A stretch of DNA of 36,311 nt from IMG/VR virus record IMGVR_UViG_3300030451_004680, positions 1 through 36,311 of that record; one strand, given 5' to 3'. This DNA is from a virus. Positions 1 to 36,311 of this stretch are shown one piece after another (the first letter of the stretch is position 1; the number at the start of each line of letters is the position of its first letter). The notes beneath the pieces were generated by a model, which was not told the origin of the DNA, searched no databases, and saw only the letters and a program-made list of their open reading frames with translations. The translations under genes were made by a program, and so were the position numbers.

Positions 1-80
1 TCTGAATAATCCCTAATAGGTTGTGGTATATTGTTAATCATTTGCTCAGTCATAGGAGCAGAGGAATATCCTTGTATTCC
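1..80. repeat. Left copy of terminal overlap (circular contig)
   Basis: These bases recur at 36233-36311. The two copies agree except for a single T missing (or T to C) two bases from the window end. Because a coding frame reads through the join, this is best read as assembly overlap of a circular or circularly permuted molecule rather than a biological terminal repeat. A short real direct terminal repeat cannot be excluded from sequence alone. Confidence 0.9.
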
Positions 81-335
81 ACCCATGTTTTGTACTGGTG
101 GCAAATAACTACTTGTATTGACTGTCGGCATACCAAACGATTGTGCCGCCATGTCTGTATATTGATTTGCTAATTGTTCTTGCGGTGTGAGTGCAGCAAC
201 CTGCACACCAGTATCTGGTGTATAAGTGCTTAACAATGGCGCTAAGTCAGATGCCGTTCCTAAACCTTGTTGTATAGAAGTTTCGTAAAACTCTGGCAAA
301 ATTATTTCTTGTGTTTCTCTACCGCCTTTAGCCAT
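1..335 (-). CDS. Small Gln/Pro-rich virion-region protein, N-terminal part (split by contig break)
   Basis: It begins MAKGGRETQEIILPEF with an AAGGA ribosome site eight bases upstream. The frame runs off the left end and continues at 36232 down to a TAG at 36136-36138. Across the join the gene is 432 nt (143 residues) and ends GGSRGK. I do not recognise the family. It is low in hydrophobics, rich in Gln, Pro and Thr, and has no membrane segment. Its start overlaps the end of the upstream gene by eight bases, and a Gln/Ala-rich protein follows. The position between nozzle-side genes and internal virion genes suggests a small structural or ejected protein (inference). Confidence 0.85.
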   Translation of the reverse strand, partial: MAKGGRETQEIILPEFYETSIQQGLGTASDLAPLLSTYTPDTGVQVAALTPQEQLANQYTDMAAQSFGMPTVNTSSYLPPVQNMGGIQGYSSAPMTEQMINNIPQPIRDYS

Positions 336-711
336 CTTTTATGTCCTTATGAAAATGAACGTGCTGTAATGTCCAACCGTTTTCTGTTAATGGTTTTTTC
401 CACCCTAATCGACCTGTCATAATACCGCCAGTGCAACCGTGTGCTTTTGCCCAGACGCCAATATCGTGATCCATGTCCATAATTTGATCTAGTTCTCCAC
501 CAGCTAAAAATATATTAATTACTTTCTTTCTAGGATATATCACAATTTCTGTCACTATGCACCCCCTGGGTGCTGCCCATAATTGCATCGTGCCTTTTGC
601 AATACCTCTAACAATATCTTCCCATTCATGTGTACCGTTACAATACTCTAATGCTGCCTCTATCCAGGGCTTACATCTTTGTAAATCAGGGCTAAGTCTC
701 CAATGCTCCAT
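328..711 (-). CDS. Conserved phage protein, possible GNAT-like fold
   Basis: This is a 127-residue protein beginning MEHWRLSPDLQRCKPW. I chose the ATG that forms a TAATG overlap with the preceding gene rather than the TTG two codons upstream, because TAATG coupling is the rule in this operon. The middle has a strand-like segment (VIYPRKKVINIFLAGG), then a segment with GCTGGIMTGRLGWKKPL and a His-rich end. Size and pattern resemble small acyltransferase-fold proteins seen near tail genes of marine phages. No acetyl-CoA loop can be asserted. Its place between nozzle-side and internal virion genes favours a virion or assembly role. Confidence 0.7.
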   Translation of the reverse strand: MEHWRLSPDLQRCKPWIEAALEYCNGTHEWEDIVRGIAKGTMQLWAAPRGCIVTEIVIYPRKKVINIFLAGGELDQIMDMDHDIGVWAKAHGCTGGIMTGRLGWKKPLTENGWTLQHVHFHKDIKDG

Positions 712-1061
712 TACCAACTAGCTAACGCTACCCTTTTCCAAATTGCTGTATGACCGTCATAAGAACCTGTGCAAATGTAAATATATGTATTATCCCAGGC
801 AATCATACCTGCAACGTCACCGCTTGATCCTGTATTAGAAGTAGGTGTAGCTTGCTTCGTTGCAACCTGGCGAAAAGCACCACTTGCCGATACTACTACA
901 TAATTTTTTGTCCTATCCCATAACATTACCCCATCTTCAGATGGATTATCGTCTGCTGCAACATGATACAATTTTGGCAACTGTTTGCGTAAGTAAGCCA
1001 TGAGACTTAAACCCCAGGCTCTTACATCATCGCCAATTGGTGGTAATACTGGCGCTACCAT
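711..1061 (-). CDS. Small tail-region protein of unknown function
   Basis: A 116-residue protein, TAATG-coupled to the upstream nozzle-like gene (the ATG shares an A with that stop) and again to the next gene. The N-terminal half has a helical segment (VRAWGLSLMAYLRKQLP). The C-terminal part is beta-rich, with a Ser/Thr/Gly linker and a segment MIAWDNTYIYICTGSY before KRVALASW. This W/Y-rich ending resembles short modules on marine phage tail proteins that display surface loops. It has no signal peptide or membrane segment. A structural tail or fibre accessory role is inferred only from position. Confidence 0.7.
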   Translation of the reverse strand: MVAPVLPPIGDDVRAWGLSLMAYLRKQLPKLYHVAADDNPSEDGVMLWDRTKNYVVVSASGAFRQVATKQATPTSNTGSSGDVAGMIAWDNTYIYICTGSYDGHTAIWKRVALASW

Positions 1062-2584
1062 TATCTTTTACCCCCTTGTTTTGCATCTATTCGCATTGTG
1101 CCAACTTTCCATGCTGCGTATGGCGCATCTCCCTCTATCCTCATACGGATTTGCCTACCTGAAAACCGCACTGGTGTTGGATTTGCTGGTGTAAATGTGC
1201 CGTGAGTGCTTTCTGTACCGTTAGGAAAAAACCTACTTTTAAAACTAATATTTACATCGCCTTGCGTTTTTTCGTCTGGAATAAGATTTGTAACCTGCAT
1301 AATGTTTTCGCCAGTGCCAATACTGATTGGCGCAGTTTCTGCAAATACTGATTGTTGAGAAGATGAAGTTTCGTAACTCACACCAACTTCATGGTCAAAC
1401 AATTTACCGTGACTATCAAACATCATAGGAAACGCAAACACACCTCTAGGCACACCTGCTGTTCTTGACAAATCACCAATTAACCAATGATTTTCTTTGA
1501 AATCTAAAGCAACATACTTGTCTATTTCTGTAGCTGCATTTGAGCAGTAAAACCACCAAATTTCGCCTTGTTCTGCGTTAACGTGCGCCCAAGTTAAACT
1601 CTTTTGATCGACATTTAAATTTTCAAAAACATGATCGTGTACTGCACACGGTATTTCTTCGACACGGTTACCATCAAATCTAAAGAAACCACCGTTGCCC
1701 ATCCAAAAAACACCTATGTCAACGTCTGCTGCTGCCTTGCGCGAGATAATCCCACAAGATGTTCCCACCCTTTCAAATCCAAAAATATAGGGGCTACCAA
1801 TATATTTCGCACTAAAACAGTCTACGTCTGTAATGATAACTGTTTGTCCTCTTGTTCGTATTGCAGTTTGTATCGAACCAGAGGTTTGCAACTCTATATC
1901 ACCAGCTTCATTAGTTGATAACGCTGTCCACTGTGTATTATTTTCTTTGTCACACCACGCTACCTTGCGTGGATTACCACCAGCGCCCAGGGCAAAAATA
2001 AATCTTTCTTCCGTTACAATTAGTCCTGAATTGTTTACAGGCGCATTTGTAATAGGCGCTGCATCTGCTGTAGTGCCTAGTTGCCATTCTAATAAACGTC
2101 CATCAGTGCTTGAACAAGCTACTAAATATTCGCCCCAATTATCTAATGACCAAGTAGTTGCCGCAACAACGCTACCTGTGTCTGGTCTTGGTGTACCGTA
2201 AGTGTGACCTGTAAGTATTGTTGTGCCGTTACCTCCATAATATCCATAACCATAACCTAAGTTTTGGGCTGCAATTTCTGTGCCATCTGTAAGATCACTT
2301 GGTGTAATGTCAAATTTTGATCCAGCCGCAATACCTGCGAATAATTCGCTATATGACCCTGCTGCAATATACCTTGTACCATTTAAGCTTTTCCAGGCAT
2401 GCATACCTCTAGGTGCATATGTTGTCACTTGCCCTAATGATGGATGTAAACGCCAACCACCGACAGGACGCAAAGACCCATCACGCCAGCGCACTAATGA
2501 CCCATCACGCCATTTTCCAGACGCATCCAGGTCTGTTCCTGTTCTGTAAAAACCTGGTGGTATGTCTAAGGGTAGCAGTGTCAT
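1061..2584 (-). CDS. Tail nozzle / stabilisation protein, P22 gp10-like
   Basis: A 507-residue protein starting MTLLPLDIPPGFYRTGTD and carrying a short repeated segment (WRDGSLVRWRDGSLRPVGGW). This PPG-x-YR-x-GT plus W-x-D-x-LVRW pattern is typical of the P22 gp10-like stabilisation/nozzle family, which forms the distal tail hub of short-tailed phages and plugs the DNA channel. The rest is beta-rich, with many Trp and Gly (for example GYGYGYYGGNG), fitting a propeller-like hub. The usual length for the family is about 470-550 residues. The adaptor gene lies upstream in the same operon, matching a P22-like tail. The family call is from sequence pattern only. Confidence 0.8.
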   Translation of the reverse strand: MTLLPLDIPPGFYRTGTDLDASGKWRDGSLVRWRDGSLRPVGGWRLHPSLGQVTTYAPRGMHAWKSLNGTRYIAAGSYSELFAGIAAGSKFDITPSDLTDGTEIAAQNLGYGYGYYGGNGTTILTGHTYGTPRPDTGSVVAATTWSLDNWGEYLVACSSTDGRLLEWQLGTTADAAPITNAPVNNSGLIVTEERFIFALGAGGNPRKVAWCDKENNTQWTALSTNEAGDIELQTSGSIQTAIRTRGQTVIITDVDCFSAKYIGSPYIFGFERVGTSCGIISRKAAADVDIGVFWMGNGGFFRFDGNRVEEIPCAVHDHVFENLNVDQKSLTWAHVNAEQGEIWWFYCSNAATEIDKYVALDFKENHWLIGDLSRTAGVPRGVFAFPMMFDSHGKLFDHEVGVSYETSSSQQSVFAETAPISIGTGENIMQVTNLIPDEKTQGDVNISFKSRFFPNGTESTHGTFTPANPTPVRFSGRQIRMRIEGDAPYAAWKVGTMRIDAKQGGKR

Positions 2585-2588
2585 TTAA

Positions 2589-3005
2589 TTACTCTGGTTT
2601 AGTTGGAAATGTTACGCTGTTTGGAAAACCATCTTGTTGCGGCACGTTTAATAGGTCTGTTCGATATTGCGACCATTGAGATTGTTTATCTGCACCTAGA
2701 TCAGCCCACCGTAATGGATTGCTAACAATAGGGTCAACTTGATGTCTTAGCATGTAATCTCTTGTCCTTCTTACCCCTGCCGCAGCAGCCGTGTCTAATT
2801 CTTCTTGCGTTGGTGGCACGTAAGCAGAAAAATTTGATCCGATAAGTTCTAACAAAGCAGAATTGTCAATTGTCATGTCAGTGTCATTAGGGCTTAAATG
2901 ATAGTCAATCCAGCCAAATTGTGGATGATTGATTTCTACATCAAAGGATTGATTATCTGCTTGTAAAGATCGTGCGTTCCGTACTTCTGTTATTGTAATA
3001 CTCAT
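2589..3005 (-). CDS. Tail fibre assembly chaperone-like protein
   Basis: A 138-residue protein. Its C-terminal half has the pattern RTRDYMLRHQVDPI, then a helix (ADKQSQWSQYRTDLLNVP) and GFPNSVTFPTKPE. The W-x-x-YR-x-x-L-x-x-VPQQ-x-GFP-x-x-VTFPTKP signature is characteristic of phage tail assembly chaperones encoded next to tail fibres. The N-terminal half contains a beta segment likely to mimic or bind the fibre tip. It directly follows the fibre gene and overlaps its stop by one base, as expected for a cognate chaperone. It may help fold either the 305-residue fibre or the giant adhesin. Confidence 0.8.
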   Translation of the reverse strand: MSITITEVRNARSLQADNQSFDVEINHPQFGWIDYHLSPNDTDMTIDNSALLELIGSNFSAYVPPTQEELDTAAAAGVRRTRDYMLRHQVDPIVSNPLRWADLGADKQSQWSQYRTDLLNVPQQDGFPNSVTFPTKPE

Positions 3006-3922
3006 TAACTAATCCTCAACCATAATGTTGTTCTTGCAAATTCTCTGTGTCCACCCGAACTATCTGTTAAAAAGCTATCATATTGATTTTTATAATACCC
3101 AATATTACCCATACAACGCCAACTGCCTTGTGGCGCAGCTATTGTGCTTGTGCTTGCTGTACCTGACCACGTAGTCTCATTTATATCCGATATTGTGTTT
3201 GCAAATCGTAAACTTGAACCGCTTGCGGTGTCACCAGCTTCATATAAATTAGCAGTGTTGGTTACTTCTGCAAGCAAAGCATACGAGCCTACAGAACCTG
3301 CGGATGCACCTGCGCCTGTTGTAGATGTAACTGTTACAGTTGATCCACTTGTGCTAACAGAAATGCCAGTTCCAGCAGCAACACTGGTAATATAACCGCC
3401 ATTACTATGATCCCCCCAACTGTAAGCAGTGTTCCATTGACTTTGTGATGAAGTTGTTGGGATTGCATAACCACTTTGTAATTGTAGACTTATATTTCCA
3501 CTGGTTGTAATTGGACTGTTGCTTACAGTTAAACCTGTTGGCGCTGTCAAACCTACACTGCTTACTGAGCCACTACCAGTAGCACCGCCTACATAAGCAG
3601 CAATATCTGACATAGCCACTTGTTTCATTGTGCCATCATCATTTAAAACTACGCGATCAGCCGCGACTACTGTTGTTGACGTTGCACTTGTATCACCGTC
3701 TAAAACATTAATTTCTGCTGTTGTAACAGTTGCACCATCTAATTTGTTAAGTTCTGCACCTGTTGCAGTAACGACAGTGCCGCCAATATTTGGTGTAACC
3801 TGGTTTGTGCCGCCTGAGTTATTGTTAACTTCAGCAACAATTGCATCTAAAGCAGTATTTAATTCTGTACCCCAAGAATTTAAACTACCGCCAACTGTTG
3901 GTTTTGTTATAGATACTGCCAT
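3005..3922 (-). CDS. Tail fibre protein
   Basis: A 305-residue, Ser/Thr/Gly/Val-rich protein with essentially no basic residues for long stretches. It begins MAVSITKPTVGGSLNSWG, a common start for marine phage fibres. It carries the repeated shaft motif GAELNKLDGATVTTAEINVLDGDT (in two halves) seen in many fibre shafts, then a collagen-free beta-rich region and a distinct C-terminal tip (residues ~235-305) with W, Y and H. A chaperone-like gene follows immediately. The protein probably forms a trimeric receptor-binding fibre outside the virion. Receptor and oligomeric state are not visible in sequence. Confidence 0.8.
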   Translation of the reverse strand: MAVSITKPTVGGSLNSWGTELNTALDAIVAEVNNNSGGTNQVTPNIGGTVVTATGAELNKLDGATVTTAEINVLDGDTSATSTTVVAADRVVLNDDGTMKQVAMSDIAAYVGGATGSGSVSSVGLTAPTGLTVSNSPITTSGNISLQLQSGYAIPTTSSQSQWNTAYSWGDHSNGGYITSVAAGTGISVSTSGSTVTVTSTTGAGASAGSVGSYALLAEVTNTANLYEAGDTASGSSLRFANTISDINETTWSGTASTSTIAAPQGSWRCMGNIGYYKNQYDSFLTDSSGGHREFARTTLWLRIS

Positions 3923-3933
3923 TTACTTCTCCT

Positions 3934-4986
3934 TTATGCGGCTAATTGTGTCCAGGGGTCACTAGCTGCAATTTCTTCTTCTGCCCATGTTTCCGTTATA
4001 CTACCAGAAACGTCCGTCCATGTCTCTGGTGAAATTTCTGCCTCATTCCACTCCATCGTAACTACAACAGTTGGACTTGGCGTAACAATGCTTTCTGCCG
4101 CTAGAAAATGGTTTTGTGTCATTACAACACGACCAACAACTGCGGCTGGTATTACAGTAATAATATTCGGTCTAAAATCAGGTATATTCGTAATTGTTGG
4201 ACTTGATAGCACTGGTGTGCCAGTAACAATACCAGTAACTGGCATAGTCTGTACAAATTCTGAATTGGTTATTTCAGGTGTGCCAGTGACAATGTTTGTT
4301 GCAGTAAAATTGTTGATAATAAATGAAAACGGAGAGCCAACAAATGGCTGACCAGTTTCAATATTATTAGTGCCGATAGCTGTACTTGGTATTGATGTGT
4401 TACTTACAATTGGCGATCCACAAACTACATTGTTAGCTGTAAAATTATGTATTTGCGTAATTGTTGAGTTTGCTACACCTGGTGCGCTTGTTGCAATATT
4501 TTGTGCAACAAACGTTTCGTTTTCGCCCATATTAACAGTGTCAATACTAGGCGCATTTGCAACAATATTATTTGTACCTAGATCAACGTTTTGAGTAAAT
4601 GCTGCACTTGCAACATTTGGCGCTGCGGTTGCAATATTATTTGGAATGAGTGAACCATCTAAACCTGACAGAGATATTACAGGATTAGATGTCACAATGT
4701 TCGTAGCTGCCAAACTATGAACTTGAGTTACTGCAACCGTACTTACATTTGGCGATCCTGTAACAATTGAAGTTGCAACAAAAGTTTCGTTTTCACCCAT
4801 GTTTATGGATGAAACTACTGCTGCCCCTGTAGTGATAGATGTTGCGGAAAGTGACTGTTCTTCTGTTAGGTTTACCGTTGCAACGGTAGGTGCGCCAGTA
4901 ACAATATTATTTACTGTAACTGTTAGTTGACTTAAGACACCATCATCCGCAATTGGTGCTGATGCAACTGGCGCAAATCCAAACAT
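3934..4986 (-). CDS. Repeat protein with 13 NIVTGxP-type units, probable fibre shaft
   Basis: A 350-residue protein. From about residue 25 to 310 it is built of some 13 copies of a ~22-24 residue unit whose core is NIVTGxP (variants SITTGAA, NIATAAP, NIVANAP, NVVCGSP, NIETGQP, GIVTGTP), each followed by V-x-S/T-x-x-(hydrophobic)-x-Q and a short variable link. A twice-used link is NMGENETFVA. The last 40 residues are a Trp-rich tail (WNEAEISPETWTDVS, WAEEE, DPWTQLAA). The regular unit length fits a beta-solenoid or stacked-hairpin shaft. It lies among fibre genes and has no signal peptide. I do not recognise a named family. Confidence 0.75.
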   Translation of the reverse strand: MFGFAPVASAPIADDGVLSQLTVTVNNIVTGAPTVATVNLTEEQSLSATSITTGAAVVSSINMGENETFVATSIVTGSPNVSTVAVTQVHSLAATNIVTSNPVISLSGLDGSLIPNNIATAAPNVASAAFTQNVDLGTNNIVANAPSIDTVNMGENETFVAQNIATSAPGVANSTITQIHNFTANNVVCGSPIVSNTSIPSTAIGTNNIETGQPFVGSPFSFIINNFTATNIVTGTPEITNSEFVQTMPVTGIVTGTPVLSSPTITNIPDFRPNIITVIPAAVVGRVVMTQNHFLAAESIVTPSPTVVVTMEWNEAEISPETWTDVSGSITETWAEEEIAASDPWTQLAA

Positions 4987-4996
4987 AGTTTAGACC

Positions 4997-5257
4997 TTAT
5001 TCCTCTACAGCTTCTGGTTCTACATAATTTGCGTTTGCAGCCCAGGTTGTACCATCAAACGTGTATTTATTACCTGCCCAATCATCAGGGGTATTTGTAA
5101 TGTTTGCATAGACTGTTGTGGTTGTGTCATTTAAATCCGCAATAGTAAACTGTAGTGGATCACCTACTGTTATATTAGTAGCCGTTGACACAATACTTAC
5201 ATCATCCTCAATAGCGTATTTAGCTAAATTAGTTTCATTTTCTACAATAATTTTCAT
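4997..5257 (-). CDS. Small acidic fibre-region protein
   Basis: An 86-residue, acidic, beta-rich protein starting MKIIVENETNLAKYAI and ending with WAGNKYTFDGTTWAANANY followed by EPEAVEE. The GxKYxFDGTxW ending resembles short domains found beside marine phage fibre genes. It sits between the giant adhesin and the 13-repeat protein in one operon, with spacings of 3 and 10 bases. It is probably an accessory of the fibre complex. The function is not recognisable. Confidence 0.65.
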   Translation of the reverse strand: MKIIVENETNLAKYAIEDDVSIVSTATNITVGDPLQFTIADLNDTTTTVYANITNTPDDWAGNKYTFDGTTWAANANYVEPEAVEE

Positions 5258-5260
5258 TAT

Positions 5261-8200
5261 CTATCCTTTTACGATAAGTTTGGTTGCTGAAATTGCAGTG
5301 CCAGCAATGACAGATGGGCTGGCTGCTGTTGTGCTTAATGTTCCATCAGTTTGCACATAGTAAAGTTGACCTGCGGTAAGGCTTGATTGTGCATCATCTA
5401 CTGACCCTGCAATTTGAACGGTAGCAGTTGCACCATCAGCATATGCAGCATCGGATACCCCAATAAAATTAGTTGCCGTTAGGTTTGAAGAAGAAACCGT
5501 AGCGGCATTTTGTATGACCCTTGAATATCCGTCTAAGTTATTTGATGCATCACGCCCTCTATATGCAAGTACAACTACATTATTTGTACTGTCAAAAACA
5601 GCGCCAACTGTAACATATCCTGTTGATACTTCATAACCGTGAAATTCTGTTTCACTACCAAAACTTATTGATGTTCCACTGACTGTACCAAGTCTATAAT
5701 AGCCTTTGTTAGAGTCATTATCATCTGTATAGGCAACAAGTATTTTTTGAGCATCATCGTCATATACTGCACCAATCCTGTTAGAACGTGTTGCGTCTAA
5801 TTGTACAGGCGTTCCAAAGGTAATTCCTGTACCGCTAACCGTTCCCACTACGCCATATCCATAATAGCTGTTTTGTTGGTCATGGTAAAAAATAACTGTT
5901 TTACCGCTATTGACATCGTGGACAACGTCCATTGGATACGATCCATTGTTACTGTTAAATGTAGCATTTGAACCTGCGCTAAGAGTAGTACCACTGCAAC
6001 TTACTACAGCCGCTTTACCACCCGACTGCCTAAACGCAACAACAGTTTTGCTATTTGTAGAGTCATACCCTGCGCGGATATAACTTGTAGTAGCTGCATT
6101 TATCGTAACTGCTGACCCAAAAGTAAGGCTTGTTCCGCTTACAGTAGCGGCAATAGCCTTACAATGATATGAGTTGTCAAAATCCATAAATGCAATTACT
6201 ACTGCACCTGCGGCTGAGTCATAAACAGCTTCAATATCGTCTGCTCTACTGGATAACCAAACCGTTTCGCTGCCAAAGCTCATTGATGTGCCGCTTACCG
6301 TTCCCACAACCGCAGCACCGTATGTATCATCATTTACATAAGCAATAACAACTTTATTGTTTGCAGTATCATAAACCATGCTCATATGACTAGAACTATT
6401 GTTGTAAAATGTTACTTCTGACCCGAAGCTTATTGACGTTCCACTGACCGTACCAACAACAACTTTTGATACGCTACTTTCAACATAACCAACTATAACC
6501 TTTGAATTATCAGGGTCAAAAACTGCGGTTGTCGAGTTAGCATTACCGTCATTAAATTGAACGGCTGTTCCAATAGAGGCAGATTGTGAAGTTGTTGTCG
6601 TTCCCACTTTACTAACAGTGCCATTACTGTTTACTACAACCAGGTCACCATTTGCCAATGCGCCACTTGCAACCATCGTTGTTGTATTAGGCCGTTCAAC
6701 TGGCTGTCCAGATTTAATAAGTAACTGTGTTGCAGATACAGCCGTACCTGCAACTACTGAAGGTGAGCTTGGTGTAAGACCAATACTGCCATCGCTTTGA
6801 ACAAAGTAAGTTTGTGCAGGTGTTAAACTGCTTTGGGCATCATCTACTGAACCAGTAACTTGTATTGTAGCTGTCGCACCGTCTGAATATGCAGCATTAG
6901 ATACACCTATGAAGTTTTCTTCTGTTAATGCTCTTGTAATACTGTAAGCATTATTGAAAATAATGTAATCACCATAATTACTATTAGCAGTATCCATATA
7001 TACTGTGACCAATGAACCGTCTGCATAAGCAATAGTAGGGTAATCTATGGAATGAGAAGCTAACACAGTAGGAGTACTAAACGATATATCTGTGCCGCTA
7101 ATTGTTCCATTTACATATTCGAGATAAGCTGAGTTATAACTACTATGTGTAACAACAACTAACTTTTGTGCATTTTCATCATAAGCAACGGATGTACCGC
7201 GATAACCACCTGCCGTCATACCAGTAGAAGCTTCAGTTCCTAAAGATGGAGTTGTTCCGCTAATTGTTATAGTACGACCTCGTGTAGCAAAAGCACGTAC
7301 ATAAAAAACAGCTAATTTACTAGCATTGTCATCATAGCCAAAGGCATAATTAGAAGCAGAATTGCCAACCGTAACTCCACTTCCAAAACTAATACTTGTT
7401 CCAGAAATTGTTGCGACTTTTACATATCCAGCCCGACCAGAACCATCATAATCTTGAAAAGCTACAACAGTTTTTTGTGCCCCTTTGTCATACCCGACTG
7501 CAAATTGATGTGTATAACTACTTATAAAACTTGTGATACTACCAAAACTTATTGATGTTCCGCTTATTGTTCCTACCGCAGCGCGACCATGACTGTCTGA
7601 TTTTCTTCTGTAAGCAACGACCACTTTGTCAGCACTCGCATCATAAGTAATACGTGTATTATAACATGGATCGCCAAAATTGTTTTCTGATCCAAAAGAG
7701 ATACTTGTGCCTGATACAGTTCCTACAATGGCAGTGCAATAATCGTTGTTACCCTCGTCTTGATAACAGATAACGACTTTATCAGTATTCGGAATATAGA
7801 CCATGTCCATATACTCAACTGCTGATGCAAATTCTACTACACTGCCAAATGTAATAGTTGTGCCCGATATTGTTCCAACAACCGCTTTGCCTTTTGAGCT
7901 ATCACCATGATCGTCATAAGCAACAATAACTTTTCCAGAATTTGAGTTATAAACTACGTGTGGGCTGTTAGTTGTACTACTGTTAAAAGTTGTTTCAGAA
8001 CCTGTTGCTGCACTGACTGACTGTGTTCCTATTGCACTGACAGTTCCGTCTGCATTTAGAATGACCATATCGCCATTTGCTAGTGTACCTGCGGCTGTTG
8101 CTGTTATAGTTGGGCTTGTGTTACTATCATCTGCCCACGCATAATCTGAACCGTTCCAACTTAGAACCTGGTTAGCAGAGGCACTGCTTACATTTAAATG

Positions 8201-10612
8201 AGCATCAACTTGAGCAGTGCCAAAAGTTGCAGGGTTTGTATCTGGATTTATTAATAATTTTGTTGACGAAATAGCCGTACCTGCCAACACTTCAATTGTA
8301 TCAGGAGATAATCCTAATGTGCCATTAGCCTGTACATAATAACTTTGACCTGGAGTAAGACCACTTTGTGCATCATCTGTAGAACCTGCTGTCTGTATTG
8401 TTGCCGTAGCACCATCGGCATAAGCACCATCAGATATACCTACAAAATTTTCAGACGTTAAAATTGATTGTTGGCTTTCATTACTAAAAACATAACCTGT
8501 TCCATCAGATGAACTTCCGTGATCCCTAGATAATATAACTGTTTTATTTAAATTAGTGTCTACTACCAGTGAGTTTTTCAAAGAATAACTTGAAGCAAAA
8601 ACAGCCGCAGTACCGAAACTTATTGATGTTCCTGACACCGTTCCTACATTGTACGTTCCATAATTAGAATTGCCACCGTCATCATAAACAACAACAACTT
8701 TCCCAGCGTTTGCATCAAAAGCAGCCCCTATTTCCTCGCAAGCAGCACTTTCAAAAACAGCACCAGACCCAAAACTGATGCTTGTACCCGAAACCGTACC
8801 GACTTTAGCAGTACCATACAATGAGTTACCGACATCACCATAAATAACTACTACTTTATTAGCTGCTGTATCATAAACTAAAACAGGACTTAGTGTATTT
8901 GATGAATTAAATACAACAGGCGTTCCAAACGTAATAGACGTAGAACTAATTGTACCAACTGCTACCGTCCCATAATAACCATTTCCACCGTCACGATACG
9001 AAACTAAAACTCTACCAACATCAGGATCATATACTGCACCGTGAATTATGCTGTTAGCACTTTCAAAAGTTGCTTCTGAACCAAAACTAATTGACGTACC
9101 AGAAACCGTTGCAACAACAGCGTTTCCGCTACTTGTGCCACTAGCATAAAAAATTGCAAATTTAGAATTAGCAGTATCAAAAGCAACCCTAATAGATTGC
9201 GTTGTGTTAGTTTTAAAAACTGCTTCTGAACCAAAACTCACACTAGTACCCGATACAGTACCAACAACACAAGTACCGTAACTTGAATTACCTGTATCTC
9301 TGTAAGCAATTACAACTTTATCATTAGATGTATCGTAACCAATATCAAAGTCACTTGTTGCCCCAGCGTTAAAAGTAACAGCCGAACCATAAGTAATAGT
9401 TGTGCCGCTTACTGTTCCAACTATCGCTTTACCTAAATTGTTTGTGGTGTCACTATAAGCAATTATTACTTTGTTATTGTCAGGATCAAAAACACCGCGA
9501 ACATCACCAATTGTTCCGCTTTCAAAAGTTGTTTTAGAGCCAAGTGAAGCTGCAAAAAGTTTATAAACATTACTTACCGTACCATCAGCATTAACGGCAA
9601 CTAACGTACCATCAGATAATGCACCATCTGCCGTAGCTGTAAAACTACTACCACCGCCACCGCCTGATGCTTGGTCTACAAAACCTAGTTGCCCAGACCC
9701 ATCCGTTTTGAGCACCTGGTTGGCACTTCCGTCAGATGTAGGAAAAGACAAACCGTCTAATATAATTTTACCTGTGCCATCTGGCGTAATCGCAATATTT
9801 CCGTTAGACGCAGAAACAATTGCCTGTCCATTTACATCAAGCGATCCTCCCAATTGCGGAGAAGTATCAGCTAAGACACTTGCGATACCGCCTGATCCAC
9901 TTTGATCGTCTACCCAGGCATAATCAGAGCCGTTCCAACTTAATATCTGGTTTGTGCTTGCGCTGCTTCTATTTAAGTGGGTATCGACATCACTATCTGT
10001 ATAACCTGCATTATCCACCCAAGCATAATCTGAACCGTTCCAAGAAAGAACATAGCCGCTAGTAGGGTTAGATTGATTTAAATGGCTATCAACATCGCTG
10101 TTGCCGTAACTCGATGCTGGTGTGCCAAAACTAAGTGTGCCTGATCCATCAGTTTGCAACACTTGGTTTGCAGAACCATCAGACGTTGGAAATGTAAATG
10201 TACTACCAAAACTTGCAAAGTTTGCATCGCCTATTGGTGCGGTTTTTACAAGCCCACCCATGCCACTATGGTTGGAACAATAATATCCTAAATGATCTGG
10301 TGCATCTTGTTCTAGCGTTACCTCAACATACGCGCCTGTCGAACCTGCCGTGCCCACTGTAGTAATTCCTGTGGAAAATGATGATCCACCGCCGTTACTT
10401 TCTGTGCTAAAAACTAAGGGATGCCCACTATTCGAACTATCAGAATTATCTAGACGATAAGTTATGCCCTTTGCCAATGATATTGTTTGTTGTTGTGTTC
10501 CGTCTATATAATATTTACCGCCCGAAACTGTAACGGTAATTGTTGCAACTGCCGCTTTACCTGAAGTATTTATGCTAGGCGCAAACTTTGCTAAATTTCT
10601 ATTTATACTCAT
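5261..10612 (-). CDS. Giant fibre/adhesin: cupredoxin-like domain plus three seven-repeat propeller modules
   Basis: A 1783-residue protein, the largest in the genome. Residues ~22-125 form a cupredoxin-like domain with candidate copper ligands His64, Cys112, His115 and Met118 (C-x2-H-x2-M, as in amicyanin). Residues ~125-325 are linker repeats (ANQVL-x-x-DGSG; LSWNGSDYAWVDD). Three modules follow, at ~362-715, ~875-1215 and ~1345-1695. Each holds seven ~50-residue repeats of the form VYD-x-x-x-x-KVVVAY-x-D-x-GNS-x-YGT-x-VVGTVSGTSISFGS. Each ends in a linker with ENFIGVSDAAYADGATATIQ and AGTAISATKLLIK. It lacks any signal peptide, is Cys-poor and is nearly free of Lys/Arg, as in secreted beta proteins. 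It probably acts in host surface binding. Copper binding and the propeller fold are inferred. Confidence 0.85.
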   Translation of the reverse strand: MSINRNLAKFAPSINTSGKAAVATITVTVSGGKYYIDGTQQQTISLAKGITYRLDNSDSSNSGHPLVFSTESNGGGSSFSTGITTVGTAGSTGAYVEVTLEQDAPDHLGYYCSNHSGMGGLVKTAPIGDANFASFGSTFTFPTSDGSANQVLQTDGSGTLSFGTPASSYGNSDVDSHLNQSNPTSGYVLSWNGSDYAWVDNAGYTDSDVDTHLNRSSASTNQILSWNGSDYAWVDDQSGSGGIASVLADTSPQLGGSLDVNGQAIVSASNGNIAITPDGTGKIILDGLSFPTSDGSANQVLKTDGSGQLGFVDQASGGGGGSSFTATADGALSDGTLVAVNADGTVSNVYKLFAASLGSKTTFESGTIGDVRGVFDPDNNKVIIAYSDTTNNLGKAIVGTVSGTTITYGSAVTFNAGATSDFDIGYDTSNDKVVIAYRDTGNSSYGTCVVGTVSGTSVSFGSEAVFKTNTTQSIRVAFDTANSKFAIFYASGTSSGNAVVATVSGTSISFGSEATFESANSIIHGAVYDPDVGRVLVSYRDGGNGYYGTVAVGTISSTSITFGTPVVFNSSNTLSPVLVYDTAANKVVVIYGDVGNSLYGTAKVGTVSGTSISFGSGAVFESAACEEIGAAFDANAGKVVVVYDDGGNSNYGTYNVGTVSGTSISFGTAAVFASSYSLKNSLVVDTNLNKTVILSRDHGSSSDGTGYVFSNESQQSILTSENFVGISDGAYADGATATIQTAGSTDDAQSGLTPGQSYYVQANGTLGLSPDTIEVLAGTAISSTKLLINPDTNPATFGTAQVDAHLNVSSASANQVLSWNGSDYAWADDSNTSPTITATAAGTLANGDMVILNADGTVSAIGTQSVSAATGSETTFNSSTTNSPHVVYNSNSGKVIVAYDDHGDSSKGKAVVGTISGTTITFGSVVEFASAVEYMDMVYIPNTDKVVICYQDEGNNDYCTAIVGTVSGTSISFGSENNFGDPCYNTRITYDASADKVVVAYRRKSDSHGRAAVGTISGTSISFGSITSFISSYTHQFAVGYDKGAQKTVVAFQDYDGSGRAGYVKVATISGTSISFGSGVTVGNSASNYAFGYDDNASKLAVFYVRAFATRGRTITISGTTPSLGTEASTGMTAGGYRGTSVAYDENAQKLVVVTHSSYNSAYLEYVNGTISGTDISFSTPTVLASHSIDYPTIAYADGSLVTVYMDTANSNYGDYIIFNNAYSITRALTEENFIGVSNAAYSDGATATIQVTGSVDDAQSSLTPAQTYFVQSDGSIGLTPSSPSVVAGTAVSATQLLIKSGQPVERPNTTTMVASGALANGDLVVVNSNGTVSKVGTTTTSQSASIGTAVQFNDGNANSTTAVFDPDNSKVIVGYVESSVSKVVVGTVSGTSISFGSEVTFYNNSSSHMSMVYDTANNKVVIAYVNDDTYGAAVVGTVSGTSMSFGSETVWLSSRADDIEAVYDSAAGAVVIAFMDFDNSYHCKAIAATVSGTSLTFGSAVTINAATTSYIRAGYDSTNSKTVVAFRQSGGKAAVVSCSGTTLSAGSNATFNSNNGSYPMDVVHDVNSGKTVIFYHDQQNSYYGYGVVGTVSGTGITFGTPVQLDATRSNRIGAVYDDDAQKILVAYTDDNDSNKGYYRLGTVSGTSISFGSETEFHGYEVSTGYVTVGAVFDSTNNVVVLAYRGRDASNNLDGYSRVIQNAATVSSSNLTATNFIGVSDAAYADGATATVQIAGSVDDAQSSLTAGQLYYVQTDGTLSTTAASPSVIAGTAISATKLIVKG

Positions 10613-10621
10613 AATTAACTC

Positions 10622-11335
10622 CTAGATTGCGTATTGTTGCACTTGGATAATATCCCCTGCTGAAGCACCAGAAACTAAACTGACACTTGTAGAAGAAATT
10701 GAATAGTCTGTTGTTGGCAGTAATAATATTCCATTTAAATAGACTGCACTTTTTGCAGTGTTATAGCTTCCGCTAAATGCCGTTTGTCCTGATGTTGCCG
10801 TAAATTCTGTAGTAGAATAATTTGCAGATGCACCGCCATATTCAACTACTTCAACAATATCTCCAGCATCAGCGCCAGTGCTTAAAACAACCGCAGTTCC
10901 CGATGTTGCAGTGAATGAAGCGGCATCAATTTTCGCCCCATTTATGAAAAGCAAAATATTGCCCACAGTATAATTTACGGAAAATGATGTTTGATTGGCT
11001 GTTGCTGTAAACGCTGTAAAATTATGCGCTGCACCTGACAATGTGAGGTCTGCTGCCGTAGGGCTAATAAATACTATTGCTGACCCTGATAAATTTAATA
11101 ACGAACCTGTAGAACTACTAATTAACGTCCTGGTCAATGTCGTACCGCTATGTGTGTACGTACCAGTGCCAATTTCAAATGCAGAACCATCTTCTATAAC
11201 GTAACGGACGGTATCCCCATTAGAAATACCGCCCTGTGCGAATGTTTGAAAGCCACTTTCAGCAGCGCCTAATGTGATAGTGCCAGTTGAAGTTGTTGAC
11301 GTTGCAACTTTGACCCTATCTGCAAATTTAACCAT
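10622..11335 (-). CDS. Tail/fibre base protein with repeated beta modules
   Basis: A 237-residue protein beginning [19 protein letters not shown]. It contains [20 protein letters not shown] and [20 protein letters not shown], a domain very common in marine phages just upstream of long fibres. Residues ~105-237 hold two copies of a ~65-residue unit ([28 protein letters not shown] / [27 protein letters not shown], read in halves), each closing in [12 protein letters not shown] or [11 protein letters not shown]. It probably links fibre proteins to the tail. The name is by pattern and position; no enzymatic residues are visible. Confidence 0.8.
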
Positions 11336-11338
11336 TAC

Positions 11339-11473
11339 TTAGCCTTTATCTACATCAATTTTTTTTTCTGCGTCTTTTTTTGTATCCACAGTAACTGTAA
11401 TACCTTTTTGCTTTATTTTTTCAGCATGTTCATCTGGAACTACTGTAAAATTATGGTGTGTTTTTTCTGTCAT
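11339..11473 (-). CDS. 44-residue charged protein
   Basis: MTEKTHHNFTVVPDEHAEKI opens a 44-residue, Lys/Asp-rich product ending KKIDVDKG. It fills the gap between two tail genes exactly: its stop is 3 bases before the next start, and its ATG lies 1 base after the previous stop. This tight packing is the main evidence that it is real. It has no membrane segment or recognisable domain. Charge pattern and position suggest a small accessory or assembly factor, with low certainty. Confidence 0.6.
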   Translation of the reverse strand: MTEKTHHNFTVVPDEHAEKIKQKGITVTVDTKKDAEKKIDVDKG

Positions 11474-11474
11474 T

Positions 11475-11846
11475 TTATGATGGATCAGGTATGCCGATTG
11501 TAAATGATGCCAGGTTAAATGTATTGCCTGATGTGACGCTTTGTGACGCTGTCAAAGACCCTGTAGCCAAAAGCCTACTGTTGCTTGTATCGACAACGGC
11601 ATAGTGAGTAGCAGTGCCAGTAGCTGTTATGCTGCCATCTGTAATAGATGCTGCTGTCACTTCTCTACCACCACCGCTTCTATCGGCTGGTGCGCCAATA
11701 CTGAGTGATGTAGAATTACCTAATGCATATGTTGCGTTAGCTTCAGTGTATGTTGTCGCTTCCTGTGAAGTGACCAGAACCTTATTGGCTTCGGTGTCCA
11801 AAACTGATAATCCATTATCAAACACCCTGTTCCCTAAACTTGCCAT
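11475..11846 (-). CDS. Small conserved virion-region protein
   Basis: A 123-residue, Ser/Thr/Ala-rich, beta-type protein (MASLGNRVFDNGLSVLDTEA...). The segment SITDGSITATGTATHYAVVD followed by SRLLATGSLTASQSVTSG and a short TIGIPDPS end is typical of small proteins encoded between adaptor and fibre genes in marine podovirus-like genomes, possibly decorating the tail or head. It follows the adaptor gene by 9 bases in the same operon. There is no catalytic motif. The structural role is inferred from context. Confidence 0.75.
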   Translation of the reverse strand: MASLGNRVFDNGLSVLDTEANKVLVTSQEATTYTEANATYALGNSTSLSIGAPADRSGGGREVTAASITDGSITATGTATHYAVVDTSNSRLLATGSLTASQSVTSGNTFNLASFTIGIPDPS

Positions 11847-11855
11847 ATTTTTCTC

Positions 11856-12476
11856 CTATGAGTAGCTATTTATGTCCATTCGCAAACCTGACCCACCAAA
11901 CTTGGCTTTGTCATTGTTAGCATTTATACCACTTATTGCACTTTGATACAACGCTGACCAAGTTGCTAACCTGGCATCATCAATAAGATATGGCGCTGAG
12001 TGAATGAGTGTGCCGTATAAGTAAGTATCTGGAAAATGCTCTAACACCCAATTAGAAGCCACTGTACTGCTAAGTGGTGTTGTTTTAGCATAATAATATA
12101 TTTGTCCTGTATGTGACGTATCTGGCGTAGGATAAACCTCAAAACTACCTGAAATAACAGAATAACATTCTGGTGTTCCTGTTGCATTTGCAGCTTGAAA
12201 ACGTTTTTTCTGCAAGGACAATGGTGTAACCAGGTCAAGCACTCTTTCATCTGCTGTCAAATGAAATCTTACAACCTCTAAAAAATCTGATGGTAAAGCT
12301 GTAAATCTGCCATCTATTGCAGCGTTTGCACGTTTTTCCATGCGCCAATGACGTATCTCTCTATCGAAACTTGCCTCTGCTAATGTAATAAAATCAGGTA
12401 TTTTATCAGTCAAATCGTCACGATTTAGCCAATTTGCAACAGATGTTTGTAGCTCTGTGTAAGTTGTTATTGCCAT
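11856..12476 (-). CDS. Head-tail adaptor, SU10/P22 gp4-like
   Basis: A 206-residue protein starting MAITTYTELQTSVANWLNRD. The N-terminal region (ELQ-x-x-V-x-x-WLNR-x-DL-x-x-KIPDFI-x-LAEA-x-F-x-R-x-IRHWRME) matches the adaptor family of SU10-like and P22-like short-tailed phages, which docks beneath the portal and connects it to the nozzle. The middle has the typical LPSDFLEVVRFHL and the PECYSV/FEVYPTP beta strands. The C-terminal half is helical (HFPDTYLYGTLIHSAPYL). Length fits the family. It comes from the same operon as the nozzle-like gene. Confidence 0.8.
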   Translation of the reverse strand: MAITTYTELQTSVANWLNRDDLTDKIPDFITLAEASFDREIRHWRMEKRANAAIDGRFTALPSDFLEVVRFHLTADERVLDLVTPLSLQKKRFQAANATGTPECYSVISGSFEVYPTPDTSHTGQIYYYAKTTPLSSTVASNWVLEHFPDTYLYGTLIHSAPYLIDDARLATWSALYQSAISGINANNDKAKFGGSGLRMDINSYS

Positions 12477-12485
12477 TTCTAGCTC

Positions 12486-14183
12486 CTAAAATACCCCTGG
12501 TGCATTAGCTTTCCTTGCACTATCTATCATACTTCCGCTAATTCTTCCACCTGAAAGAAGGTCATTAGCAAATCGTAATGCTGCACCACGCCCTAATCTT
12601 TTTTCTATTTCTATAAAAGTATCAGCTAATTCTACTGCGCGATCATCCATAACTTGTTTTGATGCTGCTGGTGACATTTCGTATTGTTTATAATCTGCTG
12701 ATGTAGGAACAAGCAAACCGCCAGTGCCTTTCGCACGTTGCATTTCTGCTTTATCAACAAATAATAGATTTGCTGGTACACCGCCACCGCCTTGATCTAA
12801 ATTATATGATGCTCCAATTTTATCAATGTAAGTATCATAAGTGCTATGAATATCTGGCGTTGTTGGCATCAACCCTTTGTCATAATCAGGAAAAAAACCA
12901 CGATAACCAGCAGTTAAAAAATCCCTACCGATTAAATCTGGATTAGCTAATGCTACTCTAATTTGACCTATATTTGGCACACCAGCTTTCTGCAACGCAT
13001 CCCTGTCTAAACCTTTAATAAATGCTGCACGTTCTGACCCTGTCGCAATATTAGCAATATATTCTGCCATATAATTTGGGTCTGCTATAGATTTAAAATC
13101 TGCAAACGGATAAACTGTATAGCTTTTAGTTTTAGGATTACCTTTTGCAGTAAGTACTTCGTTACCATCTTTATCTACAACTTTGTCACTTTTTGATACG
13201 CCAATTTTTCTAATATGTGCATCAATGTCAGGAATTTTGTCACGCAATATTGGATTGCTGTTACTTGTCATAGCTGCCCTAAATGCTTCGCCGACAGCCT
13301 CTCCAGTGTGTTTAGCAAAATCTCCAGATTTATCGCCCATTTGCAAAAATGTAAAAAATGCATCATCACTGCTTGCAGCTTCTCTTAATTGTGATGACAT
13401 TGCCGATAAAGCAGATGCATATCCATAAATGTCCATAAATTCTGCACCAGCTTGCACATCTACTGGATTAGCTAAACGTAAATCTCCTATCTGCGTAACT
13501 GTTTTTCTTGCTGTTGGATCACCTACTAAACCCATAATGGTTTTTCCAGCTAAATCATTAAAGGTTAATGGCTCTGGCGGTGTCATTTCGTTTGACAATA
13601 ACCCTCTACTGTAATGGTCATCTATAATACTTGAGCGTTGTGCTTTCATATTAGAAAAGCCAGAACCTTTGCCCTCATTTGCTTTGCCCATAACATCTAA
13701 CGCAGACGGTTCATCGCCCATATTTCTACGCAAGTCAGAGCCGATCATTTCATATGCGCCACCTAGACCACTACCCATTACTGGTACTTCACCTGGTTGC
13801 GTAAATCTTTCTACTAAATCGTCTGTTATTGCTTTTTGTGTAGGTGAACCGCCTAACAATCCTTCCATTACACCCTGGACAGGCGTTAGGTAGCCTCTAG
13901 CAGCCAGGGCAGCAGGTGTAAGAGCTAATGCCATCTCTAAACCCATGTCTAATGCTGCACGTTTTCTAGCTTCTGCTGTTTGCTCTGGGTCAAACACAAC
14001 ACGACTTGCCGCCATGCTGTCTGACATACCTTCTAGTGGATTTGCTTCTCCTATAAATTCTGCTGCTGGACGTAAATTAGGCGGTGTTATGTACTCAAAT
14101 AAACCGCCAATTGCTTCATCTAACGCTCTGCGTCTCTCTTGACCTGCTTCTCTGCTAAAAAAATGAAACAAATTGTGCGACAT
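12486..14183 (-). CDS. Large virion-associated protein, probable internal/ejected protein
   Basis: A 565-residue protein. I chose ATG 14183 (MSHNLFHFFSREAG), which forms TAATG with the upstream stop, over the TTG at 14189. The N-terminal 120 residues are Ala/Leu-rich amphipathic helix (MGLEMALALTPAALAARGYL), and the middle and end are mixed alpha/beta (FLQMGDKSGDFAKHTGEAVG, TAGYRGFFPDYDKGLMP). Similar large proteins are encoded between terminase and adaptor in marine podovirus-like phages without an assigned role. Size, soluble character and late-operon position suggest an internal virion or ejected protein. No peptidase or transglycosylase motif was evident. Confidence 0.7.
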   Translation of the reverse strand: MSHNLFHFFSREAGQERRRALDEAIGGLFEYITPPNLRPAAEFIGEANPLEGMSDSMAASRVVFDPEQTAEARKRAALDMGLEMALALTPAALAARGYLTPVQGVMEGLLGGSPTQKAITDDLVERFTQPGEVPVMGSGLGGAYEMIGSDLRRNMGDEPSALDVMGKANEGKGSGFSNMKAQRSSIIDDHYSRGLLSNEMTPPEPLTFNDLAGKTIMGLVGDPTARKTVTQIGDLRLANPVDVQAGAEFMDIYGYASALSAMSSQLREAASSDDAFFTFLQMGDKSGDFAKHTGEAVGEAFRAAMTSNSNPILRDKIPDIDAHIRKIGVSKSDKVVDKDGNEVLTAKGNPKTKSYTVYPFADFKSIADPNYMAEYIANIATGSERAAFIKGLDRDALQKAGVPNIGQIRVALANPDLIGRDFLTAGYRGFFPDYDKGLMPTTPDIHSTYDTYIDKIGASYNLDQGGGGVPANLLFVDKAEMQRAKGTGGLLVPTSADYKQYEMSPAASKQVMDDRAVELADTFIEIEKRLGRGAALRFANDLLSGGRISGSMIDSARKANAPGVF

Positions 14184-14449
14184 TACCACTTAACCCTATT
14201 TGCCCAATATGCTGCCGACATTTTACCTTTAGCTATATTCTTTGCATGTCTTGCCTTAAATGACTTTGCACGTTTTGTCATTTTTTTATCGCCAGTTTTG
14301 CCCTGCTGACCAAATCGTATAGTTTTTACTTTGTCACCTTCTTTTGCTACAACAATATGTGACTTAGTTTTGTGATTAGGTGTACGTTTAGGTTTGTTGT
14401 ATCCCTCTACACCTGCACGTTTTAATCTAGGGTCTTTTTCTTTTGGCAT
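14183..14449 (-). CDS. Basic Lys/Arg-rich protein, 88 residues
   Basis: MPKEKDPRLKRAGVEGYNKP opens an 88-residue, strongly basic protein. Its second half carries HIVVAKEGDKVKTIRFGQQG and then TKRAKSFKARHAKNIAKGKM and SAAYWANRVKW. This RFGQQG / K-x-RQ-x-x-FKARH-x-x-NI-x-KGK-x-SAAYWANRVKW pattern is a recognisable DUF-type domain in phages and algal viruses, often a conserved small virion or DNA-associated protein. It is coupled to the next gene by TAATG. Charge suggests nucleic-acid contact, perhaps inside the head. The biochemical role is unknown. Confidence 0.75.
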   Translation of the reverse strand: MPKEKDPRLKRAGVEGYNKPKRTPNHKTKSHIVVAKEGDKVKTIRFGQQGKTGDKKMTKRAKSFKARHAKNIAKGKMSAAYWANRVKW

Positions 14450-14456
14450 TTAAATA

Positions 14457-14948
14457 TCAAGGAAACATTTTTTCGTAATAAGTATCATAATTCATATCTC
14501 TTGGTATTCTGCCATATAATTGCTCATTAAGATACTTATCATAAAAATTTGGATCAAACGGTCTAGCCATACCGCTATCGTTTGTTCTTTCACCAAGTAT
14601 TTTTGCTGATGTGCCAAATCCAGATGTTTGTGTTGGTGGGAATAAAGCATTTGCTATATCACTTAACAATCCACCACCCTGAAAAACACCGCCACTAGCA
14701 TTTGCGCCACCACGATCAAACATATCTTTCATGTTTTTATATGCACCAAAATCAATGTCCATACCGCCTAATAATCCACCACGTTTTGGAAAGTTAGATT
14801 TTTCCATACGTTCCATGTAACGATTAGCAGCCATCTCACCACGACTTTTTCCTATCGTTTTAGCAGTGCGTTTGTAATAATCTTTGTCACGGTCTTTTAA
14901 ACCGAACCCCATCTGCAAGTCGTTAGCAATGTCACTAAGCAAACCCAT
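14457..14948 (-). CDS. 163-residue Gly/Met/Tyr-rich protein of unknown function
   Basis: It begins MGLLSDIANDLQMGFGLKDR and reuses that opening internally (GGLLSDIANALFPP), suggesting an internal duplication. The central part is Gly/Asn-rich (GGLLGGMDIDFGAYKNMKDM, DRGGANASGGVFQGG). The C-terminal part is Tyr-rich (FYDKYLNEQLYGRIPRD, YDTYYEKMF). The start is fixed by a TAATG overlap with the upstream 16-residue gene. The family is not recognised. Neighbours are small basic genes and a large virion protein, so a minor virion or assembly role is likely. Confidence 0.65.
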   Translation of the reverse strand: MGLLSDIANDLQMGFGLKDRDKDYYKRTAKTIGKSRGEMAANRYMERMEKSNFPKRGGLLGGMDIDFGAYKNMKDMFDRGGANASGGVFQGGGLLSDIANALFPPTQTSGFGTSAKILGERTNDSGMARPFDPNFYDKYLNEQLYGRIPRDMNYDTYYEKMFP

Positions 14949-14998
14949 TACTTTTTCTTGCCGCCTTTTTTCTTACCGCCTTTGTGATACCCTGGCAT
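14948..14998 (-). CDS. 16-residue Lys/Gly micro-peptide (MPGYHKGGKKKGGKKK)
   Basis: A 17-codon frame, TAATG-coupled at both ends (upstream to the 58-residue gene, downstream to the 163-residue gene). Its sequence closely parallels the 20-residue peptide encoded about 240 bases upstream: both start MPGY and continue as Gly/Lys blocks ending GGKKK. Two independent copies of the pattern, each tightly coupled, argue for translation. The peptide would be a polycation able to bind DNA or acidic surfaces. That is inference. Confidence 0.55.
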   Translation of the reverse strand: MPGYHKGGKKKGGKKK

Positions 14999-15174
14999 TA
15001 CTTTTTTCTCCTTGCTTTTTTCTTTGCAGCCTCACTTAACTCAGAAAAATGATATAATCTTTTGCTAGTTTTTCCATGAGTTTTACCAGAATGAAGTTGT
15101 CCATTTGGCATTTTGTGCATACCGCCTGAGTGTTTTGTACCATCTTTAAAATAATGAGCTACACCTTTAACCAT
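14998..15174 (-). CDS. 58-residue basic His/Lys-rich protein
   Basis: MVKGVAHYFKDGTKHSGGMH begins a 58-residue product with KMPNGQLHSGKTHGKTSKRL and a Lys/Arg-rich end (AAKKKARRKK). The motif H-x-FKDGT-x-x-x-GG-x-HKMPNG-x-x-HSGKTH is known from small phage proteins whose length varies. It is TAATG-coupled to both neighbours. It carries a strongly positive C-terminus like the rest of this gene chain. The role is unknown; it is a candidate DNA-binding or capsid-interior peptide. Confidence 0.65.
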   Translation of the reverse strand: MVKGVAHYFKDGTKHSGGMHKMPNGQLHSGKTHGKTSKRLYHFSELSEAAKKKARRKK

Positions 15175-15236
15175 TATTTCTTTTTACCGCCCTTTTTCTT
15201 AGAGCCTTTCTTTTTTCCCATTCCGTATCCAGGCAT
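15174..15236 (-). CDS. 20-residue Lys/Gly micro-peptide
   Basis: The peptide is MPGYGMGKKKGSKKKGGKKK: 10 of 20 residues are Lys, and there is no acid residue. It starts one base after the stop of the 86-residue basic gene and ends in a TAATG overlap with the 58-residue gene. It is a near-parallel of the 16-residue micro-gene two genes downstream. Its size lies below normal gene-calling limits. Evidence is the coupling plus the duplicate. Confidence 0.55.
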   Translation of the reverse strand: MPGYGMGKKKGSKKKGGKKK

Positions 15237-15237
15237 T

Positions 15238-15498
15238 TTAAGCACTCCTTTTCTTTGCTGCTTTTGCTTTTTTCCATAAATCGGCATCAGCTTTTCTCGC
15301 ACCGCCTTTGCCACTAATAAAACTATTTACTCTGCCCATGCTCCACGCTGCCATTGGCACATTGCGCGACCCAGAACTCAAATACGCAGCATCACCGCGT
15401 TTTTTAACTTGTCGCAGAATACCAATAGGTATACCACTTTCTTTTGCTTTCTTTGCTAAAGCACTTCCACTACTTCTTTTTTTTGGCTTGGGCGGCAC
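15238..15498 (-). CDS. DUF5872-like small basic protein
   Basis: An 86-residue protein. After a Lys-rich start (MPPKPKKRSSGSALAKKAKE) it has SGIPIGILRQVKKRGDAAYL, then MAAWSMGRVNSFISGKGGAR and KADADLWKKAKAAKKRSA. The G-I-x-x-GIL-R-x-V-x-x-RG-x-A-A-x...W-x-x-x-RV-x-SFI-x-G...KAD-x-DLW pattern matches the DUF5872-type family found in phages, giant viruses and some bacteria, whose function is unknown. It overlaps the end of the upstream basic gene by 29 bases. Net charge and company suggest a DNA-packaging or capsid-interior role. Confidence 0.7.
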   Translation of the reverse strand: MPPKPKKRSSGSALAKKAKESGIPIGILRQVKKRGDAAYLSSGSRNVPMAAWSMGRVNSFISGKGGARKADADLWKKAKAAKKRSA

Positions 15499-15661
15499 GA
15501 CTTTTACTCACTTTCTTAACATCTATTGGCAATCCAAGTTTATATTTTCTTTTAGTTTCTAAAATTTCTTTTTCTTTCTTTGAAGGGTTTTTAGAACCTG
15601 ATAAATATTTTTTTGGAACACCTTTTTTTGTTTTAGCAACTTTTTTAAATTTTCTAGCCAT
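15470..15661 (-). CDS. 63-residue Lys-rich protein after terminase
   Basis: MARKFKKVAKTKKGVPKKYL opens a 63-residue product ending KKVSKSRAAQAKKKK; about a third is Lys. I chose this ATG, 16 bases beyond the terminase stop, rather than an upstream in-frame ATG that would overlap the terminase gene by ~150 bases. The segment KKYLSGSKNPSKKEKEILET resembles small phage proteins of the 'KKYLSG' type with DUF status. It is the first of the chain of small basic genes. No domain allows a functional name. Confidence 0.65.
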   Translation of the reverse strand: MARKFKKVAKTKKGVPKKYLSGSKNPSKKEKEILETKRKYKLGLPIDVKKVSKSRAAQAKKKK

Positions 15662-15677
15662 ACCTATACTTAACACA

Positions 15678-16937
15678 TTAAACAATTCCACGCAAATTTC
15701 TTTTAATAGGTTCGCCCCATTCCTGGTTTTCTTTCCGTCCAACTGACAAGTATCTAAAGCTATCGGCTGCATGTGACGTCCAATCATGCAAGGGTCTACC
15801 GCGCCAGGTTTTGTTTTTTTCGTCAAATTCTCTGCGATATTGTCTTAATGCTTCTATACCGCGCCCACAGTTTTCTTCGTCAAACCAACAACGATTTAAC
15901 ATTGACCTGGCAGATTGTATGCCATCATCAATACTTAACTTTGGCGCAATGCTGATATTGTAAATGCCAAGTGCATCTAATGTTTCTAATCTGCTGCGTC
16001 CAGTGCCTAGTTCTTTAACTTGCACATCATGAGGTAATATATGTTCTTTGTAATGATAGCCTTTTTCTGCCAAGACTTTTGCATAATGATCTAAACCTAC
16101 ACCTGACATTTCATAGAAATCTATAATGCGTATTTCTTGCCCGACAAATTGTGCAAACCAGAGAGATGTACTATCGCCTATACCTAAATCCCAGGACACT
16201 GTTACACCTACACCTGGGTCATATGGCACAACAGTTATACGATCCTCTTGCGTTGCTGTTTTCATCTCCATCGCGTAATATGCGCCCTGGATTGCTGCTT
16301 CAAAACTACATTCAAACTCTTGCTCATAGCGATCTTCGCCCATTGCCGCTTTAGCTTCTCTTAATTCTTCGGTATCAAGAATATCTGTTTCTGATGCACG
16401 ATACATTTTGCACCACCAATCTTTGTGGCTTTTTGCATATTCGTACATTTCCCAAAATTCGTTTTTGCCTTTGGGCGTTCCTATGATAGTTATCTTACCT
16501 TTACGATCTACTGTAGCAGGTCTAATAACCGTAGGATAGGCTGATGCAGGGAAGTCAGCAAATTCATCAATACATACATGGTCAAAAAATAATCCACGAA
16601 TAGCATTATAATTGTCTCCACCAAATAATCTAAATCTAGCTCCGTTTGGAAAGTCTATTCTTAATTCACTATGGTTGACCTTTATATGCGGTATATCCCT
16701 AGTGTATTCTAACGCATAATCCCAGGCTACTGCTTTTGCTTGTGATAGATATGGCGCAATATACGCTACCCTGACATTCGGCATGTCTATATCAAAACAA
16801 GATTTAATTAAATCATTAACAGCAGCAACAGTCTTACCAAAACGTCTGTGCGCCACCAGGACAGCAAATCGTTCTTTTCTGTTGTGAAACTCTACAGCCT
16901 GTTTTCTTGGCTTGTAGTTTATTTCTATTGTTTCCAT
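15678..16937 (-). CDS. terL: Terminase large subunit (packaging ATPase and nuclease)
   Basis: A 419-residue protein that pumps DNA into the prohead and cuts it. The ATPase half shows Walker A HRRFGKT (residues 30-36), Walker B HVCIDE with catalytic Glu125, and the coupling motif IIGTPKG (151-157). The nuclease half shows the RNase-H-like acidic residues Asp250 (SWDLGIGDS), Asp304 (LPHDVQVKE) and Asp392 (HDWTSHAADSFRYL). It is compact for the family (usual 420-550) but complete. Its start overlaps the small-subunit gene by 13 bases. Confidence 0.95.
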   Translation of the reverse strand: METIEINYKPRKQAVEFHNRKERFAVLVAHRRFGKTVAAVNDLIKSCFDIDMPNVRVAYIAPYLSQAKAVAWDYALEYTRDIPHIKVNHSELRIDFPNGARFRLFGGDNYNAIRGLFFDHVCIDEFADFPASAYPTVIRPATVDRKGKITIIGTPKGKNEFWEMYEYAKSHKDWWCKMYRASETDILDTEELREAKAAMGEDRYEQEFECSFEAAIQGAYYAMEMKTATQEDRITVVPYDPGVGVTVSWDLGIGDSTSLWFAQFVGQEIRIIDFYEMSGVGLDHYAKVLAEKGYHYKEHILPHDVQVKELGTGRSRLETLDALGIYNISIAPKLSIDDGIQSARSMLNRCWFDEENCGRGIEALRQYRREFDEKNKTWRGRPLHDWTSHAADSFRYLSVGRKENQEWGEPIKRNLRGIV

Positions 16938-17260
16938 TTGATAACGAACTCATGCTCACCCTGGCTACCACCGCCAGTTACTTGCATAGGCAGAACTTTA
17001 CCCATTAGTGTCATAAAGCTATGAGGGTTTTCTATTGCCTGATGTTCCAGGTAATGCACCATACCTTCTTTTTTTGCTTGCTCTACAAATCTAGGATCAG
17101 CGTTATCTGGGTTAGCATATCGTTCATCTATAATAGATTGACCAGCACGTTCTGCTGCTTCGAGTATTGCGTCTTTTAGCAACCTGGGTACTTTATTGCC
17201 TGTACCTTTTTTTCTGCCAGAACCTTCTATCTTAGATTTATGTTCTTCTTTTGTACTCAT
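16925..17260 (-). CDS. terS: Terminase small subunit-like protein (DUF5681 type)
   Basis: A 111-residue protein with a basic N-terminus (GSGRKKGTGNKVPRLLKDAI) followed by a helix and the C-terminal segment HYLEHQAIENPHSFMTLMGK and VLPMQVTGG. The GR-x-KGT-x-NKVPR-x-LK...YL-x-x-QA-x-ENP-x-x-F-x-x-L-x-GKVLP-x-QV pattern is the DUF5681-type protein that commonly precedes terL and is annotated as small terminase. It would recognise the packaging site. It is the first gene of the late operon, just below a promoter candidate and a hairpin cluster. Confidence 0.75.
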   Translation of the reverse strand: MSTKEEHKSKIEGSGRKKGTGNKVPRLLKDAILEAAERAGQSIIDERYANPDNADPRFVEQAKKEGMVHYLEHQAIENPHSFMTLMGKVLPMQVTGGGSQGEHEFVIKWKQ

Positions 17261-17286
17261 TTAGTCCGTCCATGCTAGGGTGCGTC

Positions 17287-17315
17287 TATATATAGTAGTA
17301 TATTATAAATTACAA
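17287..17315 (-). promoter_or_regulatory. Candidate late promoter, leftward
   Basis: Reading leftward, TTGTAA (17315-17310) is followed by a 17-base spacer and TATATA (17292-17287), placing the start site some 25-30 bases before the terS ATG. The hexamers are weak matches to sigma-70, so an activator may be needed. It lies directly after the terminator of the preceding block, so the late operon most plausibly begins here. Confidence 0.5.
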
Positions 17316-17357
17316 AAAAGAAAAGCCCTAGCGTGAGCAGTTCAAAACACTAGGGCT
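17313..17357 (-). terminator. Intrinsic terminator of the leftward early block
   Basis: Leftward RNA would form an 8-base perfect stem, AGCCCTAG/CTAGGGCT, with an 18-base loop, followed at once by TTTCTTTTTTG. This is a textbook Rho-independent terminator. It separates the replication genes (17426-18630) from the terminase and late genes and could also allow antitermination control of the late block. Confidence 0.8.
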
Positions 17358-17360
17358 AGT

Positions 17361-17408
17361 TGAGGCAAACCTCACATTGGGAGGACTATGAAGCTTATCA
17401 CCCCAATG
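17361..17408. repeat. Two inverted repeats beside the terminator (candidate pac/cos or control site)
   Basis: TGAGG-CAAA-CCTCA (17361-17374) is a 5-base hairpin. CATTGGG (17375-17381) pairs with CCCAATG (17402-17408) across a 20-base loop that contains AAGCTT. With the terminator stem they make three consecutive hairpins in ~85 bases, in the gap just before the small terminase gene, where packaging sites often lie. Function not established. Confidence 0.5.
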
Positions 17409-17425
17409 TCAGTGTACCACATATA

Positions 17426-17914
17426 TCAAACTTTATCTAATTTTTCTACTGCTAAGTATTCCCTGTATGGTTGCAAGTCGCGCTCAGTAATTAAACCTTC
17501 ATGCACTAATTCGTCTGCTTTATTACCTGTTACATAATATTCACTTACAGGCTCACCTCTTTTAATCCTATTTGCGTTAATTATATTTGCATCAGGAAAC
17601 CAATCAGGTGAAACACTTGGCAAGTCATCTGTAACTGCAATGCTATGTTTTATTGCAGTAGCTATATCAGCGCCACTTGGCATTGTTCTACTTTTATGTG
17701 CAGCTTTTATTTTTAATTCTGCCCGACCAAAAGTACCTTCGATCATTTCCCTGGTAGCATCATTTGGAAATAATTGATTTACCGTTCTAGCAATTATTTT
17801 AACTTCGTTATCTTTCCAATCTGGAACATTTCTAAATTGCACTGGTACTGCGTAACTTGAAAATAAATTGTTTAACTGCATTTTAATAATCTGTAGTCGA
17901 TAATCATAATCCAT
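17426..17914 (-). CDS. Replication-block partner protein, unknown function
   Basis: A 162-residue protein whose ATG overlaps the initiator stop as TGATG, so the two are probably translated together; the TTG one codon earlier is less likely. It has a predicted helical N-terminus (YDYRLQIIKMQLNNLFSSYA), a central basic segment (AELKIKAAHKSRTMPSGADI) and an acidic C-terminal part with EYYVTGNKADELVHEGLI. There is no Walker motif, so it is not a DnaC-type loader ATPase. In lambda-like order the gene after the initiator recruits the host helicase; that role is possible here but only inferred. Confidence 0.65.
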   Translation of the reverse strand: MDYDYRLQIIKMQLNNLFSSYAVPVQFRNVPDWKDNEVKIIARTVNQLFPNDATREMIEGTFGRAELKIKAAHKSRTMPSGADIATAIKHSIAVTDDLPSVSPDWFPDANIINANRIKRGEPVSEYYVTGNKADELVHEGLITERDLQPYREYLAVEKLDKV

Positions 17915-18630
17915 CAATTTATCTCCCTGATTACTTCACGTATTGTAGCCATCGCCTGTTTATATTCTACACTGTCTTTGCCAAACAAAGTACCAAAATA
18001 CCAGTCAGGCTCTATCGACTGCCAGCCCTTTTCTTCTGCCATTGCTAATGCATCTTTTGGCTCACCACCACCAACAAAAATAAATCTAAGTTTCTCAGAC
18101 AATCTTTTTGCTGCTGTCTCTGTTAGTGGTTTCTTTATAGATTTACGATAATTTATAAAACTTTCTGCTGCATCTTCTTCCATTAACCAAGTAGATAAAA
18201 TGTGTTTGATTTTATTATATGGTTCTGTGGATGGTTCTAAGGATGGTTTGGGTGCATCTGGTGCAGGGGTAGGGGCGCAGGTGCTGCGTGGGTAGGGGTG
18301 CATCTGATGCAGGGGTGCAGGTGTTGCATGGTGTTCCCTAGTGTTCTGTAATGTTTCAATACGTTCCAGGTTTATTGTATAGTCTACAGTGTAACCGTTT
18401 TTATGTTTTTTTTGCCCTGCTTCAGAAATAATACCTGCACTTACCATATCTCTAATATTTGTTTGCAGCGTTCTAATAGCCATCTCCAAATCAGCCGCCA
18501 TATTTTTTTTGCTAACCCAAATACCACTACCATCATCACTAGCCTTGTCTGCCATATACATCAGTATAGATTTTTGTGTATTTGAACCTACTTTTTTGGT
18601 TTGTACCAGATTACTAACTAAGTTTGACAT
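17914..18630 (-). CDS. Winged-helix replication initiator-like protein
   Basis: A 238-residue protein. Residues ~1-85 form a winged-helix domain (VGSNTQKSILMYMADKASDD, then KNMAADLEMAIRTLQTNIRD). A Pro/His-rich linker (~95-130) follows, then a helical C-terminal domain with FINYRKSIKKPLTETAAKRL and EEKGWQSIEPDW. The YRKSIKKPLTE...GWQ-x-x-x-P arrangement is common in phage replisome organisers of the lambda O/DnaD-like kind. The Pro-rich linker is encoded by G-rich direct repeats that could be the origin itself. With no phage polymerase visible, it probably recruits host replication proteins. Confidence 0.75.
   Translation of the reverse strand: MSNLVSNLVQTKKVGSNTQKSILMYMADKASDDGSGIWVSKKNMAADLEMAIRTLQTNIRDMVSAGIISEAGQKKHKNGYTVDYTINLERIETLQNTREHHATPAPLHQMHPYPRSTCAPTPAPDAPKPSLEPSTEPYNKIKHILSTWLMEEDAAESFINYRKSIKKPLTETAAKRLSEKLRFIFVGGGEPKDALAMAEEKGWQSIEPDWYFGTLFGKDSVEYKQAMATIREVIREIN
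18250..18333. repeat. Iteron-like direct repeats inside the initiator gene (origin candidate)
   Basis: Two imperfect direct copies start GGGTGCATCTG (18250 and 18296) and continue as [G/A]TGCAGGGGT, then GCAGGTG[C/T]TGC[G/A]TGG. The second lacks about five bases of the first. Sub-repeats GGTGCA and GCAGGTG recur. The stretch is far more G-rich than its surroundings and encodes the Pro-rich linker. Lambda keeps its origin iterons inside the O gene in the same way. Confidence 0.5.
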
Positions 18631-18692
18631 TTTTTACCCTTTTCTCTTTGGGCAAGATCGGTTATAAAGACCTTGCATATTCATTGGTTTTG

Positions 18693-18710
18693 ACATTATG
18701 CAACAAATGT
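18693..18710. promoter_or_regulatory. TGCAAC half-site and ACATT/AATGT palindrome upstream of the initiator gene
   Basis: ACATT and AATGT flank an 8-base centre that contains TGCAAC (18699-18704). The same hexamer forms both arms of the palindrome at 18937-18954. It lies in the 110-base leader of the leftward initiator gene. A shared operator for the Cro-like protein is the simplest reading. No convincing -35/-10 pair was found here. Confidence 0.35.
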
Positions 18711-18719
18711 ACCTTTTTT

Positions 18720-18757
18720 GAAAGCCCATAGTTCTTCACGCTATGGGTTTTCTTTTT
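18720..18757 (+). terminator. Hairpin with T-run overlapping the regulator stop codon
   Basis: GAAAGCCCATAG (18720-18731) pairs with CTATGGGTTTTC (18741-18752) as a 12-base stem with one G-T wobble and a 9-base loop, followed by TTTTTC. The T-run follows in the rightward direction, although both neighbouring genes are leftward. The regulator's TAG lies within the stem. Leftward RNA forms the same stem but lacks a T-run. Confidence 0.5.
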
Positions 18758-18920
18758 CAAGATAATCAGACAATTTTTTTACAGTTGAATAATATACATC
18801 ATCACCGCGCATCAATCTATATACAGTATGTTTTGACAGACCTACATCTCTCACAACTTTAGCCAGTACACGATTGTCTAACCGCCTTACTATTTCTTCT
18901 ACTGACAATATATTTTGCAT
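18741..18920 (-). CDS. Cro-like helix-turn-helix regulator
   Basis: A 59-residue protein from ATG 18920 (MQNILSVEEIVRRLDNRVLA). I preferred it to the longer frame because GGAG lies nine bases upstream and the longer start would sit inside the divergent promoter. Residues ~21-56 (KVVRDVGLSKHTVYRLMRGD, then YYSTVKKLSDYLE) are a compact lambda-repressor-fold HTH, with LSKHTVYRLMRG as turn and recognition helix. It has no C-terminal peptidase domain, so it is a Cro-type rather than CI-type protein. It probably binds the TGCAAC palindrome in its own promoter region and balances the leftward and rightward early units. Confidence 0.8.
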   Translation of the reverse strand: MQNILSVEEIVRRLDNRVLAKVVRDVGLSKHTVYRLMRGDDVYYSTVKKLSDYLEKENP

Positions 18921-18936
18921 AAAAAAGTCTCCATTG

Positions 18937-18954
18937 TGCAACTTTATGGTTGCA
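18937..18954. promoter_or_regulatory. Operator candidate TGCAAC-TTTATG-GTTGCA
   Basis: A perfect 6+6+6 palindrome placed at the expected start site of the leftward regulator promoter and just upstream of (and touching) the rightward -35. A dimeric HTH protein bound here could repress its own gene. Size and placement suit a Cro-like operator. The link to the neighbouring regulator is inferred. Confidence 0.55.
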
Positions 18955-18977
18955 TATATAAGACTAATTACTATATA
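18950..18977 (+). promoter_or_regulatory. Early rightward promoter candidate
   Basis: TTGCAT (18950-18955), a 16-base spacer, then TATATA (18972-18977), about 31 bases before the first rightward ATG. It overlaps the leftward promoter face to face. TATATAAGAC occurs twice here (18955-18964 and 18972-18981), 17 bases apart, so each promoter's -10 lies in one copy. Confidence 0.5.
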
Positions 18978-18983
18978 AGACAA
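18955..18983 (-). promoter_or_regulatory. Leftward promoter candidate of the regulator gene
   Basis: Leftward, TTGTCT (18983-18978), a 17-base spacer and TATATA (18960-18955) precede the TGCAAC palindrome and the GGAG ribosome site of the regulator. Spacing is optimal for sigma-70. It occupies the same DNA as the rightward promoter, so the two should exclude each other. Confidence 0.5.
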
Positions 18984-19008
18984 GTGTTAATTAAAAAAGG
19001 TACAAACA

Positions 19009-19251
19009 ATGGATATGAAATTTGGTTTAAAACACCCCGATCCGTCTCTTATCAGACTTTATATAAATAAAATGATATTAGACATAACAGAAAAAGAAAT
19101 AGCCTCAGCAGAGCCTGGTGAAAGACCAAAATATACTTTTGGTGCAAAGGCAATCCAACAAATAGACATAGCAATAAATAATGCATGTGTTGATTTTGAT
19201 AAGCACGGCATTTTTGCAGGTATTATTGATAAGGATCGAATAGATGGCTAA
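19009..19251 (+). CDS. First gene of the rightward early block, unknown
   Basis: An 80-residue protein with AAAGG eight bases before the ATG. It begins MDMKFGLKHPDPSLIRLYIN and continues KMILDITEKEIASAEPGERP, with an acidic helical C-terminal half (KAIQQIDIAINNACVDFDKH). There is no recognised domain. It ends eight bases inside the next gene, a candidate recombination protein, so it may be an accessory of the replication/recombination set. Confidence 0.7.
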   Translation: MDMKFGLKHPDPSLIRLYINKMILDITEKEIASAEPGERPKYTFGAKAIQQIDIAINNACVDFDKHGIFAGIIDKDRIDG

Positions 19252-19858
19252 ATTACCAGAAAAATTAGTTAAGTTATTAGAAGAAGTTGACATCACACAA
19301 CACAAAGCCGTGTGGGATTGTCATGGTACTCCTGTACTTTTACATAAAGCATTAGAAAAAATAGCTGCACATCATAATATTGTTTTTGATGCGCCACAAA
19401 TAATATCTTGTGACGTCAGCGCAAAAGAAGCTGTTATATGTGTTACAGGACACATGAAGGACGTTACGGAGTGGTCTATCGGTGAGGCTGCACCATACAA
19501 CAACAAAAATAGTTATCCGTTTGCAATGGCAGAAAAACGTGCAAAAGACAGAGTTATACTGAAACTAGTAGGTTTACATGGTGATGTATATTCTGAGGAA
19601 GAAGCAGACGATTTTAAAAATGCAAAACCACAAGAGCCAGAATTTCAAGTTGCTAGTGTAGAAGATAAAGTAATAGCCTGGATTGAGTTTTTTAAGACTT
19701 GTGGTTGGGATAAGTACAAAGACAATCAAAAGAAGTTTTCAAAGTTTTTAGACAATCCAAACTTAGACGAACAACAGTTTGAAAGGTTGATAGCTGCGCG
19801 AGACGAAACTGAGAAAGCATTTGATGTAAGCGCAAAACGACCAGAAGTTACAGGATAA
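19244..19858 (+). CDS. Candidate ssDNA-annealing / recombination protein
   Basis: A 204-residue protein. The central segment NKNSYPFAMAEKRAKDRVIL followed by KLVGLHGDVYSEEEADDF resembles the A-x-AEKRA-x-(D/N)R-x-(I/V)L core of phage Rad52/Erf-like annealing proteins, where this helix contacts DNA. N-terminal residues ~40-75 are beta-rich (VFDAPQIISCDVSAKEAVIC). Residues after ~125 are a helical region with FFKTCGWDKYKDNQKKFSKF. The neighbours are SSB, an HNH nuclease and RusA, a typical recombination cluster. The fold is inferred from pattern and context; an alternative is a DNA-binding protein of unknown class. Confidence 0.6.
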   Translation: MAKLPEKLVKLLEEVDITQHKAVWDCHGTPVLLHKALEKIAAHHNIVFDAPQIISCDVSAKEAVICVTGHMKDVTEWSIGEAAPYNNKNSYPFAMAEKRAKDRVILKLVGLHGDVYSEEEADDFKNAKPQEPEFQVASVEDKVIAWIEFFKTCGWDKYKDNQKKFSKFLDNPNLDEQQFERLIAARDETEKAFDVSAKRPEVTG

Positions 19859-19862
19859 ATAA

Positions 19863-20237
19863 ATGAAACAAATTTCGATAGTAGGACGCATTGCAAAAAA
19901 TGCGATAGTAAAAGAATTTTCTAACAATAAATTCGTAAGTTTTAGTGTTGCCGTAGACGATGGTTTCGGTGACAAGAAAAAAACATTATGGTTTGAGTGT
20001 GAGTATTACAACACTAATGTATGCGAACACATCAGAGGCGGTGACCCTATCGCTGTCTCTGGTGAATTTAAGGTGCGTGATTACAACGACAAAACATATT
20101 TTAAAATAAAAGCTAGTGCATTGCAGTTATTAGGTAACAAAAAACGTGAGCCAAATAGATATGCAGAAGGTGAAACTTTAACTGATAAAAGTAACCAGGA
20201 AGTAAATGAGGATTTAGACGATGAAATCCCTTTCTAA
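19863..20237 (+). CDS. ssb: Single-stranded DNA-binding protein
   Basis: A 124-residue OB-fold SSB: KQISIVGRIAKNAIVKEFSN, then KFVSFSVAVDDGFGDKKKTL and WFECEYYNTNVCEHIRGGDP, with IAVSGEFKVRDYNDKTYFKI as the closing strands. The acidic tail ends DLDDEIPF, the standard bacterial SSB tip that recruits partner enzymes. It is somewhat shorter than E. coli SSB. It overlaps the next gene by 17 bases. It coats single strands during replication and annealing. Confidence 0.9.
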   Translation: MKQISIVGRIAKNAIVKEFSNNKFVSFSVAVDDGFGDKKKTLWFECEYYNTNVCEHIRGGDPIAVSGEFKVRDYNDKTYFKIKASALQLLGNKKREPNRYAEGETLTDKSNQEVNEDLDDEIPF

Positions 20238-20622
20238 AATCCAGGTGCATTTAAAAGATGGTCATTTACTGCCTTGCACAAGTTTCGATGCAGAACAAAT
20301 AGAAGAACACAAACAGGGGCAGACGTTTGACCTGGTTGCAACTGGCAAGCGATCTAATCCACATCATAACTTATATTGGGCTACACTTAACAATGTATGT
20401 AAAGCCACAGGTAAATGGGCTACACATCGACACTTACATGACGAACTTAAATGGGCTTGCGGTTACGTGCGTATGCGCTGGAACGGTTTAGCTAATTGTC
20501 ATATGCGAGTAATTGACAGCATAAGTTTTGACGAAATGGATCAAAAAGAATTTAACAAATATTTTGACATGGCAATGGCAAAGCTGTCAGAAGCTATAGG
20601 ATATGATCCGTTACAAAGATGA
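20221..20622 (+). CDS. DUF1367-like replication/recombination-associated protein
   Basis: A 133-residue protein. The core RSNPHHNLYWATLNNVCKAT and GKWATHRHLHDELKWACGYV, then VIDSISFDEMDQKEFNKYFD, follows the DUF1367 pattern (R-x-P-x-HRK-x-FA-L-x...; SISF-x-x-MD-x-x-EF-x-x-x-Y). The family sits among ninB/rusA-like genes of lambdoid phages and has no settled activity. The start ATG lies inside the ssb acidic tail, and the end overlaps the HNH gene by four bases, so expression is coupled. Confidence 0.65.
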   Translation: MKSLSKIQVHLKDGHLLPCTSFDAEQIEEHKQGQTFDLVATGKRSNPHHNLYWATLNNVCKATGKWATHRHLHDELKWACGYVRMRWNGLANCHMRVIDSISFDEMDQKEFNKYFDMAMAKLSEAIGYDPLQR

Positions 20623-20957
20623 CTAACCTAGCTAATAGACCGCCAGTAGGTCAAAAAACTAAAATAAAGAAAAAAAATAATAAATATTTGCAAGCTATTA
20701 GGGAAATGCCTTGCTGCGTTTGTGAGCGTTTCGGTGAAAGCCAGAATAGCCCTACAACAGCGCATCATCCGATACATGATAGATTTGGCACTGACAAACG
20801 CCCTGATAGCTCTGCAATCCCATTATGTGAAGGTCACCACCAGGGGTTATGGGATCAAACAAAAATCGCATTGCATAAAGAACCTAAACTATGGCGTGAG
20901 ACATATGGTGCAGATTGGTCTTACATTTCTGGGTCTGTCCACGATACCGATATATAA
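20619..20957 (+). CDS. HNH nuclease, Ref/DUF968-like
   Basis: A 112-residue protein with a Lys-rich leader followed by a zinc/HNH core: Cys32 and Cys35 (CCVC), TTAHHPIHDRFGTDKRPD with His49/His50, then PLCEGHHQGLWDQ with Cys70 and His73/His74. The K-x-PD-x-x-AIPLC-x-x-HH spacing matches Ref-type and DUF968 recombination nucleases. It probably nicks DNA during recombination or processing of branched DNA. Its 3' end overlaps the RusA gene on the other strand by 37 bases. Confidence 0.8.
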   Translation: MTNLANRPPVGQKTKIKKKNNKYLQAIREMPCCVCERFGESQNSPTTAHHPIHDRFGTDKRPDSSAIPLCEGHHQGLWDQTKIALHKEPKLWRETYGADWSYISGSVHDTDI

Positions 20958-21361
20958 AGCACTGCGCCTCGATCGGGGTGGCAATACATTTTTTTTGCTT
21001 TAATACTGGTAACTTGTTTATCGTCCATAATTATATTTCCAGATGATATACCGTCTACTGCTGCTTTTATAATATTATCTAAATCAGGTTTTGTAGTGTG
21101 CTGTAGAGCGCCATATTCAGCTTCCATGCGTTTTACCGTAGGCCACGATTTAGGTATTTCCATAAATGCAATAATATCTACAGCAACAAAACGTTCTGTT
21201 GGTTCTAGCTTTGCTTCCTGCATAGCTTTCCAGGCTGCTGCTTGAATACGACTTTCATATTCTTTTGTTTTATCTGGCGTATATGCCTTGCCTGTCTTTG
21301 TAAATCTAGGTCTGCCTTTACCTTGTGGCTGTCCTGATATTTCCATTTCTACTTTGTACAC
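20921..21361 (-). CDS. rusA: RusA-type Holliday junction resolvase
   Basis: A 146-residue protein. It shows GQPQGKGRPRF (10-20), the catalytic KPDLDN (91-96; Asp93, Asp95) and IMDDKQV (111-117; Asp113 and Asp114), as in E. coli RusA. It resolves four-way junctions and trims branched DNA before packaging. It starts with GTG, with AGG about nine bases upstream. It is the only leftward gene within the rightward early block and has its own promoter candidate. The opposite-strand overlap with the HNH gene could make the two genes antagonistic in expression. Confidence 0.9.
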   Translation of the reverse strand: MYKVEMEISGQPQGKGRPRFTKTGKAYTPDKTKEYESRIQAAAWKAMQEAKLEPTERFVAVDIIAFMEIPKSWPTVKRMEAEYGALQHTTKPDLDNIIKAAVDGISSGNIIMDDKQVTSIKAKKMYCHPDRGAVLYISVSWTDPEM

Positions 21362-21390
21362 TGCTGAAACCTGTTAATTGTTTTTAATTA

Positions 21391-21419
21391 TTTATAGTTT
21401 TTATCAATTTTTTTTGCAA
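21391..21419 (-). promoter_or_regulatory. rusA promoter candidate
   Basis: Leftward: TTGCAA (21419-21414), 17-base spacer, TATAAA (21396-21391), about 30 bases before the GTG start. The -10 matches consensus at five of six positions. It is back to back with the rightward promoter at 21447. Confidence 0.55.
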
Positions 21420-21446
21420 TTTACTAAATTATTTGTACACAATGTG

Positions 21447-21475
21447 TTGACAAGTCTCACAAAAGAGACTACTGT
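21447..21475 (+). promoter_or_regulatory. Rightward promoter P1 with internal palindrome
   Basis: A perfect -35 TTGACA is followed by a 17-base spacer and TACTGT. The spacer is mostly the palindrome AGTCTC-ACAAAA-GAGACT (21453-21470), which also runs into the -10. A repressor bound there would block RNA polymerase directly. A near-copy lies at 21976. Confidence 0.65.
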
Positions 21476-21498
21476 ATATGTATAAGAAGGAGAAACCA

Positions 21499-21684
21499 AT
21501 GAATATTAATCAAAGAATAAAAGAAGTACAACAATCTACCAAAGCAGCTTTAGAGCTAATGGAAATTGAAAAAGATAATCTAGAAATAGTCAGAAGTCTT
21601 AGCAACGTTATACGTCATAATAGTAACACTTTATTAGCTTTAAGCAAAGTAAGACGTTATTTAGCCACACGTGAAAAAGTTTAG
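21499..21684 (+). CDS. 61-residue helical protein
   Basis: I chose the ATG seven bases after AAGGAG rather than one 21 bases earlier. MNINQRIKEVQQSTKAALEL and MEIEKDNLEIVRSLSNVIRH give a long amphipathic helix or coiled coil with a basic end (VRRYLATREKV). It is the first gene of a two-gene unit bounded by promoter P1 and the terminator at 21936. A small regulatory or host-takeover role is plausible but not shown. Confidence 0.65.
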   Translation: MNINQRIKEVQQSTKAALELMEIEKDNLEIVRSLSNVIRHNSNTLLALSKVRRYLATREKV

Positions 21685-21693
21685 GGGGAAACA

Positions 21694-21945
21694 ATGTTAA
21701 TTAAATTACCAAAGCGATTTTTTCAAGATCACAAAGAACGCGACTTAGACACACCTACAGTTGTTAAAGAAAACAGTCGAAACGTGTGGGTCAATGCAAA
21801 CGATCCACACCTAGCAGAATTAAAGTCTGATGCAGATTACTATTCTTTAATGTGGGATATGGGTAGTTTTGATAAATGGCTTATTGGCATATGCAGAAGT
21901 GCAAAGGCTACAGTCAAAGCAATAGAGAATGGAACAGGGGCGTAA
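21694..21945 (+). CDS. 83-residue unknown protein
   Basis: Preceded by a GGGGG ribosome site. It starts MLIKLPKRFFQDHKERDLDT, followed by VNANDPHLAELKSDADYYSL and a C-terminal helix (FDKWLIGICRSAKATVKAIE). The segment W-V-x-A-x-DP-x-L-x-EL-x-SDA-x-YY is typical of small early proteins of unknown role in marine phages. Its stop codon lies in the loop of the following terminator, so termination may depend on translation. Confidence 0.65.
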   Translation: MLIKLPKRFFQDHKERDLDTPTVVKENSRNVWVNANDPHLAELKSDADYYSLMWDMGSFDKWLIGICRSAKATVKAIENGTGA

Positions 21946-21963
21946 GCCCCTTTCACTTTTTTT
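21936..21963 (+). terminator. Intrinsic terminator after the P1 unit
   Basis: AGGGGC-GTAA-GCCCCT makes a 6-base GC-rich stem with a GTAA tetraloop, followed by TTCACTTTTTTT. The TAA stop of the upstream gene is in the loop and first downstream base. It insulates the P1 unit from the P2 unit that begins 13 bases later. Confidence 0.75.
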
Positions 21964-21975
21964 ATACACAAGGGG

Positions 21976-22004
21976 TTGAAAAGTCTCATATCTGATACTA
22001 TATA
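21976..22004 (+). promoter_or_regulatory. Rightward promoter P2, near-copy of P1
   Basis: TTGAAA, a 17-base spacer starting AGTCTCATA, then TATATA. The preceding bases and the -35 region align with P1 (shared TACACAA-x-G-x-GTTGA-x-AAGTCTCA). The right arm of the P1 palindrome is not kept, so repression may differ. The frame that starts with TTG at the -35 is therefore not the gene start. Confidence 0.6.
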
Positions 22005-22032
22005 TAAATTATACAAGAGAGGTACATATCAA

Positions 22033-22341
22033 ATGACAATACGCAGAATGAAATATAACAAGTACGGTTTAGACATGATAGCCCACGTTGTAGGCACGTT
22101 TAACCACGAATATTATGAATACTCATATGCAGAAATTTTCTTTAAACCATATGGTGAAGAAAACTATATTTCTATTGGCAAAATTTACAAAGAGTTTACC
22201 GCACCAAACGGAAATCCTGATCGCCCTGGCAGTAGTGTTTTGTCCTGGCATCACATCAAAGGTGAAAGACCATCGGTTAAAAAACAATGGCATGAAGCAG
22301 CAAAAGATTTGTACGATGTATACAAGAAAGAGGCTGCATAA
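22033..22341 (+). CDS. 102-residue small early protein
   Basis: I chose the ATG at MTIRRMKYNKYGLDMIAHVV, after a GAGAGG ribosome site, because the upstream extension runs through promoter P2. It is a Tyr/His-rich, mixed alpha/beta protein (FNHEYYEYSYAEIFFKPYGE) ending with a basic helix (KKQWHEAAKDLYDVYKKEAA). No recognised domain. Its last base is shared with the next gene's ATG. Confidence 0.65.
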   Translation: MTIRRMKYNKYGLDMIAHVVGTFNHEYYEYSYAEIFFKPYGEENYISIGKIYKEFTAPNGNPDRPGSSVLSWHHIKGERPSVKKQWHEAAKDLYDVYKKEAA

Positions 22342-22577
22342 TGGAAAACTACAAGCACATACCAATAGAGTTTCGTGGCTTCGAGTTTGACCTAGAAGTT
22401 TACTACACAAGAACAGAAAGCCAATTTAGTGATGAAGTGCAAGGTGTAACTATAGATTTTGTTTACCCATTGCACAATCCTAAAAGGGCTATGCCAATAT
22501 CTGCACGTTTACAAAAAGCTATATTGGAAAAATATCACAACAGTATCGTGGAACAATTAGCCGATGGAGATGTGTGA
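22341..22577 (+). CDS. 78-residue small early protein
   Basis: MENYKHIPIEFRGFEFDLEV is followed by YYTRTESQFSDEVQGVTIDF and a helical end. The IP-x-EFRGFEFDLEVYYT and EVQG-x-TIDFVYPLHNP pattern is seen in small early phage genes of unknown role. Coupling is by a TAATGG-type overlap with the previous gene, and the next ATG shares this gene's stop (TGATG). Confidence 0.6.
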   Translation: MENYKHIPIEFRGFEFDLEVYYTRTESQFSDEVQGVTIDFVYPLHNPKRAMPISARLQKAILEKYHNSIVEQLADGDV

Positions 22578-22798
22578 TGCAATCAACAAATCATAAAGAA
22601 TGTTTAGCTGTCGAAAGAGTTAATTTTGCGTGGGATAAATTCTCACTAGGTTTCGGCACTTACACGTCATTGGGTGATGCAATGGAAAAGGCTCACGCAA
22701 TAATGAAGGACTTTGACGTAGAAGATTTTGTTTCGGAAGAAGAAATAGATGAACAAGTCAGAGAATATTGGAACGAATATTGGAGTAAATACATATGA
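22577..22798 (+). CDS. 73-residue acidic early protein
   Basis: I chose the ATG in TGATG overlap with the previous stop; a GTG one codon earlier is an alternative. It begins MQSTNHKECLAVERVNFAWD. The second half is strongly acidic (MKDFDVEDFVSEEEIDEQVR) and ends EYWNEYWSKYI. The negative charge and small size are typical of host-protein inhibitors or DNA mimics, but there is no direct evidence. Confidence 0.55.
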   Translation: MQSTNHKECLAVERVNFAWDKFSLGFGTYTSLGDAMEKAHAIMKDFDVEDFVSEEEIDEQVREYWNEYWSKYI

Positions 22799-23016
22799 GT
22801 ACAACAAGTCAAAACCGTGAAATCCTGGCGCATCTAAAGTCAGGTCAAACCATTACAGCGTTTGAAGCACTTAAGTTTTTTGGATCATTACGACTAGCTG
22901 CAAGGATTAAAGACTTGCGCGATAGTGGCTACCAAATTCACACGGAGATGGTGGATGTAGGTAATGATAAACGTGTCGCAGAATACACTTTGATAAAGGA
23001 GACTACTGATGAGTAG
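22795..23016 (+). CDS. Helix-turn-helix protein (PF14090-type)
   Basis: A 73-residue protein. REILAHLKSGQTITAFEALK and FFGSLRLAARIKDLRDSGYQ form the typical I-L-x-x-L-x-x-G-x-x-IT-x-x-EA-L-x-x-FG-x-x-RL-AARI-x-DLR pattern of the small phage HTH family PF14090. A short beta hairpin (IHTEMVDVGNDKRVAEYTLI) ends it. It may regulate early or middle transcription. It is joined by an ATGA overlap to the previous gene. Confidence 0.75.
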   Translation: MSTTSQNREILAHLKSGQTITAFEALKFFGSLRLAARIKDLRDSGYQIHTEMVDVGNDKRVAEYTLIKETTDE

Positions 23017-23101
23017 ACAAGAAATGTGGATCGCATTCTTATGGGCGGTCATGTTGGGTTTCGGTGTGTATCACATAGATAAATTTTTTGTGGTGCAGTA
23101 A
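23009..23101 (+). CDS. 30-residue single-span membrane peptide
   Basis: MSRQEMWIAFLWAVMLGFGV, then YHIDKFFVVQ, with a hydrophobic span of ~18 residues and a basic N-terminus. GGAG lies about ten bases upstream within the previous gene. It overlaps the previous stop by eight bases and the next ATG as TAATG. Gene packing supports it. The role is unknown; it may act at the host membrane. Confidence 0.55.
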   Translation: MSRQEMWIAFLWAVMLGFGVYHIDKFFVVQ

Positions 23102-23298
23102 TGGAAACCTGGGGTCAAATGAAAGAGAGACATAGGCAAGAACGTTATAAACTAGTAGCGCAATTCTCTCACAAGACTACGCAAACGGAAGCAGCAAAAA
23201 AATTAGATATGTCGCTGCAAGCCTTAAACAACTTTGCCAAACGCAACAATATTTACTGGTGGGTTATAAAGCAGGGTCAGCGTAGTGAAAAAACTTAG
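23101..23298 (+). CDS. 65-residue HTH-like protein
   Basis: METWGQMKERHRQERYKLVA opens the product. The segment KTTQTEAAKKLDMSLQALNN followed by FAKRNNIYWWVIKQ has the spacing of a helix-turn-helix (T-x-x-EAAK-x-LDMS-x-x-x-LNNF-x-KRN). A regulator of phage or host genes is likely. It is TAATG-coupled to the membrane peptide and overlaps the next gene's GTG start by 14 bases. Confidence 0.65.
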   Translation: METWGQMKERHRQERYKLVAQFSHKTTQTEAAKKLDMSLQALNNFAKRNNIYWWVIKQGQRSEKT

Positions 23299-23467
23299 TT
23301 ATCAACAGCAACAAGAACTTCGATATTTCAAGCAGCAAGAGGCGCAATGGTCAGAAGAACGATTTAAAAATGACGCTGATAAAAACGCTGTAAGAAATTA
23401 CGAATACGCAAAAAGAGAATTGAAAGATTTTGTTATCGCGTTACGGAAAAAAGGATATAACATATGA
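23285..23467 (+). CDS. 60-residue Gln/Lys-rich helical protein
   Basis: The start is GTG, inside the previous gene. MKKLSYQQQQELRYFKQQEA continues as QWSEERFKNDADKNAVRNYE and YAKRELKDFVIALRKKGYNI, a single charged helix or coiled coil. There is no domain call. Coupling at both ends supports translation. Confidence 0.5.
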   Translation: MKKLSYQQQQELRYFKQQEAQWSEERFKNDADKNAVRNYEYAKRELKDFVIALRKKGYNI

Positions 23468-23628
23468 ACTATGATTATATAAAAGCATTTAAGCAGAAGT
23501 TTGATAAAGAACCTACTGAAGATGAAATTGCAGTTATGATGCAAGCAGTAGCCAGGGAAGATCAAGCTAATCTTAAAAACAGATCAAATCAACATCGTCC
23601 AAATGCAGTAGTGCCGTTAGTTGATTGA
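23464..23628 (+). CDS. 54-residue protein
   Basis: ATGA-coupled to the previous gene. MNYDYIKAFKQKFDKEPTED begins the product, then EIAVMMQAVAREDQANLKNR and a basic, Pro-ending tail. The helical N-terminal half (Y-x-x-x-FKQKF-x-KEPTEDEIA) resembles small phage early proteins. Unknown function. Confidence 0.5.
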   Translation: MNYDYIKAFKQKFDKEPTEDEIAVMMQAVAREDQANLKNRSNQHRPNAVVPLVD

Positions 23629-23635
23629 TAATCGT

Positions 23636-23674
23636 GGGGCAGGGATATTACATCCACTACCATTTAACTGCCCC
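23636..23674 (+). repeat. Hairpin before the ParB/DGQHR-like gene
   Basis: GGGGCAG (23636-23642) and CTGCCCC (23668-23674) pair perfectly across a 25-base loop in the 80-base gap before the next gene. There is no T-run, so it is not a normal terminator. It could be an RNA processing, stability or protein-binding site. Confidence 0.45.
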
Positions 23675-23708
23675 GAAACCATAATATAAAACCAATGAGG
23701 TGAAGTAA

Positions 23709-24575
23709 ATGTTTAAAAACCATAAATCTAATATTATTCAATCTGATGAAATCGAAAGTAAAGTGATGCGTATTACGCCACAACTGGCGCAACACTGGTT
23801 ACATAATCATAATGAAGGTAATAGACCTATCAGGAAAAGTATTGTGAGCCATTACGCTGAACAAATGAAACTAGGGCGCTGGAAACTTAGCCCACAACCA
23901 ATCATATTTGCTCGTAAAAAGGGTAGATTGTTAGATGGTCAACACCGCTTATCTGCTGTTGTACTAAGCAAATGTGCAGTAGAAGCACAAGTGTCTTTAG
24001 TTAAAAGCGAAAGCATATTCAAGGTATTAGACCAGGGTAAAGTTAGATCAAACTCTGATATATTATCACTGCCTAATTCGTTAGTTAGTCCTATACAGTT
24101 TTTACTGCGTATAACTGACCCAACCTACAACAATAGAAGAAAAGTTGTTTCTACTGACATTGAGCCGTTTTTAAACTCACAGTTGATGCACAGACTTACG
24201 CATATTAATGAAAGTATTAAACCAAAGCATAAAAAATTTAAAACTATGCCGTTTCGCGCTGCATTTGCTGTAGCTACATGCACTGGTGCAAACTTTCATA
24301 CGTCTAGCACTGTGTATAAAGACATTGCTAACTTTGAGTTTAATCGTTTTAATCAAATGATGAAAAACTTATATTTTCAATTTGACCAATCAAGTTATTC
24401 TACTAACCAGGTATCAATACTAAATCCTTACAACGAATACTTTATGAGAGGTTTATATTTGTTTTTTCATGTTGATGGCAACAAAAACACTATACGCATT
24501 GGTGAACAATTCAAACGTGAGATGTTGTCAAAAACTCGTAAGGCTATGATGCAATGGAGAAACAAAAATGCTTAA
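23709..24575 (+). CDS. ParB/DGQHR-like domain protein
   Basis: A 288-residue protein with GAGGTGA upstream. The N-terminal part shows MRITPQLAQHWLHNHNEGNR (19-38) and KSIVSHYAEQMKLGRWKLSP, then GRLLDGQHRLSAVV (72-85), the ParB-like DGQHR motif, and VLDQGKVRSNSDILS (107-121). The C-terminal 150 residues are helical and basic. Such proteins occur in phages and plasmids; ParB-like cores can bind nucleotide and DNA, but this protein's action is unknown. With a preceding hairpin it may be separately regulated. No integrase or partition ParA is present, so plasmid-type partition is unlikely. Confidence 0.75.
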   Translation: MFKNHKSNIIQSDEIESKVMRITPQLAQHWLHNHNEGNRPIRKSIVSHYAEQMKLGRWKLSPQPIIFARKKGRLLDGQHRLSAVVLSKCAVEAQVSLVKSESIFKVLDQGKVRSNSDILSLPNSLVSPIQFLLRITDPTYNNRRKVVSTDIEPFLNSQLMHRLTHINESIKPKHKKFKTMPFRAAFAVATCTGANFHTSSTVYKDIANFEFNRFNQMMKNLYFQFDQSSYSTNQVSILNPYNEYFMRGLYLFFHVDGNKNTIRIGEQFKREMLSKTRKAMMQWRNKNA

Positions 24576-24780
24576 ATATTATACGTTCATGGTGCTTACT
24601 TACTTTGTCCAGGGCGAACCATTGACGCACGAAATACTATTTCCTAGCTATGACGCTTGCAGCTATTCTAAGAGCGCTATGTACGCCATAATGGAAAATC
24701 ACCATGATGCAGTGTTAATTCACTGTAAGGGTACTCCACACGCATCTAATAAGCTTGTAAAGCCTATGCCAAGACCATAA
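24568..24780 (+). CDS. 70-residue two-cysteine protein, possibly exported
   Basis: MLKYYTFMVLTYFVQGEPLT has a short hydrophobic start like a weak signal segment. FPSYDACSYSKSAMYAIMEN, then AVLIHCKGTPHASN, places two Cys 30 residues apart. The pattern (aromatic-S-x-x-AC...C near the end) parallels the 53-residue gene at 26429-26590. It overlaps the ParB-like gene by eight bases and ends base to base with the lysin on the other strand. Confidence 0.55.
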   Translation: MLKYYTFMVLTYFVQGEPLTHEILFPSYDACSYSKSAMYAIMENHHDAVLIHCKGTPHASNKLVKPMPRP

Positions 24781-25335
24781 CTAAGAGGCGCTGGATTTTT
24801 CTATAATTTCTAGCGCCTTTTCCGTTGTTTGTTCATTACGATTTGTCCAGCCCCGAATAAACTTTTCCTGACCTAGACTGTCATAATATTTTTGACGTTG
24901 ATCCCTAAAATTTAAAACAACTTGCTCTGGCTTCATATCATGTGCAGCAGCAATTGTCTTTTTACCTATCAAACCATCATCCGTTGCAGAAACTGCACGT
25001 TGTAGTAATTTTACAGCAGGGCGATTACCTGCATTATAAGCCATGTCCGTAAGTGCTACATCAATACCATGCGGTAACAAATCTGCTTTTACTTGATCCC
25101 AATACCATTCTTTTGCAAACGGCATTACATCTGCTTTAGTAAGTTTTTTCATTACTTCTATTGGCGCAGGTTTGCCAGTGTATTTTGCCCAATTGTACGC
25201 AGTAACGCCCCACATTGTAGAGCCTCTGTTACCATGACCATCACCTTGATTATTTCCGTTGTCATCTTGGTCATCAGTGAAGCCACCTTCGTGGGCAATA
25301 CACATATCAAAAAAAACTTCAAAATTTTCTTTCAT
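24781..25335 (-). CDS. Endolysin, GH108 muramidase with C-terminal peptidoglycan-binding domain
   Basis: A 184-residue protein. The GH108 signature FDMCIAHEGGFTDD places the catalytic Glu at residue 16 (HEGG), followed by GNRGSTMWGVTAYNW. Residues ~60-130 hold WYWDQVKADLLPHGIDVALT and NAGNRPAVKLLQRAV. Residues ~115-170 are the PG_binding_3 domain (DDGLIGKKTIAAA). It cuts the glycan backbone of murein. It has no signal peptide, so it depends on the holin. It is the last gene of the late operon. Confidence 0.9.
   Translation of the reverse strand: MKENFEVFFDMCIAHEGGFTDDQDDNGNNQGDGHGNRGSTMWGVTAYNWAKYTGKPAPIEVMKKLTKADVMPFAKEWYWDQVKADLLPHGIDVALTDMAYNAGNRPAVKLLQRAVSATDDGLIGKKTIAAAHDMKPEQVVLNFRDQRQKYYDSLGQEKFIRGWTNRNEQTTEKALEIIEKSSAS
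24786..24821 (+). terminator. Rightward terminator inside the lysin 3' end
   Basis: AGGCGCT (24786-24792) and AGCGCCT (24812-24818) form a 7-base GC-rich stem, extendable by weak pairs, with a 19-base loop and TTTT after it. It would end the rightward early transcript five bases past its last gene while lying entirely inside the coding region of the lysin on the other strand. Confidence 0.55.
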
Positions 25336-25593
25336 TTATTGTTCCACTTCTTTTGTTCCACAGAGACGTTCATAAACCATATCGCTTGTATATGCTTCTG
25401 CCCATTTATTTTCTGTAAAAGTACAGAACGCCCATAGGTCATCTACGTCCTGGTCTATAAGACGTATAAGTTCATCTTGCGCTGATACAGTCTGTTTCAG
25501 GTGTTCCAGGTCATGCACTAGCCCACTTATATACCAGACCAATGCAACTAACTGAACGACCATTGCAAATGCTAAACCAACATTGACTTTCAT
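25336..25593 (-). CDS. Single-span membrane protein of the lysis cassette (spanin-like candidate)
   Basis: An 85-residue protein. Residues ~5-25 (VGLAFAMVVQLVALVWYIS) form an N-terminal membrane span, followed by a charged coiled-coil-like region (LVHDLEHLKQTVSAQDELIR). Two Cys occur in the C-terminal part (LWAFCTFTENK, ERLCGTKEVEQ). N-in anchor plus periplasmic coil, placed between holin and lysin, resembles an inner-membrane spanin, but no partner lipoprotein was found. It is ATGA-coupled to the holin. Confidence 0.55.
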   Translation of the reverse strand: MKVNVGLAFAMVVQLVALVWYISGLVHDLEHLKQTVSAQDELIRLIDQDVDDLWAFCTFTENKWAEAYTSDMVYERLCGTKEVEQ

Positions 25594-25976
25594 TTTTTAC
25601 TATCCGTTTTCTTTAATTTATCAAATGACCGCATACCACCAATTCCAAGCATACCTAGAAGCAAAGGCATCATGACGGACATATCGGCTTGTGGAACTTC
25701 AAAACCAAAACCTAATGCAATTGGTGCAACCATGTAATTTATACCAAGTGAAATACCTGCAATCCAACCGATTAGCGGTCTCCAAGACGATTGAAACCAG
25801 TTGCCCTGCGCATCGGCTTGTAGAATTTTTAATTGTTGCATGACAATCGCTTGATGGTTTTTCTCTGCCATTGTTGCAATTTCATGCGCTAGTTTCGCTT
25901 TTTGATCTTTATCTTCAATTACCTTATCAAGAATATTACTAACTGGATCAACAAGCTTCCCAAGTAAATCAATCAT
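25590..25976 (-). CDS. Holin, GTA-type three-span family
   Basis: A 128-residue protein. I chose the ATG giving MIDLLGKLVDPVSNILDKVI because GGAGG lies close upstream; a longer in-frame start lies inside the previous gene. The central NWFQSSWRPLIGWIAGISLG and two hydrophobic segments (~75-95; ~100-118, MSVMMPLLLGMLGIGGM) match the PF11351 GTA_holin_3TM family. A soluble helical N-terminal part (IEDKDQKAKLAHEIATMAEK) is usual for it. It would form the lesion that lets the lysin out. Confidence 0.85.
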   Translation of the reverse strand: MIDLLGKLVDPVSNILDKVIEDKDQKAKLAHEIATMAEKNHQAIVMQQLKILQADAQGNWFQSSWRPLIGWIAGISLGINYMVAPIALGFGFEVPQADMSVMMPLLLGMLGIGGMRSFDKLKKTDSKK

Positions 25977-26322
25977 TCCTATCCTCCATTGTAATGCTAG
26001 ATTTTTTGGTTTCTGCTTTTGCACTATAAGCATTAAATCCCATGAACGCAGCTACAACACCTGATGCAGCAATGACGTAAACAGATGCAATATCAGTTAT
26101 AAGAGTTGCTGCTTTATCAAAACCAAGAACGGATGCTAATAAAATTATGAATGGATAAATTAACATGCCAGCTAACGCAAATCCTGTAAATCTCCTCTCC
26201 GCGTTCCTTTTCAAATCGCGGTCTATCATTTCTAATCTGCGATCTTCTAATGCCAGGGCGTTCCATTCTTTACGTTGTATAACGCCATCACCATTAGTAT
26301 CTGCTTTATCAAATTCTGTCAT
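25969..26322 (-). CDS. EF-hand membrane protein, holin-like
   Basis: A 117-residue protein. Residues 8-19 (DTNGDGVIQRKE) are a perfect EF-hand loop: Asp8, Asn10, Asp12, Gly13, Ile15, Glu19. A basic helix (LEMIDRDLKRNAERRF) follows, then two membrane spans (~45-68 and ~72-96) and a Lys-rich tail. This domain order is known in marine phages next to holins. It may be a second holin or an antiholin whose gating responds to divalent ions; that is inferred. It overlaps the holin gene by eight bases. Confidence 0.75.
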   Translation of the reverse strand: MTEFDKADTNGDGVIQRKEWNALALEDRRLEMIDRDLKRNAERRFTGFALAGMLIYPFIILLASVLGFDKAATLITDIASVYVIAASGVVAAFMGFNAYSAKAETKKSSITMEDRND

Positions 26323-26432
26323 TTTAACGACCTGGCATGTGCTATTGCTACTTTTTTATCTCTGGTGATTATAACTACTTTTCCGTTTTTGTCATATACA
26401 ATATATTTATTGCGAAATTCTTTGAGTATCAC
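26319..26432 (-). CDS. 37-residue basic protein with GTG start
   Basis: MILKEFRNKYIVYDKNGKVV continues to ITRDKKVAIAHARSLK, ending in an ATGA overlap with the EF-hand gene. It starts with GTG in a GTGA overlap with the previous gene's stop. There is no membrane segment. The Ile/Lys-rich strand-turn-strand pattern with an end helix looks like a small folded domain. Evidence is coupling at both ends plus natural composition. Confidence 0.5.
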   Translation of the reverse strand: MILKEFRNKYIVYDKNGKVVIITRDKKVAIAHARSLK

Positions 26433-26590
26433 CGCTCTATTTTAATACATACAACCTTTGAATTTTGATTAGTTACAAGCACCTTCGCAGCTTTTTGTTC
26501 TACCTTACAAGCTTCCTCAGTTGAATAACTACCCACATGATAATGATCGAATGTTCCACTTATGACCTGCAACCATAATAAAACCCACAT
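26429..26590 (-). CDS. 53-residue two-cysteine protein, possibly exported
   Basis: MWVLLWLQVISGTFDHYHVG starts with a short hydrophobic leader. GSYSTEEACKVEQKAAKVLV, then SKVVCIKIER, gives two Cys 20 residues apart. Its pattern parallels the 70-residue protein at 24568-24780. The ATG shares its A with the TAA of the previous gene (TAATG). It lies in the lysis region, so an envelope role is plausible. Confidence 0.55.
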   Translation of the reverse strand: MWVLLWLQVISGTFDHYHVGSYSTEEACKVEQKAAKVLVTNQNSKVVCIKIER

Positions 26591-27069
26591 TACCAGCGCC
26601 CTTGCCTAGTACCCCAAAGATAAAAAATAAAAAATATTATACCTGCACCAATGGCAAAAATTACCGCACCGATTGCAAAATTTATTATTGCATCTATTTG
26701 TTGTTGTTTTCTGTATACTTCGGCACGTTGTTTTTTTCGCATTTGCGCCTCTATTTGGAGCAATTCTTCGTAGCCAGATTTGCCGTAATTCCACACGATA
26801 AATTCCTTCATCTCAGATCTGAGAAATTCCATTTTCTTCTTCTGAGCGAATAATTCCAATGCCGTTTCCTGGTCACTGCCTTTGAAAGTTTTTTGCCAGA
26901 AGGGTGGATTTTTCTGACGTTCTTCCGCGTTATTGAAGTCGCTCATGGCACGACCCCAGCTAGCTAATTGTGACGTACAGTCCTGTAAATCACGACCTGC
27001 GGCAACGGCAGATTTTAAGGTTTTAAATGCACCAGCCGCTAAACTAACACAGGAAATAGGGTCAATCAT
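26590..27069 (-). CDS. Conserved single-span membrane protein
   Basis: A 159-residue protein. MIDPISCVSLAAGAFKTLKS and AVAAGRDLQDCTSQLASWGR give an N-terminal helical part with two Cys. An acidic/basic helical region follows (ELFAQKKKMEFLRSEMKEFI) and a C-terminal membrane span (~128-152, NFAIGAVIFAIGAGIIFFIF). Comparable proteins with a soluble N-terminal domain and C-terminal anchor are common in the capsid-lysis gap of marine phages and unassigned. It is TAATG-coupled on both sides. Confidence 0.7.
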   Translation of the reverse strand: MIDPISCVSLAAGAFKTLKSAVAAGRDLQDCTSQLASWGRAMSDFNNAEERQKNPPFWQKTFKGSDQETALELFAQKKKMEFLRSEMKEFIVWNYGKSGYEELLQIEAQMRKKQRAEVYRKQQQIDAIINFAIGAVIFAIGAGIIFFIFYLWGTRQGRW

Positions 27070-27239
27070 TAGACCTTAGTAAGAATAGAAACCAACATAA
27101 TTATCATCGCGCCAGCACTGCCAAGAATAACCATTTCAACCCTGCGTATTCTTTGCATTATTTCCTTCCAGCGTTCATCCAATTGTGTTTCCACTTTTAC
27201 TACCCTTTTATCTAATGATGCTAATGTTGGTTTACTCAT
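27069..27239 (-). CDS. 56-residue coiled-coil plus membrane anchor protein
   Basis: MSKPTLASLDKRVVKVETQL, then DERWKEIMQRIRRVEMVILG and SAGAMIIMLVSILTKV. A basic/acidic heptad-like helix (~5-37) precedes one C-terminal membrane span. This is the layout of XhlA-like (haemolysin-associated) lysis accessory proteins. It is TAATG-coupled to the next gene. Confidence 0.65.
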   Translation of the reverse strand: MSKPTLASLDKRVVKVETQLDERWKEIMQRIRRVEMVILGSAGAMIIMLVSILTKV

Positions 27240-27240
27240 A

Positions 27241-27525
27241 TCAATATCCGTTGGCTACTAACTTTGAAAAATCACCCGAAAGTAATTTCTTTTTAACATA
27301 TTCTAAAAACTCTTGCGATCCTATTTTTGCGCCACACTCTTTTGCCCACATTTCTGCAACAACAAAAGGTATAGAACCAGCTAATCGCATTTCGCTATTT
27401 GGGTTGTGACCGTCAATGTTGCGCTCTTTGTTGAAATCTAATATGCGCTGTACGTCCTGAGAGCGCCTTACAACGAGTTTATCATCTTCTGTGTGGTAAG
27501 AGGTATTTAAAATTGTTTGGCTCAT
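27241..27525 (-). CDS. Conserved 94-residue protein of the capsid-lysis gap
   Basis: MSQTILNTSYHTEDDKLVVR, RSQDVQRILDFNKERNIDGH and SEMRLAGSIPFVVAEMWAKE define the protein. The RSQDV-x-x-ILD-x-NKE-x-x-x-DGH...EMR-x-x-x-SIP-x-VVAE-x-W pattern is conserved next to capsid genes in marine podoviruses and T7-like cyanophages. Function unknown; possibly a minor capsid or assembly protein. ATGA-coupled to the preceding gene. Confidence 0.75.
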   Translation of the reverse strand: MSQTILNTSYHTEDDKLVVRRSQDVQRILDFNKERNIDGHNPNSEMRLAGSIPFVVAEMWAKECGAKIGSQEFLEYVKKKLLSGDFSKLVANGY

Positions 27526-27764
27526 TCTGGGGCTTCTCCACCTTCCCAGGCTTCATTTACGTCTGGGGTGCTAGGGTCATCTGCTACTAACTGTCCTTTA
27601 TCGTTCCGCGCTCGTTTAGGTTTATCTGTTGTTTTAACTTCTTCTGCAAAACCATTTTCTATAAATGTTGCAGCTTCTTCCGCGCTCACTTCTACAATAT
27701 CACCCATATTTTTTGGTTCATCGTTTAGAAATGGCTGTCGATCTGTTGTTATTTTAATTTTCAT
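27522..27764 (-). CDS. 80-residue acidic protein after capsid
   Basis: MKIKITTDRQPFLNDEPKNM, then GDIVEVSAEEAATFIENGFA and an acidic tail with DNKG-like turns ending EGGEAPE. The G-D-x-VEVSAEEA-x-x-FIENGFAE core is a small beta/alpha module very common in phages right after the capsid gene, with no assigned role. It is preceded by GGAGG. Confidence 0.65.
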   Translation of the reverse strand: MKIKITTDRQPFLNDEPKNMGDIVEVSAEEAATFIENGFAEEVKTTDKPKRARNDKGQLVADDPSTPDVNEAWEGGEAPE

Positions 27765-27783
27765 TTAAACCTCCGTTGTAAGA

Positions 27784-27799
27784 GGGGCATTGCTGCCCC
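27784..27799 (-). promoter_or_regulatory. Hairpin just after the capsid gene (attenuator candidate)
   Basis: GGGGCA-TTGC-TGCCCC is a perfect 6-base stem with a 4-base loop between the capsid stop and the GGAGG of the next gene. In the leftward RNA it is followed only by TCTTAC, so it is at most a leaky terminator or a 3' end stabiliser. Either would keep capsid mRNA more abundant than downstream lysis mRNA. Confidence 0.5.
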
Positions 27800-27807
27800 C
27801 CTATGTA

Positions 27808-28800
27808 TTATGATGCGTTTACGTCTGCAACGATACCATGTGCCTTTTGTGAAGTCACCTGAAGCCCATATTCAGTGCTAATTAGTCTACGCTCAGACAA
27901 ACCAGTTTTTGCTAATGGTTCTTGTTTCGCTGTTTGTAGATAAGCAACTTCCGCATAGCTTGGGTCTAGAACAAATACATCTGGTGTATAGTCTACACTG
28001 CTTACTGTGCGTACTCTCATATGGCGGTTTGGCACTATCTGGAGTTCACCAAAATCAGATATGAAAATATCAATCGCAGCGTTCAGTTTGCTATCTTCAG
28101 CTTGCTTAAATCGCGTTGCGTTACCAGTAAAGGTAGATATTTTTTGTTTCTGTTTTGACCCTACCATAACGATAGAAGGTTCTGCGCCAGCATCCCAACA
28201 ACTTGCAATAACATCTTTCAACAATGCTTCCGTCAATGGTCTTAGTGTACCATCAGTTGCTGCTGCGTTTACAAAACCACTTTCACCTGTTCCTGATGTA
28301 GTACCATTAGCACCACCCGAACCACGCGAAACGTTTGTAGTCAAGTAAGCTGGCAAACCTGCTGTTTGTCTAGCCGTACCAGATGCACCAGCACTGGCAC
28401 TGACGTTTGAAAGTAACATGGCTTCCATGTCTCTTTTTAATTCGCTTAATTTGTAAGCTACTTGTTTCGCAATAGTTTGTGCATTTGCTACACCATTAAC
28501 AGCCTGGTTTGTAGATGATACTTCTACAACTTTAGCTGAAATCTGTGTGTAGTTACCCTTACGGACAGCATTAGTAGGTGCAGTGTTGGATAATCCTACA
28601 TCGCCCTCTATTTGCCTATTTGCACCAGTTGCTGCAAGGTCAACTTCACTCCACTCAAAAAAAGTGTTGTCTACGTTGCGTGTACCAATAGTAGACATAA
28701 AAATAGTCTCTGTTGGTGTAATAGAAGCCATCGCTTCTGATAAATCCTCACGGATTGTTGTGACGTCATACGTCTCGTTTGTATTTGCTGTAACAGCCAT
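27808..28800 (-). CDS. Major capsid protein, SU10 type (DUF5309)
   Basis: A 330-residue HK97-fold capsid protein. It begins MAVTANTNETYDVTTIREDL with SEAMASITPTETIFMSTIGT, typical of the SU10 major head family. Later segments fit as well: SAKVVEVSSTNQAVNGVANA, QVAYKLSELKRDMEAMLLSN and PNRHMRVRTVSSVDYTPDVF with FVLDPSYAEVAYLQTAKQEP. Length is normal. It follows the scaffold gene by 22 bases. It assembles with the scaffold into the prohead. Confidence 0.85.
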   Translation of the reverse strand: MAVTANTNETYDVTTIREDLSEAMASITPTETIFMSTIGTRNVDNTFFEWSEVDLAATGANRQIEGDVGLSNTAPTNAVRKGNYTQISAKVVEVSSTNQAVNGVANAQTIAKQVAYKLSELKRDMEAMLLSNVSASAGASGTARQTAGLPAYLTTNVSRGSGGANGTTSGTGESGFVNAAATDGTLRPLTEALLKDVIASCWDAGAEPSIVMVGSKQKQKISTFTGNATRFKQAEDSKLNAAIDIFISDFGELQIVPNRHMRVRTVSSVDYTPDVFVLDPSYAEVAYLQTAKQEPLAKTGLSERRLISTEYGLQVTSQKAHGIVADVNAS

Positions 28801-28822
28801 TGCTGTATCCTTTCTGCAAAAG

Positions 28823-29809
28823 TTAAGGGTTTAAGAGATAATCAGCGACACTATCAATATCGCCTTTTGATCTCATTATCGCCTCTGCCTTTTTAGCTCT
28901 TGATACTTTCCCTGCACTAGCCGCACGTTTAGCTGCTGGTTTGACCACTGGTCTTGCACCTTCCGCTTTCTGTTGCGCCTTACCTTTGTTGGCCTGTAAT
29001 TCACGCCACTTTATCGCATCATTCAAAACCATAACTTCTTCAGCATACTTTACAGTGTTTATCTGTTCGTCAGATAAGTTGTAATGTTTTTTTGCTTTTG
29101 TCGCTACTTCCTGAATAAACGCACTACGCTTTTCAGGGTCACCAAACTCTGGCATCCACTCAGCAAGGCGCATAGCCTGTTGGCTTAGAAATTCTTGCTC
29201 TGCTTTTTGTTTAGCTTGAGTTTCCTGGTGTATCTGAAGCGATAGTTGTTGCTCAAATTGTTGACGTTTATCTACAGCCCTACGATATTCTGCTTCTTTT
29301 TCTAAATAACCTAGAGGGTCACTAGCACGTAGTTCCTCAGATGGATATTCAGGCACTCGCGGAATATCGCCATTTTGCAGTTGTTGTACCAATTGCTGTA
29401 GCACTTGGCGTTCCTGGGTTAATTGTTGCTGCGCTTCTTCTAATGTCTTTTTCGTTTCTGCGTTCTCAGCCATACCCTTTTGGATATACTTTTGCCCTGA
29501 ATAGCCACGTTGTAGTTCATCCAAAGTTACCTCAGTTTCAATGCCATCTACTTTGACTTTATACTGTGGTTCTGGTTGAACTTCGTCCTGTTCAGCTTCT
29601 TCGTATTCCTCACCCAAATCTTCTTCGTTGGCTTGGGCTTCAACGTCATCCTGTTCTTCAACAACTTCTTCAGTTACTTCAGGTTGTTCGTCAACAATTG
29701 CTTCAACAACTTCGTCTGTTGCTTTCTCAGGATTATCTGGCGTTTCCATAATCAAGTTATCGGCAACCGCCTGTATTGTATTGCCGTTGATTGGGTTAGT
29801 CGTAGACAC
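28823..29809 (-). CDS. Capsid scaffolding protein
   Basis: A 328-residue protein with a GTG start (MSTTNPINGNTIQAVADNLI) overlapping the previous gene by 14 bases. Residues ~25-85 are very acidic (EEVVEEQDDVEAQANEEDLG). Residues ~85-240 are a long Gln/Glu-rich coiled coil (QQLTQERQVLQQLVQQLQNG). The C-terminal part is basic (KPAAKRAASAGKVSRAKKAE), as needed to bind the capsid shell. The order portal-scaffold-capsid matches. Confidence 0.85.
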   Translation of the reverse strand: MSTTNPINGNTIQAVADNLIMETPDNPEKATDEVVEAIVDEQPEVTEEVVEEQDDVEAQANEEDLGEEYEEAEQDEVQPEPQYKVKVDGIETEVTLDELQRGYSGQKYIQKGMAENAETKKTLEEAQQQLTQERQVLQQLVQQLQNGDIPRVPEYPSEELRASDPLGYLEKEAEYRRAVDKRQQFEQQLSLQIHQETQAKQKAEQEFLSQQAMRLAEWMPEFGDPEKRSAFIQEVATKAKKHYNLSDEQINTVKYAEEVMVLNDAIKWRELQANKGKAQQKAEGARPVVKPAAKRAASAGKVSRAKKAEAIMRSKGDIDSVADYLLNP

Positions 29810-30038
29810 GGTGCTTTCCCTTCTTTGTAAATAGCGTCAGCGTATCAATATGTGACTGTAACTCACGCTCAATTGCATTTAATGCACAGATCATACTGTG
29901 CGCTTCTTCGCGCTTTTCTACTTCCGTAGGGGCGCTGTTTGCGAAAATAGACATCTGCTGTTCTCGCAAATCCTGCATGGTTTTTACAAACCATTCATTT
30001 TCTAGGAGTGATTTAGACCGTTTAGCCTTTTGCTCCAT
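29796..30038 (-). CDS. 80-residue coiled-coil protein between portal and scaffold
   Basis: MEQKAKRSKSLLENEWFVKT, MQDLREQQMSIFANSAPTEV and CALNAIERELQSHIDTLTLF make a mostly helical, charged protein. I chose the ATG; a TTG two codons upstream is better spaced from GGGA and could be used. The EW-F-x-x-x-x-x-DLR-x-x-Q...EE-R-EEA-x...ERELQSH-x-x-TL pattern recurs in marine phages at this site. Probably a head-assembly accessory. Confidence 0.65.
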   Translation of the reverse strand: MEQKAKRSKSLLENEWFVKTMQDLREQQMSIFANSAPTEVEKREEAHSMICALNAIERELQSHIDTLTLFTKKGKHRVYD

Positions 30039-30045
30039 ATCCAAT

Positions 30046-32142
30046 TTACATTCCCATCATCTGTTCGTTGTGCGGTCTAGCTGCGTCTTGCTCTGCCTTA
30101 ATGCTTGCAGTGTCAACAGCAGTGCCATACTTGCCTAATATTTCTGCAACTTTGACAGCTAAATCTTGCACCATTTCATCTCTAGCCAGGTCATCGTCCA
30201 TACCTAATTTATGCATTTTGTATTGCATGTCCATTTGTGCTTTGCTCATATCAACTTGGGCTTTTGTCTGCGCTTTCATTGCTTCCGTTTGCATAAATGC
30301 AGCATTTGGATCTTGTTGCTGTTGTGCTTGCGCCATCATAGCTTGTTGCTGCTGCGCCATCATCATCATTTGTTGCTCTATTTCTGGTGTCATAGGCATA
30401 AAGTACCGATCTGCGTTTCTCACACCACCCAGGGCTAATATATCAGCTAATGTATTGCGTATTTGTGTTAATGTTACAACGCCATTGTTTGCGCCATATG
30501 ATGTGTAGATACCTTGCTGTACTTGTAAAGTTTGCTGTAATACTGCTAAACGCTCGTTTTCGCGTCCTGTGCCTATACCTACGTTAACAATTAAATCCAT
30601 ATCAGTTTCCCAAGCGGCAGGGTTTATCGGCACAAACGTACCATTTAATCGCATCATTTCCTCGCCATCAGCATTTTTAACCATAAGGTCTAACATCAAA
30701 CGAAACAGTTGTTTCATGCCACCTTCTGCAAAATTTCGTGCAATTACTTCCGCTTGTCCTGTTTGACCTTCCATAGATGCAGCTATTGCAGTTGCTGTAG
30801 AAGATTTTAACACATCTGGATTTAACCCTTGCGCCATTTTTGAAACGCCAGTTTTATTATCTACTAGCTGGTCAAAGTATTGCAGCGCAGGTAACGTGCT
30901 ACCAGCAGTAAAAGGCACAGTCATTTCTGTTACAGCATTTGGCTGTTTTACCCTTATAATGCGCCCTATTTCATTGTTCATTAAATCTTCGACTGCGACT
31001 TGCCCATCGACATATTGCACCCCTGGATTGTTTGTAAGTGCAACATTGTCTAAAACACCGCGCAACATTGCTGTTGCAGCGTCTTGATCTGGTATAACTA
31101 AATCAACCAGGCTTGTGCCGAAAAATGCATGTGGTTCTGGATCACACTCAAAAATTGCATACGGTGCGCTGTCTGCTTCATAAAAATTTAATATTTTATA
31201 AGTCGCTCCAACACACAAAAATTGGTACAGTTTTGGTATGCCTGTACCTTCAATATCTAGTTCCATGTATGCTTGTGTCAAAGTAACTTTTCTAGATGCT
31301 GCACTTTGGTTTTCATCTTCACCATCATCAATAGCATAACCGCGTCTTTCGAACTCTGCCTCGTCATCTACAACACTGTATTCAGTGTGATCTAGACCGT
31401 CTAAATCTTCTATATTAAAACCCATTGCGAGAATATCAGAAACTCTTACTTCTGTGCTATGACCACAAACATAAAAATCTTCTATACTTCTGGCGTTTCT
31501 ATCTACAAAAAAATCTTCAGGTGGCACACTTTCGATGCATATATCACCGTGTGGTATTGACCTGGATAATTTAACGTCATGCTCTGGAACTTCTATTTCT
31601 ACACCTTCTTCGTCAATAGAAATGCTTGTTCTTACTTCATGCTCTAAAACCTCAACATCATCTTCCCCAACTAATGCAGTAAATGCTTCGTCTGTCAGAT
31701 TACGCATAGTAAATATTTCAGGCTTCATGCTTTCATCATAATACACGTAAGCAATGCCACATTTTTTAACTAATGCATCCTGGAAAACATCATTTAATAT
31801 TTTATATCCATTATGTTGCTGAAACTTGTAATTTATAAAAGATGTTGCTTGCTCACTAAGTGCAACATCTTCTGCGCCTTTTGGCACAAATTCTACTGCC
31901 TTGTCGTTTGCTAAAAATATTCTGTGAATACTAGGTTTTATGCCTCTTACGGCTTCCCGACACTTTGTTGCTACAACTTTACTGCGCCCATCTTCATGCC
32001 CTATGTCAACTTCGTTATCAAAATAGCGTTGGGCTTTTATTCGTTGTGGTGCAATTTCCGCATCCACGAAATCCACTGCGTCTTGTACTGCTTTAGAAAC
32101 AATGCTTTCAATTTGTGTTTGATCTAATGGTTCTAATCGCAT
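30046..32142 (-). CDS. Portal protein
   Basis: A 698-residue protein with the features of P22/SU10-like portals: an N-terminal acidic/helical part with YFDNEVDIGHEDGRSKVVAT and HRIFLANDKAVEFVPKGAED, a central SRSIPHGDICIESVPPEDFF domain, a LRGVLDNVALTNNPG stem region, and a helical C-terminal end whose Gln/Met-rich stretch (~586-614) resembles a barrel tail. It forms the dodecameric DNA gate. It follows the internal virion gene by 10 bases. Length fits the P22 type (725). Confidence 0.9.
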   Translation of the reverse strand: MRLEPLDQTQIESIVSKAVQDAVDFVDAEIAPQRIKAQRYFDNEVDIGHEDGRSKVVATKCREAVRGIKPSIHRIFLANDKAVEFVPKGAEDVALSEQATSFINYKFQQHNGYKILNDVFQDALVKKCGIAYVYYDESMKPEIFTMRNLTDEAFTALVGEDDVEVLEHEVRTSISIDEEGVEIEVPEHDVKLSRSIPHGDICIESVPPEDFFVDRNARSIEDFYVCGHSTEVRVSDILAMGFNIEDLDGLDHTEYSVVDDEAEFERRGYAIDDGEDENQSAASRKVTLTQAYMELDIEGTGIPKLYQFLCVGATYKILNFYEADSAPYAIFECDPEPHAFFGTSLVDLVIPDQDAATAMLRGVLDNVALTNNPGVQYVDGQVAVEDLMNNEIGRIIRVKQPNAVTEMTVPFTAGSTLPALQYFDQLVDNKTGVSKMAQGLNPDVLKSSTATAIAASMEGQTGQAEVIARNFAEGGMKQLFRLMLDLMVKNADGEEMMRLNGTFVPINPAAWETDMDLIVNVGIGTGRENERLAVLQQTLQVQQGIYTSYGANNGVVTLTQIRNTLADILALGGVRNADRYFMPMTPEIEQQMMMMAQQQQAMMAQAQQQQDPNAAFMQTEAMKAQTKAQVDMSKAQMDMQYKMHKLGMDDDLARDEMVQDLAVKVAEILGKYGTAVDTASIKAEQDAARPHNEQMMGM

Positions 32143-32151
32143 TTTATTTCC

Positions 32152-34437
32152 TTACTGTACTAATAAACCTTGTGAACGTCTTTCTAATTCTTTTTGCGCT
32201 CCACTTCCAAGTAATGAAGTTAATTCGTTGGCTAGTAATATATTATCTTCTGCACTTCTAATGTTTCCGTCTGCTGCATCTTTTAGGACTTGCAATGCTC
32301 GTTTTGCTTGTGGTGTATTTTTATTTGTTAGTGCTTGTGCAATTTCTGTATAAATTTTTACTTTTCTTTCATCTACAGCTTCATCTGTCATACCAGTAAT
32401 TTCTTGTATAATTTTTCTACCTGATGTTAGACCTTCTCCACGCAACAATGAACCTATTGCCCCTGGTGCAATCTGCGTTTCTACACTTTCTTGTATATTA
32501 CCCCTAATATTAGTAAGTGAGTTATTACGCATCCTGGCTCTTACCGTTGCCGATTGTGCAACTTCATCTATTTGACGCAACAACATATTAGCGTCTGCAC
32601 CCATTACTTGCATAATTTTTTCTCTGGCGTTTTGTGATGATGTTACTTTCATAAATGCGTCCAACTGTCTTGCTGCTAAATCAGGATCAGACGGCACTGT
32701 TTTTACATCACCTAAAAGTTTTCTTATATACTGACCCATGCCTATCCGCATCGCTTGCCGTTGTATATCTGATGGACTGTCTCCTAAAACCTCTGCTATT
32801 TCGTCTACTTCAACTCCAGGCTTTAAAAGATCACGCCCCAATTTAAACGCATTTTCTTCTTGGATAACATCGCCACCCAAACGTACTGCGCGACTGTAAA
32901 CTCTTTCGCCAGTTTGCGGATCAATAGCAGCGTCATCAATTGCGTTTTTTAAATCTCTAGCTATGCCACTGTAAAATCTACTGTCATCCGTAATTTTTCC
33001 AAACTCACCTTTGCTTTCTTCTGCTAGACGTTGCAATGCACGTTTGAGATAATCTAACTGCATTACATTAGGCAAAGTCTCATACTGCACATCTCCATTG
33101 TCTAAAATATTAGCTTTGATTTGTTGATTTTTAAATCCATCACGCCTCATTCTAGTATTAGCTGTATCAATCGCACTTTTTACAATTTTTCCATCTATTG
33201 TGTCTAACACTGCTTCTATGTTGCGCCCAGCAGTAGAAGAATAATCTATTGGCGTATTGTATGCTTTTTGATATGCATCTTGTCTTATTTTTGCGTTTCT
33301 GTTACGCAATTCATTTACTACTACCTTCGGACTTGTTTCATCACCTAATTTTCGTGTTAAAGTATTATCTAATTGACCGCTAAGAGTATTAGCCCTGTCT
33401 GACATTGCTTTAGATATAACAGCCGCTGGTTGCGCTCCAGACTGACCTGCTGCGTCTGCCAATGCCATTGCCGCTTCATCTGCGTCAACTAACATTCCAT
33501 TTTTACCAGCCCTGTTTACAGCATTAATCGCAGCGTCAATATCGCCACCTGATGCAAACGCATTTTTTATTACCATTGCTGCACTGCGTGAAACACCTAA
33601 CACTTGCGAAATTAACGGTATATCTGCTGTTCTAAGGGTATCAACGGTTCTGCGTATACCTGCACCTATTAGTGGTAAAGGTGCGCCAACAGCAGCGCCA
33701 GTACCTGTTCCAACTGCTGTATCAATTATAGTTTCTGGATTTACAAATCTATCTTTAAGTGAGCCTTCGTCTTTACTACCTGCCGACATTAATGCAGCAG
33801 TACCACCACCGCCTAGAGCACCACCAGCACCAGCTTTTAGGGTTCTACCAACAAGACTGTCACCTGCCTTACCAGCAAATAATTCTGCTAATTTTGGAAA
33901 CCTTCTTACTAATGCGTAAACTTCTGCAACACCTACCCCTGCTTGCAACGCAAATGTTTCTAGCGGTCTTTCACTCGCCATCGCTTTTTGTAAGGCTCTT
34001 GTAGCAAGTTTAGCGTCATTATTAAACAATCCGATAACTTCATCAGCAAACGAACCAGTGCCAAAACCCATTGCAGGTAATGTTGCAGCTACTCTAGACA
34101 TAACTGGATTTTGGTCAATTAGACTTTGATTTATACTACTACGACTTATATCACCTGCTGTTACTTGCCCTAAACTTTCTGTAAATTTTGCAATATCTTC
34201 AGGTTTACTTGAACTAAAACCAGGAGAAACTAAAGTCAAATTGCCATTAGGCGAACGTAATACAGCGCCACCTGTTTGTTTATTTCTTAATGGTTGCCCA
34301 TCAGGAGTAAAAGCAACTTGTGCGGTATTTTCTTGATCCAGCTTTAATAATTTTTCATCTGCTTCCGCTCTAGAATTCGCTACAATTCTAAAGTGATTAC
34401 CTGTTTTTTTATCCCTAAGAAAAAAAACTTGTGACAT
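32152..34437 (-). CDS. Large internal virion / ejection protein
   Basis: A 761-residue protein. The N-terminal ~60 residues (MSQVFFLRDKKTGNHFRIVA, NSRAEADEKLLKLDQENTAQ) form a small beta/alpha module. Ala/Gly-rich hydrophobic helices follow (TLKAGAGGALGGGGTAALMS; GTGTGAAVGAPLPLIGAGIR), which could insert in membranes. Residues ~330-750 are a long helical body. Similar proteins in marine podoviruses are taken as internal/ejection proteins that guide DNA through the envelope. No lytic motif was seen. Confidence 0.7.
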   Translation of the reverse strand: MSQVFFLRDKKTGNHFRIVANSRAEADEKLLKLDQENTAQVAFTPDGQPLRNKQTGGAVLRSPNGNLTLVSPGFSSSKPEDIAKFTESLGQVTAGDISRSSINQSLIDQNPVMSRVAATLPAMGFGTGSFADEVIGLFNNDAKLATRALQKAMASERPLETFALQAGVGVAEVYALVRRFPKLAELFAGKAGDSLVGRTLKAGAGGALGGGGTAALMSAGSKDEGSLKDRFVNPETIIDTAVGTGTGAAVGAPLPLIGAGIRRTVDTLRTADIPLISQVLGVSRSAAMVIKNAFASGGDIDAAINAVNRAGKNGMLVDADEAAMALADAAGQSGAQPAAVISKAMSDRANTLSGQLDNTLTRKLGDETSPKVVVNELRNRNAKIRQDAYQKAYNTPIDYSSTAGRNIEAVLDTIDGKIVKSAIDTANTRMRRDGFKNQQIKANILDNGDVQYETLPNVMQLDYLKRALQRLAEESKGEFGKITDDSRFYSGIARDLKNAIDDAAIDPQTGERVYSRAVRLGGDVIQEENAFKLGRDLLKPGVEVDEIAEVLGDSPSDIQRQAMRIGMGQYIRKLLGDVKTVPSDPDLAARQLDAFMKVTSSQNAREKIMQVMGADANMLLRQIDEVAQSATVRARMRNNSLTNIRGNIQESVETQIAPGAIGSLLRGEGLTSGRKIIQEITGMTDEAVDERKVKIYTEIAQALTNKNTPQAKRALQVLKDAADGNIRSAEDNILLANELTSLLGSGAQKELERRSQGLLVQ

Positions 34438-35376
34438 TTAGAAATCCTCTGACACCGTACTATCTTGCTGTTCGTTTAATTTTTTTCTTTGTTCATTGTA
34501 TTCTTCTGTTCCAAACAATGGATTTAATTGTTTTGCATATTCATCAGCTTTATCTTTAGCGAATTTTGTAGCATTAGCTCCAGAAGCTGCAAGCATTAGT
34601 TCAACAGCTAATTCACGGTTTGCACGTTTTTGCGCTATAACTTGAGGAGTATCAAAAGGTTGTGGAAAATATTGCAAGTTAGCACTTTCAAATTCGCTTT
34701 CTGCAATTGCCGCGCCACTTTCTCGCCGTAGTATCGCATTGACGAAATTACGCCTTGCTTGTTCATATTCTTTATAAGTATCGCTTGTTAAAGCATTACC
34801 AAAAATTGGTATTTTACTAAAAAATTGTTGGTCTAACTCCGTTCCAACATTTTCTGTGTTTGCCAAAATATTGTTAGCAAGTTGCATCCTACTACCATAA
34901 GCCATCGACTGCGATTGACTGTCATTCATTTTACCTAAATCTAAAGAAATCATATTTCCTGAAGCATCTTTATAGGTAAAACCACCACCCATACCTGATG
35001 ATGGCGCGGTAAATAAAACTTCTCTTGTCTTACGATCAACTAAAGAGTTTCCTACAACAACAACATCACCTCTTTGATCTGCTAAAAATGCTCTATACAC
35101 TTCCCCTATCGGCACACCCATATCTAATGCTTGTGCGAATAACTGACCATTTGGTTGTGACGCTAAAAATTCTTTAGTTTTGTTTTTATTAGATGCTAAT
35201 ACTCTTGCTGCCCCTTGCTCCCTAATAGCCTCACCACCACGCATAGAAGGTAAAATTAACGGATCAAGTGCTTGTGCAAAATTTTGTAGTGGATTTAAAC
35301 CAGTTGTTTGGTTAGGTCTACGCATACGATTTAGAAAACTAAATAAACCGCCTGTTTGTGGATCTGGGTTCATCAT
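34438..35376 (-). CDS. Internal virion protein, helical
   Basis: A 312-residue protein (MMNPDPQTGGLFSFLNRMRR). Motifs include NFAQALDPLILPSMRGGEAI, VLASNKNKTKEFLASQPNGQ, GVPIGEVYRAFL and FVNAILRRESGAAIAESEFE with FPQPFDTPQVIAQKRANREL. The RRESGAAIA-x-SEF segment is a well-known conserved helix found in phage internal proteins of this kind. It ends directly against the next gene's ATG. Confidence 0.7.
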   Translation of the reverse strand: MMNPDPQTGGLFSFLNRMRRPNQTTGLNPLQNFAQALDPLILPSMRGGEAIREQGAARVLASNKNKTKEFLASQPNGQLFAQALDMGVPIGEVYRAFLADQRGDVVVVGNSLVDRKTREVLFTAPSSGMGGGFTYKDASGNMISLDLGKMNDSQSQSMAYGSRMQLANNILANTENVGTELDQQFFSKIPIFGNALTSDTYKEYEQARRNFVNAILRRESGAAIAESEFESANLQYFPQPFDTPQVIAQKRANRELAVELMLAASGANATKFAKDKADEYAKQLNPLFGTEEYNEQRKKLNEQQDSTVSEDF

Positions 35377-35385
35377 AACTTATTC

Positions 35386-36126
35386 CTAACTCATCATTGC
35401 TATAGTTTGCAGATAATTAAACAGCCCTGGTCTCGCACTTGTTTGTGAACCACCTGTTAAATTTGGTGTTCCTGTAAGTGCAGCTAATAATGTATTTAAT
35501 CCTTGTTGTGGTGCTGTTTGGTATCTGTTAAAATCTGCCCTTCCAGCGTCAATAAGTTGTTGTTGAATACCGCGCTGTTGCGCCCCTTGTGCAGCCATTC
35601 TATCCTGTATCGACTGACCATACCCAAAAGACTGTCTACCTAAGTTACCAAGCTGCTGCGCTGCTCCCAGACGCTGCTGGTTGCCCTGCAAGCCTGATGA
35701 AACGTTAAACTGATTTGCTTGATTTTGTGCGTTTGCAAAATTTTGCGCTGCACCTAAAGCAGTGTTAAATCCTTGCTGTCGTAGATTACCCACCATATTA
35801 GCAGCCTGTTTACCGTAACCTAACCTGGTTTGTGCTTCTGCTACACCTTGCCGACTACCGCCAAATGCGTTTGCGGCTTGTGCTTGTGCGCCCAGGTTGT
35901 TTAACGCCATTTCTTGCGCTTGACCCAAATCGGTCAAACTTTGCTGCACAACTTGGCTTTCGTATGGATTTTGAAATTGTCCTATTTGTGTTGCTGGATT
36001 AACAGCTTGCACCTGTGATGGCATGTAACTCATACCTGCACCTGTACCTGCTAATGCTGCTTGTTGCGCCCCTGATGCTTGTGCAAAAGGGTTTGCTGTC
36101 ATTTGTGGATTTGCACCGCCAGCCAT
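35386..36126 (-). CDS. Gln/Ala/Gly-rich virion protein
   Basis: A 246-residue protein of low complexity: many Gln, Ala, Asn and Gly and few charges (QVQAVNPATQIGQFQNPYES, QSLTDLGQAQEMALNNLGAQ, NAFGGSRQGVAEAQTRLGYG). Helical repeats with Q-x-x-A-x-x-x-x-G periodicity run through it. The N-Y-x-S-x-V-V-x-Q-(S/T)-L-x-D-L start and GSRQGVAEA motif are known from marine phages next to internal virion genes. It may act as an internal head or DNA-tunnel protein. Ribosome site AGGAG upstream. Confidence 0.7.
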   Translation of the reverse strand: MAGGANPQMTANPFAQASGAQQAALAGTGAGMSYMPSQVQAVNPATQIGQFQNPYESQVVQQSLTDLGQAQEMALNNLGAQAQAANAFGGSRQGVAEAQTRLGYGKQAANMVGNLRQQGFNTALGAAQNFANAQNQANQFNVSSGLQGNQQRLGAAQQLGNLGRQSFGYGQSIQDRMAAQGAQQRGIQQQLIDAGRADFNRYQTAPQQGLNTLLAALTGTPNLTGGSQTSARPGLFNYLQTIAMMS

Positions 36127-36135
36127 TTTACTCTC

Positions 36136-36311
36136 CTATTTACCGCGACTACCGCCTTGCATTTCTAAGGCTACAGGTTGATTTTCTGGCGCTCTTGCAC
36201 CGATTGTACCATCAGGCGCTATTCCAAAACTTTCTGAATAATCCCTAATAGGTTGTGGTATATTGTTAATCATTTGCTCAGTCATAGGAGCAGAGGAATA
36301 TCCTTGTATCC
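36136..36311 (-). CDS. C-terminal part of the gene split by the contig break
   Basis: The frame continues from position 1 into 36232-36136, reading ESFGIAPDGTIGARAPENQP and then VALEMQGGSRGK and TAG. Coordinates above 36232 repeat the left end; the one-base change near the end breaks the frame only in that repeated copy. See the entry at 1-335 for the whole 143-residue product. Confidence 0.85.
   Translation of the reverse strand, partial: IQGYSSAPMTEQMINNIPQPIRDYSESFGIAPDGTIGARAPENQPVALEMQGGSRGK
36233..36311. repeat. Right copy of terminal overlap
   Basis: Repeats window bases 1-79/80. The only difference is at the penultimate run (TATCC here, TATTCC at the left end), as expected from a read-end error. 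Supports circular closure. Confidence 0.9.

Follow-up and report, generated by a model that had tools for sequence, protein, structure and literature searches.

The region downstream of terL

The DNA analysed here, referred to as the window, is a stretch of 36,311 bases whose terminase large subunit (terL), SU10-type portal, SU10-type major capsid protein (MCP) and tail tubular protein A indicate a podovirus-like marine phage. No isolate close to the window at the DNA level was found; by tblastn to 1762 phage records, its terL product is 45-48% identical to terminases of cultured Pelagibacter and Methylophilales phages, with 48% to Venkman and 45-46% to the HTVC010P-group pelagiphages. The genes p63, p86, micro20, p58, micro16, p163, p88 and p567 come after terL in this order on the minus strand (Table 1).

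Table 1. Features of the terL-proximal region (positions in the window)
Feature	Positions	Strand	Description	Basis
terL	15678..16937	-	Large terminase subunit, used as upstream anchor	tblastn to 1762 phage records
p63	15470..15661	-	Small Lys-rich protein	phrog_38321, E 7e-9
p86	15238..15498	-	Small basic protein, GTG start	phrog_28338, E 4e-22; Pfam DUF5824 above its cut-off
micro20	15174..15236	-	MPGYGMGKKKGSKKKGGKKK	Ends in TAATG; family conservation
p58	14998..15174	-	His/Gly-repeat protein, basic C-terminus	TAATG on both sides; homologs
micro16	14948..14998	-	MPGYHKGGKKKGGKKK	TAATG on both sides
p163	14457..14948	-	Gene behind micro16 and coupled to it	TAATG start, no Shine-Dalgarno nearby
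p88	14183..14449	-	Small basic protein, frequent among marine phages	phrog_7595, E 6e-36

The preliminary description of this region had reported a chain of basic products of 63, 86, 20, 58 and 16 residues right after the terminase, and five minus-strand ORFs of exactly these lengths are indeed found there. All five products are basic, Lys, Arg and acidic residues numbering 22, 3 and 4 in p63, 15, 7 and 4 in p86, and 12, 3 and 3 in p58. Three consecutive TAATG junctions, also as described, link micro20 to p58 (15174), p58 to micro16 (14998) and micro16 to p163 (14948), so that TAATG is found at every micro-gene end except the start of micro20. Since TAATG is the ordinary style of this genome at some junctions (5 of 22), such a junction alone is not remarkable. 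The five small products are not one group: p63, p86 and p58 each represent a protein family of their own, which leaves the 16- and 20-mers as the only members of the micro-protein family considered below. Besides, when both strands of the whole 36 kb were searched for short ORFs with an oligo-Lys tail, micro20 and micro16 were the only matches. The further statement that standard gene callers would miss three of the genes holds for these two, which lie below the usual limits, but not for p58, as p58-type ORFs are annotated in the isolates CRP-902 and CRP-207.

The PHROG and Pfam families of p63, p86 and p88 (phrog_38321, phrog_28338/DUF5824 and phrog_7595) are all without annotated function. 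By inspection, p63-like ORFs lie beside micro-genes in MED4-184 and HTVC026P. p86, which overlaps p63 by 29 nt, has 329 relatives in IMG/VR, shares its GTG start with the close ones and is predicted to be all-helical (pLDDT 78); a fold search with this model gave no significant match. The p58 alignment comprises 14 homologs with 22 invariant columns, those of CRP-902 and CRP-207 being from Roseobacter phages, and its structure model (pLDDT 72, pTM 0.49) was too weak for searching. A search of solved structures with p58, p63, p86 and p88 yielded no significant match. p88 is present in 48 records of phage isolates, cultured Roseobacter and cyanobacterial phages among them, with up to 84% identity, and displays a very weak similarity only to the KOW-type ribosomal protein L24. 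Among relatives, p58, p63, p86 and p88 are reshuffled around the micro-gene, while p163 homologs are found downstream of it. A Gly-rich and then hydrophobic motif, DxGGxxxxGGxxxGGGLLSxLxNxL, is common to p163 and to the otherwise different downstream proteins of relatives, and might be the signature of a virion protein that is internal or membrane-active.

A family of Lys-tailed micro-proteins

The family was defined by a length of 12-29 residues, a Tyr within the first 10 residues and at least 5 Lys in the last 10, and both micro16 and micro20 fall within this definition. It comprises 60 distinct peptides from phages of 31-58% GC with unrelated terminases. With a filter that required Tyr or His together with a Lys tail, and that did not require the absence of Arg or acidic residues, all 60 peptides have a Tyr among their first ten residues, the ratio of Lys to Arg is 552:15 and acidic residues account for 2 of 1237. 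The head varies around the constant Tyr (MPGY, MGYG, MYGK, MPKY, MPYH), and the tail is nearly Lys-only. In the terL-anchored set, Lys and Arg number 212 and 3, compared to 236 and 248 in the large ORFs of the window, and Lys is retained even in phages of 55-58% GC, which indicates that positive charge alone is not the selected trait.

Six micro-peptides of 20-29 residues had no PHROG match at E up to 1, and the MPGY pattern gave 0 matches in bacterial and archaeal genomes, hence no pointer to a host. No named description of the Lys-tailed family was found in the literature searched; large-scale catalogues of small phage genes, of the kind of Fremin et al. 2022 as cited in PMC11323111, may already include such ORFs among their anonymous families. 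The family is widespread in marine phages and unannotated, and the micro-genes thereby exemplify a gene class lying under the 30-codon annotation limit.

The two micro-genes of the window had been regarded as near-duplicates. They are near-repeats, but not sister duplicates: micro20 is nearest to the micro-genes of the IMG/VR loci L004 and L011, and micro16, whose peptide is encoded in identical version by 6 different DNA sequences, to those of L001 and L010. A tandem duplication was therefore rejected. In relatives, the corresponding units occur separately, as p63-p86-micro20 in L011 and as p58-micro in L001, and we infer that the pair most plausibly arose when a p58-micro unit was inserted at the TAATG boundary, that is, by cassette mosaicism.

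Evidence for translation and selection

The preliminary description had proposed that related genomes be searched for conserved MPGY-GGKKK frames and that their dN/dS be estimated. Relatives of terL were fetched from IMG/VR, and each was read downstream of its terL: a Lys-tailed ORF of 12-23 residues is kept in 44 of the 49 close relatives with enough DNA, a count that includes the window and the 23-residue variant of L025. The loss among relatives that the preliminary description had named as counter-evidence is thus not what these loci show. In the five others (L015 and L028-L031) it is not recognisable, indicating that the micro-gene is dispensable or replaceable. L028-L030 carry instead a protein of 49 residues (MPLIQGHTQKSISENIRRLIKEGK...), a type that is also found beside the micro-gene in MED4-184.

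Selection at the protein level is equally apparent. For 27 distinct terL-anchored sequences, pairwise counts without a tree gave a pS of 0.69, a pN of 0.15 and a ratio of 0.22, the pN being somewhat lowered since the set was picked by Lys/Gly content and start residues, a bias of which the tests of the next paragraph are free. A first pooled ratio of 0.076 was set aside, as it included pattern-selected sequences. On the same pairs, terL shows a pS of 0.68, a pN of 0.15 and a ratio of 0.22, compared to a pS of 0.64 and a pN of 0.16 for the micro-gene, while shifting the reading frame of the micro-gene by one or two bases raises pN/pS to 2.3 and 1.3, respectively. The micro-gene thus evolves like an ordinary protein gene whose silent sites are under no added constraint.

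In the same line, a frame-blind pattern, with MPGY at one end, GKKK-TAATG at the other and 6-36 free bases of any length in between, matched 53 IMG/VR sequences (43 new and ten loci already read), and all 53 are in frame. Copies without annotation are carried by the cultured phages MED4-184, KBS-S-2A and S-H1, the last two of which, both Synechococcus phages, encode the identical 22-mer MPKYTGPKKPQKPMGKKGGKKK by genes with ten base differences, all ten being third-position and synonymous. In S-H1 (L255), the unannotated micro-gene (25393-25461) is overlapped by an annotated antisense ORF (25252-25425), which is probably spurious. Finally, in 98 distinct DNA sequences, AAAAAAAAA encodes 1 of 280 KKK blocks, whereas shuffling the Lys codons within each sequence predicts 29; the longest A run averages 6.0 bases, compared to 7.2 after shuffling. 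Such avoidance of 9-A runs would be anticipated if a translated frame is to be protected from slippage.

The micro-genes are very short and their purine-rich DNA tends to keep frames open, so that they might be taken for chance ORFs rather than genes. The in-frame pattern matches, the pN/pS values, the presence of only two matches in the window, the synonymous differences and the codon test jointly exclude this, leaving it a negligible probability, and from these sequence comparisons it is near certain that the micro-genes are real coding genes.

Genomic neighbourhood across phages

In several unrelated lineages, the micro-gene has terL, portal, head morphogenesis, scaffold and MCP genes as neighbours. 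It also follows a different terL, of 468 residues and matching other terminase families, in L129, L135 and L163, and lies directly upstream of an SU10-type portal gene in L142 and L170 and before another portal-like region in L143. In cyanosiphoviruses and in a lineage of 55-58% GC, it is located between the head morphogenesis and scaffold/MCP genes. HTVC026P has, after its endolysin gene and away from head genes, a Lys-rich 27-mer of mixed Lys/Arg content that falls outside the strict tail definition and is counted as related by position and style only. Since the Lys-rich ORFs of HTVC026P follow the endolysin, the late region is the safest general placement. Larger proteins bearing the tail, which could have hinted at a partner, were also looked for, and none was seen: every KGGKKKGGKKK-stop match was a short ORF.

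Translational coupling

Among 124 distinct contexts, the stop codon of the micro-gene overlaps the next start in 98 (79%), by one base in 85 and by four bases in 13. Among the overlapping ORFs behind the micro-gene, 97 have 25 residues or more, and 90 of these are devoid of AGGA, GGAG or GAGG in the usual place, and the micro-gene has such a motif of its own in 71 of the 124 contexts. Reinitiation on the gene behind the micro-gene would be the natural reading of this arrangement. A Shine-Dalgarno mimic within the GGNGG segment of the micro-gene was considered and discarded, as Gly codons are not biased to GGA (39 of 223) and about 12 nt separate the segment from the start.

The micro-gene could then be a cis-acting coupler, in which translation of a short A/G-rich ORF ended by TAATG is what matters for reinitiation and the peptide is a by-product. 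This would account for the frequent overlap with genes usually lacking a Shine-Dalgarno sequence, as well as for the free variation of the downstream gene (p163, portal, p58, p63-type or a 56-mer). However, a leader peptide or coupler should exhibit constraint on its nucleotides with an immaterial peptide, whereas here selection acts on the amino acids, which are conserved, and synonymous sites diverge as in terL. In addition, coupling calls for neither the MPGY/Tyr head nor the preference for Lys over Arg, the choice of Gly codons shows no tuning to GGAGG, and in several lineages (19 of 124 contexts) no downstream start lies within 15 nt. A role limited to coupling is consequently considered improbable.

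Possible functions and closest known systems

The best reading, which we hold tentatively and at slightly less than an even chance, is that of a free-standing micro-protein that binds DNA and acts in head assembly or packaging, and whose translation at the same time supplies the late gene behind it. The peptide would be made in quantity, its Lys tail would bind DNA and its Tyr head would dock on a head component, be it the capsid, the portal or the terminase, so as to neutralise charge locally or to organise the DNA while it is packaged, in the manner of microvirus gpJ. Ribosomes would be handed on to the next late gene through the TAATG overlap, thereby tying the level of that gene to that of the micro-protein. 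The position of the HTVC026P 27-mer and the five relatives with the same terL but no recognisable micro-gene speak against this reading.

A protamine-like condensation of the whole genome by many packaged free micro-proteins could also be envisaged in the light of the extreme Lys content, the near absence of acidic residues and the basic nature of the neighbours p63, p58, p86 and p88. Nevertheless, by simple arithmetic, neutralising 10% of the about 72,600 phosphates would take some 900 copies per virion at 7-9 Lys each, which makes a local or capsid-tethered action likelier, and no tailed-phage precedent was found in the literature searched; bulk condensation is thus regarded as very unlikely. 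A trans-acting peptide with another target, such as RNA, the ribosome, a host factor or, as a chaperone, the co-expressed head proteins, is a more serious possibility, albeit still an unlikely one. The constraint at the protein level and a placement that varies within the late region speak for it, but the head and packaging neighbourhood recurs in unrelated lineages, and phage genes directed against host targets are usually located in early regions.

Tailed phages are usually thought to balance the charge of their packaged DNA by metal ions and polyamines, and not by a dedicated nucleoprotein. Eukaryotic DNA viruses have protamine-like core proteins, such as adenovirus mu and baculovirus P6.9, which are usually Arg-rich; the likeness of the predicted micro-proteins to them is one of composition. 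Small, highly basic proteins are described for the packaged dsDNA of eukaryotic DNA viruses in PMC6163548. Closer in gene arrangement is gene J of phiX174, annotated as "DNA condensation, core protein", whose 37-residue product gpJ is described as the protein that binds DNA within the capsid asymmetric unit (PMC5310724). This tiny basic gene of 38 codons is flanked by a morphogenesis gene and the coat gene, its start overlapping the stop of gene D as TAATG, and the micro-genes are likewise small, basic and linked by stop/start overlaps within morphogenesis genes. Their products differ from gpJ, as read directly from phiX174, in architecture: gpJ combines a basic part of 6 Lys and 6 Arg with an aromatic part at its C-terminus, whereas the micro-proteins are nearly Lys-only and bear their Tyr at the N-terminus. 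Moreover, the virus of gpJ is tailless and has ssDNA. The likeness of the predicted micro-proteins to gpJ is hence one in kind only, with no homology claimed. That many marine dsDNA phages possess a tailed-phage counterpart of gpJ, namely an oligo-Lys nucleoprotein of 12-29 residues that is DNA-bound, Tyr-tethered and coupled to portal or head genes, is a possibility that we consider rather doubtful. If true, such a conserved, near-Lys-only micro-protein among head genes would make the assumption of charge balance by ions and polyamines testable. Routine trypsin proteomics would miss it, as nearly all residues of the tail are sites of trypsin cleavage, and a test is feasible since cultured phages and their hosts exist (S-H1, KBS-S-2A, MED4-184).

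Other small genes near the micro-gene

Further small ORFs were noticed in these regions. In many relatives, an acidic protein of 111 residues (MLPFVQPTDAYGQISDNFLPETDYVDARV...) is encoded between terL and the micro-gene cassette, 38-374 nt past the terL stop in L006, L007, L019 and L045. In HTVC026P (L123), three unannotated ORFs of 30, 27 and 36 residues joined by TAATG fill an annotation gap at 2032-2317. Finally, a second conserved micro-gene of 31-34 residues, M..GKYSSAxSFKPCKGCPTPNKCAMAGKCLAK, adjoins the Lys-tailed one. It encodes 31 residues right behind the latter in L107 and L114, and is found about 490-600 or 238-343 nt past the terL stop in L002, L018, L033 and L047; the CxxC...C...C pattern of its predicted product could bind zinc.
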